From NCBI GenBank assembly GCA_003712055.1, contig RHLJ01000003.1, positions 186,001-250,000 on the forward strand: a stretch of DNA of 64,000 nt, in the 5' to 3' direction. The stretch's first letter is position 1. Every line of letters begins with the position of its first letter. The DNA is from Balneola sp. (lineage in GTDB: Bacteria; Bacteroidota; Rhodothermia; Balneolales; Balneolaceae). Below, piece by piece: positions 1 to 64,000 of this stretch. The position numbers and the translations under genes were made by a program. Under the pieces are notes generated by a model that worked only from the letters and a program-made list of their open reading frames with translations, did no database searches and was not told where the DNA came from.

Positions 1-349
1 GGGATGGTTTCTCTCCAGCAGTCTTCATAATGTTCAATGCAATCCTTTTGTGGAGATTCCACTTCTCTATTGCCAATCCAATCACGAAGCCACCAAAGAA
101 AAGATAAATCACCGGATTGGCGTAATTAATGGTAGTATCTCGTAATCCCATTACTCCCGTCAATGGAAAAAGAATAATTGGAAGAAGGGCGGTTATCCCA
201 ATGGGAACTACACTAGTGATCCACCAACTTAACATCCAGGCTACTATGCCGAGCATTAATACCTGCTGATTATGAAAACCAGCTAAACTGCTAACAGTAA
301 AAAATAGGACCGGGCCTAGCAGAAGTTTAAAAATCCTATTTGCTTCCAT
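1..349 (-). CDS. SLC13/DASS-family sodium:anion symporter, N-terminal part (cut by window edge)
   Basis: The minus strand is open from an ATG at 349 to the left edge without a stop, giving 116 codons. The protein starts MEANRIFKLLLGP and shows a hydrophobic helix, then a Trp-rich stretch (SWWITSVVPIGIT) leading into LLPIILFPLTGVMG, then FFGGFVIGLAIEKWNL followed by HKRIAL. The last two blocks match the usual N-terminal signature of divalent anion:Na+ symporters (SLC13/DASS, inner-membrane dicarboxylate, citrate or sulfate carriers). The start lies 11 bp after the stop of the GAF kinase gene, with a weak AAGAAG ribosome site, so the two are probably cotranscribed. Substrate cannot be told from the fragment. 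Family assignment is inferred from motif pattern only. Confidence 0.75.
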   Translation of the reverse strand, partial: MEANRIFKLLLGPVLFFTVSSLAGFHNQQVLMLGIVAWMLSWWITSVVPIGITALLPIILFPLTGVMGLRDTTINYANPVIYLFFGGFVIGLAIEKWNLHKRIALNIMKTAGEKPS

Positions 350-360
350 CTTCTTAGAAG

Positions 361-1494
361 CTAGATATAGAACAAGATATTAAAGGTGCTTCCACCTTCG
401 TCATTTCTTCGTTGGCTAAGATTGGCATCTAATTTACCAGCAAGAGTTTTAATAATTACCGAAGCTAATGAGTCTTCTTCGCTTCCATCCAAAATGGAAT
501 TGAGACCGTTTCCATCATCGGAAATACTTATAACCACACAATTCTGCTCATCCTTTTTTACACCTAACGCAATTTTGCCATAACTGCTATTTTCAAAAGC
601 ATCATTATACATATGTATAAGCACTTCATTAGTAATAAGACCTACAGTAAGTGCCACACTGGCTTTTAATGCAATTTTATCCATATCCAGGAGCAGACTT
701 ATTTCCTTCTCTTCACTTTCGAATATTTCGGTAGTCATAGAAGTAAGACGACCTAAATATAGACCAAGATCGATGTATTCAAATTCTTCCTGGTTATAGA
801 GAATATGGTGTGCATTAGCAATTGCCTCAATACGGGTTCCTGTAGCCTTCATTACAAATCGAGCATGATCATTCTCAACGTTAGGTATTTCGAGCTGTAC
901 TAATGCATTAATGGCACCAAGGTTACTTTTCAAGCCCTGGTGAACCTCTTTTAATTTCTCTTCCTTCTCTTTGATCTTCTTTTTGAGATCGTCAACCTCT
1001 TTTACTTTTTCAATAGAGAGAGCAATATGACCTGCTAAGGTTTCAAATATTGGAATTTGCTCTTCTTTGAAGTCTTTTCCTCCTTCTCTGTTTAACACCT
1101 GGATTACTCCAATAGCTTCTTCTCTTGAGTTTAAGAGAGGTAGACAAACAATATTTCTTGTATTAAACTCACTACTTAGATCTTTCCAAAAAATATCTGA
1201 ATTGCCTAAAGAGTTTGAGATATAGGGCTGCTTATTTTGTAATACCCAGCCAGCAACTCCTTTATCCTTGGGAATGGTCATCCCGGTAATTTTATCTTTA
1301 ATTGGGCCAGTGGGTATACTTACCTGAAGATCTCCGGTTACTTCGTCGATAAGGATCAATGAACTAGCTTCTGCTTCCATCAATTTGCATGCCGAGTTCA
1401 TACACTTGAGCAATAAGGCCTTCAACTCCATAGTCCGGTTTATGCCTTCAATAGCATGAAGTAATAATTGCATATGCTTAAAATTTTCCGCCAT
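361..1494 (-). CDS. GAF-domain sensor histidine kinase (HisKA_2/HWE-like)
   Basis: A 377-residue soluble protein with no signal peptide or membrane segment. A GAF sensor domain covers about residues 20-162, and a charged coiled coil (about 163-184) links it to a kinase core. The probable phosphoacceptor is H185 in KEVHQGLKSNLGAINAL, which resembles the HisKA_2 H-box. A second H-region (ANAHHILY, about 227-233) is also typical of that group. The ATPase part has an N-box-like TNEVLIHMYNDAF (288-300) and DDGNGL (about 327-332). The N-box is a little degenerate, so catalytic activity is likely but not certain. No response regulator is next to it. It lies just upstream of the SLC13 transporter gene and may sense a small ligand related to it. 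Confidence 0.8.
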   Translation of the reverse strand: MAENFKHMQLLLHAIEGINRTMELKALLLKCMNSACKLMEAEASSLILIDEVTGDLQVSIPTGPIKDKITGMTIPKDKGVAGWVLQNKQPYISNSLGNSDIFWKDLSSEFNTRNIVCLPLLNSREEAIGVIQVLNREGGKDFKEEQIPIFETLAGHIALSIEKVKEVDDLKKKIKEKEEKLKEVHQGLKSNLGAINALVQLEIPNVENDHARFVMKATGTRIEAIANAHHILYNQEEFEYIDLGLYLGRLTSMTTEIFESEEKEISLLLDMDKIALKASVALTVGLITNEVLIHMYNDAFENSSYGKIALGVKKDEQNCVVISISDDGNGLNSILDGSEEDSLASVIIKTLAGKLDANLSQRRNDEGGSTFNILFYI

Positions 1495-1557
1495 GAACCA
1501 AGCCTACTTTTTTTTGATAAAAAGCTTTGGAAGATGCCTTATCCATATCAGAAATAC

Positions 1558-1590
1558 AAAAAAACCCCAGCCCATAAATAACCAGGGATT
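1558..1590 (-). terminator. probable terminator of acnA
   Basis: Reading the minus strand after the acnA stop, AATCCCTGG can pair imperfectly with CTGGGGTTT across a short AT-rich loop, followed by seven T residues. The stem contains one mismatch and G-U pairs, so it is only a moderate candidate. Confidence 0.45.
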
Positions 1591-1606
1591 AGATATAAGT
1601 CTTTTG

Positions 1607-4312
1607 TTAGTATTTGCTCTTTTTTAAATAATCGAGAAGAACAGTATGGAGAATTCCCCCATTGCGATAATAATCAACCTCAACCGGAGTATCTATTCTA
1701 CTTCTGGTTGTAAAGTTAATGCTTTCCCCATTCTCTTTTACAGCAGTTACTGCAACTTCACCTCTTGCTTTGATATCGTCAGAAAGATGGATAGTAAATG
1801 TCTCTGAGCCATCAAGCCCTAAGGTCTCCGGATTATCTCCTTCTTTAAATTGCAATGGTAATACCCCCATTTGAACCAGGTTTGAACGATGGATTCGTTC
1901 ATAGGACTCCGCGATCACGGCTTTTACACCGAGTAGATTCGTACCTTTTGCTGCCCAGTCACGAGAAGAACCCGTTCCATATTGATTACCAGCAATAGCA
2001 ATCAACGGAGTATTCGTTTCTTTGTACTTAAGAGAAGCTTCAAAAATGGTGGTTATTTCACCTGATGGGTGATACTTGGTGAACCCACCCTCAGTACCTG
2101 GCGCCAATTGATTCTTGAAACGAACATTGGCAAAGGTTCCACGAGTCATGATCCGATCATTTCCTCTCCTCGAGCCGTAAGAGTTAAAGTCTTCTCTTTT
2201 TACTCCGTTTTCTTTTAGGAAAATGCCCGCTGGTGCATCCTCTTTTATATTACCCGCTGGTGAAATATGATCAGTAGTAATAGAATCACCTACTTTCACT
2301 AATACTCTTGCACCTTCAATAGAAGAAATCGGCTTGGCTTCTTCACTCATATTCATAAAGAATGGAGGCTCCTGTATATAGGTAGATTTTTCATCCCAGT
2401 TGAATAGGTCTCCACCTGCTACCGGTATCTCTTCCCATGCCGGAGATTCAAAAATATCCGAATACAGTTCTTCGAACAGGTCTGGTCTGATTGCATTGTC
2501 TAAGTGCTCGGCAATTTCTTCGGTAGTAGGCCAGATATCTTTTAGATATACATCGTTTCCATCTTTATCCTGACCTAGAGGATCGTTATTCAGATCAATA
2601 TGAACTGTACCAGCTAAAGCGTATGCAACAACCAATGGAGGAGAAGCAAGGAAGTTGGCCTTCACCCATGGATGAATTCGCCCTTCGAAGTTTCTATTTC
2701 CGGAAAGCACACCAGCCGCAATCAAATCTCCTTCGCGAATCGCTGTTTCGACAGGTACAGGTAGTGGTCCTGAGTTTCCAATACAAGTCGTACATCCATA
2801 GCCAACCAGATTAAAACCTAGTTTGTCCATGTACTCAGTCAGACCCGCTTCATTCAGGTACTCAGTAACAACTCTTGAACCAGGTGCGAGAGAAGTCTTC
2901 ACATAAGCAGGAACCTTTAGTCCCTTTTCCACTGCCTTTTTAGCAACGATTCCAGCACCTAACATTACACTTGGATTGGAAGTGTTGGTACAGCTTGTAA
3001 TCGCGGCGATAACTACATCACCATGAGTCATTTCAATCTCCTGACCGTTCTTGTACAGCCCTTTATTTGTCAATCTATCTTCAGAAAGATTGAATCCCAT
3101 GGTTGGATTGTCACTTACCAGGGCATTTTCAAATGCTGGCTTCATGTTGTGAAGTGCGATTCGATCATGGGGAAGCTTTGGCCCAGCTAAGGAAGTCTCT
3201 ACCGTGCTGAGGTCAAGTTCCAGGGTAGAAGTAAATTCAGGATCCGGAGTAGCATCTGTTCTGAATAATCCCTGAGCTTTGGTATAGTTTTCTACCAGTT
3301 GTACCAATTCTTCCGAACGTCCAGTTCTTCTCATATAGCGAAGCGACTCTTCATCGATCGGGAAGAATCCCATTGTAGCACCATATTCAGGGGCCATATT
3401 TGCAATAGTCGCTCGATCCGGAAGACTCATGTTGCTGATTCCATCACCATAGAACTCCACAAATTTACCTACCACTTTATGCTTTCTGAGCATTTGGGTT
3501 ACGGTAAGAGTAAGGTCGGTAGCAGTAACACCTTCTCTCAGTTTTCCGGTCAGTTTCATTCCTACTACTTCCGGCACCAACATAGAAATAGGTTGTCCGA
3601 GCATTGCAGCTTCTGCTTCAATACCGCCAACGCCCCAACCTAAAATCCCTAATCCATTAATCATGGTAGTGTGAGAATCGGTTCCAACTAGAGTATCTGG
3701 ATAAGCAGTTTTAGCACCATCAGCTTCCTCTCTGGTAAATACTCCGCGCCCAAGATATTCCAGGTTCACCTGGTGAACAATTCCTCGGCCTGGAGGAACA
3801 ACCCGGAAATTATCAAAAGCTTCTTTTCCCCACTTTAAAAATTCATAGCGCTCTTTGTTACGCTCCATTTCCTTTTCCACATTGAACATAAAGGCATATT
3901 CTTGTCCGAAGGCATCAACCTGAACAGAGTGATCAATTACCAGGTCTACAGGAACTTGCGGATTGATGGCATTGGGATTTCCACCCATTCTTTCCATGGC
4001 TGAGCGAAGAGCTGCTAAATCTACTACCGCAGGTACCCCGGTAAAATCCTGGAGGACTACCCTCGAGGGTTTAAAAGGAATTTCACCTTCCGGCTTTGCT
4101 GCATTATAGGTAGCAAGGGTTTCGATATCTTCATCGGTAATGGCATATCCATCATTTTCTCGCAGTACTGCTTCTAACAAAATCTTGATTGAAAAAGGCA
4201 GTGTATCAATGTTCGAATATCCTAAGTTTTTTAATTCCGGTACGCTGTAAAAAACAGCTTCTCCATTCCCTGTATCAAATGTCTTTTTAGTGCTCTTAAA
4301 TTTATCGCTCAT
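1607..4312 (-). CDS. acnA: aconitate hydratase A
   Basis: A 901-residue aconitase of the AcnA/IRP type, which isomerises citrate and isocitrate in the TCA cycle in the cytoplasm. Length is as expected. The three cysteines for the [4Fe-4S] cluster are visible as C441 ([11 protein letters not shown]) and C507/C510 ([12 protein letters not shown]). Substrate-binding segments such as [14 protein letters not shown] and the C-terminal swivel-domain motif [10 protein letters not shown] are present. ATG start at 4312. The gene is monocistronic: the divergent gene upstream begins 223 bp away, and a 9-bp-armed palindrome lies in that interval. The downstream hairpin at 1558-1590 may end the transcript. 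Confidence 0.97.
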
Positions 4313-4378
4313 CTCAGTGGTTTAAGGATTTCAAAAAAAGGGTAAGAAGATACGAATCTTTTCTTCCTTTATCTTTTG

Positions 4379-4399
4379 AAGCAACTATTTTAGTTGCTT
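4379..4399. promoter_or_regulatory. palindrome upstream of acnA, possible operator
   Basis: A perfect inverted repeat, AAGCAACTA-TTT-TAGTTGCTT, lies 67 bp upstream of the acnA start in the divergent intergenic region. No T-tract follows, so a terminator is unlikely. Its position suits a repressor or activator site, but the binding protein is unknown. Confidence 0.35.
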
Positions 4400-4535
4400 A
4401 TAAATTTCTTACTTACTTTAAAACAGGGAAAAAGAGAGACCTCAATATTCTTGCTCTAGAAGTGCGTTAAATTAAAGCTTTGTAGTCCTTAAGTTTCATT
4501 TCCCTATTCAAATCAATCTAACTACTTACAAATCA

Positions 4536-4964
4536 ATGCAAAAAACAGAAAAAAAAGAATATAAAGTCACATTTGGGAGTCTTTTATCGAATGATAAATT
4601 TGGATTTATAAGAAGTGGAACAGTAAAACTCCATGTCAATTTTTTGGAATATAATGGTAAAAAAGCTTGGTCTTTTTCTAGCCGACTTTTGATTTTCTTA
4701 GGTCTGACCATTTTACCTCTCGTTTTATTTGGTTTTGGCTTTGGATTTGTCCCTGCATTACTAATTATCTTTTATTTTTGTGCTACGGATGATTTTTTGA
4801 GAATCGAATATTCAAAAATCGGCATGCTTAATAGAAAAGGTAAGATTATAAAGTTTAACGCAATTCACCCAGAAACAAAAAAAGCCCGGAACGGCGTTTT
4901 AAAACTCAAAAGTGAAGAGTATGCAATTGAGCTGGAGCACTTGATCCAAAATAAGATGGCATAG
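4536..4964 (+). CDS. hypothetical protein with a central two-helix membrane hairpin
   Basis: A 142-residue protein of unknown function. A basic, Lys-rich N-terminal part (about 1-48) is followed by two closely spaced hydrophobic segments (LLIFLGLTILPLVLFGFGFG and VPALLIIFYFCA, about 50-80), then a basic C-terminal half (about 83-142) ending in a helix-like ELEHLIQNKMA. ATG start at 4536. It is divergent from acnA and ends 80 bp before rplM. The layout (soluble-hairpin-soluble) resembles the other unknown membrane protein at 61564, but no clear sequence identity was seen by eye. The codon pattern looks normal, so it is probably a real gene. Confidence 0.6.
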   Translation: MQKTEKKEYKVTFGSLLSNDKFGFIRSGTVKLHVNFLEYNGKKAWSFSSRLLIFLGLTILPLVLFGFGFGFVPALLIIFYFCATDDFLRIEYSKIGMLNRKGKIIKFNAIHPETKKARNGVLKLKSEEYAIELEHLIQNKMA

Positions 4965-5044
4965 AAGCAAAATATTTATTGATATAAGATTTATTTCACC
5001 GTATTTTTTGAGTCTTTCCCAAAAAGCAAATAAACGAATTTATC

Positions 5045-5488
5045 GTGGATACTTTAAGTTTTAAAACATTCTCAGCTAAGCCGAGCGACATCCAGAAGAA
5101 TTGGGTGTTAGTTGACGCAGAAGATGTACCACTCGGCCGCCTGAGTACTGTTGTAGCATCTATTTTGAGAGGCAAAAATAAGCCCACTTTCACTCCACAC
5201 ATGGACACCGGTGATAATGTAATTGTTATTAATGCGGAGAAAGTAAAATTGACTGGAAAAAAAATGACGGACAAAATGTACTTCCGTCACACTTTTTATC
5301 CAGGTGGCGAGCGCTTCACCAGCGCCGAAGATATGTTGGCAAAAGACCCAACATCATTAGTTATGAAAGCTGTTAAAGGAATGCTTCCTAAAAATCGTCT
5401 TGGACGCAAACTTCTTACTAACCTAAGAGTTTATGCTGGTCCTGTTCACGATCAAACAGCTCAGAATCCTGTAACCATCGAGATTTAA
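5045..5488 (+). CDS. rplM: 50S ribosomal protein L13
   Basis: A 147-residue L13 protein, a component of the large ribosomal subunit. The family signature is clear: [21 protein letters not shown] near residues 24-44, then [18 protein letters not shown], and C-terminal [12 protein letters not shown]. The start codon is GTG at 5045. The residues after it ([14 protein letters not shown]) match the short N-terminal extension often seen in Bacteroidetes L13. It is followed 11 bp later by rpsI, the standard L13-S9 operon. Confidence 0.97.
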
Positions 5489-5499
5489 TCGATTTTATA

Positions 5500-5886
5500 A
5501 TGGCACAAGCTAATTACGTCGGAAGAAGAAAGACCTCAACAGCTCGCTTGTACATCAAGCCTGGTAAAGGTGAGTTCCTTGTAAACAAAACTCCTATTGA
5601 AGAATATCTTCCTGTTAAATCCATCCGAAACATTGCATTGTTACCAATGCATGTAACTGAAACTGAAGGTACATACGACATCAAAGTTACTGTACGTGGC
5701 GGTGGAAAAGCAGGACAAGCCGGAGCGATTTCTCACGCTCTCGCACGTGCTTTAGATGGAGAGAACAACGAACTTCATTCTATTTTGAAAGAGCATGGTC
5801 TTCTTACTCGTGATTCCCGAATGGTAGAGCGTAAGAAATACGGTCAACCAAAGGCACGAAAGAGATTCCAGTTCTCTAAGCGTTAA
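5500..5886 (+). CDS. rpsI: 30S ribosomal protein S9
   Basis: A 128-residue S9. It begins with YVGRRKTSTARLYIKPGKG, contains VRGGGKAGQAGAISHALARAL, and ends with the basic tail KKYGQPKARKRFQFSKR that reaches the decoding centre in this family. Length is normal. The gene directly follows rplM and is the second gene of the L13-S9 operon. Confidence 0.97.
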   Translation: MAQANYVGRRKTSTARLYIKPGKGEFLVNKTPIEEYLPVKSIRNIALLPMHVTETEGTYDIKVTVRGGGKAGQAGAISHALARALDGENNELHSILKEHGLLTRDSRMVERKKYGQPKARKRFQFSKR

Positions 5887-5934
5887 TTTTATATTCGCGC
5901 AACGATTTTTTAACACACATGTGTGGCGACTCAT

Positions 5935-5976
5935 AACCTGGTGTCCCGATATTTATCGGGATTGGTTTTTGAGGTT
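5935..5976 (+). promoter_or_regulatory. structured leader upstream of rpsB
   Basis: The 128 bp between rpsI and rpsB contain nested inverted repeats: an outer AACCT/AGGTT pair (5935-5939 with 5972-5976) around a strong inner hairpin CCCGATA-TT-TATCGGG (5945-5960). No T-tract follows, so this is not an intrinsic terminator. A structured 5' leader fits the common autoregulation of rpsB by S2, but matching it to a described leader class was not possible here. Confidence 0.4.
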
Positions 5977-6014
5977 GACCCGCGCAGAGGATTAACCTAA
6001 ACATAAATACTACA

Positions 6015-6896
6015 ATGCCTAAAGCAGCATCTATTGAAGACCTGTTAAAATCAGGTGCACATTTTGGTCACTTAACCCGTCGATGGAATCCAAAAATGAA
6101 AGATTTCATCTTCATGCAACGCAACGGGATTCACATCATTGACCTGAAGAAAACCCAGAACTATTTACAAGAAGCGCTCGACGAAGTTCAAAAACTTTCC
6201 AGAGCTGGCAAAACTATTCTTTTTGTTGGTACTAAAAAGCAGTCTACCGACATCATCAAGACAGAAGCTATTAGAGCTGGTATGCCTTACGTTACTCATA
6301 GATGGTTAGGCGGTATGCTTACCAACTTCTCAACCGTTCGCAAGAGTATCTCTCGCATGGAAGAGATTGAGCGCATGAAAACTGATGGTACCATCAATGA
6401 GCTAACAAAGAAAGAAGGCTTGATGCTTTCTCGTGAGCAGCAAAAACTGGAAGATACTCTTGGCGGTATTGCAAACATGAGCCGACTTCCAGGAGCCATC
6501 TTTGTGGTAGATATCATCAAAGAGCACCTTGCAGTTAGTGAAGCAATTAAACTTCACATCCCAATCATTGCTATGGTTGATACCAACAGTGATCCTGATG
6601 TTCCAGATTTCATCATCCCTTGTAATGATGACTCTGCACGAACTATTCAATTAATTAGTTCTCAGGTTGCTGACGCTATTATTGAAGGAGCTGCAGAACG
6701 TGAAGCTCACAACGAAGAAGAATTACTTGAGCAAGCTGCTATGGAAGCCAAAGAAGCTCAGAGTGGAGATGAAGAAGTGGAAGTGAAAACTAAGCTTCGT
6801 TCAAGAAGAAAAAGAAAAACAGCTGAACCTACTTTAGAAGCACAAGATGAAGTGGCTACTGAAGAAGAGGAAGCAGCTGCCGACGAAGAAGAATAA
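6015..6896 (+). CDS. rpsB: 30S ribosomal protein S2 with acidic C-terminal extension
   Basis: A 293-residue S2, longer than the usual 230-260. The core (about 1-230) carries the family signatures [42 protein letters not shown], and [17 protein letters not shown] near the end. Residues from about 235 form an extra tail: a short basic patch (KLRSRRKRK) followed by a Glu-rich end ([11 protein letters not shown]). Such acidic S2 tails occur in some Bacteroidetes relatives; the role is unknown. It is followed 28 bp later by tsf, the conserved rpsB-tsf operon. Confidence 0.97.
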
Positions 6897-6924
6897 CAAT
6901 TAATCCCAAATACTTATTAAGACA

Positions 6925-7758
6925 ATGAGCATTTCTGCTGCTGACGTAAAAAAATTAAGAGATATGACCGGCGCCGGTATGATGGACTGTAAAAAAGCCC
7001 TGGCCGAAGCTGATGGTGATTTCGATAAAGCTGTTGAAATCCTAAGGAAAAAGGGACAAAAAGTAGCTGACAAGCGTGCTGATAGAGAAGCAAAAGAAGG
7101 GTTGATTATCACCCGCATCAGCGACGATGCCAAGAAAGCTGCAGCTATCGAAATTAATTGCGAAACTGACTTCGTAGCTAGAAACGAAGACTTCCAGGCT
7201 CAGGCTGATACTTTCTTAAATGCAGCTTATGACAACGACATCGACAATGTTGATGACTTGTATGCATTTGAAGTAAATGGTTCTACTATTGGAGACCACC
7301 TACAGGATATGACAGGAAAAATTGGTGAGAAAATTCAAATCAGTACGGTTGTATTGGTTAAAACTGATGGTTCTCTCGTTTCTTACATCCACCCAGGTAA
7401 CCAGCTTGGTGTGCTTGTAGAATTTGATGGTGAAATGAGTAACGATGAAATCGGAAAAGATGTAGCTATGCAAGTAGCTGCTATGAAGCCAATTGCTGTT
7501 ACTCAGGACCAGGTTGACGCATCTGTTGTAGAAAAAGAACTTGAAATTGCTAAAGAGCAATTGATCAACGAAGGCAAGCCTGCTGAGATCGCTGAAAAAG
7601 CAGCTCAGGGTAAGCTTAGAAGGTTCTATGAAGAGCGTGTTCTGTTGAACCAAAAATTCGTTAAGGATAACGGAGTATCTGTAAAACAGTATTTAGAGCA
7701 AAACGGCGCTCCTTTGGCAAAGGCCTTCCACCGAATCCAATTAGGGGAAGACGCTTAA
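6925..7758 (+). CDS. tsf: elongation factor Ts
   Basis: A 277-residue EF-Ts, the nucleotide exchange factor for EF-Tu. The N-terminal UBA-like segment VKKLRDMTGAGMMDCKKAL and the exchange motif CETDFVARNEDF (about residues 80-91) are typical. C-terminal dimerisation-type sequence runs to GAPLAKAFHRIQLGED. It is cotranscribed with rpsB. A clear intrinsic terminator follows 19 bp after the stop, so pyrH is probably a separate transcription unit. Confidence 0.97.
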   Translation: MSISAADVKKLRDMTGAGMMDCKKALAEADGDFDKAVEILRKKGQKVADKRADREAKEGLIITRISDDAKKAAAIEINCETDFVARNEDFQAQADTFLNAAYDNDIDNVDDLYAFEVNGSTIGDHLQDMTGKIGEKIQISTVVLVKTDGSLVSYIHPGNQLGVLVEFDGEMSNDEIGKDVAMQVAAMKPIAVTQDQVDASVVEKELEIAKEQLINEGKPAEIAEKAAQGKLRRFYEERVLLNQKFVKDNGVSVKQYLEQNGAPLAKAFHRIQLGEDA

Positions 7759-7777
7759 CCCAAATTTTTATACCTTT

Positions 7778-7810
7778 GGCTGTTTCGATTTTCGGGACAG
7801 CCTTTTTTTT
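7778..7810 (+). terminator. intrinsic terminator after tsf
   Basis: GGCTGT pairs with ACAGCC around a 13-nt loop and is followed directly by eight T residues. It closes the rpsB-tsf transcript. Confidence 0.85.
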
Positions 7811-7852
7811 GGTCTTTACTTTTTGAATCGCAACTAACTACACCTACATCCA

Positions 7853-8572
7853 GTGGCAAATAAGTACAAACGCATCCTTCTAAAACTAAGTGGAGAAGCG
7901 CTCCTTGGAGAACAAGGACATGGAATTGATGGTAATATCCTCACCCAATACGCTTCTGAAATCAAAGCTGTTCAGGAAGAAGGTGTTGAGGTATCCATTG
8001 TGATTGGCGGAGGAAATATCTTCCGGGGAGTAAAAGGTGCCACAGAAGGAATGGATCGTGTGCAGGGCGATTATATGGGCATGCTTGCCACTATGATAAA
8101 CAGCATGGCTCTTCAGGACGCACTCGAAAGACAGGATGTAAAGACACGTTTACTGAGCGCCATTCGAATGGAAGCTATTGCTGAACCTTTTATAAGACGA
8201 CGAGCAGTGCGTCACCTGGAAAAAGGTCGAGTGGTAATTTTTGGTGCAGGAACAGGGAACCCCTATTTCACTACTGATACGGCTGGAGCACTTCGAGCTA
8301 TTGAAGTGGAAGCCGATGTGATTCTAAAAGGAACTCGTGTGGATGGCATCTTTGATGCTGATCCGGAGAAAAACCCTGATGCTCAAAAATTCGATGTTAT
8401 TACTGGTGATGAAGTCTTGAAGAGGCGCCTCTCGGTAATGGATCTTACCGCTTTCACCCTCTGCCGTGAAAACTCAACCCCAATCATTGTATTCAATATG
8501 AATACACCAGGAAACTTTAAGAAGATTGTCTGCGACGGCGAGGATTTGGGTACTACGGTGGTTTGGGAGTGA
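7853..8572 (+). CDS. pyrH: UMP kinase
   Basis: A 239-residue bacterial UMP kinase of the amino-acid kinase fold, which phosphorylates UMP to UDP. Motifs: [12 protein letters not shown] at the N-terminus, [10 protein letters not shown] for the phosphate loop, and [17 protein letters not shown] for nucleotide and UMP binding. The start is GTG at 7853, and the protein begins (M)[15 protein letters not shown] as is usual. In most bacteria pyrH is followed directly by frr. Here a fic gene and about 1.5 kb separate them. Confidence 0.96.
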
Positions 8573-8602
8573 TTTTTCCACGATAAGGGCAACTTTTCCA
8601 CA

Positions 8603-8696
8603 TTTGTGTTGCATCAAATATTTGCAAAATGATTTGTGTTTCATATTTTTTAATTTATGAGACACAAAATGATTTGCGTCTCATAGATGAAACACA
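8603..8696. promoter_or_regulatory. cluster of five 12-bp half-sites before fic, probable operator
   Basis: Five copies of one element are seen in 94 bp: TTTGTGTTGCAT (8603), TTTGTGTTTCAT (8633), ATGAGACACAAA (8657, inverted), TTTGCGTCTCAT (8673) and ATGAAACACA (8687, inverted). The last four form two near-perfect palindromes facing each other. They end 6 bp before the fic ATG at 8703. This is the layout of a cooperative, probably autoregulatory operator. The Fic protein itself has a C-terminal winged-helix-like region and is the nearest candidate binder. Confidence 0.6.
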
Positions 8697-8702
8697 CTTA
8701 AC

Positions 8703-9794
8703 ATGAAGCCATTTATTCCTCATAATCTTCCAAACGAAGATTTAAATTGGAAGCCTTTTAGAAGTCAGCTTGGTCCAGCAAATCGCTCTATTGCCAGATT
8801 TGATGGCTTGCTTCAGTCAATACCTAATCCTGCAGTTTTACTATCTCCATTAACAACCAAAGAAGCTGTTCTTTCTTCAAAAATTGAAGGAACACAAGCT
8901 ACACTAGAGGAAGTACTAAAGTATGAAGCAGACCCAAAACAAAAAACAGAGAATTACCAGGACATCAGAGAAATAATTAACTATAGAAAAGCTATTAACT
9001 TTGCAGTTGAAGAATTAAAAGAAAGACCTATAACACTTAGACTTTTAAAAGAGATGCATTCAATGCTCTTGGATAGTGTAAGAGGAAAGAATAAAGGGCC
9101 AGGACAATTTAGATCAACACAAAATTGGATAGGAAAACCTGGAACTAAAATCGAAGAGGCACGATTTGTCCCTCCATCACCCTTAATCTTACAAGATGGA
9201 TTAAACAATTTTGAAAAGTATCTCAATTTTAATGATGAAGATACTCTAGTCCAAGTAGCTATTGCTCACGCACAATTTGAAATTTTACACCCTTTTCTGG
9301 ATGGGAATGGAAGAATAGGAAGAATATTTATACCCTTATTTTTATTTTCTAAAGGTGTTCTTCATACCCCAATGTTCTATATAAGTGGATTTTTAGAATC
9401 TAATCGAGATGAATACTATGACAGATTGAAGGCTATAAGTGATAACAATGATTGGGAAAATTGGATAATTTTCTTTTTGAAAGCAATAGAGCATCAAAGT
9501 ATCGAGAATACTGAAAAAGCGAAGAAGGTTCTAAGCTTGTATGATGAAATGAAAACCAAAATTGTGGACATAACACGATCACAGTTTGCGCTTCAAGCAT
9601 TGGATACGTTATTTAATATGCCAATTTTTTCTTCAACTGATTTTCAAAAAAATTCATCTATACCTAAACCAAGTGCAATACGAATACTAAATAGTTTGAA
9701 AGAAGCAAACGTCATTTCGTTGTTTATTGAGGGAAAAGGAAATAGGCCTTCTATTTATGTTTTCTTTAGCCTATTAGATATTGTAAATGAATAA
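8703..9794 (+). CDS. Fic-family protein (class II, self-inhibited) with C-terminal winged-helix-like region
   Basis: A 363-residue Fic protein. Fic enzymes usually transfer AMP from ATP to a protein hydroxyl. The active-site loop is complete: HPFLDGNGRIGR at residues 196-207, with catalytic H196. An N-terminal inhibitory helix carries the (S/T)xxxE(G/N) motif as S58-SKI-E62-G63, so this is class II, in which the Glu blocks ATP until relieved. Residues about 285-363 (ITRSQFALQALDTLFNMPIFS, then PKPSAIRILNSLKEANVISLF) look like a winged helix, as in related Fic proteins of this architecture. It is preceded by a dense half-site array and sits between pyrH and frr. Target protein unknown; no antitoxin gene is adjacent. 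Confidence 0.92.
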   Translation: MKPFIPHNLPNEDLNWKPFRSQLGPANRSIARFDGLLQSIPNPAVLLSPLTTKEAVLSSKIEGTQATLEEVLKYEADPKQKTENYQDIREIINYRKAINFAVEELKERPITLRLLKEMHSMLLDSVRGKNKGPGQFRSTQNWIGKPGTKIEEARFVPPSPLILQDGLNNFEKYLNFNDEDTLVQVAIAHAQFEILHPFLDGNGRIGRIFIPLFLFSKGVLHTPMFYISGFLESNRDEYYDRLKAISDNNDWENWIIFFLKAIEHQSIENTEKAKKVLSLYDEMKTKIVDITRSQFALQALDTLFNMPIFSSTDFQKNSSIPKPSAIRILNSLKEANVISLFIEGKGNRPSIYVFFSLLDIVNE

Positions 9795-10105
9795 CTTAGA
9801 GAAATTTAGTTCAGATAATCTTCACTCTTATATCACTTTTCTTAGCCACTAGTGAAATGAAATATCCAATGTTTCAGGCCAGATGATATAAGACTTATTG
9901 TACCAAAAAACCCTACCCTTTCGGGTAAGGTTTTCCTCATCCCATAGCATAATGACCAAGCATATGCTATGTCTCATTGCTTGATTAGACACTGCTGCGA
10001 TTAATAATGTTTGTGTAAGGTTTGAATTAATTTTAAACCTCACTTTTATTAACTTCTCGGAGTTGAAATCCAGGGTGGAAAAAGACTTAATTTAATTCAG
10101 CACAT
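9795..10105. other. intergenic region between fic and frr
   Basis: 311 bp without a convincing gene. The only clear element is the hairpin at 9907-9934. A 64-codon minus-strand reading frame crosses this hairpin and shows no family features, so it is not called. The promoter of frr presumably lies in the last 100 bp, but no confident box was identified. Confidence 0.5.
9907..9934. terminator. hairpin after fic, possibly a bidirectional terminator
   Basis: AAACCCTACCC pairs with GGGTAAGGTTT around a TTTC loop with one mismatch. It is flanked by A-rich and T-rich ends on both strands and lies 112 bp after the fic stop. It would help insulate fic from frr. Confidence 0.6.
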
Positions 10106-10675
10106 ATGATTCCCGAAGAACTACAAGAAATCGTTGATGAAGCGGACATCAAAATGGATGATGCCATCCAGTATTTAAAAGGTGAGTTTTCACATATCAG
10201 AACCGGGAAAGCAAGCCCAGCTTTAATTTCTGGAGTAAAGGTTGAGTATTACGGAGCTCAAACTCCGCTTCAACAGTTGGGAAATATTAGTGTACCAGAA
10301 CCAAGAATGTTGATTGTTACCCCTTACGATAAATCAACTCTACCAGATATTGAAAAAGCTATCATGGCGGCCGGGCTTGGGCTAAATCCTATGAACGATG
10401 GTGATTTCATTCGTATCCCACTTCCTATTTTAACGGAAGAACGCCGGAAAGAACTCGTAAAAGTTGCCCGTGACAAAGCTGAACAAGCTCGCATTAGTAT
10501 TCGAAATTCAAGACGTGAAGCTAATGACGCGATCAAAAAGAAAGTGGATTCAGACTCCCTTCCGGAAGACTCCAGATTTGAAGCGGAAGATTATGTACAG
10601 GATGTGACCAACAACCACACCAAAGCAGTGGATGAATTGTTGACTCATAAAGAATCAGAAATCATGACGGTTTAA
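10106..10675 (+). CDS. frr: ribosome recycling factor
   Basis: A 189-residue RRF, which with EF-G splits post-termination ribosomes. Family features: FSHIRTGKASPALISGVKVEYYG, TPLQQLGNISVPEPRMLIVTPYD (read here in parts), and the C-terminal helical segment VRDKAEQARISIRNSRREAND (in parts). Length is typical. ATG start at 10106. It is separated from its usual upstream partner pyrH by the fic gene. A structured 77-bp repeat-like element follows before smc. Confidence 0.96.
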   Translation: MIPEELQEIVDEADIKMDDAIQYLKGEFSHIRTGKASPALISGVKVEYYGAQTPLQQLGNISVPEPRMLIVTPYDKSTLPDIEKAIMAAGLGLNPMNDGDFIRIPLPILTEERRKELVKVARDKAEQARISIRNSRREANDAIKKKVDSDSLPEDSRFEAEDYVQDVTNNHTKAVDELLTHKESEIMTV

Positions 10676-10676
10676 T

Positions 10677-10753
10677 TTTGCGAGCAAAGCGAAGCAATCT
10701 CGATGATCAGGCTGAGATTGCTTCGGCACTAGCTCCGCTTGGTGCCTCGCAAA
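10677..10753. repeat. three-way-junction palindromic element between frr and smc
   Basis: An outer stem TTTGCGAG/CTCGCAAA (10677-10684 with 10746-10753) encloses a perfect 12-bp hairpin CGAAGCAATCTC/GAGATTGCTTCG (10690-10725) and a small GCAC/GTGC stem (10726-10745). The element fills almost the whole gap between frr and smc. No T-tract follows. It looks like a REP/BIME-type intergenic repeat rather than a terminator. Whether other copies exist in the genome cannot be seen here. Confidence 0.6.
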
Positions 10754-10769
10754 TTTTAATAGTTAATAC

Positions 10770-13700
10770 GTGTATATATCCGAACTAAACTTACAGGGAT
10801 TTAAAAGCTTTGCTCACAAAACTAAAGTGAGTTTCGATAGCGGGATTACCTCTATTGTTGGCCCTAATGGCTGCGGAAAATCAAACATTGTAGATGCACT
10901 TCGCTGGGTACTTGGTGAGCAACGTCCTTCTTTACTACGCTCCGCTGCCATGAGTAATGTGATTTTCAATGGTACAGCCAAAAAGAAAGCGCTAGGAATG
11001 GCTGAAGTATCCCTCACTTTTGTAAATGACAAAGGCATTCTCCCTATCGAATATAGCGAGGTAACCATCACCCGACGTTTGTTCCGATCTGGTGATTCTG
11101 AGTATCTCATCAATGGTACCTCCTGCCGACTCAAAGATATCATGGAACTCTTCATGGATACTGGAATGGGATCAGACGCCTATTCAGTGATTGAGCTTAA
11201 GATGGTGGAAGAGATCCTGAATGACAAGAACAACGACCGCCGTCGTTTGTTTGAAGAAGCTGCAGGAGTAACCCGATATAAAGATCAAAGAAAGAAAACG
11301 CTTAGAAAGCTCGACGAAACCCGAAAGGATTTACAGCGCGTTGATGACTTACTCATCGAACTTCGAAAAAAAGCCCGTTCGCTCGAAATTCAAGCCGAAA
11401 AAGCGGAAAAGGCAAAGAAATACAAAGATGAGCTGGAAGTACTGGATAAGGCATTAACCCTGTATGATTTCAATAAAATCCAGGAAGAACTGGTTCCACT
11501 GCAGGAGCGTATTTCAAATGCCGAAAAAGAGAAGAAAGAGATTTCGAGAACGGCTGAGGAATTAGAAAGCTCGGATGAAAAGGCTCGAAGCCAGCTTATT
11601 GACAAAGAACGTCAACAAGCCGATGCTCAGCGCCAGGTAAGCCAGCTTTATAATGCGATTCGGGATGCAGATACCAACATTCGAATTACCCGTGAGAAGA
11701 TTGAGAATGAAAAGAAGGTAATCACCGAGTATGGTAAAGACATCGAACAGGGGGAAGTTGACTTAAAGGAGCTGATGGACCTATTGGCGAACAGCAGAAC
11801 CAAGCTCGAATCATTTGATGAAGATTTAGATAAGTCAGAAAGAGTCCTGGAAGATTCAAAAGGACAGTACTCTTCTATCCAACAGCAGTACAACCGGGAG
11901 CGGCATGAACTGTATGAACTTGAAGTACAGCTGAGTGCTACCAATAATGAGCTAAATCAGCTTCAAACCAAACAAATTAAGATTGAATCCCGCCTCGAAA
12001 ATACGGAAGGTGATCTAGAGCGCATTAATGACGAAATCGTTGACCTGAATGACGAGATTGATAACCTGAATTCCGAACAATCCCAGATTGAATCGAAACT
12101 GGAAAAGCTGGTTGAAGATCGGGACGAAATGGAAAAGGAACTGGAAACAGCCCGAGAAAAACGAGAGAGCTTTGCTACCAAGCAAAACGAGATTAAAGAC
12201 GAACTTCGCTCTTTGCATAGTGAGCATTCTTCGATGCTAAATGAGGTACGGTTACTTAATGACCTGGCTAATTCCAATGACGCCTTTCCAAATAGTGTTC
12301 GTTATCTGCTAGATAACCATCGCTTCGACTTCAAAGACATGCAGACCGTAGCCGATGTTTTTGATACTGATGAAAAACATGCTGTAGCTTTGGAATCGGT
12401 ATTAGGTGGTAGTCTCAATTTTGTAATTCTACCTACTCTTGAAGAAGCAAAACGAGCTGCTAACATTCTTAAGGAAGCCAAGAAAGGGAAAGCAACATTT
12501 ATTCCTCTCGATAAGCTTTCTGCGAAATATGAAGTGAAGGATGGCTCCCTTTTCGATTATGTTAAAACTAAGCCGCAATACTCGGCATTAAAGCAGCTCT
12601 TATTGGGTAATGTTCTTGTATTCGATACAGTGGAAGATGCTTATAAAGGACTTAAAGGTTCTGGCGCTATCGGGGTGACTTATGATGGGGAAGTAATTAC
12701 TAAAACCCGATTCTTCAAAAGCGGTAGCAAAAATAAAAATACCGGTGTCCGGGTAGGATTACGGGACAAGATTGAGCGCCTTGAAAAAGAAAAAGCTGCT
12801 TCTCTAAAAGAAATTGACAAGCTCTCTGAATACCTCGAACAGATCGTTGAGAAGTACAATAAGCTCGATATTGGCTTGCTTAGCGCCGGTTTGAAGGAAA
12901 AGGAGCAGGAAGTCCGCAGAATTGAACAGCAGCAACATAGTCTGAGCTCAAAAGTTCAGGTATATCAAAAGAATATCACTGAGCTTGTTAACCGAAAAGA
13001 CTACCTGAAGAGTAGCGAAGGTACCGCTCAGGAAGAATTGGATTCTATTCTTCCTAAGCAAAAAGAGCTTCAGAAAAAGCTGGAAGAACTGGAAGGTATC
13101 CAGTCTGAGAAAAAGGAACTGCTTTCATCTTTAGAGGAAAACAGATCCATTGCTCAAAGCCGTTATAATGATGCTCAGCTGAAGCATCAGGATCTGAAGA
13201 ACAAAGTAGATAACCATGAGCGAGACGTAAAACGTGCTGAAACGGGTATCCAAAGTGTTCAATCCAGGATTGAAAACCGAACTAAGCTCACCGAGCAGTC
13301 GAAGAAAAATATCGAAGAGTATTCGGTATATGTTTCTGACCTGGAGAAGCAATTAGATTCAAACAAAGCGTTGAAAGTAGATGCCGATGAAGCCCTGGAA
13401 AAAGCAGAAGAGTCTTCAGCAAAGCAACGAGGTTCCATTAACGAGATTGAGAAAAACCTCAAAGAAGTTCGCCGACAGAAAGAAGTGAACATGGAACTGG
13501 TTCATCATCTTTCGATGGCAAAAGAGAAAATGGAAATGCAGGTTCAGGGACTTTCAGATCATATCTGGGAAGCCTATGGAATTCTGATGAAGCAAATTGA
13601 AGGTGCTGAAATGCCGGAGGATAAGACTCCTGATGAGGTAAAACAGCGCATCGGATGGCTGCGACAAAAGCTGAATAGCATTGGAGATGTAAATCCTTTG

Positions 13701-14297
13701 GCTATTGAAGAATATAAAGAAGAGAAAGAGCGCCTCGATTTCTACGAGGAACAAATAGAGGATCTGGATAAGGCTGAAAAGCAACTGCTTGAAACTATTG
13801 AGGAAATCAATACCACAGCTACTGAACGCTTCAACGAAACCTTTGAGGAGATCAGAACCAACTTCCAGAAAGTATTTAAGACCTTATTCAACAAAGACGA
13901 TTACTGCGACTTACTGATTGAGGAAGGAGTAGACGATCCGTTAGAGGCCCGCATCGAAATTAAAGCCCAACCAAAAGGAAAACGCCCTTCGGGAATTTCA
14001 CAGCTTTCGGGCGGAGAAAAAACACTAACAGCTATCGCTCTTCTTTTTGCCATTTACCTGGTAAAACCTTCTCCTTTCTGTGTATTGGATGAGGTGGACG
14101 CTCCTTTAGATGATGCCAATATTGAGCGCTTTGCTAAAATGATTAAGAACTTTAGCCAGGAGACTCAGTTCATCATTATTACTCACAACAAAAAGACCAT
14201 GAGTAAAGCAGAGATGATGTATGGGGTTACTATGCCAGAAACTGGGGTGAGTCGGTTGGTTGGTGTGCGGATGGATGATATTGGAGATGCGGCGTAG
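10770..14297 (+). CDS. smc: chromosome segregation protein SMC
   Basis: A 1175-residue SMC ATPase that compacts and helps segregate the chromosome as a dimer. The Walker A motif GPNGCGKS is at residues 31-38. Long coiled coils (about 170-500 and 675-1010) flank a hinge domain (about 505-665, with AVALESVLGGSLNFVI). The C-terminal head carries the signature LSGGEKTLTAIALLFA and Walker B FCVLDEVDAPLDD. The start is GTG at 10770. The first residues YISELNLQGFKSFAHKT match the canonical SMC N-terminus, so no longer start is needed. ScpA/ScpB partners are not in the window. Confidence 0.97.
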   Translation: MYISELNLQGFKSFAHKTKVSFDSGITSIVGPNGCGKSNIVDALRWVLGEQRPSLLRSAAMSNVIFNGTAKKKALGMAEVSLTFVNDKGILPIEYSEVTITRRLFRSGDSEYLINGTSCRLKDIMELFMDTGMGSDAYSVIELKMVEEILNDKNNDRRRLFEEAAGVTRYKDQRKKTLRKLDETRKDLQRVDDLLIELRKKARSLEIQAEKAEKAKKYKDELEVLDKALTLYDFNKIQEELVPLQERISNAEKEKKEISRTAEELESSDEKARSQLIDKERQQADAQRQVSQLYNAIRDADTNIRITREKIENEKKVITEYGKDIEQGEVDLKELMDLLANSRTKLESFDEDLDKSERVLEDSKGQYSSIQQQYNRERHELYELEVQLSATNNELNQLQTKQIKIESRLENTEGDLERINDEIVDLNDEIDNLNSEQSQIESKLEKLVEDRDEMEKELETAREKRESFATKQNEIKDELRSLHSEHSSMLNEVRLLNDLANSNDAFPNSVRYLLDNHRFDFKDMQTVADVFDTDEKHAVALESVLGGSLNFVILPTLEEAKRAANILKEAKKGKATFIPLDKLSAKYEVKDGSLFDYVKTKPQYSALKQLLLGNVLVFDTVEDAYKGLKGSGAIGVTYDGEVITKTRFFKSGSKNKNTGVRVGLRDKIERLEKEKAASLKEIDKLSEYLEQIVEKYNKLDIGLLSAGLKEKEQEVRRIEQQQHSLSSKVQVYQKNITELVNRKDYLKSSEGTAQEELDSILPKQKELQKKLEELEGIQSEKKELLSSLEENRSIAQSRYNDAQLKHQDLKNKVDNHERDVKRAETGIQSVQSRIENRTKLTEQSKKNIEEYSVYVSDLEKQLDSNKALKVDADEALEKAEESSAKQRGSINEIEKNLKEVRRQKEVNMELVHHLSMAKEKMEMQVQGLSDHIWEAYGILMKQIEGAEMPEDKTPDEVKQRIGWLRQKLNSIGDVNPLAIEEYKEEKERLDFYEEQIEDLDKAEKQLLETIEEINTTATERFNETFEEIRTNFQKVFKTLFNKDDYCDLLIEEGVDDPLEARIEIKAQPKGKRPSGISQLSGGEKTLTAIALLFAIYLVKPSPFCVLDEVDAPLDDANIERFAKMIKNFSQETQFIIITHNKKTMSKAEMMYGVTMPETGVSRLVGVRMDDIGDAA

Positions 14298-14346
14298 GCG
14301 CTTCGCTTCAATGTAGAATTAAGAATTTTTCAATTAAGAATTAGGA

Positions 14347-14568
14347 ATGGCACTAATAAAGGATTACAAAATTTCAGTAATCGAAAAAGATGGACTATTT
14401 AAAGCCAAAGCTATACCTAAAATCAATTCGATAGCCAACCAAAATTATAGGTTTAGCAAAAAGCATTATGGCTTAAAGAGAAAGAAAAAAGAAATTGAGT
14501 CAAGCTTTTTCCCAACGGAATTAGAAGCTATTAAAGCCGTAAAAGAGCAAATAAAGAAAGAAGTGTAA
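14347..14568 (+). CDS. small basic hypothetical protein
   Basis: A 73-residue Lys-rich protein (ALIKDYKISVIEKDG, then KKHYGLKRKKKEIESSF, ending VKEQIKKEV) with no family recognised. ATG at 14347 follows a TTAGGA-like weak ribosome site. Two AATTAAGAATT direct repeats lie just upstream. It sits between smc and ispH on the same strand. The composition is protein-like, with an alternation that could form a small beta-sheet plus helix fold, but nothing supports a function. It may be a real small gene. Confidence 0.45.
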   Translation: MALIKDYKISVIEKDGLFKAKAIPKINSIANQNYRFSKKHYGLKRKKKEIESSFFPTELEAIKAVKEQIKKEV

Positions 14569-14610
14569 ATCTTTTTCGAACTAGAATAAATCTTCTTTTG
14601 TTTAATTTTT

Positions 14611-15852
14611 ATGCCACGTAAGGAATTCCAAATACCAGAAATGTACAAGTCCCCTATTATCCGGAAGGTGAAGGAGGCGACCAAGATTACCGATCCTATG
14701 AAAAAGGATCTGACCCCAACCGTTCTGGATTTTGGACCTGTTCAGTTTTATATCCCTCGTTTTTTTGGATTCTGTTATGGAGTAGAGAATGCCATCGATA
14801 TCGCTTACCGAACGGTAGAAGACCACCCGGATAAGAATATCTACCTGCTTAGTGAAATGATTCATAATCCCACGGTAAACGAAGACCTACTTCGAAAGGG
14901 AGTAAAGTTTCTTCATAATACTGATGGCTCTGAAATTATCCCTATCTCTTCGCTGTCTTCGGAAGATGTAGTGATTGTTCCTGCTTTTGGGACTACCCGG
15001 GAAATTGAGGAAGAGCTCAAAACAAAAGGGATCAATCCTTATGAGTACAATACTACCTGTCCTTTTGTGGAAAAAGTTTGGAAGCGAGGAAAACAGCTTG
15101 GGAAAAAAGAGTATAGCCTGGTGGTGCATGGAAAGCATCAGCATGAGGAAACCAGGGCTACCTTTTCGCATAGTGCCGAACATTCAGCTGTGGTAGTAGT
15201 GCTAAACCCTGAGGAAGCTACTATCCTTGCTGAAATCATGACCGGTGATCGCCCTGTTTCAGATTTTGAAGAATACTTTGGTCATAAATCTACTCCTGGT
15301 TTTGATCCACATAAAGATCTACAACGATTTGGGGTTATCAACCAGACGACCATGCTGGCGACTGAGACGCAGGAGGTCATGGACATTCTGAAAGAAGCAG
15401 CTATTCAAATTCATGGTGAAACAGATATTCTAAATCACTTTGCTGATACTTCAGACACACTTTGCTACGCCACAAATGAGAACCAATCAGCAACGTTAGC
15501 CCTTGCTGAAATGGATGCAGACATCGCCCTGGTAGTTGGAGGGTATAATTCTTCGAATACTATGCACCTGGTTGAGATTTTGGAGCATTCTTTTCCAACT
15601 TTCCATGTCAGAGATGCCAGCGAAATCCAGTCTGATACCAGTATCAAACATTTCGATCAATGGAAGAAAGAGATACTGGAAACACAGGGCTGGTTACCAA
15701 AAAATGCCTCACCCCTAAAAGTGGCCCTCACTTCGGGAGCGTCCTGCCCGGATATTCTGGTAGATGAAGTATTGTTACAAGTACTTGAGTTCTTCGACGG
15801 AGTAAAAGAAGTAGATGAGGTAATTGCTCCTTTTGAGATTGAATCGAATTAA
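14611..15852 (+). CDS. ispH: 4-hydroxy-3-methylbut-2-enyl diphosphate reductase (long form)
   Basis: A 413-residue IspH/LytB, the last enzyme of the MEP isoprenoid pathway, which makes IPP and DMAPP. The three cluster cysteines are C55 (FFGFCYGVENA), C150 (EYNTTCPFVEKVW) and C379 (TSGASCPD). Other conserved parts are HGKHQHEETRAT, VINQTTMLATETQEV and CYATNENQSATLAL. It is about 100 residues longer than the E. coli enzyme, with an N-terminal extension of about 45 residues and internal insertions, like the longer IspH of cyanobacteria, plants and some Bacteroidetes. ATG at 14611. The stop overlaps the next start by one base (TAATG), indicating translational coupling with the small membrane protein. 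Confidence 0.94.
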   Translation: MPRKEFQIPEMYKSPIIRKVKEATKITDPMKKDLTPTVLDFGPVQFYIPRFFGFCYGVENAIDIAYRTVEDHPDKNIYLLSEMIHNPTVNEDLLRKGVKFLHNTDGSEIIPISSLSSEDVVIVPAFGTTREIEEELKTKGINPYEYNTTCPFVEKVWKRGKQLGKKEYSLVVHGKHQHEETRATFSHSAEHSAVVVVLNPEEATILAEIMTGDRPVSDFEEYFGHKSTPGFDPHKDLQRFGVINQTTMLATETQEVMDILKEAAIQIHGETDILNHFADTSDTLCYATNENQSATLALAEMDADIALVVGGYNSSNTMHLVEILEHSFPTFHVRDASEIQSDTSIKHFDQWKKEILETQGWLPKNASPLKVALTSGASCPDILVDEVLLQVLEFFDGVKEVDEVIAPFEIESN

Positions 15853-16250
15853 TGTCACAATTAGATAGATTAATATTCAATTTTGCTTTAGGCTCATTTC
15901 TTATAAGTGTTGCACGTGGTCTATTGGATTATTTTCTGATAATTGTTCCACCTCTTGAATACCAGGTTCAATCTATTTCTGAATTCTGGGTATATAGCCT
16001 CTATTTGCTGTTATTGGTTGGGCTTTACAAAAACAATCTCTTTGTTCAATTACTATATCTGCTTTTTTCTGTTATAAATATACTTTTGTTGCTTATTGTA
16101 TTTAGGGACTATAGTGAAGGGTACATCCTATTTAAATCTTCATTGATTGTAGAAGTAGTTTTATCAACAATAAGCGGGGCACTTATAATCTTAGTATTGA
16201 TAAAGAAAACTCTGGGTCTTTTTAAACCTAACTCTGACTCAAACGCCTAA
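15852..16250 (+). CDS. hypothetical four-helix membrane protein coupled to ispH
   Basis: A 132-residue, very hydrophobic protein with about four predicted membrane helices (around 12-34, 43-66, 67-85 and 98-120) and a short polar C-terminus. No family was recognised. Its ATG overlaps the ispH stop by one base, so it is read from the same message. It ends 6 bp before the convergent stop of the YbbR gene. An integral membrane role is all that can be said. Confidence 0.6.
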   Translation: MSQLDRLIFNFALGSFLISVARGLLDYFLIIVPPLEYQVQSISEFWVYSLYLLLLVGLYKNNLFVQLLYLLFSVINILLLLIVFRDYSEGYILFKSSLIVEVVLSTISGALIILVLIKKTLGLFKPNSDSNA

Positions 16251-16256
16251 TACTGG

Positions 16257-17270
16257 CTACTGATCCAAGACACTAAAATAAGCAACTGCTTTAGGCTGGA
16301 AGCTCCTTAACCTGATTTGGTATTGAGTAGCAATTAATTCTATATCAGGAGTAACGAAGCCTGTGGAATCTTCTTGAATTTCAGAGTATGGTACATAGAC
16401 TTCATAAGGTTGGATATTTTGTACCTCAGCAAATCTTTCTAGTGGCACATCAAAACGAATACGGACAGCTGATGGATTATAATTTATAACCTGTCCTCTT
16501 GGGAGGCCTCTGGTACGTATATATACACTGGTTTCACCCTCGGTAAATTCCGAGACATTGGCCGTGTAAGTTATTTCTTCAATAGATGGTACAATTAAGG
16601 GGTTTTGCTGATTTATAGGTATGATTGAAGAGATGTCATCCCGTACGTTTCTGAGTGTGAGAGTATCAGTAATCACCCATTCAGAAATATCAGCTACCTG
16701 AGAAACTGCTCCGGTAATAGTAAGAGAATCAGGTTGTAGTATGGGCTCTTCAATAAGACCATACCTGTTCATGAACTCAATATCTGTATTTAAACGAATC
16801 GGTATCCTTTTTGAGATTTTTGGTTCCAATGCAATATTAACTACAAAGGGTTGAACTTTTAGCACAGATACATCTTGCTCAACTGTAAATCGTTGGCGAA
16901 CCTGATCGAATAAATTCACCTCTCCTTCGGTTATATCTACCAATACACTCGGAGGATTATTGAATAAGTTCACAAGTTTCCAGCCATCTCCGGTTACTTC
17001 AACCTGAACAAATTCAGGTAGATCTTCAATTAGTGCCATATCATCCGGAATACTTCCTGTTTCAATAGGCACATTGATATTGATATTATAATCGCCATTA
17101 AGATTTACAATAAACCAGAGGCTCATAGCCATGATGTAGGCCACAACAAATACTGCTACTCTTTCTCTTCTGGCAGCCCGTGCGTCTTCTTCATTACCAC
17201 CTGGAGGAACACCAAATGTAAATACCCGTTTTATTCGGAGTTGAAATTTTTCAAAAAAAGAAGCCGCCAT
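16257..17270 (-). CDS. YbbR/CdaR-like membrane-anchored protein
   Basis: A 337-residue protein with a short cytoplasmic basic N-terminus, one membrane helix (about residues 33-53, VAVFVVAYIMAMSLWFIVNL) and a large extracytoplasmic part. That part contains YbbR-type repeats, each of beta character with a 'VxxVxVxG' pattern (VQVEVTGDGWKL, LTITGAVSQVADI). In Firmicutes, CdaR (YbbR) regulates the diadenylate cyclase CdaA; here no cyclase gene is adjacent. It lies 35 bp downstream of the DUF721-recF pair on the same strand and is probably in the same operon. The family call comes from layout and motif pattern; the role is inferred only. Confidence 0.65.
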   Translation of the reverse strand: MAASFFEKFQLRIKRVFTFGVPPGGNEEDARAARRERVAVFVVAYIMAMSLWFIVNLNGDYNININVPIETGSIPDDMALIEDLPEFVQVEVTGDGWKLVNLFNNPPSVLVDITEGEVNLFDQVRQRFTVEQDVSVLKVQPFVVNIALEPKISKRIPIRLNTDIEFMNRYGLIEEPILQPDSLTITGAVSQVADISEWVITDTLTLRNVRDDISSIIPINQQNPLIVPSIEEITYTANVSEFTEGETSVYIRTRGLPRGQVINYNPSAVRIRFDVPLERFAEVQNIQPYEVYVPYSEIQEDSTGFVTPDIELIATQYQIRLRSFQPKAVAYFSVLDQ

Positions 17271-17305
17271 GCGTTTAATATAGAATCAGTAGGGGGTTTT
17301 AACAA

Positions 17306-17599
17306 CTAGCCACGAACGATTATATCGCCAATAACCTGGCCTTTTACCCTGGCATTCAGTCTCTTAGCAATACTAAATCGGTTCGCATGAATTTCATGCC
17401 TCCAGGCCGGGTTTTTTACTTTGCAGACCAGCTTATCTCCTTCAAAGTGTAAGTCTTCAGTATGAGCTGCAATCCTGCTTCCAACCACCTCTTCCCAAAC
17501 AGAAAGTATCATACCCTGCCTCAACTTCTTCTTCTGAGGAAATTTATCCAGAAAATCCTGTAAAGCAGTACCTATAGCTTTGGGTTTATCTAATCTCAT
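17306..17599 (-). CDS. DUF721 (DciA-like) protein
   Basis: A 97-residue protein matching the small DUF721 family by pattern: KAIGTALQDFLDKFPQKKKLRQG, then WEEVVGSRIAAHTEDLHFEGDKLVCKV (in parts), then NPAWRHEIHANRFSIAKRLN. DUF721 includes DciA, the ancestral loader of the DnaB helicase. The N-terminal helix region and the KH-like C-terminal part both fit. Its ATG overlaps the recF stop by 4 bp (ATGA), so it is translationally coupled to recF, the usual neighbour in many Bacteroidetes. Confidence 0.8.
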   Translation of the reverse strand: MRLDKPKAIGTALQDFLDKFPQKKKLRQGMILSVWEEVVGSRIAAHTEDLHFEGDKLVCKVKNPAWRHEIHANRFSIAKRLNARVKGQVIGDIIVRG

Positions 17600-18723
17600 T
17601 CTGCTGTGATTGTTCCATCCTTAACTTTATAAAACCGATTTCTCTCTCCGTCAAAATGTACATAATTCTCGAATGGGATTGGGTTCGCTGAGGTAATAAA
17701 AGTTTGCCCTTTATGTTGTTGAAGTGCTTTTAGCAAAATCTCTGTCTTATGCAGGTCAAGATCACCAAATACATCATCCAGCATAAATATGGGCAAATCG
17801 TCCAATTCATCGGAATAAAAATGAAGCTGTGCCAATTTTAGCGAGAGTGCAAATAATCGATGCTGCCCCTGGGAACCAAATCTTCTTAATTCGAAATCAT
17901 CGAGGTAAAATACAACTTCATCTCTGTGCGGACCTATCAGTGTTTGCTCTCTTTCCACTTCTTTTTCAAAATTTTCGTTTAATAATGCATAGTATTGTTC
18001 TTCAATTTCTTTTGGATTCTCTGAAGCAGTGCAAAAAGTTTGATATTCAAGGCCAGTACTTAAATTCATACCCGAAATCATCGCATAATCTTTTGCCAGG
18101 TAATCTTTAAACCGATTAAGCACGGCTTCCCTTTTGGCAACAATTCTGGATCCGACCTCAACGAGCTGTTTATTCCAGGGATCAAGGTGCATTTCGATCA
18201 GGTGCCCTGCTCCCGAAAATTGCTGAAGCAGCGTATTCCTTTGTTTCCTTATTCTTCGATAGTCTAGCAAATCCCTTAGGTATGAAGAAGAAATCTGGCT
18301 GATAAAAGAATCCAGGAAGGCTCTGCGTTCTGCCGGCCCCTCTCTGGTTAGCTTTTTATCATCAGGAGAAAGAACCACTACCGGAACCATTCCTATAAGA
18401 TCAGAGAGCCGATCCAATGGACCTTCGTTTACAAAAATCTTTTTCCCTTCTCCACGGGAGTATGAGCAACTTACTTCAAACTGAGACCTGATTTCTCCTT
18501 CAAACTTGCCCTTAATCATAAAGTAGGACACCTCCTTATGAGCCACATATAAATCCGAATTACTCACAAAACTTCGTGACATACACAAATAATGGATGGC
18601 GTCAATAACACTGGTTTTACCAGCCCCATTTGGACCTGTAATCACATTCAGATGAGGAGCCCAGTCCACCTTTGTCTCAAGATGATTCCGAAAATTTAAG
18701 AGTTCCAGGCTGGTGTTAATCAT
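17596..18723 (-). CDS. recF: DNA replication and repair protein RecF
   Basis: A 375-residue RecF, an ABC-type ATPase that loads RecA at gapped DNA through RecFOR. Walker A is GPNGAGKTS (about residues 30-38), the signature region is LIGPHRDEVVFYLDDFE followed by GSQGQHRLFALSLKLAQ, and Walker B is PIFMLDDVFGDLD. Length is typical. ATG at 18723. In many bacteria recF is close to dnaA; here dnaA is about 17 kb away in the same orientation. Confidence 0.96.
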   Translation of the reverse strand: MINTSLELLNFRNHLETKVDWAPHLNVITGPNGAGKTSVIDAIHYLCMSRSFVSNSDLYVAHKEVSYFMIKGKFEGEIRSQFEVSCSYSRGEGKKIFVNEGPLDRLSDLIGMVPVVVLSPDDKKLTREGPAERRAFLDSFISQISSSYLRDLLDYRRIRKQRNTLLQQFSGAGHLIEMHLDPWNKQLVEVGSRIVAKREAVLNRFKDYLAKDYAMISGMNLSTGLEYQTFCTASENPKEIEEQYYALLNENFEKEVEREQTLIGPHRDEVVFYLDDFELRRFGSQGQHRLFALSLKLAQLHFYSDELDDLPIFMLDDVFGDLDLHKTEILLKALQQHKGQTFITSANPIPFENYVHFDGERNRFYKVKDGTITAE

Positions 18724-18828
18724 GCTACAATAGTAGCAATAAATACATCCGATTTATATAAATACTATTAAATCTTTATGCATTTTCGTTATTGGAACGG
18801 TAATTCACCAAAACGAATAACCAGTAAC

Positions 18829-19296
18829 TCACTTACTTGGAGTAAGCTGAAGTTCGAAGTAGGATTTTCCAGAATGATTCTGGCCTTCTACAAATCCCAT
18901 TTTCATTAACTTATTGAGTTCAATAATTGGCTCAACCTTATGACTACTGGTAGTTGTAATCTCTACAGAACTTTTCGTTCTGTTGTCTATTAAAGCCACT
19001 CTCCAATGTTTAAAAAAATCATCAGAAGCATTTAGCTCGATATTCGCGACTCTTGTTTGATCTACTTCTTTGAAGTCCAGGTATACGGTTACCTGCTCAT
19101 CTCTTTGTTTTGAAACAGTGTTATAAAAGGTAGATCTTTGGCTTAATGGTGAGATTATCTCTGTAGAGATGTAATCATTGGAAAGAGTGGGGCCTAGCTG
19201 AAATTTATTCAGACTTGGATCATTAAGATAGATCTGCCAATTCCCACTTTTTGTAGATCGCGTAATACCCGTACGCGCTACTTTTACTTCTTGCAT
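18829..19296 (-). CDS. hypothetical protein
   Basis: A 155-residue protein of unknown function, with no signal peptide or membrane segment. It is predicted to be mixed alpha/beta: a beta-rich N-terminal half (GNWQIYLNDPSLNKFQLG, VTVYLDFKEVDQTR), then SSVEITTTSSHKVEPIIELNKLMKMGFVEG and a final beta strand KSYFELQLTPSK. The stretch IIELNKLMKMGFVEG looks like a small helical module. ATG at 19296. It stands alone between recF and the secreted endonuclease, with 105 and 87 bp gaps. Confidence 0.6.
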   Translation of the reverse strand: MQEVKVARTGITRSTKSGNWQIYLNDPSLNKFQLGPTLSNDYISTEIISPLSQRSTFYNTVSKQRDEQVTVYLDFKEVDQTRVANIELNASDDFFKHWRVALIDNRTKSSVEITTTSSHKVEPIIELNKLMKMGFVEGQNHSGKSYFELQLTPSK

Positions 19297-19383
19297 TGTT
19301 ACCCTACAACATTTTGATTGCTAACCTAAAAAGGTTTTTAAGTATAGCTAATTCCGATGTGACTTTCTATAAATTTTAGTCTT

Positions 19384-20460
19384 CTATTTGATTAACAGCA
19401 TGCTTGAGGTACGTACTTCCTCCCCAACTCTTAGTTGATATACATAAATACCAGAGGAAAGACCAGTAGCATCAAACTGTGCAGTATGTAACCCCTTCGA
19501 TAAAGGACGCTCTACTAAATTCGCTACCTCCCGCCCCATAGCATCGAATACTTTGAGGCTTACAAAACCAGAAGACGCCAATTCATATCTTATAAGAGTG
19601 TTCGGATTAAACGGGTTAGGATAGTTTTGAAATAGCTTAATTGATGAAGGAGTAATAACATCAGGTTCATTTGAAATAGCTACTCCGTCAAAATAGGCTC
19701 TTCTTACCAGGGTAGTATCATGAATAAAGGGATTTTGGTTTCCCTGAACTTCTTCTATTTCTAGACTTCGTGCTACTTCCAGGCTATCAACGGGATCCAG
19801 ATTGTGCCATAAAAGAAGTACCTCCTTCATTCCTTCAAAGAACGCTTCATTATCTGTATTGTCAGTAGTGATAGAGCTGTTGTCCTGATAAATCGTCCAA
19901 AAATAGAAAATGGCTCTAGCCACATTTCCTTTAAGATCCTCTCGTGGTTCGAAACGTTCTGAGCCTAATTCACTGAACTCGTCAATATTCGAACTAGGAA
20001 TATCGGCTTGATTTGCATCACCACGGTACCACCGAGTTGTCTGATCGTCCGGGATTTCATCAAATCGAAAATTACTTCTTGCGCCATTAACATCTACCCG
20101 TGTTGGAAATAAATGATGAATATCGCTTCTCATCGGCAAGTCACTATCAAAAAAACTTTGAGGCCAAATATGTTCCGTGTTAAAATCTCCTGCTTGCTGT
20201 GTGCCCTGGGCGTCTTGTCGATTGGTAAAGGAAATGGTATAACCTGTGTACACACAACTAATCATGCCTGATTTACCATCAATATCCTCAAACATTGCAT
20301 CCCGGGCAGCATTATAACTTTGTTGATTGGTTACTGAATAGTTTTCCTGTAGAAAACTAATGAGCTCTTGCTTAAGAAGAGTCGGTGCAATTAAATCGGT
20401 TTGAGCTTTCACCGAAATGGAAAACAACAGAATGGAAAAAAGGAGAAAATACTTCTTCAT
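19384..20460 (-). CDS. secreted endonuclease I family nuclease with T9SS sorting domain
   Basis: A 358-residue secreted protein. Signal peptide is at 1-19 (MKKYFLLFSILLFSISVKA). The endonuclease I domain carries the beta-beta-alpha-metal motif in FNTEHIWPQSFF and RSDIHHLFPTRVDVNGARSN (about residues 90-133). This family cuts double-stranded DNA or RNA without much sequence preference, often to scavenge nucleotides. The last 80 residues are a type A T9SS sorting domain (LFQNYPNPFNPNT, then GLSSGIYVYQLRVG, ending SSMLLIK), which sends the protein through the type IX secretion system to the surface. Confidence 0.92.
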   Translation of the reverse strand: MKKYFLLFSILLFSISVKAQTDLIAPTLLKQELISFLQENYSVTNQQSYNAARDAMFEDIDGKSGMISCVYTGYTISFTNRQDAQGTQQAGDFNTEHIWPQSFFDSDLPMRSDIHHLFPTRVDVNGARSNFRFDEIPDDQTTRWYRGDANQADIPSSNIDEFSELGSERFEPREDLKGNVARAIFYFWTIYQDNSSITTDNTDNEAFFEGMKEVLLLWHNLDPVDSLEVARSLEIEEVQGNQNPFIHDTTLVRRAYFDGVAISNEPDVITPSSIKLFQNYPNPFNPNTLIRYELASSGFVSLKVFDAMGREVANLVERPLSKGLHTAQFDATGLSSGIYVYQLRVGEEVRTSSMLLIK

Positions 20461-20544
20461 TAAAATCTGACTTTTTATTTCCTAAAAGATAGCCATTCTA
20501 TGTTACCAGGATATTGTATAAATACCAGAATTCAACACCTTAAA

Positions 20545-23500
20545 CTATTTTATCAGCATCATTCTTCGGGTAAATAACTTACCATCTACTTCCAGGGCGT
20601 ACATATAAATTCCACTTGCAAAATTTTGAGCGTCCCAGATCTGGGAATAAAGTCCTGCAGTTCTTTGCCCATCAACAAGAGTTGATACTTTTCTCCCCAG
20701 CATATCAAATACAACCAGACGTACATATGAGCTTTGTGGGATTTCAAAAGAGATGGTAGTACTTGGATTGAAAGGGTTGGGGTAATTTTGATTGAGAAGA
20801 ATCTTTTCCGGAACGGAAACTTCCACTTCTTCTGAAACCAAGAATGCGCTGTTTTGTGCCCCAGGAGTTCCTTTTAGTACAGATGATGCTTCCCAACTTA
20901 CCGGCAGAGAGTTATCAGAATTCGGATCGATTAACTCTAAGGTATATCCGGTACCGTCGGCGCCAGAATCCCAAGGGTCTTCATCCAAATAAGAAAGTGA
21001 ATCAACGAGTATTCCGTCAGCATCAAAAAGCCGTACTGCATCAGAGCCTCCGGCAAGTCCATAGCCCAACTCTCCAAACAAAGGCGAAATACCAGAATAC
21101 TGAGAGTTGAAATCATCCAAATCTGCAGATACTACGAGGTAGGTATCTGACTCCATAGTGGTGCCGTTTGGAAACTCATATACGTGCGAATCATCTTCGT
21201 CTTTCAGTTGCCATCCACTTATGTCTACTTCGAAACCTGCTGTGTTATACAACTCAACCCAATCTCCAGTTTCTTCTTCCTCGTCGGCGTTGTACATAAT
21301 CTCGTTGATAACAACATTCGATGATTCTTCCTGATCAAGGGCAAAATTAGCCGTATACGTTGTTGTCCCTGGAAATACTTCTCTGTTGTTAGATGTGATT
21401 CCTGCATCATCACTCCAGCCAATAAATTTATATCCTCGTTTTGGAATAGCCTCAATTTCTACTGCCATATTTCCAAAATATTGCCCCGACCACGGGTAAG
21501 AATCCGGCATAATTCTATTTACTTTTACTTCGCCATGTTCCTGATTAGAGGAGTTAACTGTCAATGTATTCAGCACAGATAAACGAAATCTATTCACAAA
21601 AAACGATTCCATATTATCCGGGCGATCGTCTGCAAAGCCTTTCATTCTTGATACTTCACTTTCCCAACCTTCTACCCAATTACCCCACTTTTGGGTTTGG
21701 CGAGGAATTTCCGATTCGATGATTCCAGCCAACGAATCTATAACAGAATGAACATAATCTGGCTGAAAGGAGGTGTTCATTAAATCTGCCATCCTATTCG
21801 CAAACTTTTGCACGAAAATAGGACTCTGTACCATTCTCCTTAACATATAGGTAGACCAAGGTGGATTTGGCCAACCACAATTACAATTTGTATCAAGAGC
21901 AAACTCCAAGGTATTGTCGGTAGCAGCACTTCTGGACCAGTCGTAAAGATCAAAGCCAAAATCGGTATCATACATAATCCACCGCCAGGAGCCATTAGTC
22001 CGATGATCTCTCCAGAAACGCATATTGTTTCCCGGCCAATCCGTATTTCCATAATAGATTTGAGCAGAGACATAATCGATGTAATTATCTATATCCAAAT
22101 ATGCCTCCACCTGAGCATATTGCTCTTCATTTGTCATATTTACAGATCCGAGAAGGTTCATAAAATCATCGAAATTCTCAGAGCTGCCATGTACGACCCA
22201 GCGATCATTTTCGAGCAAGTCAATTTGATCTGAATCAGCCTCGCTATTCGATTCAATAAAATGCTCGTTGATCTTCTCTCTGATGTTATGGATACCCCAA
22301 TACTCACCGTTCAGATACACAACTACTGGCCGGAAAGCCTGATAATCAATTTCTGTATCCTCAACCAGCGTTTTCATCATTCCATCTCGGAACATGGAGA
22401 AGCCTGCACCAATAAAATCATTCCCTGAGTTACGAAGCACAAATCCTTGAAATTTGTCAATATCCTTTTCTTCAAAGAGCTTGTAGTCAAGCTCAGCGTT
22501 ACCATACTCTCCTCTAAAAAAAATAGAAAGTGATTTTACAGGGTTACTTCGACTACACCCCCCAAAAATCTTAGCTCCAGCTTCTGAACTAAATCCAAGC
22601 TCGCCCGTTTTTTCATACAGCTCGATATGGATAGGAATTTCCCAATCCTGATTCCAATTTGATGGCCCTACACAGTTTCCTGAAATACCGTTTGTTCCCA
22701 CTACATATATTCCGGTTTCATCATCCCATAGATTATCAGGATTCGTATTTACTGCTACAATTGGCAGATCATGCTCAGTTCCTATTACATAGGTTTGTGT
22801 CGTAACTGTACTTGAGAGCTTACCATCTTCAATAGTTCTTAAACGAAGTGCAGTATGGGAAGTAATTATCATCGAGTCACCTCCAAAAACGGGAGAACTT
22901 GTGGTAGGCTCGCTCCCGTCAGTAGTGTAATATACTCTGTCCGAAAACTCAGAGTTTGTGAGTGAAATAGAAACTGGGTTAGGATGATATCCACCGGAAA
23001 TGCTTAATTCCGGAATTGGTAGTCGTTCTAAAAAACCGTCATCTGGATTTTGAGAAAGAGGAGTTGGTATTGAGAAAATAAATAGTTGCTCCAAATCAGC
23101 ATGCGTTCTGCCAAAAGACTCTCCTTGCCTTAACTCCGGAACTAAAAGCTCATCTACGATTGAAGAATCTTCTAAAGCAGAAAGGAAAATCGATTCTCCA
23201 GCACTGCTTATTTTAAAATTCAGATGTGGATATACAACCTGGGAAGCTTGTAAGTTTGTTTCAGGAGCAACACTTCCTGTTACTCCATCCGGACTCGAAT
23301 ATCCAAGGCTCAAGAAAGGTATTAGTGTGATATCGGACGAGCCAGAGCTATTATTATGCACTTGAATAGCAAGTACGTTTGTTCCCTCAACTAATAAACC
23401 CTCTATTTCTGTGATTAAAATACCATCCAGCTCCTGCCCATATATCAATCTTGGTTCCAGATATGTATTAGCCACTGTATTATATCCAGCTGGGCTCTCT

Positions 23501-24117
23501 CCACTCATATTCGCTCTTGCAATTTCAACTCCATTTAAAAAAGCGATATAGCCATCATCATAATCCACATGGAGCATCACATTGTTTATGGATAAAGGAT
23601 CTTCAACATCAAATTCAGCTCTGGTAAAAATGGAAAGGGTACCGTTTGGAACCTGGGTAGCATCATCATTATCTCCATATCCGATTCCATAACTTCCTGC
23701 GCTCCAGCCTGAATCGTCAAAACCCGGATCTATCCATGAAGACGGAGTCTGAGAACTCGGAACGATATATCTCATTTCACTTTGCTCTTCTATCTTCGTT
23801 TCCCAAAATGTGGTAAAGCCTTCCCTGTTTTTGTCTGAGGCATATAGAAGAAAGTACCCTCCTGTTTCTATTTCGACATTTGGAAGAGGATATTTTATGA
23901 GATCAAGCGAATCATCCGAGATTGAAAACTCGGACAGATTTACGCTACTATTTGTAGGATTATATAATTCAATCCAATCCGGAAAATCACCTTCTTCGTC
24001 GGTAACTCCGCTCCCATTCGTTGAAACTACTTCATTGATTACTACTTGCCCTCTTGTACTAATTGGCATGAGCGCAGTAATGCTCAAAAAAAGCGCTGTC
24101 ACATATTTAAACATCAT
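20545..24117 (-). CDS. large secreted CotH-kinase / lamin-tail multidomain protein with T9SS sorting domain
   Basis: A 1190-residue secreted protein. Signal peptide at 1-23. Domains in order: lamin-tail domain (about 24-115, VVINEVVSTNGSG, DWIELYNPTNSSVNLS); a beta-rich region with jellyroll-like segments (about 125-270); a chitobiase-type beta segment (about 375-445, YYTTDGSEPTTSSPVF); a CotH kinase-like domain (about 450-800, KSLSIFFRGEYGN, VYLNGEYWGIHNIREKIN, WRWIMYDTDFGFDLYDW); a bacterial repeat (about 850-930, GYKFIGWSDD); a second lamin-tail domain (about 935-1085); and a T9SS sorting domain (LNQNYPNPFNPSTT, ending RRMMLIK). CotH kinases of spore formers phosphorylate coat proteins; such bacterial surface versions are poorly studied. 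Substrate unknown. Confidence 0.9.
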   Translation of the reverse strand: MMFKYVTALFLSITALMPISTRGQVVINEVVSTNGSGVTDEEGDFPDWIELYNPTNSSVNLSEFSISDDSLDLIKYPLPNVEIETGGYFLLYASDKNREGFTTFWETKIEEQSEMRYIVPSSQTPSSWIDPGFDDSGWSAGSYGIGYGDNDDATQVPNGTLSIFTRAEFDVEDPLSINNVMLHVDYDDGYIAFLNGVEIARANMSGESPAGYNTVANTYLEPRLIYGQELDGILITEIEGLLVEGTNVLAIQVHNNSSGSSDITLIPFLSLGYSSPDGVTGSVAPETNLQASQVVYPHLNFKISSAGESIFLSALEDSSIVDELLVPELRQGESFGRTHADLEQLFIFSIPTPLSQNPDDGFLERLPIPELSISGGYHPNPVSISLTNSEFSDRVYYTTDGSEPTTSSPVFGGDSMIITSHTALRLRTIEDGKLSSTVTTQTYVIGTEHDLPIVAVNTNPDNLWDDETGIYVVGTNGISGNCVGPSNWNQDWEIPIHIELYEKTGELGFSSEAGAKIFGGCSRSNPVKSLSIFFRGEYGNAELDYKLFEEKDIDKFQGFVLRNSGNDFIGAGFSMFRDGMMKTLVEDTEIDYQAFRPVVVYLNGEYWGIHNIREKINEHFIESNSEADSDQIDLLENDRWVVHGSSENFDDFMNLLGSVNMTNEEQYAQVEAYLDIDNYIDYVSAQIYYGNTDWPGNNMRFWRDHRTNGSWRWIMYDTDFGFDLYDWSRSAATDNTLEFALDTNCNCGWPNPPWSTYMLRRMVQSPIFVQKFANRMADLMNTSFQPDYVHSVIDSLAGIIESEIPRQTQKWGNWVEGWESEVSRMKGFADDRPDNMESFFVNRFRLSVLNTLTVNSSNQEHGEVKVNRIMPDSYPWSGQYFGNMAVEIEAIPKRGYKFIGWSDDAGITSNNREVFPGTTTYTANFALDQEESSNVVINEIMYNADEEEETGDWVELYNTAGFEVDISGWQLKDEDDSHVYEFPNGTTMESDTYLVVSADLDDFNSQYSGISPLFGELGYGLAGGSDAVRLFDADGILVDSLSYLDEDPWDSGADGTGYTLELIDPNSDNSLPVSWEASSVLKGTPGAQNSAFLVSEEVEVSVPEKILLNQNYPNPFNPSTTISFEIPQSSYVRLVVFDMLGRKVSTLVDGQRTAGLYSQIWDAQNFASGIYMYALEVDGKLFTRRMMLIK

Positions 24118-24133
24118 GCTGATCTTTTATTCC

Positions 24134-24159
24134 AAAAAACGCCGATCTCTGATCGGCGC
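24134..24159 (-). terminator. intrinsic terminator after msrA
   Basis: On the minus strand CGCCGATC-AGA-GATCGGCG is followed by six T residues. It lies between the msrA stop (24244) and the ATG of the CotH gene (24117), so it ends the msrA transcript. Confidence 0.85.
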
Positions 24160-24243
24160 TATATAAAATAACTTTTTGAAGCTGGAATATCGAATGTGGG
24201 AATTTTTATCTGTTACTTCTGGAAACTCTCGTTTTGCTCCAAG

Positions 24244-24864
24244 CTAAAAAGGCATGTTGCTCTTTAAAAGATGCTTAAACTCTTTTTTAAACTTCTTGAT
24301 TTTAGGAGCAATTACATACGAGCAATATCCAGCGTTTGGGTTATTCTCGAAGTAGTTTTGATGATAGTTTTCTGCCACATAATAATTTGTTAGTGGCTCA
24401 ATGGTAGTAACAATTGGATCGTCCCATAACCCGGATGCATCAGTATCCTTCAATGATTTTTCTGCAATAGCCTTTTGCTCTTCATTATGATAAAAAATGA
24501 CCGAACGGTACATAGGTCCAACATCATTTCCCTGACGGTTTAGTGTAGTAGGGTTATGAGTATGCCACAGTACGGTTAAGAGCTCTTCATAAGTAATTAC
24601 CTCTGGATCGAAGTGAATACGTGCTACTTCAGCATGCCCTGTTCTACCTGTGGTTACTTCTCTATAAGATGGGTTATCGACGTGCCCACCAGAGTATCCG
24701 GATTCAACATGTACTATTCCTTCAACAAGCTCATAAATAGCTTCAACACACCAAAAGCAACCTGCTCCAAAAGTCGCTTGCTCTAATTTCTTTTCCATAT
24801 CCTGTGCATAACTTAATGTAGAGATACTTAAAAAAAGCGCTCCAAAAATTATCTTTTTAAACAT
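24244..24864 (-). CDS. msrA: peptide-methionine (S)-S-oxide reductase, exported
   Basis: A 206-residue MsrA that repairs the S form of methionine sulfoxide in proteins. The catalytic motif GAGCFWCVEAIYE has the nucleophilic C36. Other conserved parts are VESGYSGGHVDNPSYREV, HAEVARIHFDP, LTVLWHTHNPTTLNRQGNDVG and AENYHQNYFE. A signal peptide (MFKKIIFGALFLSISTLSYAQ, residues 1-21) places it in the periplasm, so it repairs envelope proteins. It is monocistronic, with a terminator behind it. Confidence 0.96.
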   Translation of the reverse strand: MFKKIIFGALFLSISTLSYAQDMEKKLEQATFGAGCFWCVEAIYELVEGIVHVESGYSGGHVDNPSYREVTTGRTGHAEVARIHFDPEVITYEELLTVLWHTHNPTTLNRQGNDVGPMYRSVIFYHNEEQKAIAEKSLKDTDASGLWDDPIVTTIEPLTNYYVAENYHQNYFENNPNAGYCSYVIAPKIKKFKKEFKHLLKSNMPF

Positions 24865-24988
24865 AGTATTTCCTTTTTTGATCTAATTAACGGAATACCC
24901 TGCTGTTGTGTATCACGAAAAGGTAACATCTTTGGAAAAGAATGCATTCGTTTAAAGGTTGATCACTTTTACTCTAAAGCTTCTATTT

Positions 24989-25327
24989 TTACCTGAGCAG
25001 TCCTACAAACTTGATTTCAAAACCATAGGTATACCTTCCACCTGACCAAAAATTAAAAAATACTTTAGTTGGCGATTTACATTTTTGGCAATAAAAATCT
25101 AAAAATGAATTACAGCCCTTTCTCCCGTAAGACTTAAACTCTTGATTATCCGAATCCGAAAGGTTCGAATACGACGAAGTAGTATGTTTATCAAAATCCT
25201 TAAAACTGAACCTGAGGCTTTTATTACATTTTGGACAAGTATAAACTGATTTTGGATGTAGATCCCAATCTTCATCTCTTTGAAAATTCAACTTGCTAAA
25301 CCAATTTTCTGCTTCATAAATTTGCAT
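24989..25327 (-). CDS. small zinc-ribbon-like hypothetical protein
   Basis: A 112-residue cytoplasmic protein with two Cys pairs, TCPKCNKSLRF (about residues 31-35) and YCQKCKSPT (about 80-83), which are spaced as in a zinc ribbon. The region between (KDFDKHTTSSYSN, then GRKGCNSFLDF) is polar and not repetitive. No family was recognised. ATG at 25327. A short reading frame (25362-25481) and the GIY-YIG unit lie just upstream on the same strand. Confidence 0.6.
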   Translation of the reverse strand: MQIYEAENWFSKLNFQRDEDWDLHPKSVYTCPKCNKSLRFSFKDFDKHTTSSYSNLSDSDNQEFKSYGRKGCNSFLDFYCQKCKSPTKVFFNFWSGGRYTYGFEIKFVGLLR

Positions 25328-25361
25328 AAGATTATAGGTTAGACTCTAAATTTACATCTTA

Positions 25362-25481
25362 CTAGTTTTGTTCCGTTAAGATTGAAGTAACTGAATAATT
25401 TTGTTGCCAACAACTGTAGTACTTTTGGTTTTCGGATAATTCATTGAACTCTTTGGCTAACCTCGGTAGTATTTTATTCAC
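25362..25481 (-). CDS. possible 39-residue small protein or gene remnant
   Basis: An open frame below usual gene-size limits: GTG at 25481, stop at 25362, translating as MNKILPRLAKEFNELSENQK and then YYSCWQQNYSVTSILTEQN. An AAGGAG ribosome site lies 9 nt before the GTG. The frame is also open upstream through the left 27-bp palindrome, so this may instead be the 3' end of a gene cut by that element. The amino-acid mix is plausible for a protein; no family is recognised. Confidence 0.3.
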   Translation of the reverse strand: MNKILPRLAKEFNELSENQKYYSCWQQNYSVTSILTEQN

Positions 25482-25502
25482 TTGTCGCAACTCCTTTATA
25501 AA

Positions 25503-25529
25503 GTCATCCCGAACTTGTTTCGGGATCTT
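25503..25529 (+). repeat. 27-bp palindromic repeat, left boundary of the GIY-YIG unit
   Basis: Starts GTCATCCCGAAC and ends TTTCGGGATCTT. The core ATCCCGAA-CTTGT-TTCGGGAT is a perfect 8-bp hairpin. It is an inverted copy of the repeat at 25865-25891, matching at 25 of 27 positions. The two differences (C/T and G/A) pair with each other in the stem, so the hairpin is kept. It begins 10 bp after the GIY-YIG stop. Confidence 0.85.
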
Positions 25530-25538
25530 ACGGAATGG

Positions 25539-25829
25539 CTATGTCCTCATAGTTTCATAGCAATCTTTCAGTTTAGGATTATGTTGCTTCACCAGATTCC
25601 ACTTCCTGTCTTTATGCCGGTTCTTTAGCTGTTTTTCTCTTGTAATAGCGTCAGTTATTGAATCTAATCCCTCTGCATAAACAAGAATTGTAAGCTTATA
25701 CCTAGCTGTGAACTCTGATCCTTTTCCTTCTTTGTGTTCCCAAATCCGTCTGGAAAGGTTGCTAGTTACCCCTATATAAGGTGCTGATCTTTTATAGTTG
25801 GTAAGAAAATATACATAGCCTTTGTTCAT
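25539..25829 (-). CDS. small GIY-YIG nuclease-domain protein between inverted repeats
   Basis: A 96-residue single-domain GIY-YIG protein of the YhbQ/UvrC-like type. The two signature blocks are GYVYFLTN (residues 4-11, the GIY position) and PYIGVTSNLSRRIWEHK (18-34, the YIG position with the following Arg). The conserved metal-binding Glu lies in ITREKQLKN (about 62-68). Such proteins cut or nick DNA, often at structured sites. The gene has its own ATG at 25829 and is framed by 27-bp inverted palindromes 10 bp after the stop and 36 bp before the start. The whole unit is about 390 bp. Mobility or a role in repeat maintenance is inferred; the nuclease family call is firm. Confidence 0.88.
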   Translation of the reverse strand: MNKGYVYFLTNYKRSAPYIGVTSNLSRRIWEHKEGKGSEFTARYKLTILVYAEGLDSITDAITREKQLKNRHKDRKWNLVKQHNPKLKDCYETMRT

Positions 25830-25864
25830 ACTTTGTAAGACGCATTAAAGAATGAATCCTTACA

Positions 25865-25891
25865 AAGATCCTGAAACAAGTTCAGGATGAC
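25865..25891 (-). repeat. 27-bp palindromic repeat, right boundary of the GIY-YIG unit
   Basis: Read on the minus strand it starts GTCATCCTGAAC and ends TTTCAGGATCTT, with the hairpin ATCCTGAA-CTTGT-TTCAGGAT. It is the inverted counterpart of 25503-25529. It lies between the ABC ATPase stop (25917) and the GIY-YIG start (25829). Confidence 0.85.
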
Positions 25892-25916
25892 GGTTGAAAG
25901 GAAAATACTGGGCTTA

Positions 25917-26600
25917 TCAAGTTTCAGCTACAACTTGGCCATCTGATAATTCAATAATTCGATCACAATTTGCTGCGAAGTCATCATCATGAGTTACGGT
26001 AATGATGGTTTGCCCTCTTTCAGTTGTTAGCTGTTTGAAAATATCGAACACAATGTCTGTATTTTTTGAATCAAGGTTTCCAGTAGGTTCATCACCCATG
26101 ATTATTTTAGGGTCATTTATTAAGGCGCGTGCAATAGCTACTCGTTGCTGCTGACCTCCGGATAATTTATTAGAGGCTTTGTTTATCTCTGCTTCAAGGT
26201 CTAATAACTTCAGGTGTTCCACTGCTTTTGCTTCGATTTCTTCTTTTGATAATCTCCCTAGCTTAAGGGCGGGAAGCATCACATTCTCAAGAGAAGTGAA
26301 TTCCGGAAGTAGATAATGGAATTGAAAAACAAAACCGATATTAGCGTTCCGAAACGCTGCCAATTCGTCTTGGGTTTTTCCGTCTAAATGGAAATCATCA
26401 ATGGATACTTCTCCAGTATAATCGCTATCCATTGTTGAAAGCACATATAAGAGAGTAGATTTTCCGGAACCCGATTTCCCAATTAAGGAAAGGAACTCAC
26501 CTCTCTTTACATCAAAATCGATTCCCTTAAGTACTTGAAATGTTTGGGGCTCATGAAAGTATTTAGAAATATTTCTAACCGAAAGAATATTGGGACTCAT
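25917..26600 (-). CDS. ABC transporter ATP-binding protein (LolD/MacB type)
   Basis: A 227-residue ATPase of the LolD/MacB group. Walker A is GKSGSGKSTLL (about residues 41-51), the Q-loop FQFHYLLPEFTSLENV, the signature LSGGQQQRVAIARAL, Walker B KIIMGDEPTGNLDS and the switch His in ITVTHDDDF. It powers the mechanotransmission-type transporter formed with the FtsX-like permease 2 bp upstream. Last gene of the efflux operon DUF2147-TolC-HlyD-FtsX-ABC. Confidence 0.94.
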   Translation of the reverse strand: MSPNILSVRNISKYFHEPQTFQVLKGIDFDVKRGEFLSLIGKSGSGKSTLLYVLSTMDSDYTGEVSIDDFHLDGKTQDELAAFRNANIGFVFQFHYLLPEFTSLENVMLPALKLGRLSKEEIEAKAVEHLKLLDLEAEINKASNKLSGGQQQRVAIARALINDPKIIMGDEPTGNLDSKNTDIVFDIFKQLTTERGQTIITVTHDDDFAANCDRIIELSDGQVVAET

Positions 26601-26602
26601 AA

Positions 26603-27844
26603 TTAGCCTCTTATAATTTCTACAGGGTCAACATTTGATGCTTTTTTAGCAGGTAAATAGCCAGCCAAAGCCGTGGTAATCACTCCAAATAGAAATGACA
26701 GTACATAGTGCCTAGGGTAGTAGGTCACGGGCAGGGTACTCATTCCTGGCATCTCAAATGGAACAATGCTTACTGTCATCGAGATTAAAAAACCGAAGAC
26801 CATCCCAAACAATCCCCCTAATAATCCAATAATGATCGATTGGGTGAGAAAGATTTCTACAATATCTCGTTCGTCGTAGCCTACAGCCTTGAGAATTGCA
26901 ATCTCGCGGATTTTCTCATTAACGGTCATGGTCATGATGTTATAAATTCCAAAACCTGCTACCAGTAAAATGGTTAATGAAACAGCTATCGCCATAATAT
27001 TACGGAGCTCATTTCCTGCTACTAATTGGCCATTAGATTCGATCCATGATTCGACTTTATATGGGATCGACCTATCTAAATAATCAGCAATGACTTGCGC
27101 CTTGGAATAATCCGTTATATTTATTTGAATATCGCTCGCATAGCTGGAGTTTTCCGAAGCCAATTGTTGAGCTGCAGCAATGCTTACATATCCTTTAGCA
27201 TTATCGGTGGAGGTTAAGGTGGTTTCAAATAAGCCAGCAATTTTGAAGTTCTTAGACACCCCATTCGAGTTTTTTACCAATAAATAGTCTCCAACATCTA
27301 GACTAAAATTTTTTGCTACACCTACTCCTAACAGAATGGTATTTGCGTCTTGCTCAAAAGATTCCCACGAACCTTCAACCACATATGAGGATACGTTGAA
27401 AAGCTGCTCCTCCTTTTCGGAATCAATTCCGGAAATAGTACCATTTCGCTCCATCGCTCCTTTTTGAAAAAATATGCTTAGGTTCACCTGAGGTGCAACA
27501 GCATCTACTTCAGGAATCTTCTCTACATATTCTATGATTTCTCCCGAGTTTTTAATCCCATTGGTGTACTTAATCACTTGTGGATTCCTCACATTATGTA
27601 TAGCGTCGGGGTAGGAAACAGTAAGCAAATTGGTATTGTCTTCAGGGACATCATTATAAATTCGAATATGGGCTAATTGGCTAAATGCCATTTCATCCTG
27701 GGTTTCATTTATTCCTGTCATAAACCCATTCATAAAAATGTACATCGAAGTACCAAAGATCACACTCAACATAGCAACTACCGTTTGCTTTATTCGCGAA
27801 GTAAGGTGCTTCTTCGAAATTTTTAGGTTAGTTGAATTCAACAT
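26603..27844 (-). CDS. MacB/FtsX-family ABC permease
   Basis: A 413-residue inner-membrane permease. One membrane helix is near the N-terminus (about 20-42), followed by a large periplasmic MacB-type domain (about 45-270). Three C-terminal helices (around 283-305, 330-360 and 380-400) form the FtsX domain, with the conserved NEKIREIAILKAVGYDERDI and ending LPAKKASNVDPVEIIRG. With the ATPase it should drive export through the HlyD and TolC partners encoded just upstream. The substrate is unknown: a lipid, peptide or antibiotic is possible. Confidence 0.92.
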   Translation of the reverse strand: MLNSTNLKISKKHLTSRIKQTVVAMLSVIFGTSMYIFMNGFMTGINETQDEMAFSQLAHIRIYNDVPEDNTNLLTVSYPDAIHNVRNPQVIKYTNGIKNSGEIIEYVEKIPEVDAVAPQVNLSIFFQKGAMERNGTISGIDSEKEEQLFNVSSYVVEGSWESFEQDANTILLGVGVAKNFSLDVGDYLLVKNSNGVSKNFKIAGLFETTLTSTDNAKGYVSIAAAQQLASENSSYASDIQINITDYSKAQVIADYLDRSIPYKVESWIESNGQLVAGNELRNIMAIAVSLTILLVAGFGIYNIMTMTVNEKIREIAILKAVGYDERDIVEIFLTQSIIIGLLGGLFGMVFGFLISMTVSIVPFEMPGMSTLPVTYYPRHYVLSFLFGVITTALAGYLPAKKASNVDPVEIIRG

Positions 27845-27849
27845 ATCGT

Positions 27850-28941
27850 TTACCTTTCAGCAAGAGTTAATTGGTCTGAAGTTTCTAAACCGGAAAGAAC
27901 TTCTACCCACTCAAGGGTTTTAATTCCAGTCCGTATAGAGACCATTTCTCCGGATTTAAGTTGAACCTGGTTGTTTTCGATGAGGTAAGCAGCAGGTATA
28001 ACCAATGCATCCTCTGCCTCCCGAATAATGATGTTTGCCTGAAGCTGGGTTCCCGGATAGATATAATCTAGCTGATCAACAAACTGAGCCTCAACAATAA
28101 AAGATTGTTCATCTACTGAGAAGGCAGGTAGAATTTTTGAAATAATCGCGGAATGAGTTTGATCAGAATCAGTATTTAATGCTACCAGCACCTTCTGATT
28201 TTCTTGGACTAATTTGATGTCTTCTTCAGCTACATAGAGTTGAATGATATAATTGGCACCACCGATCTTTGCAATGGGCTGCCCAAGATTTATTAATTCA
28301 CCAATCTCGTTATACATATCTAATACCTGACCAGATGTGGACGCATGAAGCACATAATCACTACTCGTTTCCTCTTGCAGTTTCAATTGTTGTTTCGTGT
28401 TTTCGAGATTCAATTGAAGAATGGCATCTGTTTCTGAGTAAGATTGCTCCTGGATTTTCAGGTTATTCTGAGATAACTCGTATTGGAGCTTCATTTTTTC
28501 CAGCTCAGAAGTTGAGATGGCATTGGCTTCATGTAAAGAGGAATATCGCTCATAGTTTCTTTTATCCAGCTCAAGTTGTTGCTCGGCCTGCGTTATTTGT
28601 AATTGAAGCTGGCTTAACTGTGGTGAATTTGGCTGAGCCTGACGATATGCATCTTCGTAATTGGCAATAGCCGTTTCTAATTGTGGAGTTTGCTTGTCAT
28701 TTGAGATATGGAAAAGGGGCATTCCTTCCGATACAACATCGCCCTCTTCGACATAGCTTTTAATTAAGTATCCCTGGGCATTTGAGGTTACCAGATATTC
28801 ATTATCGGTGGTGATTTGACCGCTCGCAAAAACTGCATCGACTATATCAGTGCGAATAGGTTGAACTACCTCTTGCCGGGAACAACTACTCACCAACAAA
28901 GCGGCACAAATAATGGTTATATGTTTGATGGATAATTTCAT
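27850..28941 (-). CDS. periplasmic adaptor (HlyD/MacA-like) lipoprotein
   Basis: A 363-residue membrane-fusion protein. The N-terminus MKLSIKHITIICAALLVSSCS has a lipobox ending in Cys (about residue 20), so it is probably lipid-anchored. Biotinyl-lipoyl-like halves (GYLIKSYVEEGDVVSEG and SGQVLDMYNEIGELINLGQP) enclose a long coiled-coil hairpin (about 75-190, rich in Gln and Glu). A beta-barrel domain follows (VLVALNTDSDQTHSAIISKI). It bridges the ABC permease to the TolC channel. Overlaps the TolC gene by 4 bp. Confidence 0.9.
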   Translation of the reverse strand: MKLSIKHITIICAALLVSSCSRQEVVQPIRTDIVDAVFASGQITTDNEYLVTSNAQGYLIKSYVEEGDVVSEGMPLFHISNDKQTPQLETAIANYEDAYRQAQPNSPQLSQLQLQITQAEQQLELDKRNYERYSSLHEANAISTSELEKMKLQYELSQNNLKIQEQSYSETDAILQLNLENTKQQLKLQEETSSDYVLHASTSGQVLDMYNEIGELINLGQPIAKIGGANYIIQLYVAEEDIKLVQENQKVLVALNTDSDQTHSAIISKILPAFSVDEQSFIVEAQFVDQLDYIYPGTQLQANIIIREAEDALVIPAAYLIENNQVQLKSGEMVSIRTGIKTLEWVEVLSGLETSDQLTLAER

Positions 28942-30260
28942 TGTTGTTCGGTTCTGGAGATTATAGTTGAGTAATAGGAATACAATATGGAGAGGTCATT
29001 CAGGTACGCATTCTCTGATTGAAGACGATCTTCAACCGCGTCTAAATACTGATCCAAGGTGATTAGCCCTTCCTCGTACCGCACAAACGCGATGTCCTGG
29101 TTTTCTTTAGCAAGATCATAGGTTGTTTGAGATTGCTCCAGGGTCTCTACTCCTTGGTTATAATCACTTAGCAACAACATATCGCTCAGCTCTGTATTTC
29201 TGAGTTCGATTTCGTAGTCAAGCTTTGCAAGAGATAGTTGTCTATTTGCAATTTTTACATTGTTACTTCGATTAAAGCCGGTGAAGAGAGGGAAAGAAAT
29301 TGTTACTAAAGTATAGTTGTAATCAGCCCAGGTTCCCTTTCCAATTTCTAATCCAAAATCGTCCCTGTTTAATTGCTTTCCGGTATAATTCGTCATCGTT
29401 ACCGATGGATAATATGCCGCTCTTTGGACCTTGAAATTAAGTTCGTAGCCCTCGATTTGTCGATTAAGCGTAACCAGTCTTCTATTACTCACCGGATCGA
29501 TTGAAGAAACCGAATGTGACCATTCGTAGTCAAGATCCTCATTCAGGCGAAGTTCTGTTGAGTATGGTAATCCAAAAAGGTTTTTAAGCTGGGTAATACA
29601 TTCTTCATATAGAGCTTCATTAGAAAGCTTAGTTTTTAGGGTATTACTGGCATTCATTTTCGACTGGTTAACCCCAAATTGGTCTTCCAGGCCTTCCTGT
29701 AATCGAAGCTCTGCTAAATCGATGATCTGATCTGAAACTGAGATATTCTCTTCATTTATCTCGATAGCTTTCTTAGCGATTAAAGCTGTGTAGTAATACA
29801 AGGAAACCTGTTGTACTAATTGCTGCTTGAACTCATCCACTTCTGCTTCCAGAATGGAAACTTCGTTTTCAGCCAGCTTGGTTTTTAATTTGTTCTGCCA
29901 GTCTAGCCTATCTGATTGAACGGTAATCCCAGAGCTGAAGGCGAAAGGCTGTCCAAACTCTGTTTCTATAGTTTCTCCCGGTTGCCCAAATAATTCTCCA
30001 GGTACCGGAGTTACTGCAAGGCTAGTTGTGTTTTGCCCACTAAAATTATAAGTGATAGTGGGAAAACGGGTGTTCTTCTGAAGTTTATAGTTGAGATCTG
30101 TTATCTGTGCCTGAAGCTTATATGTTTCAAGTGTAGGGTTATTTTGTATTGCATACTCAATCGCATACTCAATGCTATCTACTTCAACTACCTGAGCATT
30201 TAAAGAAGATGCAGAAAGAGCAAATAAACAGGCTAGTATGATGCTTTTTACTAATTTCAT
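28938..30260 (-). CDS. TolC-family outer-membrane efflux channel
   Basis: A 440-residue outer-membrane efflux protein. Signal peptide at 1-22 (LACLFALSASSLNAQ). The body has the two-fold repeated TolC layout with long amphipathic helices (AIEYAIQNNPTLETYKLQAQI; EELEVDEFKQQLVQQVSLYYY-type segments) and the repeat-ending pattern LAELRLQEGLEDQFGVNQSK and FVRYEEGLITLDQYLDAVEDR. It forms the exit duct for the MacAB-like pump. ATG at 30260 overlaps the DUF2147 stop by 4 bp (ATGA); its own stop overlaps the adaptor start by 4 bp. Confidence 0.92.
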   Translation of the reverse strand: MKLVKSIILACLFALSASSLNAQVVEVDSIEYAIEYAIQNNPTLETYKLQAQITDLNYKLQKNTRFPTITYNFSGQNTTSLAVTPVPGELFGQPGETIETEFGQPFAFSSGITVQSDRLDWQNKLKTKLAENEVSILEAEVDEFKQQLVQQVSLYYYTALIAKKAIEINEENISVSDQIIDLAELRLQEGLEDQFGVNQSKMNASNTLKTKLSNEALYEECITQLKNLFGLPYSTELRLNEDLDYEWSHSVSSIDPVSNRRLVTLNRQIEGYELNFKVQRAAYYPSVTMTNYTGKQLNRDDFGLEIGKGTWADYNYTLVTISFPLFTGFNRSNNVKIANRQLSLAKLDYEIELRNTELSDMLLLSDYNQGVETLEQSQTTYDLAKENQDIAFVRYEEGLITLDQYLDAVEDRLQSENAYLNDLSILYSYYSTIISRTEQQ

Positions 30261-30682
30261 AATCGTGTCCAGGTTACGGTTCTCTTCATTAGTCCTTTTT
30301 TGACTTTCATGTTCAACTCACCATCAGAGTTAATTTGCAGAGTAGGGGATACTTTCTGCCCATTTTGAGGACTATAAAGCGTACCGCCTTTCCATTCTCC
30401 TTCTTCGTATTCGAAGCCTTCTAAAATATCTGCACCAAGAAGTTCACGATCGCGAAGTTCTTCATCAGGATTATTTCGATCTGTTATTGGGTTGCCATCC
30501 TGGTCCACTGTTCTTGGTAGCCAGGCTATCTTGCCATAATACCGCCCATCCTTTTTATAAATTTCAACATGGGTTGTTTGTTCTTTATTTACCCAGGTTC
30601 CCAGAATTTGGTCACCATCATCAGGTGTAGAAAAAGTGCTTATGCTAAAAAGTGAAATGAATAGGAATAATAACTGAGTCAT
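30257..30682 (-). CDS. DUF2147 exported protein, first gene of the efflux operon
   Basis: A 141-residue protein with a signal peptide (MTQLLFLFISLFSISTFS). It matches DUF2147 by pattern: ILGTWVNKEQTTHVEIYKKDGRYYGKIAWL, then a loop with DRNNPDEELRDRELLGADIL, GGTLYSPQNGQKVSPTL and a final MKRTVTWTRL. The family makes a small calycin-like beta-barrel that may bind a hydrophobic ligand; function is not established. It is the first gene after the putative LytTR operator, and it is translationally coupled to TolC, which makes it a likely accessory or ligand sensor of the pump (inference). Confidence 0.8.
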   Translation of the reverse strand: MTQLLFLFISLFSISTFSTPDDGDQILGTWVNKEQTTHVEIYKKDGRYYGKIAWLPRTVDQDGNPITDRNNPDEELRDRELLGADILEGFEYEEGEWKGGTLYSPQNGQKVSPTLQINSDGELNMKVKKGLMKRTVTWTRL

Positions 30683-30754
30683 CGTTTTACCTCTTTGTGT
30701 TTGGTTCGAGGTAAACTTCGTATTAAACTCAATTACAATGAGTGACTTTTATGC

Positions 30755-30786
30755 TGAAATGAACAATTCAAAGGGTGAACTGAACA
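30755..30786 (-). promoter_or_regulatory. direct repeat with 21-bp period before the efflux operon, likely LytTR binding site
   Basis: On the minus strand TGTTCAGTTCA (30776-30786) recurs 21 bp later as TGTTCATTTCA (30755-30765), 10 of 11 positions equal. Two direct repeats about two helical turns apart are the standard site for dimers of LytTR DNA-binding domains. The gene for a LytTR response regulator ends right beside it (30787) and the DUF2147 start is 73 bp downstream. Confidence 0.6.
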
Positions 30787-31530
30787 TTATGGGTTGGAAT
30801 GTTCAAGCCATTCCATAAAAGCAGAAACTTTTAAGCGGCTTACAATTGCCTTTTTGGGAGTAGAAAACTCAAAGTTCACGATCACCTTTCTATTGAAATA
30901 GGGTTCAATATCTTTGATAGCCTGCCTGTTGATAATCATTTGACGATTAATCCTATAGAATTGATGTTGATCCAGTTTGGATACCATCTCATCCATGGTT
31001 TTGAACAGTGTAAATTTCTCACCAACAAGGCTATACAAATTCAGTGTTTCATTGTATAAATGAAGAAAACCAATCCTTGAAATATCGATCGGAATCATTT
31101 TCTCCATCTTTCTTACCAGTATAGTCTGTGGTAACACCTGAGAGGTCTCTGGAATAGATTCTTTGGATAAGGATTTCCTCAAACTCTCCATTTTCAGCAG
31201 GGCACTTTGTATATCTGTTTCCTTTACTGGCTTAAGGATGTAATCAATACCGTTATTCTTGAATGCTTTTAGAATGTATTCATTAAAGGCAGTACAAAAA
31301 ATCACAGGAATCTGAAACTCAACCTTCGAGAAAATCTCAAAACTCTCTCCATCAGCCAATTGAACATCCATAAAGATCAGGTCAATATTTGAAGAAAAGT
31401 TCTTTAAGTAATTCACTGAAGAGGAAACACTGTCACAGATATTCACAACGAGATAACCCGGATTAGTCTCAATGAATTCTTTGAGTAAACCTGCGGTATG
31501 AAATTCATCTTCGATTATTAGAACATTCAT
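30787..31530 (-). CDS. LytTR-family response regulator
   Basis: A 247-residue response regulator. Receiver domain (about 1-120): acidic pair at E7-D8, phosphoacceptor D55 in LIFMDVQLADG, conserved Thr-Ala in FCTAFNEYILKAF, and Lys in DYILKPVKETD. LytTR DNA-binding domain (about 145-245) with the typical YRINRQMIINRQAIKDIEPYFN and final strands. ATG at 31530, one base after the kinase stop at 31532. Together they form the two-component system placed just upstream of the efflux operon, which carries a matching direct repeat. Confidence 0.95.
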   Translation of the reverse strand: MNVLIIEDEFHTAGLLKEFIETNPGYLVVNICDSVSSSVNYLKNFSSNIDLIFMDVQLADGESFEIFSKVEFQIPVIFCTAFNEYILKAFKNNGIDYILKPVKETDIQSALLKMESLRKSLSKESIPETSQVLPQTILVRKMEKMIPIDISRIGFLHLYNETLNLYSLVGEKFTLFKTMDEMVSKLDQHQFYRINRQMIINRQAIKDIEPYFNRKVIVNFEFSTPKKAIVSRLKVSAFMEWLEHSNP

Positions 31531-31531
31531 C

Positions 31532-32539
31532 CTAAAATAATTTCAAGGTTACGGAATAGAGAATATCATCTTGTTGAATTGTAACACCATTATCCATTCC
31601 GATAAGTTCATATCTTTTTTCCAGGTTAGAAAGTCCTGTGCCCAGTGATTCGATAGATGAATGCTTTGGGTTGTAGGTATTGGATACGGTCACTGATTCT
31701 TCTGAATCTTGATATATGCGAATATTAAGAGGCTCTTCAATAGAAACCACATTATGTTTGATACAATTCTCAACCAAAAGCTGGAGGCCAAAGGCCGGGA
31801 GAGAGAACTGCTTTGAGCTTTCTATAATATCGATTTCAATGGAAATGGAACCCCCAAAACGAATTTCCAGGAGGTAGATATAAGAAGTAAGAAACTCCAG
31901 TTCTTCGTTTAGAGTAATGCTATCCGATTCTCTGGTTTGTAGTATTTGTCGATATACATCCGACAGACTTAACACAAACTGTTCCGCCTTTTCTGAATTC
32001 TTCTGGTCTCTTATCATAGTTCGCAATGTGCTAAGGCTATTGAAGAGAAAATGGGGATTTACTTGTTTTCGAAGTTGTTCCAATTCGGCTTTATAAGATT
32101 CAGCCTGAAGGGCAAGATTCTCATTTTTTAAGCGGGCATTCTCTTTTGAGGCATTTACTGTGAATTGAACAATCAGTATTAAACCTGCTGCTATTCCCGG
32201 CCTTATAAAGGCTACTACCGACGGATCATTAGGAACATCCCCAGCGTCAATTATCATTGAAAGATACTGTGTTGCGATGAATGTGAAGCCAAGAATAAGT
32301 ATTGCGTTCAGCAAGAATACTTTTGCATAAAATCCAGGCTTGGCATAGCTACCTCGGATAGAGAGGTTTGAAAACCAAATGACCATCAAAAAGGAAGACA
32401 TCAATAGCCAACGGGTGGTTTGTTGTGTTCCGGTAAGTTGTTGCCAATCATCCGAATTACTTACTAAAGCCAATAGAGGAAATAAACCCGTCAGGATTAT
32501 TGGAAGAATGATTTCCGATGGTTTTAGTTTTTTGAACAA
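31532..32539 (-). CDS. LytS-type sensor histidine kinase
   Basis: A 335-residue membrane kinase of the His_kinase (PF06580) group. About four membrane helices (around 12-26, 43-59, 74-95 and 113-130) precede a coiled coil (about 133-158). The phosphoacceptor is H163 in QVNPHFLFNSLSTLR. The ATPase has the N-box LLVENCIKHNVV and a G-box GTGLSNLEKRYEL. No extracellular sensing domain is obvious, so signals are probably sensed in the membrane or by a partner. Pairs with the LytTR regulator that follows. Confidence 0.94.
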   Translation of the reverse strand: MFKKLKPSEIILPIILTGLFPLLALVSNSDDWQQLTGTQQTTRWLLMSSFLMVIWFSNLSIRGSYAKPGFYAKVFLLNAILILGFTFIATQYLSMIIDAGDVPNDPSVVAFIRPGIAAGLILIVQFTVNASKENARLKNENLALQAESYKAELEQLRKQVNPHFLFNSLSTLRTMIRDQKNSEKAEQFVLSLSDVYRQILQTRESDSITLNEELEFLTSYIYLLEIRFGGSISIEIDIIESSKQFSLPAFGLQLLVENCIKHNVVSIEEPLNIRIYQDSEESVTVSNTYNPKHSSIESLGTGLSNLEKRYELIGMDNGVTIQQDDILYSVTLKLF

Positions 32540-32575
32540 TGCTTCTGCTTAAAATGAGTTTTCCGAGTATAAAAC

Positions 32576-32604
32576 AAAAAAACCCATTTCAAAACTGAAA
32601 TGGG
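32576..32604 (-). terminator. intrinsic terminator after tRNA-Leu
   Basis: On the minus strand CCCATTTCA-GTTT-TGAAATGGG is followed by seven T residues. It lies 14 bp beyond the tRNA 3' end and in front of the histidine kinase gene. Confidence 0.85.
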
Positions 32605-32618
32605 CTTTTTAAAAAATG

Positions 32619-32702
32619 TGCTCACGAATGGAGTCGAACCATCACGACCGTTAGGTCACACGCCCCTCAAGCGTGCGCGTCTACCAATTCCGCCACGTGA
32701 GC
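32619..32702 (-). tRNA. tRNA-Leu (anticodon GAG)
   Basis: 84 nt, with a long variable arm as in class II tRNAs. The acceptor arms GCTCACG/CGTGAGC pair over 7 bp. The anticodon arm is CACGC-TTGAGGG-GCGTG, giving anticodon GAG. The T-arm carries GGTTCGACTCC and the D-loop AATTGGTAGAC. The discriminator is A. CCA is not encoded (ACAT follows). A terminator follows. Confidence 0.96.
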
Positions 32703-32743
32703 AGAAAGGGCGACAAAGATAGGATTTTTTGGCTTCAAAATTC

Positions 32744-32772
32744 AATCCCGCACAGTAAATATGTGCGGGATT
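32744..32772. repeat. strong hairpin
   Basis: AATCCCGCACA (32744-32754) and TGTGCGGGATT (32762-32772) are perfectly complementary across a 7-nt loop. It lies between the end of the TPR gene and the tRNA gene. A terminator or an intergenic palindrome; the downstream T-tract needed for the former is weak. Confidence 0.5.
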
Positions 32773-32780
32773 AAAAGCTA

Positions 32781-32800
32781 TTACCCTGGTAACAGGGTAA
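32781..32800. repeat. palindrome TTACCCTG-GTAA-CAGGGTAA
   Basis: A perfect 8-bp inverted repeat with a GTAA loop, 8 bp from the previous hairpin. No function can be assigned. Confidence 0.5.
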
Positions 32801-32907
32801 TTTCAGGTATCGGCGAATACACATCAATGACGAGCCTTCGCTTTTTATAGTTTTAATACGAATTCGGAATAAGATACTCCAAAGAATACCTCCAAGCCTG
32901 TCTTTCA

Positions 32908-33003
32908 GTCATTCCCGCGAAGGCGGGAATCTAGATTTAACTTTTATGAACAGAACAATGCTTTTAACCTAAATTTGGATTCCGGCTTTCGCCGCGGAAT
33001 GAC
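32908..33003. repeat. inverted REP-like pair with GTCATTCC ends
   Basis: The left arm starts GTCATTCCCGCGAAGGCGGG (32908 on) and the right arm ends CGCCGCGGAATGAC (to 33003), so both ends carry GTCATTCC pointing outward. Each arm is itself a hairpin (CCCGC/GCGGG and a CGGC-type stem). The GTCAT ends match those of the GIY-YIG boundary repeats and of the element at 49110. Confidence 0.65.
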
Positions 33004-33052
33004 CTCTTTAATTTTAGAGGCCTTTTTATCTAAAACTCTAACTAATTCTAGA

Positions 33053-33598
33053 TTAGATATCCTCTAGCTGCCTTCTGGCATAATCGTTATCAGGATCAAT
33101 AGTGAGCGCCTGCTCGTAATAGGTTCTTGCTTTATCAGCCTGCCCACCTCTTTTGATCATATCGCCCATTAAAATCCAGTTCTCAGCGTCCTGAGGGTTA
33201 GTTTTGATTCTTCCAATCAGGTAAGGAATAGCTTCCTGTCCTCTGTCGGTCATTAGCATAACCATTACTTTATTTCGATGCGCTGAAGATGAATCCGTCA
33301 ACTCTATTGCCTTGTCAAAATCTGATTCCGCTTCTTTGAGTTCTTCTTTCTGGAGATACAGATTACCTCTCAAATTGTGATAAGCGGCATTATCCTCACC
33401 CAATTCCATCGCTTTTTCGATAGCAGTAAGACTTAACTCATACTGGTTGAGCTGCTGCATGATTAATGCTTCTAAATAATAGGCTTCGTGTGCATCAGGA
33501 TTTTCTCGCTGTAACTCACGGGCAATATCTAAACTATGGTCAATGTCTTTGTCCTGAAGAAGTTCAAAGCCATGGTTTAGTTTCTCTTCAAAATTCAT
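33053..33598 (-). CDS. tetratricopeptide repeat protein
   Basis: A 181-residue soluble protein made of about four to five TPR units (for example PDAHEAYYLEALIMQQLNQY, AAYHNLRGNLYLQKEELKEA and KARTYYEQALTIDPDNDYARR). No signal peptide. TPR proteins act as protein-binding scaffolds; the partner is unknown. ATG at 33598, four bases after the stop of the small membrane protein gene, so it belongs to the dnaA-folB-folK-kinase cluster as its last gene. Confidence 0.88.
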   Translation of the reverse strand: MNFEEKLNHGFELLQDKDIDHSLDIARELQRENPDAHEAYYLEALIMQQLNQYELSLTAIEKAMELGEDNAAYHNLRGNLYLQKEELKEAESDFDKAIELTDSSSAHRNKVMVMLMTDRGQEAIPYLIGRIKTNPQDAENWILMGDMIKRGGQADKARTYYEQALTIDPDNDYARRQLEDI

Positions 33599-33601
33599 GG
33601 A

Positions 33602-33793
33602 TTATTTATTTTTATCAGATAAGTCTTCGTATTCGGCTTCTTCAATTTGATCGAAGCGGTTACCCTTTTTTCTACTAGTTTGATCGAAGGGGTTAAACCT
33701 TTGCCTTTTTGCGCTTGAAGGTAAGAACATTCGCCCTATATATCTCATCAGGACAAAAAAAAGCGCCATAAAAAAAAGAAATTTAAAAAGCAT
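33602..33793 (-). CDS. small single-helix membrane protein (DUF4834-like)
   Basis: A 63-residue protein: an N-terminal membrane helix (FKFLFFMALFFVLMRYIG, about residues 3-20) and a polar, charged C-terminal tail (RKKGNRFDQIEEAEYEDL). The size and layout resemble DUF4834 of Bacteroidetes, but the match is by eye only. It sits with 2 and 3 bp gaps between the deoxynucleoside kinase and the TPR gene, which supports a real gene in an operon. Confidence 0.65.
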   Translation of the reverse strand: MLFKFLFFMALFFVLMRYIGRMFLPSSAKRQRFNPFDQTSRKKGNRFDQIEEAEYEDLSDKNK

Positions 33794-33795
33794 AA

Positions 33796-34437
33796 TCAGG
33801 GGGCTATATGAATGTGCATATTTGAACGAATAGGCCGTTCGAAAATTTGCTCTTCGATGTACGCCAAATGCTCCTCATTGTTTACAAAATCTATTTCAGT
33901 AGTATTTATGAAAATAACAGGTGTTTTATTGAAATGATAAAAAAAGTGGTTATAAGCGTTGTTTAAATCTCGCAAATAATCCGGGGTAATATGCTGCTCA
34001 TAGTCCCTTCCTCTTTTCTTAATATTATCCATTAACCGATCTACTGACGATTGGATAAACACAATCAGATTGGGCTGTGCTGCAATTCCGGTCATGATGT
34101 TAAAGATAGAATCATATAGAGCTAATTCATCTTCTTCTAAATTCAATCGTGCGAAGATTCTATCCTTCTCAAAAATATAGTCTGATATAGTAAACTGATG
34201 GAACAGATCCTGAGTCATCATATTCTGCTGCTGCTTGAACCTGCTAGCCAAAAAGGCCAACTGTGTTTGAAACGCATATCGCTCTCTATCTTCGTAAAAC
34301 TTTGGCAGAAATGGATTATCCTCAAATTCTTCTAGCACTAATCTTGCTTGTCGTCTCTCAGCAAGCAGCCTCGCTAATGATGTTTTCCCGGCACCAATTA
34401 CCCCTTCTACCGCAATGAAGTCCAGCGTATTCGACAT
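33796..34437 (-). CDS. deoxynucleoside kinase
   Basis: A 213-residue kinase of the dCK/dGK family, which phosphorylates deoxyribonucleosides in nucleotide salvage. The P-loop is EGVIGAGKTSLARLLAERR (about residues 10-28). The substrate region has EEFEDNPFLPKFYED, the ERS/DR-type segment is FEKDRIFARLNL, and the lid is NIKKRGRDYEQHITPDYL. ATG at 34437, 1 bp from the folK stop. Substrate preference (dA, dG or dC) cannot be read from sequence alone. Confidence 0.92.
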   Translation of the reverse strand: MSNTLDFIAVEGVIGAGKTSLARLLAERRQARLVLEEFEDNPFLPKFYEDRERYAFQTQLAFLASRFKQQQNMMTQDLFHQFTISDYIFEKDRIFARLNLEEDELALYDSIFNIMTGIAAQPNLIVFIQSSVDRLMDNIKKRGRDYEQHITPDYLRDLNNAYNHFFYHFNKTPVIFINTTEIDFVNNEEHLAYIEEQIFERPIRSNMHIHIAP

Positions 34438-34438
34438 C

Positions 34439-34927
34439 TTACCAGCTAAGCTCAGTTTTAGTTATCCTCATTGTTTGAGCGCCTTTTATAATGGCTTCAA
34501 TTGGTGTTCCAGTTATAGGATCTGACCAGCCCGGATGTATTTCTTGCAGAGGAAGAAGAACAAATAAACGCTGACCATACTCCTTGTGTGGGATGATAAG
34601 AGTATCTGTTTGAAGCACCAAGTCATCATATGCAATTATATCCAGATCAATAGTTCTGGACTCCCATTTCGGGTACCTTGAAGGCCTGCCCTGTTTCTTT
34701 TCCTGCTGCTTTAAAGCTTGGAAAAGTTCATTTGGTTGCAGTACTGTATCTATTGTAATTACCGCATTAAAAAAATCCTCTTCAGACGGACCAATAGGTT
34801 CACTTTGATAAATAGATGAACTAACCGGAGAAATATCCGATAGTGATGTCAAAAACTCTTTTGCCTGTGCTAATTGTTCAAGAGGATCACCCAGGTTCGA
34901 GCCGAGCGCTATAGTTACCTTGGCCAT
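34439..34927 (-). CDS. folK: 2-amino-4-hydroxy-6-hydroxymethyldihydropteridine pyrophosphokinase
   Basis: A 162-residue HPPK of the folate pathway, which transfers pyrophosphate from ATP to the pterin. Motifs: ALGSNLGDPLEQL at the N-terminus, the catalytic block ESRTIDLDIIAYDDL (about 96-110), and IPHKEYGQRLFVLLPLQEI. It overlaps the folB gene by 13 bp, so the two are translationally coupled. Confidence 0.95.
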   Translation of the reverse strand: MAKVTIALGSNLGDPLEQLAQAKEFLTSLSDISPVSSSIYQSEPIGPSEEDFFNAVITIDTVLQPNELFQALKQQEKKQGRPSRYPKWESRTIDLDIIAYDDLVLQTDTLIIPHKEYGQRLFVLLPLQEIHPGWSDPITGTPIEAIIKGAQTMRITKTELSW

Positions 34928-35274
34928 GACAATGTCACTTCAGAATATTCGCAAATACCTGGCATAGGTGGGTTCAATTTTCGAAGTGTTACTTCAACTG
35001 AGTTTGCTGATTCGATTTCATTTGTTAAACATTCTCCTATCAGATATGCCAAATGCTCAATCAACTTTTTAGATTTCCCTTCTATTACTTCGGCTACTAT
35101 TTTTTGAGCAATTGAGTAATCAATGGTTTTTTCAAGCTCATCTGATACTCCGGCATCTTCTAATGAAAGATGAAAGGTGAGGTCTACCTCAAAATCATTT
35201 CCATCAACTCGTTCCTTATCATAAAACCCGTGATAGCCTCGGAATTTGAGGCCTTTTAAAACGAGTTTGTCCAT
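34915..35274 (-). CDS. folB: dihydroneopterin aldolase
   Basis: A 119-residue FolB, which cleaves dihydroneopterin to the pterin used by FolK. It carries the family start LKGLKFRGYHGFYDKERVDGNDFEVDL (in two parts), the catalytic region TIDYSIAQKIVAEVIEGKSKKLIEHLAYLI (in parts), and the final RKLNPPMPG. Length is normal. It starts 2 bp after the dnaA stop. Confidence 0.94.
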   Translation of the reverse strand: MDKLVLKGLKFRGYHGFYDKERVDGNDFEVDLTFHLSLEDAGVSDELEKTIDYSIAQKIVAEVIEGKSKKLIEHLAYLIGECLTNEIESANSVEVTLRKLNPPMPGICEYSEVTLSWPR

Positions 35275-35276
35275 AA

Positions 35277-36722
35277 TTAAAGACTGGCTACTTCGATACG
35301 CTGATGAAGTTCTTCCAGAATTCTTTTATGCTTGGGGCTTGTGCTCATTCTTTCCTCAACAGTAGAAATAGCATGGATAACTGTTGAGTGATCTCTTCCT
35401 CCAAAATGAAGACCAATAGTTTTCAAGCTGGATTTTGTAAATCGCTTAGACAGATACATCGCAATTTGTCGGGCCTCTACAATTTCCTGCTTTCTGGTTT
35501 TTTCTCTCACTTTGTTGGTATCTATTCCAAAGTAGTCACATACATAGTTTTGAATAGACTCGATGGAAATCTGAGTATGAGATTCTTTGACCATATCCTT
35601 TAACACACGTTTGGCCATAGCCAAATCTATGTCATCGATATTTTGAAGGGAGGCGTGAGCCAAAAGTTTGATAATAGCCCCTTCCAGATCACGAACATTG
35701 GATTTGAAATTATGAGCAATGAACTCCACAATCTCCGGATCAATTTCGATTCCGTTATCATTAGCCTTTCGCTCAAGAATAGCATAACGGGTTTCGTATT
35801 CCGGCATCTGTAAATCAGCGCTTAATCCCCAGCTAAATCTTGAAATTAATCGCTCCTGGATATCTGGAACATCCTTTGGCGCCCTATCGCTACTTAGTAC
35901 AATTTGTTTTCCGTCCTGATGTAGAGCATTGAAAATATGAAAGAACTCCTCCTGAGTTTTCTCCTTCCCGCTAAAGAATTGGATGTCATCAACAATAAGT
36001 ACATCAATATTGCGATAGAACATAGAAAACTCACTAGCGCGGTTGTTTCTAATCGCGTGTACAAATTCATTAGTAAATGCTTCCGATGATATATATAGAA
36101 CTGACTTATCATCAGAATACTTCTGCTTTATACGGTTGCCAATACTTTGAATTAGGTGCGTTTTTCCTAAACCGGTTGGACCGTAAATGAAAAATGGATT
36201 GAAGGAGTTATTTCCGGGATTGTCAGCAATTGCCATAGCGGCTGATCTTGCCAATCGATTACAGTCTCCTTCTATATAACGCTCAAATACGTATGAGCTA
36301 TTTAGGTTGGAATCTATCTTGGTCTTTCTGATTCCTGGAATCACAAAGGGATTCTCAATTCTTTCAGGATAATTTTCAGGATAACCCTGGATTTGTTGAG
36401 CCTGAATTGGAGGCATAGGTCGTTGAGGAAGACGTACAGAACGATTATTCTCAAACTGTTCAGATTTCTCCATTAATATAGAGTATTCAAGTTTGCCCTC
36501 TGGCCCTAAGACTTTAGCTAAGGTTGAGCGAAGCATATTATAGTAGTGTTCCTCAAGCCACTCATACCAAAATTGACTCGGTACTTGTATAGTCAGTGTA
36601 TTGTCGACAAGGTTTATTGGCTTAATTGGTTCAAACCAGGATTTATACTTCTGATAGCTAATATTGTCTTTAATAATTTCCAGGCATTTTCCCCAAGCTG
36701 CCTCAGCTATATTTTCTTGCAA
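35277..36722 (-). CDS. dnaA: chromosomal replication initiator DnaA
   Basis: The replication initiator, an AAA+ ATPase that binds DnaA boxes and opens oriC. Domain I starts at AWGKCLEIIKDNISYQKYKSW; the Walker A motif is GPTGLGKTHLI, Walker B is VLIVDDIQFFSG, and the C-terminal DNA-binding signature is GGRDHSTVIHAIS. The frame can be read from a GTG at 36776 (499 residues), but that codon lies within a perfect DnaA box (36767-36775) and has no ribosome site. A TTG at 36722 follows AAAGGAG by 5 nt and gives 481 residues, so I prefer it. The box would then be in the leader or promoter, fitting autorepression. Confidence 0.95.
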   Translation of the reverse strand: MQENIAEAAWGKCLEIIKDNISYQKYKSWFEPIKPINLVDNTLTIQVPSQFWYEWLEEHYYNMLRSTLAKVLGPEGKLEYSILMEKSEQFENNRSVRLPQRPMPPIQAQQIQGYPENYPERIENPFVIPGIRKTKIDSNLNSSYVFERYIEGDCNRLARSAAMAIADNPGNNSFNPFFIYGPTGLGKTHLIQSIGNRIKQKYSDDKSVLYISSEAFTNEFVHAIRNNRASEFSMFYRNIDVLIVDDIQFFSGKEKTQEEFFHIFNALHQDGKQIVLSSDRAPKDVPDIQERLISRFSWGLSADLQMPEYETRYAILERKANDNGIEIDPEIVEFIAHNFKSNVRDLEGAIIKLLAHASLQNIDDIDLAMAKRVLKDMVKESHTQISIESIQNYVCDYFGIDTNKVREKTRKQEIVEARQIAMYLSKRFTKSSLKTIGLHFGGRDHSTVIHAISTVEERMSTSPKHKRILEELHQRIEVASL

Positions 36723-36766
36723 TCTGCTCCTTTGCTCCTGTACGATTGAAGTTCTTACCTTTTCAG

Positions 36767-37037
36767 TTATCCACACGCTATAAAGTGATATTTATAGCTA
36801 CGCTGGTTTGAAAATGAAAAAATAAAGACGTCTTGTCAAACGCGAGTTAGTCTAAACTAAAAAAGTTATCCACATTCAATAAAGTCTCTTAATCTGTTGA
36901 AACTCATATGATTAAAAAAAAAGTTAGCATATATAAATTTCTAACTTGACTAGTGGTAATATTGCAATAACATACGAATAGGCGAGTATCGACTCAGACC
37001 CTGTGCTAGTGAAGTTTTTTTCCACAAGTTTTCCACA
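36767..37037. other. probable replication origin (oriC) with DnaA boxes and an AT-rich stretch
   Basis: Two perfect DnaA boxes TTATCCACA (36767-36775 and 36866-36874) and two one-mismatch boxes TTTTCCACA (37018-37026 and 37029-37037), all in the same orientation, lie around a very AT-rich stretch (about 36905-36965, TTAAAAAAAAAGTTAG and CATATATAAATTT). The region is the gap between dnaA and prmC. Box clusters and an unwinding element next to dnaA are the usual features of a bacterial origin. Strand-skew analysis was not possible here. Confidence 0.65.
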
Positions 37038-37087
37038 ACACAAACCTGTAGTTTTTCTGAGATTTCAAAATTAGAATCTGCTTCTTT

Positions 37088-37948
37088 TTAAATTTTTTTC
37101 GCCACCAGGAAACGAGGCTTTTCGCCAAGGTCTTTTAAAATCGAAGCAGTCCAATTTTCATTTTCGAAAATAATATCAACCTCAGTTGCTGTTCTTGCAT
37201 TTAACTCTAGATAAAGAGTACCACCAGACACAAGAAATCTATCTGCAAAGTCGAAGAGAGCCTGATACATTTCCTGAGTAGAGTCACAGAATAAAGCAGT
37301 ATCCGGCTCAAAGTTTTTTACTTCATCATCCAATGAGGATTCTTCTTCTCTTAATATATAAGGGGGGTTCGAAATAATGATGTCAAATTGTTTATCAACA
37401 AATGCCATACTGTTAAATAAATCGTCTTCAAAAAATGAAATCTCTACATCATTAAGAGCAGCATTTTGTTTTGCAATTTTCAGTGCACTTGAAGAGATGT
37501 CTGTTCCAAAAACGCTCCAGGATTTAGCATTCTTCTTCAGAGCAATTGGGATGCACCCTGAACCAGTACCTATATCTAGTACTGTTAATTCATCGCCTTT
37601 TTTATGACTAGTAAGAACTTGTTCAACCAGCTCTTCTGTTTCAGGGCGTGGAATTAATACATCAGGAGTAACTTTAATTCTTGTGTTATAAAAGTCTGTT
37701 TCCCCAACTATATATTGCAAGGGCTCGTGGCTAGCTCTCCTTTTAATAAGGGGCTTGATTTCCTGAAGCTCTTCTGCACTTACAGGCCGATCGAAAATGA
37801 GATAGAGATTCAACCTCTTCATCCCAAGTATATGAGCCAAAAGCCACTCTATACTTAACCTTGGGTTGTTAACCCCTTTCTTTTCAAAATAAGATGTTCC
37901 CCACTCCAGAACAGAGAGTATAGTCCACTCGTTGGGAGTGCTTGTCAT
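37088..37948 (-). CDS. prmC: peptide chain release factor N(5)-glutamine methyltransferase
   Basis: A 286-residue PrmC/HemK, which methylates the GGQ glutamine of release factors. The SAM-binding segment is VLDIGTGSGCIPIALKKNAK, and the catalytic NPPY motif is IISNPPYILREEE (about residues 190-200). The N-terminal helical substrate domain is present. Length is typical. It faces away from oriC into the unknown 128-residue gene... its transcription runs toward dnaA. Confidence 0.94.
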   Translation of the reverse strand: MTSTPNEWTILSVLEWGTSYFEKKGVNNPRLSIEWLLAHILGMKRLNLYLIFDRPVSAEELQEIKPLIKRRASHEPLQYIVGETDFYNTRIKVTPDVLIPRPETEELVEQVLTSHKKGDELTVLDIGTGSGCIPIALKKNAKSWSVFGTDISSSALKIAKQNAALNDVEISFFEDDLFNSMAFVDKQFDIIISNPPYILREEESSLDDEVKNFEPDTALFCDSTQEMYQALFDFADRFLVSGGTLYLELNARTATEVDIIFENENWTASILKDLGEKPRFLVAKKI

Positions 37949-37964
37949 TCTTTATTTAGGATAA

Positions 37965-38351
37965 TTAGTCTTCTTCTTTTTGATCAGAAACTTGCTCTTC
38001 CTGAACAGTGAGACCGAAACGTTTGGCGAAGTCAAAAATAAAGTCGATTACATTAGACTCAACATTTCTTTCTTCACTTAAAGAGCTGCCTCTAAAACCC
38101 ATTCTTCCCCCGGTTTTTTTAAGAACGATTTTATTCACTTTTGGGGAATGTTCAAAAATACACGTTAGCGTCACACTTGAATTAATTTGTTTCTCATACT
38201 CTTCATATACAGCTACATGAAAATCACTTTGTGCTATATCGAATTTTCGTTCATAGAGAAATTTGGGTTCATGTTCTGCAAACATCTTTCCAGCCATTCT
38301 CTTGAGTGTTGCAGATGGTCCAAATACCAAATAAGTTGTGTGTGAATTCAT
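37965..38351 (-). CDS. hypothetical cytoplasmic protein upstream of prmC
   Basis: A 128-residue protein of unknown function without signal peptide or membrane helix. The pattern is beta-alpha: TTYLVFGPSATLKRMAGKMF, SDFHVAVYEEYEKQINSSVT, then VNKIVLKKTGGRMGFRGSS and a helix VIDFIFDFAKRFGLTVQ with an acidic tail. The Gly-rich GGRMGFRG loop is distinctive. It starts divergently from the outer-membrane protein gene (135 bp gap) and is followed 16 bp later by prmC. No family was recognised. Confidence 0.6.
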   Translation of the reverse strand: MNSHTTYLVFGPSATLKRMAGKMFAEHEPKFLYERKFDIAQSDFHVAVYEEYEKQINSSVTLTCIFEHSPKVNKIVLKKTGGRMGFRGSSLSEERNVESNVIDFIFDFAKRFGLTVQEEQVSDQKEED

Positions 38352-38485
38352 TATTTAGAAAAATTGTTAGTCGATTTTCAAAATCGATGGGAAAATAACA
38401 GGATATCGATTTAAGACAATAAGAAATTCAGGTTTTTTTCGTTCATAAACTTGTCAATTACATTTTATACCAATAAGCTACACCT

Positions 38486-39319
38486 ATGAAAAAGCTTAGT
38501 TTTGTTTTCTCCACACTTTTTTTGGCCGTTTTGCTTGCCACTACCAACACATATGCACAATATGGTGAACCCCAAATCCGAGACACAGAGCCACCTAGAA
38601 ATCTATATGATGAAGGATATAAAACGGGATTTGGATTCAGCTTGAACTTAAATGATTTTGGATTTGGAGCGGGAGGTCAATTTCGAAAAGGACTTGGACC
38701 TTATACTGAAGGATTGGTTAACCTAAAAATTGCCGGACTTCGAGATCCAAGCGAGCAACTATATGTAGACGTTATCTTTGGGAATCGTACCATTCCAAGT
38801 AAGTACAGAAGAGTAACCACCTTCCCACTAACAGTAGGCATTAAACGTCGAGTATTCCCGAATCAAATTACTGACAACTTTAGAGTACACACTTCTATAA
38901 ATTTTGGACCCGTACTTACTCTAACCTCTCCTTATTTCGAGGATTATAATAATAACGGATATAGAGATATTAATGTAAATCAGGATGGAATTTGCGAACC
39001 AAGGTGCGAACCTGTTCGTGATATTTTTCAAAGCTTTAGTGATATTGAAACAGAGCTGGGGTGGAATGGAGAGATACTGTTAGGAATAGATTTCGGAGAT
39101 AACTTCGCAAAACTCCAGAGCTTTCAGTTTGGATATAATTTCTATTACTATGGCAATGGCATTCAAATTCTCGAACCATTTCAGCCATTAAGAGACGGTA
39201 ATGGGGATTTAGTACCAGCTGAAAACATCGCAGATGGATGGGAGCTTGAACCTGCTAATGATGCTGTCAAATTCCTGGGTTCGGCCCAAATTACTTTTGT
39301 ATTTGGCTGGATGTGGTAA
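38486..39319 (+). CDS. outer-membrane beta-barrel protein, hypothetical
   Basis: A 277-residue exported protein. Signal peptide at 1-24 (LSFVFSTLFLAVLLATTNTYAQ). The rest alternates aromatic and small residues in short strands (GFGFSLNLNDFGFGAGGQF, LQSFQFGYNFYYYG, AQITFVFGWMW) and ends in Trp, typical of outer-membrane barrels. A loop with two close cysteines (GICEPRCEPVRD) may form a disulfide. Its stop touches the stop of the convergent HAD gene with no gap. Function unknown. Confidence 0.7.
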   Translation: MKKLSFVFSTLFLAVLLATTNTYAQYGEPQIRDTEPPRNLYDEGYKTGFGFSLNLNDFGFGAGGQFRKGLGPYTEGLVNLKIAGLRDPSEQLYVDVIFGNRTIPSKYRRVTTFPLTVGIKRRVFPNQITDNFRVHTSINFGPVLTLTSPYFEDYNNNGYRDINVNQDGICEPRCEPVRDIFQSFSDIETELGWNGEILLGIDFGDNFAKLQSFQFGYNFYYYGNGIQILEPFQPLRDGNGDLVPAENIADGWELEPANDAVKFLGSAQITFVFGWMW

Positions 39320-40054
39320 TCAGCTGCTTCCATTCACTAGTTTTTTAAACCACTTATCGGGCTCTGATAGATTATCTAAAATCATATCGGGCCCATATTC
39401 CTTTAGTTGGCCCTCGCTGAACTTACCCGTAGTTACAGATACGCATCTCATTCCCGAATGCTTGGCACATAAAACATCCCGTGGAGTATCACCAATTATA
39501 ATGAACCTGGAAGGATCAGGATTGTGAATAGATAAGTTTTCCTTTACCCATTCCAGAGCCAATTCTGGAAGTATATTCCTGTCTTTATGATATTCTCCAA
39601 AAGCTCCAAACCTGAAGGATTGATTAATTCCGGCAACTTTTAGTTTTACCTGAGCTGCTGAAGGGAAATTTCCTGTCAAAAGCCCCCGCACAAAGCCATT
39701 TCCTGAGAAGTAATCTATGGCCTCGTCTATGTATTCATGCCGAAGTATGTGCTCAGCTTTTATTTCCTGTTCTAGCCTGAGAAGATATATCTCTTTGAAT
39801 CTATTATACAGATTCTGATCAAAGCCGTGGTTTACAAGAAACGAAGTAATAATATCGAAATCGGTTCTCCCGGAAAATGGATCTTTTTCCATATCAGGGT
39901 AATTGATTTCCAAATTATCAATTATGCTTCTTAATAGGGGACGATTAAAGTTCCTATCTACCGTTAGTAAGGTACCGTCTATATCGAATAGGATAATCCA
40001 GGGATGTTGCTCAGACAAAGTAGTTGTATATATAGTGTTTTTTTGCTGGAACAA
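39320..40054 (-). CDS. HAD-superfamily hydrolase
   Basis: A 244-residue HAD hydrolase, probably a phosphatase of a small phosphorylated metabolite. Motif I is ILFDIDGTLLTVDR with nucleophile and acid Asp residues (about 23-25). Motif II is GLLTGNFPSAAQVK, and motif IV is RFIIIGDTPRDVLCAKHSG. A helical cap region covers about 40-115. No signal peptide. It is divergent from eno with a 92 bp gap. Substrate unknown. Confidence 0.88.
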   Translation of the reverse strand: MFQQKNTIYTTTLSEQHPWIILFDIDGTLLTVDRNFNRPLLRSIIDNLEINYPDMEKDPFSGRTDFDIITSFLVNHGFDQNLYNRFKEIYLLRLEQEIKAEHILRHEYIDEAIDYFSGNGFVRGLLTGNFPSAAQVKLKVAGINQSFRFGAFGEYHKDRNILPELALEWVKENLSIHNPDPSRFIIIGDTPRDVLCAKHSGMRCVSVTTGKFSEGQLKEYGPDMILDNLSEPDKWFKKLVNGSS

Positions 40055-40146
40055 GTTTACAAAAACTTAGTGGCTATTCCCTTTAAGTAGATGTTAAATC
40101 GTGGTACCTTATCGCTCATTCACTTACTGACTAAAATGGAGTTTAA

Positions 40147-41433
<1,287 letters not shown>

Positions 41434-41452
41434 TAAATAGCATTTAAATTTT

Positions 41453-41480
41453 AACCCCGAATGAAAATTCGGGGTTTTTT
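41453..41480 (+). terminator. intrinsic terminator after eno
   Basis: AACCCCGAA-TGAAAA-TTCGGGGTT followed by T residues, 20 bp after the eno stop. Confidence 0.9.
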
Positions 41481-41531
41481 ATATATCAGTCCCTATACTG
41501 CTATCTTATTAAGAAGTAAAACAAACTGAGT

Positions 41532-43295
41532 TTGAAAAAGGCTTTCATTATCGGTGCATTTCTTTTGGGGACATTTCTTCTGGCTTCTCCGGGATTTAGT
41601 CAGGTTTCCTTAGTTCCGGCACATCACCAGGTTTATGATTGGCTACATCTACAACGGGTTAAAGGCAATATCAGCAACTACAGTTATGAAAGCCTTCCGC
41701 TAAGCAGAGGGCAGATTCTTACATTCCTGGATGAGTTGAGTGAAAAAGAACCTTCCTTAAATGATACTGACCGAAAGCTTCTGGATTGGTATCAAAGAGA
41801 GTTCTCTCCGGAATATATTCCTTTAGATAACCCAAATACTTATCTGCAAGGTTGGCAAAAGGATTTAAAAGGCTCCATAAAAAGTAAATTCGATTTACTG
41901 CTTTCTGATGAAGAACCACACCTATATGCTCTAAGAAAAGAGCACTTATATACTGTTTTTGATTATAGCTTCTCGGGAGGGTTAATCGGGGTAGATGATC
42001 CTGCTAATTCTGTAGACGAACTTAGTGAGCTCAACAACTTTATCATCAGAGGTTACGGCTCTGTTTACAATACTTTTGGCTGGCATGCTGAGATTTCCAA
42101 TCCTTTAGTTGGAGAAGCGGGGTTACTTAGATACCACCCTGAATGGGGACAAACTTTTGATGGAAGTAATCCTGAAAAAAGCGCCGCTTTTTTTGCTGAA
42201 GCTTTTTTCTCCGTTCAGTACAAACAAATCGGACTTCATATAGGGAATGGAGATTTAAAGTATGGGTTCAGGGGGCACGAAGCTCAAATACTCAGACAGG
42301 ATGCAGGCAACTTTGACTGGGTTAGACTCAACTTCGATACAAAATATCTGCGGTACACCCTCATTCATGGAGCACTTAGATCAGAAACAAGTGTAATTGA
42401 TGTGGATGGGTATCCGGGTGTAGTAAGCAGAGTATCTCCGGATAGGTGGTTTGCTCTACGAAGAATTCAACTTACTCCTGCCAAGTGGATATCCATGGCT
42501 TTTACTGAGTCATTGATTTATTCTAACCGTACTGTAGAGCTATCTTACATCAATCCTCTTCTTCCTCTTAGGTTTGGTGAATATGAAACACTGGACAAAG
42601 ATAATCCTCTTTGGTTTTTCGATGGTGCAATTCGGCCTATGAATAATCTTGAGCTCTATGGAACTCTAGGCATTGATGATATACTTTCGTTAGGGGATAT
42701 TTTTAGGGGAAGCTCAAAGCGAATTGCTAATAGTGGCACGGTTAGTTATCAAACTGGTTTTAATTTAGGGCTTCCTACTTCTACATTAATAAACGCAGAG
42801 GTACTACAACTCGACCCTTATTTTTATTCACATTGGCAATTTTTTAATACCTATGATGAACTAGGGTCTCCCCTTGGCGCTTCTATTGGTCCAAATTCAC
42901 GTCAATTCCATTACTCTATACGACAATGGTTACCCTGGAGAAGTTTTGTTGAAGTTTCTCTTCAATCCGTGAAAAAGGGCTACAACGAAGTGGATGAAAA
43001 CGGCAGGCTTTTAGTAGATGTAGGAGGAGATATTTTTACAGGGATAACTGGCACTAATGGAGAAGAAGTAGGTCTTTTCGCTGGTGAAGTTCATAAATGG
43101 AAAAATTTAAACATCGAATTGGAATTTGAACCCATACGAGGTATCCGTCTATTTGGTAAATATACTCACCGATTTGTGAACAGAGGATCCCAAATTCAGG
43201 ATTTGAATTTCTTTTATGGCGGTATCGAGTTTAATTTTTATCCGGCTATCCCTAATATCCTTGGCACTATCCCAGGAACAAATTTAATCTTCTAA
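41532..43295 (+). CDS. Wzi-like capsule assembly / outer-membrane protein
   Basis: A 587-residue exported protein. It starts with TTG at 41532, giving a signal peptide at about 1-23 (AFIIGAFLLGTFLLASPGFS). The N-terminal part (about 24-110) is helical and polar. The rest is rich in beta strands with aromatic ends (GDLKYGFRGHEAQILRQDAG, LRYTLIHGALRSETS, IRLFGKYTHRFVNRGS), like the capsule-assembly Wzi family that forms an 18-strand barrel holding surface polysaccharide. The family call is by general pattern. It is followed 12 bp later by an amidohydrolase gene. No polysaccharide synthesis genes are in the window. Confidence 0.6.
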   Translation: MKKAFIIGAFLLGTFLLASPGFSQVSLVPAHHQVYDWLHLQRVKGNISNYSYESLPLSRGQILTFLDELSEKEPSLNDTDRKLLDWYQREFSPEYIPLDNPNTYLQGWQKDLKGSIKSKFDLLLSDEEPHLYALRKEHLYTVFDYSFSGGLIGVDDPANSVDELSELNNFIIRGYGSVYNTFGWHAEISNPLVGEAGLLRYHPEWGQTFDGSNPEKSAAFFAEAFFSVQYKQIGLHIGNGDLKYGFRGHEAQILRQDAGNFDWVRLNFDTKYLRYTLIHGALRSETSVIDVDGYPGVVSRVSPDRWFALRRIQLTPAKWISMAFTESLIYSNRTVELSYINPLLPLRFGEYETLDKDNPLWFFDGAIRPMNNLELYGTLGIDDILSLGDIFRGSSKRIANSGTVSYQTGFNLGLPTSTLINAEVLQLDPYFYSHWQFFNTYDELGSPLGASIGPNSRQFHYSIRQWLPWRSFVEVSLQSVKKGYNEVDENGRLLVDVGGDIFTGITGTNGEEVGLFAGEVHKWKNLNIELEFEPIRGIRLFGKYTHRFVNRGSQIQDLNFFYGGIEFNFYPAIPNILGTIPGTNLIF

Positions 43296-43307
43296 TCCAA
43301 TACAATT

Positions 43308-44408
43308 ATGAAATACATATTGGTACTCCTCTTACTCGTCATCCCTTTCACAAATACAATGGGTCAGGAAGAAGAACTTAGAATGGGTTTCGAAGAATAT
43401 GAACCCATATCTACCCTTGTTGTACCAGAGAATCCCACAACATTTGCAAAGTTCCCGTTTATTGATGTCCATAGCCACCTTCGACGAATGGGTACCATGG
43501 ATTTGAAAAAAACTGCTTTAGAAATGGATAGCCTGAATATGAGAGTACTGGTCAATTTGAGTGGCCGTTCCGGAGACGCTTTAAAGGAAATGGTTGATGC
43601 GGCAGAAGCTCAAGCACCAGGGAGGTTCATTGTTTTTGCTAATATCGATTTTAGCGGAATGGATGACCCTGACTGGACCGAACGAACAGTAGCTCAACTA
43701 GAAGAAGATGTACGTAATGGAGCCAAGGGATTAAAGATTTTCAAAAATTTGGGACTTACTGTTACCGACTCAAACGGAAATAGAATTAGAACTGATGATC
43801 CTAGAATCGACCCGGTTTGGGCATTATGTGGAGAGCTTGGTATTCCCGTATTAATCCATACCGGAGAGCCTGCTGTATTCTGGGCTCCTATTGATGAAAA
43901 TAATGAGCGCTGGCTTGAGATGAAGCAATTTCCAAGCAGGCACAGAGGCGACACTACCCGATATCCAAGTTGGGAAGTAGTGATGCAGGAACAATGGAAT
44001 ATGTTCAAGAAGCACCCAAATACTACGTTCATTAACGCCCACTTTGGGTGGATGGCAAATGATCTGGAAAGCCTTGGTAAACATCTTGATGAATTCCCAA
44101 ATGTATATACCGAAATCGCCGCTATTATTGCTGAATTAGGTCGCCAGCCCCGATTTGCCCGTGAGTTCTTTATCAAGTACCAGGATCGTATACTCTTTGG
44201 TAAGGATACCTACCGGCCGCAGGAATTCCATACTTATTTCAGGGTATTAGAATCGAATGATGAGTACTTCGATTATTTCAGAAAACGTCACGCTTTCTGG
44301 AAAATGTATGGCTTGGGACTTCCGGATGAAGTGCTGGAAAAAGTCTACTATAAAAATGCACTTCGCCTTATTCCTGGTATTGATCCCTCTCTATTTGTTG
44401 AAAATTAA
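43308..44408 (+). CDS. exported amidohydrolase-family (TIM-barrel) protein
   Basis: A 366-residue metal-dependent hydrolase of the amidohydrolase_2 type. Signal peptide at about 1-19 (YILVLLLLVIPFTNTMGQ). Metal ligands: FIDVHSHLRR (HxH near residue 55), VLIHTGEP, INAHFGWMAND and FGKDTYRP. Members hydrolyse C-N or C-C bonds in aromatic or amide compounds; the exported location is less common than cytoplasmic. It shares an operon with the Wzi-like barrel gene. Substrate unknown. Confidence 0.85.
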   Translation: MKYILVLLLLVIPFTNTMGQEEELRMGFEEYEPISTLVVPENPTTFAKFPFIDVHSHLRRMGTMDLKKTALEMDSLNMRVLVNLSGRSGDALKEMVDAAEAQAPGRFIVFANIDFSGMDDPDWTERTVAQLEEDVRNGAKGLKIFKNLGLTVTDSNGNRIRTDDPRIDPVWALCGELGIPVLIHTGEPAVFWAPIDENNERWLEMKQFPSRHRGDTTRYPSWEVVMQEQWNMFKKHPNTTFINAHFGWMANDLESLGKHLDEFPNVYTEIAAIIAELGRQPRFAREFFIKYQDRILFGKDTYRPQEFHTYFRVLESNDEYFDYFRKRHAFWKMYGLGLPDEVLEKVYYKNALRLIPGIDPSLFVEN

Positions 44409-44498
44409 CCATAGATTTTTGGTATACGGTCTTTCCTTTTAGCTAATTTTATATTTCTTTTTCAGCGGGTCGGTAAATAACCAAACAAAAACAGAATT

Positions 44499-46205
44499 AT
44501 GCTGCGTTTTTCACTTTTTTTAGCCGTTATATTAGCATATCAGGCACCCCTTCTGGCTCAGTCTCCACTCTTCATTCCTGATACTCTTTCTGGTACTCAG
44601 TTTGAACTAAACCTGGATGAGAACACTTATGAATTCACTAACGGGATTACCGCAAATAACACAATGGGAGTAAACGGACCGATACTTGCTCCTACACTCA
44701 TTTTTCAAAAGCATGATTCCGTCTTCATTACACTTAATAATGATTTGAATGAAGCTACCACTATGCATTGGCATGGAATGCATGTTTCCCCAGAGAACGA
44801 CGGAGGCCCTCATTCGATTATCCCGGCTGGAACAACCTGGAGACCCGCTTTTGAAGTATTAGATAACGCTACTACTTTTTGGTATCATCCACATCTTCAC
44901 GAAACTACAAATGAACATGTAACCAGAGGTATAGCCGGTGCGATTATAGTCCGTGACGAAGAGGAAGCGGCTCTTGAATTACCACGCACTTATGGAGTAG
45001 ACGATTTCCCATTAATTGTACAAGATCGAAGCTTCATGCCTAATGGAAATATTGCCGTAGTAGGATTTGGTGATGAAGTTATGGTAAATGCTACCTTTGA
45101 AGCTTTTTTAGAAGTTCCGGCTCAGGTAGTTCGTTTCCGAATTATTAATGGATCTTCAGAACGTGTATACCTATTCGGGCTAAGTGACAATAGAACATTT
45201 TATCAAATAGGTTCGGACGGAGGATTATTGGAATCGCCTGTTGCACTAAATCGATTACAGTTAGCCACAGGAGAACGAGCTGAAATACTCATTAATTTTA
45301 GTGCCGATGAAGGCGAGACACTTTCTTTGATGAGTTATGCTTCTGATCTGGCTGTTGATATACCTGGAGGACCGGGAGGAGGCGCTCCAAGTCCCTTAGA
45401 CGGTGTTGATTTTGAGGTAATGGAATTTAGAATTCAGGAAACTAATGATAACCCTGTCACTACTATCCCAAACGACTTAGTCACTATTACCCGATACGAT
45501 GAAGCAGACGTAGACAGAACAAGAATCAAGACATTTGAAGGCGGAGGGCCGGGAAATCCTTTCACTATTGGTGATCAAATCTTCGATATGTCAGTGATAA
45601 ACGATACTGTTTACCTTGATGACACTGAAATTTGGGAGATCACTAACAACACAAATATTGCTCATCCTTTTCATATTCACGATGTACAATTCTTTATCCT
45701 GGACAGAGACGGAGTTGAACCTCCGGAAAATGAACGCGGGCTTAAAGATGTGGTTCTGATCCGAGCAGATGAAACGGTAAGGTTTATTACTAAATTTGAA
45801 GATTTCTATGACAACGAAATACCTTACATGTACCATTGCCATATTCTTACTCATGAAGATGACGGCATGATGGGACAATTCCTTGTTTTGGAAAACCCAA
45901 ATATCACCTCCAATGAGACTGAAACGGACATCAATGTTCCTTCTACTACAAAAATAATAGGCTCATACCCGAATCCTTTTAATCCCGTCACTAACATTCG
46001 TTATCACATAGAAAAACCAAGTGAAGTTGAGTTGATTGTCTACAATATGAGAGGGCAAATCATTGAAACGCTTTATCAAGGCTCGCAAAACAGAGGAAAT
46101 TATGTAGTATCCTGGGATGCTTCCGGTTTTGCTAGTGGAGTCTATTTTGTAAGGCTCAATACCGGTTCCACCATGAGTACAATTAGAGTCTTGTTGGTTA
46201 AGTAA
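44499..46205 (+). CDS. multicopper oxidase with T9SS sorting domain
   Basis: A 568-residue secreted laccase-like oxidase. Signal peptide at about 1-20. All copper sites are visible: TMHWHGMH and FWYHPHLHE (T2/T3), HPFHIHD (T1/T3) and YMYHCHILTHEDDGMM (T1 Cys with axial Met). Three cupredoxin domains cover about 25-160, 165-285 and 345-475. A type A T9SS domain ends the protein (GSYPNPFNPVTN, ending RVLLVK). It can oxidise phenols or metal ions (Cu+, Mn2+) with O2 at the cell surface; substrate unknown. A terminator follows. Confidence 0.94.
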   Translation: MLRFSLFLAVILAYQAPLLAQSPLFIPDTLSGTQFELNLDENTYEFTNGITANNTMGVNGPILAPTLIFQKHDSVFITLNNDLNEATTMHWHGMHVSPENDGGPHSIIPAGTTWRPAFEVLDNATTFWYHPHLHETTNEHVTRGIAGAIIVRDEEEAALELPRTYGVDDFPLIVQDRSFMPNGNIAVVGFGDEVMVNATFEAFLEVPAQVVRFRIINGSSERVYLFGLSDNRTFYQIGSDGGLLESPVALNRLQLATGERAEILINFSADEGETLSLMSYASDLAVDIPGGPGGGAPSPLDGVDFEVMEFRIQETNDNPVTTIPNDLVTITRYDEADVDRTRIKTFEGGGPGNPFTIGDQIFDMSVINDTVYLDDTEIWEITNNTNIAHPFHIHDVQFFILDRDGVEPPENERGLKDVVLIRADETVRFITKFEDFYDNEIPYMYHCHILTHEDDGMMGQFLVLENPNITSNETETDINVPSTTKIIGSYPNPFNPVTNIRYHIEKPSEVELIVYNMRGQIIETLYQGSQNRGNYVVSWDASGFASGVYFVRLNTGSTMSTIRVLLVK

Positions 46206-46228
46206 TATTGGGATTACTATTTTAAAAG

Positions 46229-46266
46229 AGCTCTCATTCTAAAAGATGGAATGGGGGCTTTTTTTT
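46229..46266 (+). terminator. intrinsic terminator after multicopper oxidase
   Basis: AGCTCTCATTC pairs with GAATGGGGGCT (G-U pairs allowed) around a 9-nt loop and is followed by a run of T residues. Confidence 0.8.
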
Positions 46267-46337
46267 CTTGGTTACCATTAAGCTTAAATCAATGTAGCTT
46301 AGGCTATTAGAAATCTAATTCAATTAAATCTAGCATT

Positions 46338-46907
46338 ATGAAATCCTTCTTAAAGATTGGGGCATTAGTTGTATTTGCACTTTTGCTTACCAATGAACTA
46401 ACTATTGCACAAGAACGTGGTATGGGAAATGGGTTAAGCCCCAATGCCTCAGTCAGCCAAACTATTTTTAACAAAACAGATATTTCTGTCACATATGGCA
46501 GACCTGGATTAAAAGGAAGAGACTTGTCTTCCCTGGCACCTGCCGACAAAGTTTGGCGTACAGGTGCAAATGAAGCTACCACTATTACTTTTTCCACTGA
46601 TGTTAGTTTTGGTGGCGAAGATGTACCAGCTGGAACCTATACTTTGTTTACTATTCCTGGTGAAAACTGGACAGTTATTCTAAGTACGGCATTAACCCGT
46701 GGTGATGGAACTGGAAGACCCGCTTGGGGCTCCTATAGCTATGACGAAGCTAACGACCAGGTTCGTGTACAAGCTGCAGTGACTAATACTGAAGCGCCAA
46801 TGATGGAGCGATTTGCTATCTATTTTGATGCGCTTAGCGACACTAAAACTCATCTGAATCTTCATTGGGGAACAACTCAGGTTGCGGTACCAATCACTGT
46901 TGAGTAA
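46338..46907 (+). CDS. DUF2911 exported protein
   Basis: A 189-residue exported protein with a signal peptide (about 1-24, GALVVFALLLTNELTIAQ). The body fits DUF2911: ISVTYGRPGLKGRDL, VWRTGANEATTITFSTDV, VPAGTYTLFTIPGENWTVILS (in parts) and LNLHWGTTQVAVPITVE. DUF2911 is a beta-rich domain of unknown function widespread in Bacteroidetes. It is bracketed by two terminators and so is monocistronic. Confidence 0.9.
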   Translation: MKSFLKIGALVVFALLLTNELTIAQERGMGNGLSPNASVSQTIFNKTDISVTYGRPGLKGRDLSSLAPADKVWRTGANEATTITFSTDVSFGGEDVPAGTYTLFTIPGENWTVILSTALTRGDGTGRPAWGSYSYDEANDQVRVQAAVTNTEAPMMERFAIYFDALSDTKTHLNLHWGTTQVAVPITVE

Positions 46908-46922
46908 TATTTTTTGAAATAA

Positions 46923-46948
46923 AAAAGGCGATCGAATGATCGCCTTTT
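46923..46948 (+). terminator. intrinsic terminator after DUF2911 gene
   Basis: AAAAGGCGATC-GAAT-GATCGCCTTTT, with A- and T-rich ends on both sides, 15 bp after the stop. Confidence 0.88.
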
Positions 46949-47114
46949 CCTTTTGTGAAACAAGCGTGATACCGAGGGTAAATACCCAGATATAAAATAG
47001 TGGTCATCTATGTTATTATAAAAGGGGTTAGGTATCTGCTCTGATCAAAGATACCTTTGTCCATATATCTCAGAAAAAGAAAGTGACGAGATGCTTTATT
47101 ATGGTATAGAATTG

Positions 47115-49040
47115 CTACTTAATTGTAATTGAGGCTCTTCTTTCAATTTTCTTGCCCCTATAAGTAAAATTAAACGTCATGTCGTACTTGCCGTGCTCAT
47201 ATATTTCCGGGTCAAGCTCTACTTTAATCCAGACTTTTGTAGCAAAACCCTCTGAGACAAAACTCACATTTAGCTTGTTCGTTTCGTCATCCTTTCCATA
47301 CTCAAGACCGAATAACTCTCCTCGCGGAATACCATAGGCTTCGAAATAAACGGTGAGCTCACCTTCATAGTCGAAAACATTATCTAAAGACGGAAAGAAT
47401 GGAATATTATATCCTGGAGATTCTTCCTGATCCTTTGCTAAAACCAGGTCGCTAATGCTCAGTCCTTTTTTGCCCAGCTCTTCTTCTATGTAGCTTGAAC
47501 CGGAAATCTGTAGCGGCCTTGAAGTTGATACTATAGACCCTGCCTTGCCAGTTTGGATATCTTTTGTATTAAGAAAAGATGACTGGAACATCTTTGTTTC
47601 TGGGGAAACATCAACCAAATAAGATACTACCGGACTATAATTCGCTGAGCTTAATGAAACCTCGTACTCATTACTATCTATCATCTCCCAGTCTTGGTCG
47701 TAGGTATAAAAGTAATCTGCTTTAGATATGTCAGAAAGCCCTAAAGTAGTATCGGAAGCAAGAAATAGCTGAACCTTTGAGTAATCCAGCAATTCAACTA
47801 CCATAAGCTTAAATGGGCTTCCTGATTCATCAAGAAAATCGAAAAAGAAAACTTCCTGGTTGTGAATCTTTGCCTCGGGATAAGCTTCTGACTGAAAATC
47901 TGGAGTACTAATTCTTTTTTTTTCGAACCAGTTCCTTTCTTGTGCTTTGTATTTCAGGTTTTGAGTTAACGCAGTACTGTTAAATGCATTCGCACTTCCT
48001 GTAAGTGAATTTTGAATAAGATCACTACTCATCCTGTTATACATGGTTAGATAGAAAGGATCAACATTTGCTACCTGTTCCAAAACCGAGTATTGAAGTA
48101 ATAATGATGCCGCATTTCTGGATAACAAGCTTGAACCTTGTGATACACCTAATGAAGTATTTTGAGTTACTGTTCCTCCACCTCCGAATACCCCAGACTG
48201 ATTATTCGATTGGTTATTGGTAGACTGAACAAGATTTGCAGTTGGATCAAAATAAAAACCAGGTCGATTTCCTGATTCAGGAATCAAATCTAGAATTCCT
48301 GTTTGTAACCCAAATGGACCACCCGTTCCGGGAACACCAAAAATGTACTGAGTACCATCGTAGTACCAAATCTCGAACCGGAAGTACACGTTATTATCAA
48401 TTGGAATCTGACTTCCGATAGTTGGGTCTGAATAACTGGTTAACGATATGCTCGACGCTCTTACCTGATGGGGCGCGCCCAGTTTCAGAAAAAGAACGCC
48501 TCTATCATCCGTACCAAAGCCCGATTTGTTATTTTCTGTATAAGTCCGTTTAGCGATGAATACCCTATTCCAATGTTCGATAAGGCGCTCATTATGAAGC
48601 GTTGAAAGAACCGGATTGGATAACTCCCATAACTGCTTAATTTCTGTAATGAGCCTTTCATCCTTTTTTCGAAGCAGTTTGGACCAACGCTTATTCTCTT
48701 TTGCTGTTATTATGGGTTTTAATCGATTTAATTCCTCCCTGGCTAACTTCCTATCTCTCAAAAACAAATCGCTGGAAAGGACTGAGAAGTAAGTATAATC
48801 GGCAAGGTAATATAGGCTATCCACCTCTAACCCTGCTATTAATTCTACAAGTTTTAAACCTTTGTATAGATCAAACTCTCTGTCATCCTGAATTATTGGT
48901 TTAATCTCGTAAAGTAGGCGATCTAATTCTTCGTTTTCTTTTTTGTACTTATCACTACTCTCTTGCGCATGAGTAACAAAACCAAGTATCAAGCCGAAGC
49001 AGATAGGAAATACAAACTTGATATAGGTATGAATATTCAT
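47115..49040 (-). CDS. GWxTD domain-containing exported protein
   Basis: A 641-residue exported protein. Signal peptide at about 1-26 (FVFPICFGLILGFVTHAQ). A helical N-terminal part (about 30-155) leads to the GWxTD-like segment KSGFGTDDRGVLFLKLGAPH (about 172-191; here GFGTD replaces GWxTD). Residues 200-320 include a long Ser/Asn/Gln/Gly-rich low-complexity stretch. The C-terminal half is beta-rich, ending YRGKKIERRASITIK. The family is common in Bacteroidetes and relatives; its function is not known. The upstream 283 bp contain a REP-like element and the susD terminator. Confidence 0.85.
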   Translation of the reverse strand: MNIHTYIKFVFPICFGLILGFVTHAQESSDKYKKENEELDRLLYEIKPIIQDDREFDLYKGLKLVELIAGLEVDSLYYLADYTYFSVLSSDLFLRDRKLAREELNRLKPIITAKENKRWSKLLRKKDERLITEIKQLWELSNPVLSTLHNERLIEHWNRVFIAKRTYTENNKSGFGTDDRGVLFLKLGAPHQVRASSISLTSYSDPTIGSQIPIDNNVYFRFEIWYYDGTQYIFGVPGTGGPFGLQTGILDLIPESGNRPGFYFDPTANLVQSTNNQSNNQSGVFGGGGTVTQNTSLGVSQGSSLLSRNAASLLLQYSVLEQVANVDPFYLTMYNRMSSDLIQNSLTGSANAFNSTALTQNLKYKAQERNWFEKKRISTPDFQSEAYPEAKIHNQEVFFFDFLDESGSPFKLMVVELLDYSKVQLFLASDTTLGLSDISKADYFYTYDQDWEMIDSNEYEVSLSSANYSPVVSYLVDVSPETKMFQSSFLNTKDIQTGKAGSIVSTSRPLQISGSSYIEEELGKKGLSISDLVLAKDQEESPGYNIPFFPSLDNVFDYEGELTVYFEAYGIPRGELFGLEYGKDDETNKLNVSFVSEGFATKVWIKVELDPEIYEHGKYDMTFNFTYRGKKIERRASITIK

Positions 49041-49109
49041 TGCATTACTACATAAAGCGTAGAAGTAACGTGAATTCGGGGTAAGAAATGAGATTTAAAT
49101 GCCAAAAAA

Positions 49110-49186
49110 GTCATTCTGAGGCTACCGCCGAAAAATCCAAGCGGGTTAAAGCCGATAAGATCCTTCGCAGGTATGCTCAGGATGAC
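49110..49186. repeat. REP-like element with GTCATYCTGAG ends
   Basis: GTCATTCTGAG (49110 on) and, at the other end, CTCAGGATGAC (to 49186), which is the inverted form of GTCATCCTGAG: 10 of 11 positions agree. The middle is about 55 bp with a further CCGC/GCGG match. It has the same terminal GTCAT as the GIY-YIG boundary repeats. Confidence 0.6.
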
Positions 49187-49254
49187 CAAAAAATCTACTC
49201 AAGTGTTCCATTGAATCTTTCTTATCTCTAATTCACATTAGATATATCATTTTT

Positions 49255-49289
49255 TAAAAACAAAAGGAAGGCGTTTGCCTTCCTTTTGT
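49255..49289 (-). terminator. intrinsic terminator after susD-like gene
   Basis: ACAAAAGGAAGGC pairs perfectly with GCCTTCCTTTTGT around a 4-nt loop, 34 bp after the stop. T residues follow on the minus strand. Confidence 0.88.
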
Positions 49290-49323
49290 ATATCTGCATT
49301 ATTTGCTAAGAATGCACCTTTAC

Positions 49324-50880
49324 TTAGTCATTCCCTGTTTCAGGAGTACCATCACCTGGAATAGCATTGAAGTCGGTTTCAGCATCGGGAACATCCCAAT
49401 ACTCAACAAAATCGAAATAGATTGTTGAGCTGTCTTCCAATACAAGTGTTTGTGTTGCCGGATCTAACCGGTACACCCACACTCCGGATACCCCTCCGCC
49501 ATCTGCTCTTGATTTAAGCTCTCCGAATCTTCGGGCATCGTAAAATGCTGTGCCTCTCATAAAGAGAGCTGCCCTTCGCTCGTCCCTTAAATCTTGTTCG
49601 GTAGCAGCGGTTAAGTCAGGTAATGCTGCTTGTTGCAATGGCATATTTCTAACCGTGTTGATGTGCGTAGCCGCATCTGCTGCGTTGCCAAGCCCAAGTT
49701 CAGCTTCTGCCAGCATAAGAATATTTTCCTCAGCTGAGATAAAGTACATGGGGGAGTCTCCAGGGTTTGTTCCTGCATAAGGAAGCAACGAATACCACGG
49801 AGTATTCACATTAGGCTGGGTTACGCGATTCTGGAAAGTGGCAAATCCGTTACCAGTAAATCGCGCGCCTCTCGCATCCCCGTTTTTATTCATCACCTGA
49901 ACCAACCGAGCTGAAGGAGCAGACCATAAATTGGCCATTCTCCATGGATAGGTAACGGTATTTACAAATGTTGCGTTGTCCGTATCAATCAGGAACGCGC
50001 CATCATTACTCGTTAATCCGTCTTCAGCTAATGCCTTCACTTCATTGAAGTCTGCAGTTGTTAACTCATCCCGGAATTTGCTTAACAATATATTACGGGC
50101 TTTGAGTGAGTTAATATTCTGCTCCATCGAAGCTGATGTAAGCGTAGTAGGGAAAATAGTAGGAACAACATCAGTTGCGATTACATCAAAACTCGAAATA
50201 TATTGCAATGCCAAATCGAACTGTCGCTGAGACTCCACGAGGATTTCCTCTTTGCTTACATAATCGTTGTTGGTACTACTCAATGTACCATTAACAATTA
50301 AACCCTGACTGTGAAGCAGACCAACTCGTGAGTATGCATATCCTTTCCAGAAATGTGCCCATGCTCGATAGGCATTTTCTTTTTGTGTAGCTACTGCCTC
50401 GGTACCTAAGAAGGAGACTCCGTCATCAAGAGCGTTTAACATAATATTGGCTTCGTTTTGTACCTGATAAGCCCAGGCCCATTCTTGTTCAAAACCACCA
50501 GCACTGTTGTTTCTATCGTTGATGAATTCCAGCCATTCTCTCTGGGTTCTTCCGGTAGTAGATTGATCAACAGGGCTCCATTCGGTGCCATCGTTATAAA
50601 CGATCAATTCCACACTACCATGATATCGGTTAAAGTTGAAGTTAACCCAGGGAGCTACAGAGTTATCTCCCATATGCTCATGGTATTGCCAGAATACCCA
50701 TTCCAACCAACCGTCACCGGCATCGTACATTCCTATCGCCTGTCTTTTTATACCTTCCTCAGAAAGTACAATATCAGGAGTAGGTTCATTTGGGTTGTTC
50801 ACATCCAGCGCATTATCGCAGGCAAATGTTGCGAGAAGCACTATTAAAATTCCGGAACTTATTTTCTTTGCTAATTTCAT
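49324..50880 (-). CDS. SusD/RagB-family nutrient-binding outer-membrane lipoprotein
   Basis: A 518-residue surface lipoprotein. The N-terminus ends in a lipobox (LIVLLATFACDN, Cys about residue 21). SusD-like features are the helical TPR scaffold (ENAYRAWAHFWKGYAYSRVGLLHS, EILVESQRQFDLALQYI), ISAEENILMLAEAELGLGN and, near the end, LRDERRAALFMRGTAFYDARRFGEL. SusD binds the substrate and feeds it to the SusC channel encoded 25 bp upstream. Substrate cannot be told: no glycanase or peptidase gene is in this operon. A terminator follows. Confidence 0.93.
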   Translation of the reverse strand: MKLAKKISSGILIVLLATFACDNALDVNNPNEPTPDIVLSEEGIKRQAIGMYDAGDGWLEWVFWQYHEHMGDNSVAPWVNFNFNRYHGSVELIVYNDGTEWSPVDQSTTGRTQREWLEFINDRNNSAGGFEQEWAWAYQVQNEANIMLNALDDGVSFLGTEAVATQKENAYRAWAHFWKGYAYSRVGLLHSQGLIVNGTLSSTNNDYVSKEEILVESQRQFDLALQYISSFDVIATDVVPTIFPTTLTSASMEQNINSLKARNILLSKFRDELTTADFNEVKALAEDGLTSNDGAFLIDTDNATFVNTVTYPWRMANLWSAPSARLVQVMNKNGDARGARFTGNGFATFQNRVTQPNVNTPWYSLLPYAGTNPGDSPMYFISAEENILMLAEAELGLGNAADAATHINTVRNMPLQQAALPDLTAATEQDLRDERRAALFMRGTAFYDARRFGELKSRADGGGVSGVWVYRLDPATQTLVLEDSSTIYFDFVEYWDVPDAETDFNAIPGDGTPETGND

Positions 50881-50905
50881 TGTTATCCTATTAATCGGTT
50901 GATAA

Positions 50906-53900
50906 TTAGAGGCCTAAAGAAACATTGAACGAGAATGTTCTATAGTTTGGATAGGTAAATAAGTCCACACCTCTGAAGCGACTATCTTCATTAGCTTGAG
51001 ATACTTCAGGATCGAATCCTTCATAACCTGTAAGGGTCAACAAGTTTCGGCCTGTTACGCCCAGCCTTAGATTTTTAATCCCATGCTGTGCAACCATACT
51101 TGTTAAGTCGTAGCTAACAGAAACTTCTCTAAGTTTTACAAACGAACCATCTTCGATAAAGTAAGAGGTAAGTCCGTTTCGCTTCGAAGCGTGGTAGTTT
51201 CTCCATGCTTGTGGCTCACTACCATCAACTCTGGCTATCTGAGTTAAAGGATCACCATTTAGGTCAAAGATTGGCTGACCTACTACTTCGTCTCCATCGA
51301 TAAGTACACGGTCTTCGAATTCTTCGTGAGTACCTGCATTAAACATCCACCACTTTGTACCATTTAGGATATCAAAGCCTTGTACCCAATCTACCTGAAA
51401 TACAACTTCGAGATTTCTTCTAATTGTGAAGTCGTTTCTAAAGCTCAATGAGAAATCAGGAGTAGGATCTCCGATTACTTCTCGTTCACTTCTCATTTGA
51501 ATTCGCTTAGAGAATCGATTTACAACCGCTCCGTCTACGATTACGAAATTACCTTCATCAGCCTCTGCGATATAACGTGCGTTTGTAGTAGGATCGATTT
51601 CGTCTAATGATTCAAGCGGGTGGAAGCCAAAGAACACACCATATCGCTCGCCTTCTCTAAAGATAAAATCAAAGTTGTTCGATACGGATAGGATCAAGTC
51701 TTCACCGTTTGAAATATTAGCTACTGTCGATTCACTGGTTCCAAAATTCAAATTTGCTAACCAGTTAAAATTCTGGCTGTTGTATACCAATGAATTTAAA
51801 CTTAAATCAAATCCTGTAGCTTCAAGGTCAATGGTATTATCCAGTACAGCCTGGCTTCCTGTTGATGGAGCTACTGCCAATGACTGAATTACACCACTGT
51901 TTTCGCGATTCCAATAGGTCGCTGAAATCCCAATAGCCTGGAACCAGGTATCCCCTAGATCGAAGGATAAATCAGCACCGAATTCCAATTCCGCAGATTC
52001 TTCTTCTACAATAGCAGGATTACTTGAGGTACCCGGGGTGTTAAAGGTTCCACTTACCCCAATGTTACCCTGATTTAATGTGATGAATCGATCAAAGGCT
52101 CCTGGCTGAGTACCTGCCTCGCCATAAGCTACTCTTAATTTGAATTCAGGTACGAATGGGGACATGTTGTCCCAGAAGTCAAATCCGGATAAGCGGAGGT
52201 AAGCATCCCCTCTAGGGAAATACCTCAACTCGGCAGCTTCACCAAAGGCAGAAGATTTATCTGCTCTAAATCCACCAGAGAATCCTGCGTAATCATCGAT
52301 ATCGAATCGCTGATTTAAAAGGTATCCATAAGTGATAAATGTAGATTGGAATTCATCCGAAATGTCGGTTGCTCCCGCTCTAATGGTAGTTAAAGGAAGA
52401 CCTGCTGGTAATCCATCTGATTGAGCGGTTGTACTTGTGAAATCATTTCTCCTCCAGTCAAACTTCATAAGAGTGGTACTTTGAACTGGAATACCTAATG
52501 AGAAGTCTCTATCCAAATCAGACTTTAAAAGAACATCCACAATTGAATTATAGAAATAGTTAGTACGTCCAATTCTTTGGCTAAATCCATCCGGGTTTAG
52601 AATCACTACCTCATTATCACCTGTAGTTGGGTCTTCAAATAAGGTTACGTTATCCTGGATTCGGTTAAACTCATTGTAATAACCGTCCAAACCGAATTTG
52701 TAATCTATTTCCAGGAATCTGGTTGGATTATATTTCAGATTTAGATTTCCTAAAAAGCGTTTTGATCCGGTATTGAGCTCCTGAATCTGCTTAAAGAATA
52801 GACCATTCGTACTTACGCTTCCTGAGGTAAACTTAGTGGCGAAGAAGCCGTTTTCGTCTTGCCATAATGGATCGATGAATGGAGCTGTTCCCAATAAGTT
52901 GTTCAATCCTGATTCGATGTTATCACCACTTTCACTAACTCCTGAGCGATCCGAGTTTACCAAGTTTGTTCGAAGTGACATGGTAAGATCATCTCTTAGC
53001 CGCGTAGTAGTATTCAAGCGGAAAGACATTCTCTCGAAATTAATGTCCTGCTCAATACCTTCCTGTCCAAGAAATGAACCGGATACCAAATATGTGGTTA
53101 CTTCATTCCCACCTGAAATTGAGATCTGATGGTTTTGGGAAATTCCTGTTTGATAGAACTCACCCAGATAATCATCATAAATGGTTAATGGAACAATGTT
53201 CCCGGTTCCGTCATCATAACCCGTGTATGGTTGATCGGTTGTTGAATTAGCTTCGGTTGCCGGCACCGTCCAGATACCCGTATTCTCGTTAAACGCTAGC
53301 CCAATAATATTACCGTTTGCATCGGTTGGATACGCGTGGAAGTTTGTTGCTTTTGAAACAGTTCTACTCTCATCCAGTTGATCGAAAGACCAGGTAGTAG
53401 ATGCATCAATCCTTGTTTGTCCGTTGGTTCCTGACTTGGTAAAAATCTGAATAACACCGTTGGCACCTTGGGCTCCATAGAGCGTAGCCGCAGCAGCACC
53501 TTTAACAACCTCGATTCGTTCCACGTTGCTAAAATCGATGTCAGATAATCTACTATATTGATCACTACCTGATCCCGCAGCTGTAGAACTGGCATCTATT
53601 TCAACCCCGTCTATAAGAATCATCGGTCTAGAGGTTCCCATGGTATTGATCCCTCTTAAGATGATTGCTGATGGTGCACCAGGTGCTCCATTAGGAGTTA
53701 TAGTACTTCCTGCAATCTTACCTGATAAAGATGAACTTAATGTATAAGCAGGTACTTTTTGAATACTCTGCTCATCAACAGATGATACATCCATTGCGAG
53801 CTTTTTCTTACTTACTGCCGATCCAGTACCTGTAACAATTACCTCATCAAAACCAACGATATCATCTTCTAGCGTTATATCAAGAAGATTCAATCCGGAT

Positions 53901-54169
53901 GAAATATCTACGGTTTGTTCATTCTCTTTAAAACCTAAAAACCTGGTTATTATCGTGTATGTACCTACTGGTACATTGTTTAATGAATATTGTCCTTCGC
54001 TATTTGATGTTGTGCCTCGATCGAGCTCAACAATATAAATACTAGCACCTGCAAGGGGTTCCTGATCACTATCTTCTACTACTCCTGATATAGATCCGGT
54101 TTGTGCAAATGCTGTACCGCTTAGCACTGAAATGGCCAAAATTGCTAATAAATGTAGCTTTTTCGTCAT
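50906..54169 (-). CDS. SusC/RagA-family TonB-dependent receptor
   Basis: A 1087-residue outer-membrane receptor. Signal peptide at 1-22. A carboxypeptidase regulatory-like domain (about 25-105, SISGVVEDSDQEPLAGASIYI) is followed by a plug (about 115-235: KKLAMDVSSVDEQSIQKVPA, IILRGINTMGTSRPMILIDG, VKGAAAATLYGAQGANGVIQI) and a long beta-barrel. It imports a nutrient with energy from TonB, together with the SusD partner. It lies 143 bp downstream of a response regulator gene on the same strand. Substrate unknown. Confidence 0.95.
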   Translation of the reverse strand: MTKKLHLLAILAISVLSGTAFAQTGSISGVVEDSDQEPLAGASIYIVELDRGTTSNSEGQYSLNNVPVGTYTIITRFLGFKENEQTVDISSGLNLLDITLEDDIVGFDEVIVTGTGSAVSKKKLAMDVSSVDEQSIQKVPAYTLSSSLSGKIAGSTITPNGAPGAPSAIILRGINTMGTSRPMILIDGVEIDASSTAAGSGSDQYSRLSDIDFSNVERIEVVKGAAAATLYGAQGANGVIQIFTKSGTNGQTRIDASTTWSFDQLDESRTVSKATNFHAYPTDANGNIIGLAFNENTGIWTVPATEANSTTDQPYTGYDDGTGNIVPLTIYDDYLGEFYQTGISQNHQISISGGNEVTTYLVSGSFLGQEGIEQDINFERMSFRLNTTTRLRDDLTMSLRTNLVNSDRSGVSESGDNIESGLNNLLGTAPFIDPLWQDENGFFATKFTSGSVSTNGLFFKQIQELNTGSKRFLGNLNLKYNPTRFLEIDYKFGLDGYYNEFNRIQDNVTLFEDPTTGDNEVVILNPDGFSQRIGRTNYFYNSIVDVLLKSDLDRDFSLGIPVQSTTLMKFDWRRNDFTSTTAQSDGLPAGLPLTTIRAGATDISDEFQSTFITYGYLLNQRFDIDDYAGFSGGFRADKSSAFGEAAELRYFPRGDAYLRLSGFDFWDNMSPFVPEFKLRVAYGEAGTQPGAFDRFITLNQGNIGVSGTFNTPGTSSNPAIVEEESAELEFGADLSFDLGDTWFQAIGISATYWNRENSGVIQSLAVAPSTGSQAVLDNTIDLEATGFDLSLNSLVYNSQNFNWLANLNFGTSESTVANISNGEDLILSVSNNFDFIFREGERYGVFFGFHPLESLDEIDPTTNARYIAEADEGNFVIVDGAVVNRFSKRIQMRSEREVIGDPTPDFSLSFRNDFTIRRNLEVVFQVDWVQGFDILNGTKWWMFNAGTHEEFEDRVLIDGDEVVGQPIFDLNGDPLTQIARVDGSEPQAWRNYHASKRNGLTSYFIEDGSFVKLREVSVSYDLTSMVAQHGIKNLRLGVTGRNLLTLTGYEGFDPEVSQANEDSRFRGVDLFTYPNYRTFSFNVSLGL

Positions 54170-54312
54170 AATTTCCTCTACTATTATTGAATAATTAGCG
54201 CCGGTTTATAGCGCACTGATTCAAATATTAGAGGTGCTCAAAAGCACTTAAAAAGAAATGTGACAAGCGGATATATGAAGGGACGAGCCGCTGTCTGGCG
54301 GGTTCATAATTA

Positions 54313-55062
54313 CTAAATATTTTGGATAAGCTCTTTATAATTACGACTCATCTTAAGTTCGCCTCCATTTTTCATTACTACTTTATAGTCTCCATATGAC
54401 CACTCTTCGATATGATCTACATAATCAAGGTTTACTATAGTCGAACGGTGTATCTGAAAGAATTTAGTCCTGTTTAACCGCTTAAGAATTCCACTCAATG
54501 TAGTGCGATGTAAATGCTTCTTCTTTTCCGTTACTATATGTACATAATTTCCAGAAGCTTCTACCCATAAAATATCTTTCGACTGAACGATATAAATACT
54601 TCCTCCACTTTTAAGTACAAACCTACTCGGTTCTGATTCCCCTTGTGCTCTTTCTAATAAAAATTTCTCCAGCCTTTCCGTTACTATGTCTTCTGAACTA
54701 CTCTTGATCCGCTCCCTTACTTTATCTAGCGCCAATGAAAGCCTTTCTTTGTCGAAAGGCTTATGAATATAATCCAGTGCATTTACCTCAAATGCTTTGA
54801 CCGCATATTCGCTAAATGCTGTGACGAAAATTACCATAGGCATTGATGAACCGCTTAGATTTGTAAGTACATCAAAGCCATTCAGCTCCGGCATCTCAAT
54901 ATCCAGAAAAATTAAATCGGGCTTTATACTTTCGATTGCTTCTATAGCCTCAATTCCATTTCTACATACTTCGGTTACCTGTAAACCTTGCTCCTGGCTG
55001 AGCATGTATTTTAACCTGTTCCGGGCATGTTCTTCATCGTCTATGATTATTGTTCTTATCAT
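54313..55062 (-). CDS. LytTR-family response regulator
   Basis: A 249-residue response regulator. Receiver domain with acidic pair D8-D9, phosphoacceptor D54 in LIFLDIEMPELNG, FVTAFSEYAVKAF and Lys in DYIHKPFDKERL. LytTR domain (about 150-248) with WVEASGNYVHIVTEKKKHLH and QIHRSTIVNLDYVDHIEEW. ATG at 55062 overlaps the end of the kinase gene by 29 bp, so they are translated together. It probably controls the susCD-type genes that follow (inference from order). Confidence 0.95.
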   Translation of the reverse strand: MIRTIIIDDEEHARNRLKYMLSQEQGLQVTEVCRNGIEAIEAIESIKPDLIFLDIEMPELNGFDVLTNLSGSSMPMVIFVTAFSEYAVKAFEVNALDYIHKPFDKERLSLALDKVRERIKSSSEDIVTERLEKFLLERAQGESEPSRFVLKSGGSIYIVQSKDILWVEASGNYVHIVTEKKKHLHRTTLSGILKRLNRTKFFQIHRSTIVNLDYVDHIEEWSYGDYKVVMKNGGELKMSRNYKELIQNI

Positions 55063-56167
55063 CCTTCGTTAGCTTATTCCTGGGGATTTTAATAAGTGAG
55101 ATACATCCTCCTTCTTCAGGAAATGTAATTTTCAGATCGCCTGACTCACCGTAATAAATAGTGAGGCGTTCTTTTATATTCTTTAGCCCTACTCCCCATT
55201 TTTCGCTTTTAAGCTCGCTCATTCGCGATTGTTCAATCCCATCATCTTTAACCTCGATATACAGGTTTGCATCGTCTAGATAAGTAGATATTCGAATCGT
55301 ACACTTCTTTATTGATTTCCCAACTCCGTGCTTTATTGAGTTTTCAACTAATGGCTGTATCAAATAACATGGGATCTTCGATGACTTTGTCGCATCATCA
55401 ATGCTGAGCTTAATTGAAAGGCGTTCGGGAAACCTTGATTTCTCGATATCCAGGTATTTCTCCAGAAAATCTATTTCTGCTTCGATGGTACATGAATTAG
55501 GTCTGTTTTGGTCGAAGGTACTTTTGATCAAATCCTCCAGCCGATCAAGTGTGCTAATTGCTTTTTCCGGATTTGAGTGAATCAGGAAATCAACCATATT
55601 AAGTGTATTGAACAGAAAATGAGGCTTCAATTGTGCCTTTAGGGCTGATAAGGTTGCATTATTCAGTTGAGCCTCTAGCTCATTGTTTCGCTCAGTAGTT
55701 TCTGCCAACTCTTTATAATAATCCTGCAATCCGGAAAGAGTGGCAATTCCCCAGTAAAGAAGAAATGCCATTGAGCCCGAAACAATGAATTGTCTTCTTA
55801 AAACACTTACCACCATTTCCAGGCCTTCTGAGAAAAAGTTATACCCATCTATTGCTGAACGTAAAAACTGAACTAAAAAAGTAAAAACTGCCACATAGAC
55901 TATGCTGAGTATAAAATGAATAGCAATATTCTTTAAGCTTTTGAACAGTGAAAATCTCGATGAGATGATGACCAGAATTGGGAAAAAAAGTACTGGGATA
56001 AGGATGTATAACATGGTATACATAACCACCCTTTGGAGAGAGGAATTTTGAAAGTAGTCGATGAAGTACAGATTTACCCCAAAAACTAGTAAAAGAAAAA
56101 TTCCAGCTAAAAGGATCAGCCCATTCTTCACTTCTTTTATATAGGTAAGATTTTTTAACAGAATCAT
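55034..56167 (-). CDS. LytS-type sensor histidine kinase
   Basis: A 377-residue membrane kinase. About four membrane helices (14-36, 48-70, 80-102 and 128-147) and a coiled coil (about 150-178) come before the phosphoacceptor H183 in KAQLKPHFLFNTLNMV. The ATPase has N-box LVENSIKHGVGKS, DDGIEQSR and G-box GVGLKNIKERLTIYYG. It overlaps the preceding degenerate homologue by 4 bp and the regulator by 29 bp. All catalytic elements appear present, unlike its neighbour. Confidence 0.95.
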   Translation of the reverse strand: MILLKNLTYIKEVKNGLILLAGIFLLLVFGVNLYFIDYFQNSSLQRVVMYTMLYILIPVLFFPILVIISSRFSLFKSLKNIAIHFILSIVYVAVFTFLVQFLRSAIDGYNFFSEGLEMVVSVLRRQFIVSGSMAFLLYWGIATLSGLQDYYKELAETTERNNELEAQLNNATLSALKAQLKPHFLFNTLNMVDFLIHSNPEKAISTLDRLEDLIKSTFDQNRPNSCTIEAEIDFLEKYLDIEKSRFPERLSIKLSIDDATKSSKIPCYLIQPLVENSIKHGVGKSIKKCTIRISTYLDDANLYIEVKDDGIEQSRMSELKSEKWGVGLKNIKERLTIYYGESGDLKITFPEEGGCISLIKIPRNKLTKDDKNNNHRR

Positions 56168-57243
56168 TCTCGTTTCTCCCGTTTTGAGCTTATTGCCAGC
56201 ACCAACGCCTGATCTTCTATATATGAATAGAATTCACTATCCCGGTTTAACTGGGTAAGGTTAGCTTCGATCACTTTTGTAAGTGGTTCCTTTTCCAAAA
56301 ATTCGAGTAAACCCTCTGTAGTAGATATGGGTTCTACCCTTAGGGCAATGGTTAATCTCTTCTTATCTATTTTATTGGCCTGATATCCCAGAGTATCAAA
56401 ACCGTTTAAATACGCGGTATACTTCCCAAAAATAAGCTCCTCGATAAGTGGGATAAGTAGAATAATCGGCGGCACTTTCTCATCTATCTCAAGTTTGCTC
56501 ACATTGGTTTTTATATTAAGAGTAACCTCTTTCCGCAGCTTTAGTATCTCTGAATAAAGTTCGAAAAGCTTCGTTTCCTCCATCAATGGATTGTACCCCC
56601 TCTCCATATTATCAACCAGTTTTCGCAACAAACCAGCCATTGAAATGACCATTTGCGAAGCTAGTTCACTGTTTTCCTTGGTCTTTTCTTTTATATATAA
56701 AAGGTTTGGATAGATAATCTCTGGGTTTAGCTTGAGCTCTAATTCACTCATCTTTGCTCGTTGCAATTCAAGCTTTAACTCAGATTCCTTCACCATTTCT
56801 TTTCCGTGTAGCCTGGCTTTTATAACTCCTCCTGCAATTCCAATCATAGTTATATAACACAGGTATCTCATCTCAAGAAAAGCCATAAAATCTCTCTCTA
56901 CCCTGATATAATTAAACTCCGTACCGAAGAAAACGGAGTTTACAAAAACCTGCCAAATGGCATGTATCACAAATATGGAAGCAGAGAAAAGTACATGCAG
57001 CAAAAAGGATCGGATGGTTAAGGAAGAAAAGAATTCGGGCCTTCTTCTACTTATCCAAAGAATGATTAACAGCGATATGCCTAGTGGCAAGAATGCTAAT
57101 CCTTCAACAAGAAATACACCAAAATATCCAAATTCAACGTTGTCGAAACTGGCAACCACAAGACTGGTAAGTACCGCATTATAAATGGTAAACACCGTGG
57201 CAGCTACCGCTACAATTATGTAATCTTTTCGACTTGTTAACAT
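56164..57243 (-). CDS. degenerate LytS-type kinase homologue (pseudokinase) with His-to-Glu change
   Basis: A 359-residue membrane protein laid out like the kinase after it: about four helices (8-32, 41-64, 80-105 and 127-142), a coiled coil (about 148-170), then a core. Where LytS kinases have PHFLFN, this one has NPEIIYPNL, with E175 (codon GAG, 56719-56721) at the phosphoacceptor position. The N-box is LIEELIFGKYTAY in place of LVENxIKHG, and no G-box is seen. So it should not autophosphorylate; it may modulate or partner the intact kinase, a role inferred from the 4-bp overlap and shared layout. Confidence 0.75.
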   Translation of the reverse strand: MLTSRKDYIIVAVAATVFTIYNAVLTSLVVASFDNVEFGYFGVFLVEGLAFLPLGISLLIILWISRRRPEFFSSLTIRSFLLHVLFSASIFVIHAIWQVFVNSVFFGTEFNYIRVERDFMAFLEMRYLCYITMIGIAGGVIKARLHGKEMVKESELKLELQRAKMSELELKLNPEIIYPNLLYIKEKTKENSELASQMVISMAGLLRKLVDNMERGYNPLMEETKLFELYSEILKLRKEVTLNIKTNVSKLEIDEKVPPIILLIPLIEELIFGKYTAYLNGFDTLGYQANKIDKKRLTIALRVEPISTTEGLLEFLEKEPLTKVIEANLTQLNRDSEFYSYIEDQALVLAISSKREKRE

Positions 57244-57342
57244 ATTAAAAAAAGGAAATATGCTGCTTTACTATTCGTTAAACGCACTGTTTGTGACGAA
57301 TAGCTATTTATTGATGACAGAAGACCAAGCTATATTAACGGG

Positions 57343-57522
57343 CTACTGATCACATTCATGCCTATCCTTAAGTTTTTTTTGAATTTCTTCGATAAAGGCA
57401 CTTTTTAGGCCTTCAATATCTACAATGGGACGAGTGGTGAACTGAAAAGACGCGTTAATTTTTGTTAGAAAATGTTTCGGGATACATAGGTTTGTAAATG
57501 ATTTCTGATAAATCACACGCAA
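57343..57522 (-). CDS. doubtful 59-codon reading frame, possible remnant
   Basis: An open frame from TTG at 57522 to TAG at 57343 encodes a protein-like segment (QFTTRPIVDIEGLKSAFIEE then IQKKLKDRHECDQ). There is no ribosome site and the start falls in the terminator. It could be the decayed end of a lost gene. Listed so it can be searched. Confidence 0.2.
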   Translation of the reverse strand: MRVIYQKSFTNLCIPKHFLTKINASFQFTTRPIVDIEGLKSAFIEEIQKKLKDRHECDQ

Positions 57523-57558
57523 ACAAAAAAGGCGGTTTAAAAACCGCCTTTTTTGTTT
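57521..57558 (-). terminator. strong symmetric terminator after the TonB receptor gene
   Basis: AAACAAAAAAGGCGGTTT and its exact inverse AAACCGCCTTTTTTGTTT are separated by 2 nt. The hairpin starts just past the receptor stop at 57560 and ends in T residues on the minus strand. Confidence 0.92.
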
Positions 57559-57559
57559 C

Positions 57560-59959
57560 TCAGAATTCCCACTTTATTTGAAACAGAAAATTCCTTTCTG
57601 CTTGTGGGTAGAAATAATTAAAACGTTGTTCTCCACCAGCAAAAAAGCCAAATGTGTACCCATTGGTTTCATACTCGGTGTCGAGGATATTATTTATTAG
57701 CAACGTTCCAGTGATAGATTCAACAAACTCAAACCTATCTACTGTATAACTAAGTCTAAGATCATTTGCAAAGTAGGGATCGATAGATCGGTCGGTATCT
57801 TCTGTATTATCTAAATATTGACGGGAAACGTATTTAGATGATAGTTCTGCTACAAATCCCGAATTGGAAAAACTCAGAACTGAATTTGAAATCACATTCG
57901 GTGAGAAAGAAATGTCTGTATTGGTGAAAATTCTTTCAACCTGTCCTCCATTGTCATAATCGTCAATGAACTCAGATATTTTATCGATTTTATTTTGACT
58001 GAAGGTAGCATTTACGGCCCATTGAAGATTGTCATTAATTTGAACTGCTCCTTCAAGCTCAACCCCTACTCTGTAACTTTGATCAACATTGTCTCTGGTA
58101 TAAGCCCCTACATCGTTTACCTGTCCTGTAAGTACCAATTGATTTTGATAAAACATACCATAAGTACTCAATCCAATAACTACTCTATCCAGTTCTTTGG
58201 TGTATCCTACTTCTAAGTTATATAATGTCTCATGCTCAGGGCGGCTCTCCGGGGTTGAGTCTACATATTCATTTCTAGTAGGTTCTTTATTTGCTACTCC
58301 AAAAGAGATAAATGCCCGGTCACCTTTATAATTCCTATAGACTATACCGGCTTTAGGATTGAAGAAAGTAAGCTTGTCACTTTGATCAATTGCTAGCTGC
58401 CCGGTTCCATCATTCCCAAAGAAATCATAATTAATCGTTCGAACCTGAGCATCGAGATATGCATTAAAGTTCGTACCAAGTAGGTAATTGAGTTTAGCGT
58501 ACAAGTTCATATCTAATTTATCGGCATCATTATCGTAGTAACGATCTTCTGTTTCGCTATCTCCTGCAAAGCGCGCCCAAATTACTTCTCCAAAATGAGC
58601 CCCATCATATTGATGGATTCCTCCACCAACGGTTAAATCCCAATCGGTAGTTCTATACTTTGATGAAAACACACCCCCATAGAAATCATTATCCAGCCAT
58701 CTTCGGCGAACTAAATCAGATGTAGTTGGACCTGGGCCGGTGACAGTTATTCCATAATCATCTAGATCTTCATCGGCTTTGTATTCTTCAAAATAACCCT
58801 GTCCTTTGGTGTAGTGTAGGGAAGCATTTGCAACCCAGTCGCTGGTTAATTCATACGAATAGTGCAGCTGATAATAGTCCTGACGATAATTATCTACCTG
58901 ATTTTCATATGGATCACCATCTTTCTCTGTACCTGCTTCGTTAAATGTACGGTTACCACTTTCAAGTACGCTTTGTTCCACTCCATACCATGCCTGATAA
59001 GTGATCTCTTTTCCTGAAAATACATCCGCTCTCAGGATACTTCTTTCTCCACGCTTTGAACCAGATAAATAAAAAGAATTCAGGTCTGCACTAGCGCGAT
59101 CGATATATCCATCCGAAAGTATTTTCGATAACCTTCCCTCGAACATCCAACCATTTTCCATTAGGCCTGAACCAAGCTGAATATTTGCTTTACGAGTATT
59201 GAATGAACCCAAACCAGTATTCACTTCTGCAAAGGCGTCCGTTCGGGAGGTGTTGGTTTGAAGGTTTATAGATCCTCCAAAAGCTGCCGCTCCATTCGTT
59301 GAAGTACCAACCCCGCGTTGTATTTGAATGTTTTCGATAGAAGAAGCTATGTCAGGCAAATCAACCCAGAAAACCCCATGCGATTCGGCATCGTTAACCG
59401 GAATTCCATTAATCGTAACGTTGATTCGAGCGGGATCCACTCCTCGAATTCTGATACCAGTATAGCCAATTCCCGCTCCTGCGTCAGATGTAGTTACTAC
59501 TGAGGGTGCAAAGTTTAAAAGAAAGGGGACATCCTGACCGAGGTTACGTTCTTCAAGTTCTTCTTTGCTTATATTAGTAAATGTAAATGGTGTACTTTCA
59601 TCCACCCGGGTGGCCTGAACTATTAACCCAGAAAAAGGAGACGCAACTCCATACTCCAGGTAAACTTCTATCGAAGTCCCATTTTCTCCCAATTCAACAG
59701 TTTGTGTTTTGAAACCTAGAAATGAGATTTGAATTGTCTTCGGGCCAGAACCAGTTAGTTCTAATTCAAAATACCCCTCTTCATTTGTTGAGGTACCATT
59801 TTGAGTATTTACCTGAAGAATATTAGCCCCAACTAAGGGTTCTTTATCTTCTGCATCATATACATAGCCTGTAATAGTTTGAGCTGATGTAATAGTGCCG
59901 ATGAGTAGTAAAAAAATAGCCGTAAAAAGCGGCCTAGAAATGAATGTTTTTGAAAACAT
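57560..59959 (-). CDS. TonB-dependent receptor under TPP riboswitch control, likely thiamine-compound uptake
   Basis: A 799-residue outer-membrane receptor. I start it at the ATG at 59959, which has a GGAGG site (59965-59969) 5 nt upstream; a TTG four codons earlier (59971) overlaps that site. Signal peptide at about 1-26, carboxypeptidase regulatory-like domain (about 27-110, GYVYDAEDKEPLVGANIL), plug (about 115-230, FLLNFAPSVVTTSDAGAGIG, IRGVDPARINVTINGIPVND, IQRGVGTSTNGAAAFGGSINL in parts) and beta-barrel ending RNFLFQIKWEF. A TPP riboswitch lies 62 bp upstream, so it probably imports thiamine or a precursor. Other thiamine genes are not in the window. Confidence 0.93.
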   Translation of the reverse strand: MFSKTFISRPLFTAIFLLLIGTITSAQTITGYVYDAEDKEPLVGANILQVNTQNGTSTNEEGYFELELTGSGPKTIQISFLGFKTQTVELGENGTSIEVYLEYGVASPFSGLIVQATRVDESTPFTFTNISKEELEERNLGQDVPFLLNFAPSVVTTSDAGAGIGYTGIRIRGVDPARINVTINGIPVNDAESHGVFWVDLPDIASSIENIQIQRGVGTSTNGAAAFGGSINLQTNTSRTDAFAEVNTGLGSFNTRKANIQLGSGLMENGWMFEGRLSKILSDGYIDRASADLNSFYLSGSKRGERSILRADVFSGKEITYQAWYGVEQSVLESGNRTFNEAGTEKDGDPYENQVDNYRQDYYQLHYSYELTSDWVANASLHYTKGQGYFEEYKADEDLDDYGITVTGPGPTTSDLVRRRWLDNDFYGGVFSSKYRTTDWDLTVGGGIHQYDGAHFGEVIWARFAGDSETEDRYYDNDADKLDMNLYAKLNYLLGTNFNAYLDAQVRTINYDFFGNDGTGQLAIDQSDKLTFFNPKAGIVYRNYKGDRAFISFGVANKEPTRNEYVDSTPESRPEHETLYNLEVGYTKELDRVVIGLSTYGMFYQNQLVLTGQVNDVGAYTRDNVDQSYRVGVELEGAVQINDNLQWAVNATFSQNKIDKISEFIDDYDNGGQVERIFTNTDISFSPNVISNSVLSFSNSGFVAELSSKYVSRQYLDNTEDTDRSIDPYFANDLRLSYTVDRFEFVESITGTLLINNILDTEYETNGYTFGFFAGGEQRFNYFYPQAERNFLFQIKWEF

Positions 59960-59964
59960 CAATT

Positions 59965-59994
59965 CCTCCAATTAAGTGTTTAGGTTAATGGAGG
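59965..59994 (-). promoter_or_regulatory. Shine-Dalgarno-sequestering hairpin between riboswitch and start codon
   Basis: On the minus strand CCTCCATTAA (59985-59994) can pair with TTAATTGGAGG (59965-59975), with one bulged T. This buries the ribosome site GGAGG (59965-59969) of the receptor gene. The same CCTCC could instead pair with the GGAGGG at the 3' side of the TPP aptamer (about 60026-60031). That gives a plausible translational switch. Confidence 0.6.
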
Positions 59995-60020
59995 AGGTAA
60001 ACAAAGTAGCGAAAAGCACT

Positions 60021-60100
60021 GGTTTCCCTCCGCCGGTATTATCCGGATCAGGTTGTAGGGTATAATCTCAGCCGCTCCTGGTTTGAAGGGCACCCCTAAC
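60021..60100 (-). ncRNA. TPP (thiamine pyrophosphate) riboswitch
   Basis: On the minus strand the core conserved elements occur in order: GGGGTGCCC, the thi-box CTGAGA in GGCTGAGATTATACCC, ACCTGATCCGG, then ATAATACCGGCGGAGGGAAA. Spacing fits the usual three-way junction. It lies 62 bp upstream of the ATG of the TonB receptor gene (59959). Binding of TPP should switch the gene off. Confidence 0.96.
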
Positions 60101-60285
60101 CGTAATTTTAAACTACGTTTTTATCCAATAAAAAAATAGCGTCTGAAGAAGAAGCTATGGTATGTTGACTTTGCGACATAAGGATGAACCTTTTTAATGA
60201 AGTATTATTTAGATAAGTTTCTTCAATAAATCTTCATAAAGTGAAACTACTTTCTCGCTCAATTTTAAACCACACAAATCAATCC

Positions 60286-61554
60286 ATGAAGTTTCTTACT
60301 TGCGTTCTGGCCCTAATTTTCACTTTTCTTGCTTGCAATAACACTCAGAATCAGGATAAGCAGACTCTTTCGGTTAATATTACTCCTGAGGATATTGAGT
60401 CTCACATTACTTTTTTGGCTTCAGATGAATTGGAAGGTAGGGAAGCGGGTACAGCCAGTGAAGCTACCGCCGCTAACTATATTGCAGATCACTTCAGAGA
60501 TTTTGGCCTTGAGCCAGCCGGTGACGATCGTACTTTTTTCCAGGAATTCACCATAAACACTGCATTGCTTCGAAATCCACATTCAACTGATACTACAGGC
60601 GAAAAGCGACTTTCAAAAAATGTAGCCGGGCTTCTAAGAGGAAATGGGCAAAGTGATGAAGTTATCATCATTGGAGCACATTACGATCATCTTGGTTATG
60701 GAGAGTTTGGCTCGTTATACAGAGGTGATGTTCAGCGTATTCATAACGGCGCCGATGATAATGCCTCCGGAACTACCGGGCTTCTTGAACTGGCTCAATA
60801 TTTCTCTGAGCATCGTCCACAAAAGGATATTCTTTTCCTTGCTTTCTCCGGTGAAGAAATGGGTTTATTGGGCTCTGCGCATTATGTTGAAGAACCTACT
60901 ATAGACCTTGAAAATGCAATAGCCATGATCAATATGGATATGATTGGCCGGATGACTGATAAAAAACTTATCGTTTTTGGGGTAGGAACAGCAGAGAAAT
61001 GGGAAGCCATCCTGGATTCTGCTAATACCGGTGATTTGGCTTTAAACAAAGTAACCGATGGTACCGGAGCGAGCGATCATACCAGCTTTTACTATAAGAA
61101 TATTCCAGTACTGCACTATTTTACGGATACCCATTCTGATTACCACAAACCTTCAGACGATACTGAGTACGTCAATTTCAATGGAACCGCATTAGCTCTC
61201 CATCATCTGGTCAGGGTAATAGTTCAGCTTGATGAGCTGGATAAAACTGAACTCGAATTCATTGAAGCGCCTGGAGAACAAAGAAGAAGTATGAGACTAG
61301 AAGGCCCAACTTTAGGGGTACTACCCGATTATGGATATGATGGTAGGGGAATGAAAATTTCGGGAACCAACCCAGGTGGACCAGCAGCTAATGCGGGTTT
61401 GCTGGATGGGGATATTATTATAGGTTTGGCCGGGGATGAACTCAAAGATATATACGGCTACATGGAAAGCTTAAATAAGCTAGAGAAAGGACAATTAACC
61501 ACGATTACCATTCTTAGAGATGGCGAAGAAATGACGATGGATCTTCAATTATAA
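60286..61554 (+). CDS. lipoprotein M28-family metallopeptidase with PDZ domain
   Basis: A 422-residue exported zinc peptidase. The frame is open from a GTG at 60241, but an ATG at 60286 gives a lipoprotein signal (MKFLTCVLALIFTFLACNN, Cys about residue 17), so I start there. M28 metal ligands: HYDHLGYG, GADDNASGTTGLLELA, SGEEMGLLGSAHYVEE, NMDMIGR and THSDYHKPSDD. A PDZ domain (about 345-420, GGPAANAGLLDGDIIIGLAGDEL) follows. It is likely an aminopeptidase or carboxypeptidase on the outer membrane. Next gene begins 9 bp later. Confidence 0.92.
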   Translation: MKFLTCVLALIFTFLACNNTQNQDKQTLSVNITPEDIESHITFLASDELEGREAGTASEATAANYIADHFRDFGLEPAGDDRTFFQEFTINTALLRNPHSTDTTGEKRLSKNVAGLLRGNGQSDEVIIIGAHYDHLGYGEFGSLYRGDVQRIHNGADDNASGTTGLLELAQYFSEHRPQKDILFLAFSGEEMGLLGSAHYVEEPTIDLENAIAMINMDMIGRMTDKKLIVFGVGTAEKWEAILDSANTGDLALNKVTDGTGASDHTSFYYKNIPVLHYFTDTHSDYHKPSDDTEYVNFNGTALALHHLVRVIVQLDELDKTELEFIEAPGEQRRSMRLEGPTLGVLPDYGYDGRGMKISGTNPGGPAANAGLLDGDIIIGLAGDELKDIYGYMESLNKLEKGQLTTITILRDGEEMTMDLQL

Positions 61555-61563
61555 TGCAAGCAT

Positions 61564-62067
61564 TTGTCTAACAAAGTAAAACTCTTTCCTTCTAAAAAAC
61601 TCAAAGTAGAGTTATATAACGACCATAAATCAGTGCTTGCTGACTTAAAAGAATACACTGATAAATCATATTCCCTCGTATCGGATTGGACTGATAAAGA
61701 ATTCAGGGGAATTGTTAATGAAAGTACTTTTAAAGTAATTTCATCAGAAATAGGCTATGGAGCCATGTGTGTTTTCGAGGGAAAATTTGACGGTGATCAC
61801 GGAATAATTGAGATTCAATTACACAAAGCTTTTAAAGGCCTTCTATTAGCAATGCCTCTTTCTATTTGTATCCCTTTTATAATTGGCATATTAACAAATG
61901 AAATGACTGCTGCATCCTTATGGAACCTTTTATTTATTATGCCTCTCTTTTTTATTTTTGTTCGATTAATTTTCGCAGAGATAGGTTTTAGAATTGTCTC
62001 AAGAATTGGATTGAAAAAACTTTTGACCATCTTGCAAATAACTCATTTAGAAGAAGTCCAATTATGA
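61564..62067 (+). CDS. hypothetical membrane protein
   Basis: A 167-residue protein starting with TTG at 61564. The N-terminal half (about 1-97) is polar (SKKLKVELYNDHKSVLADLK, then a GYGAMCVFEGKFDGDHGIIEI beta segment). Two membrane helices follow (about 98-115 and 122-145, with SICIPFIIGIL and FIMPLFFIFVRLIF). The C-terminal tail contains KKLLTILQITHLEEVQL. No family recognised. It overlaps the next gene by 4 bp (ATGA), so both are read together; a role linked to the peptidase is only inferred from operon order. Confidence 0.65.
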   Translation: MSNKVKLFPSKKLKVELYNDHKSVLADLKEYTDKSYSLVSDWTDKEFRGIVNESTFKVISSEIGYGAMCVFEGKFDGDHGIIEIQLHKAFKGLLLAMPLSICIPFIIGILTNEMTAASLWNLLFIMPLFFIFVRLIFAEIGFRIVSRIGLKKLLTILQITHLEEVQL

Positions 62068-63014
62068 ACAGATATAATATCGGCATGTTTACTTTTCTAT
62101 TACTTTCCTGCCAACAGCTTCCTGAACCTGCCTATCTTGCCATACCCGAAAGCAGTTCTGTTCAGACTGTTTCTTTATTAGGGGATTCGCTTAGAGCTGC
62201 TGTACTTGGTGATAGTATCAAAACAGTATTTACTAAAAACCTTGATGAAGCAGAGCGGGATTACAATGCTGATGACACAAGTATTGAGAATATCATTTGG
62301 TATGGAAGAAGACTTGCCTACTTAGGAGAGTACCAACAAGCTGTGGAGGTATTTTCCAAAGGAATTGAATTACATCCTGTAGAACCTCAACTACTTCGTC
62401 ATCGCGCTCACCGATATATTACATTGCGCGCTTTTGATCACGCAATCCAGGATTTTGAAGAAGCAGGAGAGCTTATTAAAGGAACCGAAGACATTGTAGA
62501 GCCTGACGGCCTTCCAAATGCTCTAAACATGCCTCGAAGCTCTTTACATACTAATATCTGGTACCACCTTGGTTTAGCTTATTATCTGGAGAGTGACTTT
62601 GAAAACGCTCAAAAAGCTTATGAAAAATGTATCATGGCCAGCACCAATGATGATATGCTGGTAGCAGCTGTGTACTGGTATTATATGTCGCTTAAAAGAA
62701 GCGGGAAGGACGAACTTGCCGGACAAATCATTGAGCCGATTCATTCGGATATGGACATCATTGAAAATGACAGCTATTTAAAGCTTCTTCTTGTATTCAA
62801 ATCTGAATTCGAACCCGATCTTCTTCTGGACGGAAGCTCCGATGCGTTAAGTAATGCTACTATTGGTTACGGTATTGGCAACTGGCATTATATGAACGGA
62901 CGAAGCGCCCGAGCTTATGAAATCTGGAACCAGGTAGTTAAAGGCAATAGCTGGGCTTCCTTTGGGTTTATAGCCAGCGAGGTGGAATTATCCAATGACT
63001 CAATTAAGAATTAA
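62064..63014 (+). CDS. TPR-containing lipoprotein
   Basis: A 316-residue lipoprotein. The N-terminus MNRYNIGMFTFLLLSCQQ has a lipobox with Cys about residue 16. TPR-like units follow (WYGRRLAYLGEYQQAVEVFS, LLRHRAHRYITLRAFDHAIQ, IWYHLGLAYYLESDFENAQK, WHYMNGRSARAYEIWNQV). It is probably anchored facing the periplasm or surface and binds a protein or polysaccharide partner. It overlaps the membrane-protein gene by 4 bp. The stop is followed by a strong palindrome facing a convergent gene. Confidence 0.8.
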   Translation: MNRYNIGMFTFLLLSCQQLPEPAYLAIPESSSVQTVSLLGDSLRAAVLGDSIKTVFTKNLDEAERDYNADDTSIENIIWYGRRLAYLGEYQQAVEVFSKGIELHPVEPQLLRHRAHRYITLRAFDHAIQDFEEAGELIKGTEDIVEPDGLPNALNMPRSSLHTNIWYHLGLAYYLESDFENAQKAYEKCIMASTNDDMLVAAVYWYYMSLKRSGKDELAGQIIEPIHSDMDIIENDSYLKLLLVFKSEFEPDLLLDGSSDALSNATIGYGIGNWHYMNGRSARAYEIWNQVVKGNSWASFGFIASEVELSNDSIKN

Positions 63015-63047
63015 CAATGGCTCCATTGTTCATTGAGCCATTGTTAA
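63011..63047. terminator. symmetric hairpin between convergent genes, possible bidirectional terminator
   Basis: TTAACAATGGCTC (63011-63023) and GAGCCATTGTTAA (63035-63047) are perfect complements with an 11-nt loop. T-rich ends are short on both strands. It overlaps the stop of the TPR lipoprotein and precedes the stop of the convergent peptidase gene by 10 bp. Confidence 0.6.
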
Positions 63048-63057
63048 TTGATCATTG

Positions 63058-64000
63058 CTAATTCCCAACAAAAAATACCGCATTCCCAATTAGTAGTTTT
63101 CCATTGTGCCAGAAGCCTCTGAAAAATGGATCATCTACCATATACACTACTGCACCAGCTCCCATATTTTGAACTCCAAAAGAAAGGGATTCTCCCATAA
63201 GTTCCTGTGCCCTATGGCCAACAAAGCCGCTCCTTGGAGCTCCATCTTTAGCAACCCCCACATTCCATCCATTTTCCAGGTACTCGTAAGAAGTAGAACC
63301 CAACTTTAACGACATATAGGTCTCGTCATATCCAAAGGCGAGTGGATGTGTATTGTCCATGCTAAGTTCATATACAGCTCCTACACTAAGATTTGGAATA
63401 AATGAGCGATCCGAATCTGAGTATTTTCTAAGCCTGTCTTCCATACTTTCTTCTCCATTATCGGAAGACTTGCGGGTTAAATTGAATCCTTCTTGTCGAG
63501 CCAGGAAACCATTTGCTCCGCCAACTGCAATTAGTGTTCCTCCGCTTCTGATCCAGTCCTGTAAATCACCAATTCCAGATTCTCCAAAAGTACCACCGTA
63601 GGAACCTGGCGGAAGGAGCATTACATCATAATCACTCCAATCTATATATCCCACATCATCACGATTGATAAGAGTAACGGGATATTCAATTACCTGATCA
63701 AAATAATGCCAAATATGCCCAACATTATTGCTTCCTGTTCCTTCTCCGGCAATTAGCCCAATCCTTGGAGCTTTAACCAGGTTAATGGAAGATGATCCAA
63801 AATCCTTTCCGGTAGTTACAAACCCGGTTGAAACGGGTGTCAGGTCACGGTTTAATAAATCAGCCGCGTCTTTCACGATATCATCAAAACCTTTAAGCCT
63901 TTCATTTCCGTTTCGTGTGATGACAAGCGTACCTGCAGGATATTGAGTTCCATCCATAGAAAAAGGCACTTCAGAGTACCGGGCCTTTACCCCTTTCTTG
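63058..64000 (-). CDS. C-terminal part of a zinc carboxypeptidase-like (M14-type) secreted protein (cut by window edge)
   Basis: The minus-strand frame is open from the right edge to a stop at 63058 (about 314 codons seen). It begins in KKGVKARYSEVPFSMDG, without a proper start. The segment has a glutamine-amidotransferase-like fold pattern (RIGLIAGEGTGSNNVGHIW, YDVMLLPPGSYGGTFGESGI, WIRSGGTLIAVGGANGFLAR) and ends GNAVFFVGN. This is the usual C-terminal half of large Bacteroidetes M14 carboxypeptidases, whose catalytic zinc domain would lie beyond the edge. It faces the TPR lipoprotein gene convergently. Alternative: a different protein with this domain. Confidence 0.65.
   Translation of the reverse strand, partial: KKGVKARYSEVPFSMDGTQYPAGTLVITRNGNERLKGFDDIVKDAADLLNRDLTPVSTGFVTTGKDFGSSSINLVKAPRIGLIAGEGTGSNNVGHIWHYFDQVIEYPVTLINRDDVGYIDWSDYDVMLLPPGSYGGTFGESGIGDLQDWIRSGGTLIAVGGANGFLARQEGFNLTRKSSDNGEESMEDRLRKYSDSDRSFIPNLSVGAVYELSMDNTHPLAFGYDETYMSLKLGSTSYEYLENGWNVGVAKDGAPRSGFVGHRAQELMGESLSFGVQNMGAGAVVYMVDDPFFRGFWHNGKLLIGNAVFFVGN

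Follow-up and report, generated by a model that had tools for sequence, protein, structure and literature searches.

The locus described here raises the question of whether a small nuclease gene and the two palindromes that frame it form a mobile unit, and if so, what the nuclease contributes. The gene lies within a stretch of 64,000 nucleotides of Balneola sp. DNA (the window), which was analysed together with the rest of the genome, with genomes of the same order, and with more distant bacteria.

Anatomy of the unit

The features found are listed in Table 1. The predicted framing of a GIY-YIG gene by a palindrome and an inverted copy of it was confirmed, and shuffled windows gave no matches of the GTCATCCCGAACTTGTTTCGGGATC/GTCATCCTGAACTTGTTTCAGGATC type. 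Each palindrome folds into a hairpin with an 8-bp stem and a 5-nt loop, leaving the GTC tag unpaired; the sole differences between the two are at paired positions, as C-G in one and T-A in the other. The ends originally proposed for the unit proved to be exact: homology with another genomic copy stops at the GTC tags, to within about 2 bp. We note that the unit is adjoined by a gene for a hypothetical protein of 112 residues (24989–25327), which contains cysteines (CPKC...CQKC) and has no Pfam or NCBIfam match.

Table 1. Features of the nuclease unit, and of two short palindrome pairs of other types, in the window
Feature	Position	Strand	Remarks
Complete REP/GIY-YIG unit, 389 bp	25503..25891	-	Bounded by the outer GTC tags, where homology (391 bp) between locus L031 and this unit (L034) ends; flanks unrelated
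REP-like palindrome GTCATCCCGAACTTGTTTCGGGATC, gene-downstream end	25503..25527	+	GTC tag outward
Inner D end CTTACGGAATGGCT	25527..25540	+	Common to gene-less short units
GIY-YIG nuclease ORF, 96 aa, small stand-alone type	25539..25829	-	PF01541, 51 bits
Inner U end CTTTGTAAGG	25858..25867	-	Common to gene-less short units
REP-like palindrome GTCATCCTGAACTTGTTTCAGGATC, inverted copy, gene-upstream end	25867..25891	-	GTC tag outward; compensated stem
Type B short inverted pair (GTCATTCCCGCGAAGGCGGGAATCTAG)	32908..33003		Between histidine-kinase-like and TPR-like genes; cognate genes L030 and L032 elsewhere
Type C short inverted pair (GTCATCCTGAG...CGAAGGATC)	49110..49186		Cognate genes L033 and L035 elsewhere in the genome

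The palindrome family in the Balneola genome

The core of the window palindrome, which we call type A (CCYGAACTTGTTTCRGG), has 28 exact matches in the 3.63-Mb genome, where a control pattern has none. Together with near matches there are about 40 copies, mostly in inverted pairs, so that the search for further copies suggested by the original prediction was clearly positive. The stem is ATCCYGAA (8 bp) and the loop is 5 nt long. At the position that differs between the two window copies, 16 of the 28 have T-A and 12 have C-G; the two bases are matched in every copy, as the window pair had suggested. Among 14 distinct stem variants every stem cell is paired, and double changes are found in four of the eight base pairs. 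None of 500 shuffles scored as high as the real stems in paired cells, in doubly changed cells or in covariation, while the number of doubly changed pairs was equalled in 4 of 500. The hairpin has therefore been kept while its sequence changed, as had been claimed. The tag is GTC in 28/28 copies, preceded by A (15), G (8), C (3) or T (2); the tail is CTT in 21/28 and CCA in none of the 28.

Sixteen type A inverted pairs could be resolved, all in the same orientation with the tags outward, and most with two different stems. Their tag-to-tag spacings are 80–85 bp (seven pairs), 139, 146, 192, 212–223 (four pairs) and 364 bp (two pairs). A gene is present only in full-length units, and is always GIY-YIG: it occurs in both of the 364-bp pairs and in L029, a full-length unit whose downstream palindrome is truncated. 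In 13 of the 16 pairs there is one U inner end (approximately CTTTGTRAGG) and one D inner end (approximately CTTAYGGAATGGCT). Because these match the upstream and downstream ends of the gene-bearing unit, the short pairs look like internal-deletion derivatives of it, and hence like non-autonomous elements comparable to MITEs or REPINs. As in MITEs, the short forms retain both ends of the coding unit; unlike in MITEs, the ends are hairpins rather than simple terminal inverted repeats, and no target-site duplication was evident when the flanks of the type A pairs were inspected by eye.

Copies at unrelated loci are homologous along the full length of the unit, and in several comparisons the homology goes no further than the outer tags. 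This holds for L014, L020, L022 and L023 (homology of approximately 107 bp), for L012 compared with L017 and L021 (248–252 bp), and for the second nuclease unit L031 compared with the window copy (Table 1). Whole units have therefore been dispersed, and their ends are fixed. Separately, four pairs (L001, L017, L021 and L025) have about 80 bp in common on each side beyond the tags, and may belong to a larger, nested repeat.

Three palindrome types with their own nucleases

The Balneola genome contains ten GIY-YIG matches, seven of which are small stand-alone genes flanked by inverted palindromes. These seven are distributed over three palindrome types: type A, at loci L029, L031 and L034; type B (GTCATTCCCGCGAAGGCGGGAATCT, 15 exact genomic matches), at L030 and L032; and type C (GTCATCCTGAG...CGAAGGATC, 77 exact genomic matches), at L033 and L035. 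The weakest of the seven is L033, which is below the threshold of the flank test described below. At the type B loci, as in Azospirillum, Sinorhizobium meliloti and Neisseria, the gene has a complete pair next to it or one on either side, and is not enclosed by a single pair; there are therefore two architectures. In the type C pair at 49110–49186, the varying loop-proximal bases also look compensated.

The GIY-YIG enzyme

The GIY/YIG, R, H, E and N residues of the window nuclease form the catalytic pattern of the superfamily, and are invariant in an alignment of its relatives. For type A nucleases, dN/dS is 0.06–0.12 (non-recent paralogue and orthologue pairs with computable dS) and for the window copy 0.07–0.12; these values are rough, as synonymous sites are near saturation, yet it is clear that selection keeps the protein. 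The alternative that the window copy is decaying, on the grounds that three Trp residues are changed relative to the subfamily, receives no support from dN/dS.

The nearest solved relatives by sequence are the UPF0213 proteins 1zg2 and 1ywl (PDB). We know of no palindrome association for GIY-YIG proteins of this UPF0213/YhbQ type. A model of group I intron endonucleases weakly matches 4 of 15 family members. GIY-YIG enzymes are typical homing nucleases, and the unit could in principle spread by classical homing, in which a double-strand break at an unoccupied site leads to copying of the unit by recombination. Homing of this kind is directed into one allele, whereas the units described above are at unrelated sites with no common flanking target, and we therefore regard it as very unlikely.

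Relatives within the order

GIY-YIG homologues were found in 30 of 59 genomes of the same order. Flanks were compared by local alignment of the upstream 200 bp with the reverse complement of the downstream 200 bp, a score of at least 16 being taken as a pass. On this definition, 33 of 79 GIY-YIG loci pass (a few loci being counted twice), compared with 0 of 107 control ORFs. In a wider sample, comprising the best 80 of more than 560 relatives (see below), 47 of 78 pass, compared with 0 of 40 controls. Such flanks are thus far commoner at the homologues than at control genes, and the original prediction survived this test. The approximately 40–60% of loci that fail comprise some with decayed or different palindromes and some that clearly have none. 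Most such palindromes lie between genes (Di Nocera et al., 2013; PMC3733652), and common terminator palindromes might in principle happen to flank a small gene; however, this is refuted by the controls, and an identical 364-bp architecture at unrelated loci also argues against it. We attach a negligible probability to it: that the association of nuclease and palindrome is not due to chance is strongly supported.

The type A palindrome is present in 11 of the 59 genomes, which include all nine that have a type A nuclease (at least 48% identity; hypergeometric probability 4e-9, ignoring relatedness). In genera g4 and g6, palindrome and nuclease are present or absent together, and genome G012 has just two type A palindromes, both of them flanking the gene. 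Genomes G004 and G028 have the type A palindrome but lack the corresponding nuclease; the G004 assembly is incomplete. Over 63 loci, the similarity of the proteins tracks the similarity of their flanks: the cross-genome correlation was reached by none of 2000 within-genome shuffles of the flanks, and the within-genome correlation by 14 of 2000 flank shuffles. Enzyme and palindrome types are matched.

Two further observations were made in these genomes. Tandem GIY-YIG genes, some with internal stop codons, are present at G019:C3:126451-127239, G043:C1:607177-608147, G025:C23:223524-224266 and G032:C37:205209-206205. In genome G001, two recent copies of a GIY-YIG unit (L042 and L069, dS 0.04) lie in a larger repeat whose ends resemble attC (AACAAGYGTTTCAA...GCTTAAACGCCGGGTCGTTA), which suggests that the unit is sitting in integron cassettes. 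These recent copies do not define the ends of the unit, because the larger repeat is shared beyond it.

Occurrence in other phyla

Protein matches on plasmid records come from Novosphingobium, Sphingobium, Sinorhizobium, Rhizobium, Neorhizobium, Azospirillum, Neisseria and others. Of ten non-Balneola loci examined, nine have such palindromes on each side of the gene, and in eight of the ten the flank alignment is long (29–83); that of Aeromonas is weak (12). At the R. tumorigenes locus there is no palindrome near the GIY-YIG gene. The exact CGTC tag occurs at proteobacterial loci L109, L113 and L116–L118, of which L116 and L118 also have the CCA tail; the palindrome of Rhizobium CIAT894 (CGTCATCCCAGGGCTTGACCCTGGGATCCA) is an example with the exact tag.

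A broad alignment of 15 sequences contained no stretch conserved enough for a scan of the genome collection, and five closer sequences were used instead. With one genome per species, the scan found more than 560 relatives of the nuclease. The loci that pass the flank test among the best 80 are mostly from Alphaproteobacteria, and also from Bacteroidota, Desulfobacteraceae, Campylobacterales, Thiobacillus and Legionella.

Occupied, empty and solo-palindrome sites

Azospirillum lipoferum 4B has the unit between sufB and sufC. In A. ramasamyi, A. oryzae and strain B510 (approximately 96% identity around the site), the unit is absent and the two genes are separated by a plain, short gap. On Sphingobium plasmids, the gap between fnrL and a response regulator is occupied by the unit in seven strains and lacks it in four. 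A single palindrome stands at two of these unfilled sites; that of strain TYG64 is perfect (CGTCACCCCGGGTCAAGCCCGGGGTGACG). These could be the product of a deletion, or the scar of an excision or slippage. We note that both solo palindromes (L139 in TYG74 and L140 in TYG64) have CGTC at both ends. The same stretches contain gene-less pairs of this palindrome, 60–63 bp apart; in a comparison of 50-kb stretches, one short pair is present in two plasmids and absent from a third, the flanks having diverged such that there is no exact footprint.

The unit has thus been gained or lost at the Azospirillum and Sphingobium sites, and the search for empty sites proposed earlier gave empty or solo-palindrome sites in both genera, at less than base precision: neither the Azospirillum sites, where the intergenic region has diverged, nor those of Sphingobium give a base-exact junction. 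At the locus in the window, DNA synteny with genomes of the same genus is too diverged to reveal an empty site, and in a comparison of S. meliloti with M103 both sites are filled.

Relation to described systems

It had been suggested that the unit resembles RAYT transposases between REP palindromes. In architecture the parallel stands. As in the REP/REPIN–RAYT (TnpA-REP) systems of Gammaproteobacteria, a gene for a single-domain DNA-cutting enzyme is framed by inverted palindromes, gene-less pairs are dispersed in the genome, and a genome may hold several pairings of enzyme and palindrome. In the enzyme it does not: RAYT is a Y1/HUH transposase (PF01797), whereas the enzyme here is GIY-YIG (PF01541), acts with no covalent intermediate, and has no Y1 gene adjacent to it. 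The unit therefore does not belong to the REP/RAYT group.

The palindromes might nevertheless be mobilised by a RAYT or other transposase, with the GIY-YIG gene as cargo, given that most of these genomes encode Y1 transposases. We consider this most improbable. In the genome that contains the window (G000), the nearest Y1 gene is approximately 4 kb from the type A palindromes, and genome G007 has both palindrome and nuclease with no Y1 match; RAYT mobilisation is disfavoured on both counts. Moreover, the 16 type A pairs contain no ORF other than GIY-YIG, and the 2013 survey found no transposase between CGTC repeats (PMC3733652).

The original prediction was also made without awareness of a described system of this kind, while allowing that one might exist, and here it needs correction, as the palindromes belong with or near a described super-family, the CGTC-tagged REPs, which include dRS3 of Neisseria and RPE-4 and RPE-6 of Rickettsia (Di Nocera et al., 2013; PMC3733652). 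These are defined by an unpaired CGTC (or TGTC/CCTC) tag at one end, a stem of 8–9 bp starting with AT, a loop of 4–5 nt and a 3-nt tail, mostly CCA; they occur mostly as inverted dimers of a single orientation, often heterodimers, and the 2013 survey states that they are without a dedicated transposase and reports no associated enzyme (PMC3733652). Type A agrees with them in its 8-bp stem starting with AT, its 5-nt loop, its inverted pairs with different stems (whose orientation we assume to be the HH of PMC3733652) and its intergenic position. It differs in having a tag fixed only as GTC (CGTC in 3/28) and a CTT tail, and in its association with a GIY-YIG gene. Because of the tag and tail, we call the type A palindrome CGTC-like rather than a strict member. 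Several of the proteobacterial palindromes match the full definition, and relatives of the nuclease in Novosphingobium, Rhizobium, Azospirillum and Neisseria (dRS3) lie among true CGTC-tagged REPs. Among the organisms named for CGTC repeats are N. aromaticivorans, S. meliloti, A. lipoferum and Neisseria (dRS3) (PMC3733652), and a GIY-YIG/palindrome locus is present in all four. Within the collection of papers searched, none linked GIY-YIG to REPs.

A second probable overlap concerns the enzyme. A family of site-specific single-stranded DNA nucleases of GIY-YIG type, Ssn, first studied in Neisseria meningitidis, was reportedly described in about 2025. It is said to comprise thousands of homologues that cut their own repeats; Neisseria Ssn reportedly cuts its repeat as single-stranded DNA and modulates transformation, and the family is said to have been presented as a transformation-modulating nuclease and a tool, rather than as the partner of CGTC-REPs or as a mobile unit. 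Like the window nuclease, Ssn is reportedly a small stand-alone GIY-YIG protein with the catalytic residues and with a cognate repeat in many genomic copies. Presumably the Ssn family covers the biochemistry, and recognition has probably already been described for the Neisseria relative.

This suggests an alternative in which the nuclease serves the host, using the repeats as address labels in the control of DNA uptake or of recombination; they would then spread by other means, and the position of the gene would be secondary. The Neisseria relative of the nuclease sits among dRS3 repeats, and the strong purifying selection on the nuclease fits such a role, as do the reported single-stranded cutting and effect on transformation. 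It does not account for gene-bearing units that are dispersed, end exactly at their tags and have internal-deletion derivatives, for gain and loss at syntenic sites, or for genomes that hold several paralogues, each with a palindrome family of its own. We therefore regard a host role of this kind as unlikely, although less so than homing or mobilisation by a transposase.

A proposed mechanism and its implications

The original description of the GIY-YIG gene and its inverted palindromes as a candidate mobile unit is thus supported by the dispersal of whole units, the flanks of the homologues, and the empty and solo-palindrome sites. In our view the unit is probably a minimal mobile REP/GIY-YIG element, whose dedicated nuclease would cut the hairpin and which would then be copied by host repair. 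The repeat would become single-stranded during replication, repair or DNA uptake, allowing the hairpin to fold; the nuclease would recognise the single-stranded hairpin together with the GTC tag and cut next to it; and ligation or recombination by the host would join or copy the unit into another site. Because the hydrolysis of DNA by GIY-YIG enzymes involves no covalent intermediate, and no end is held, the joining would have to come from the host. The process would be more like homing than like the action of a transposase. Recognition, cutting, and a causal role of the nuclease in the spread of the repeats are inferences.

A broader proposal is that the CGTC-REP super-family is mobilised across bacteria by small GIY-YIG nucleases dedicated to it, which would be a counterpart of RAYT with a different chemistry; here we see the chances for and against as evenly balanced. 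What is added here is the anatomy of a mobile unit and the link to CGTC-REPs. Ssn, if it is as reported, supports recognition and makes the enzyme itself less novel. If the broader proposal is true, few known autonomous mobile elements would be smaller than the 389-bp unit, which would move through cutting of its hairpin and repair by the host. A GIY-YIG partner of the repeats would bring a second enzyme chemistry to REP-type mobility, and would provide a biological setting for site-specific single-stranded DNA nucleases. Few repeats are commoner in bacterial chromosomes than REP palindromes, and the CGTC group is one of their two super-families, for which no enzyme was known in 2013 (PMC3733652). 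With a consistent GIY-YIG partner that is matched to palindrome type, how CGTC REPs arose and spread can be tested directly.
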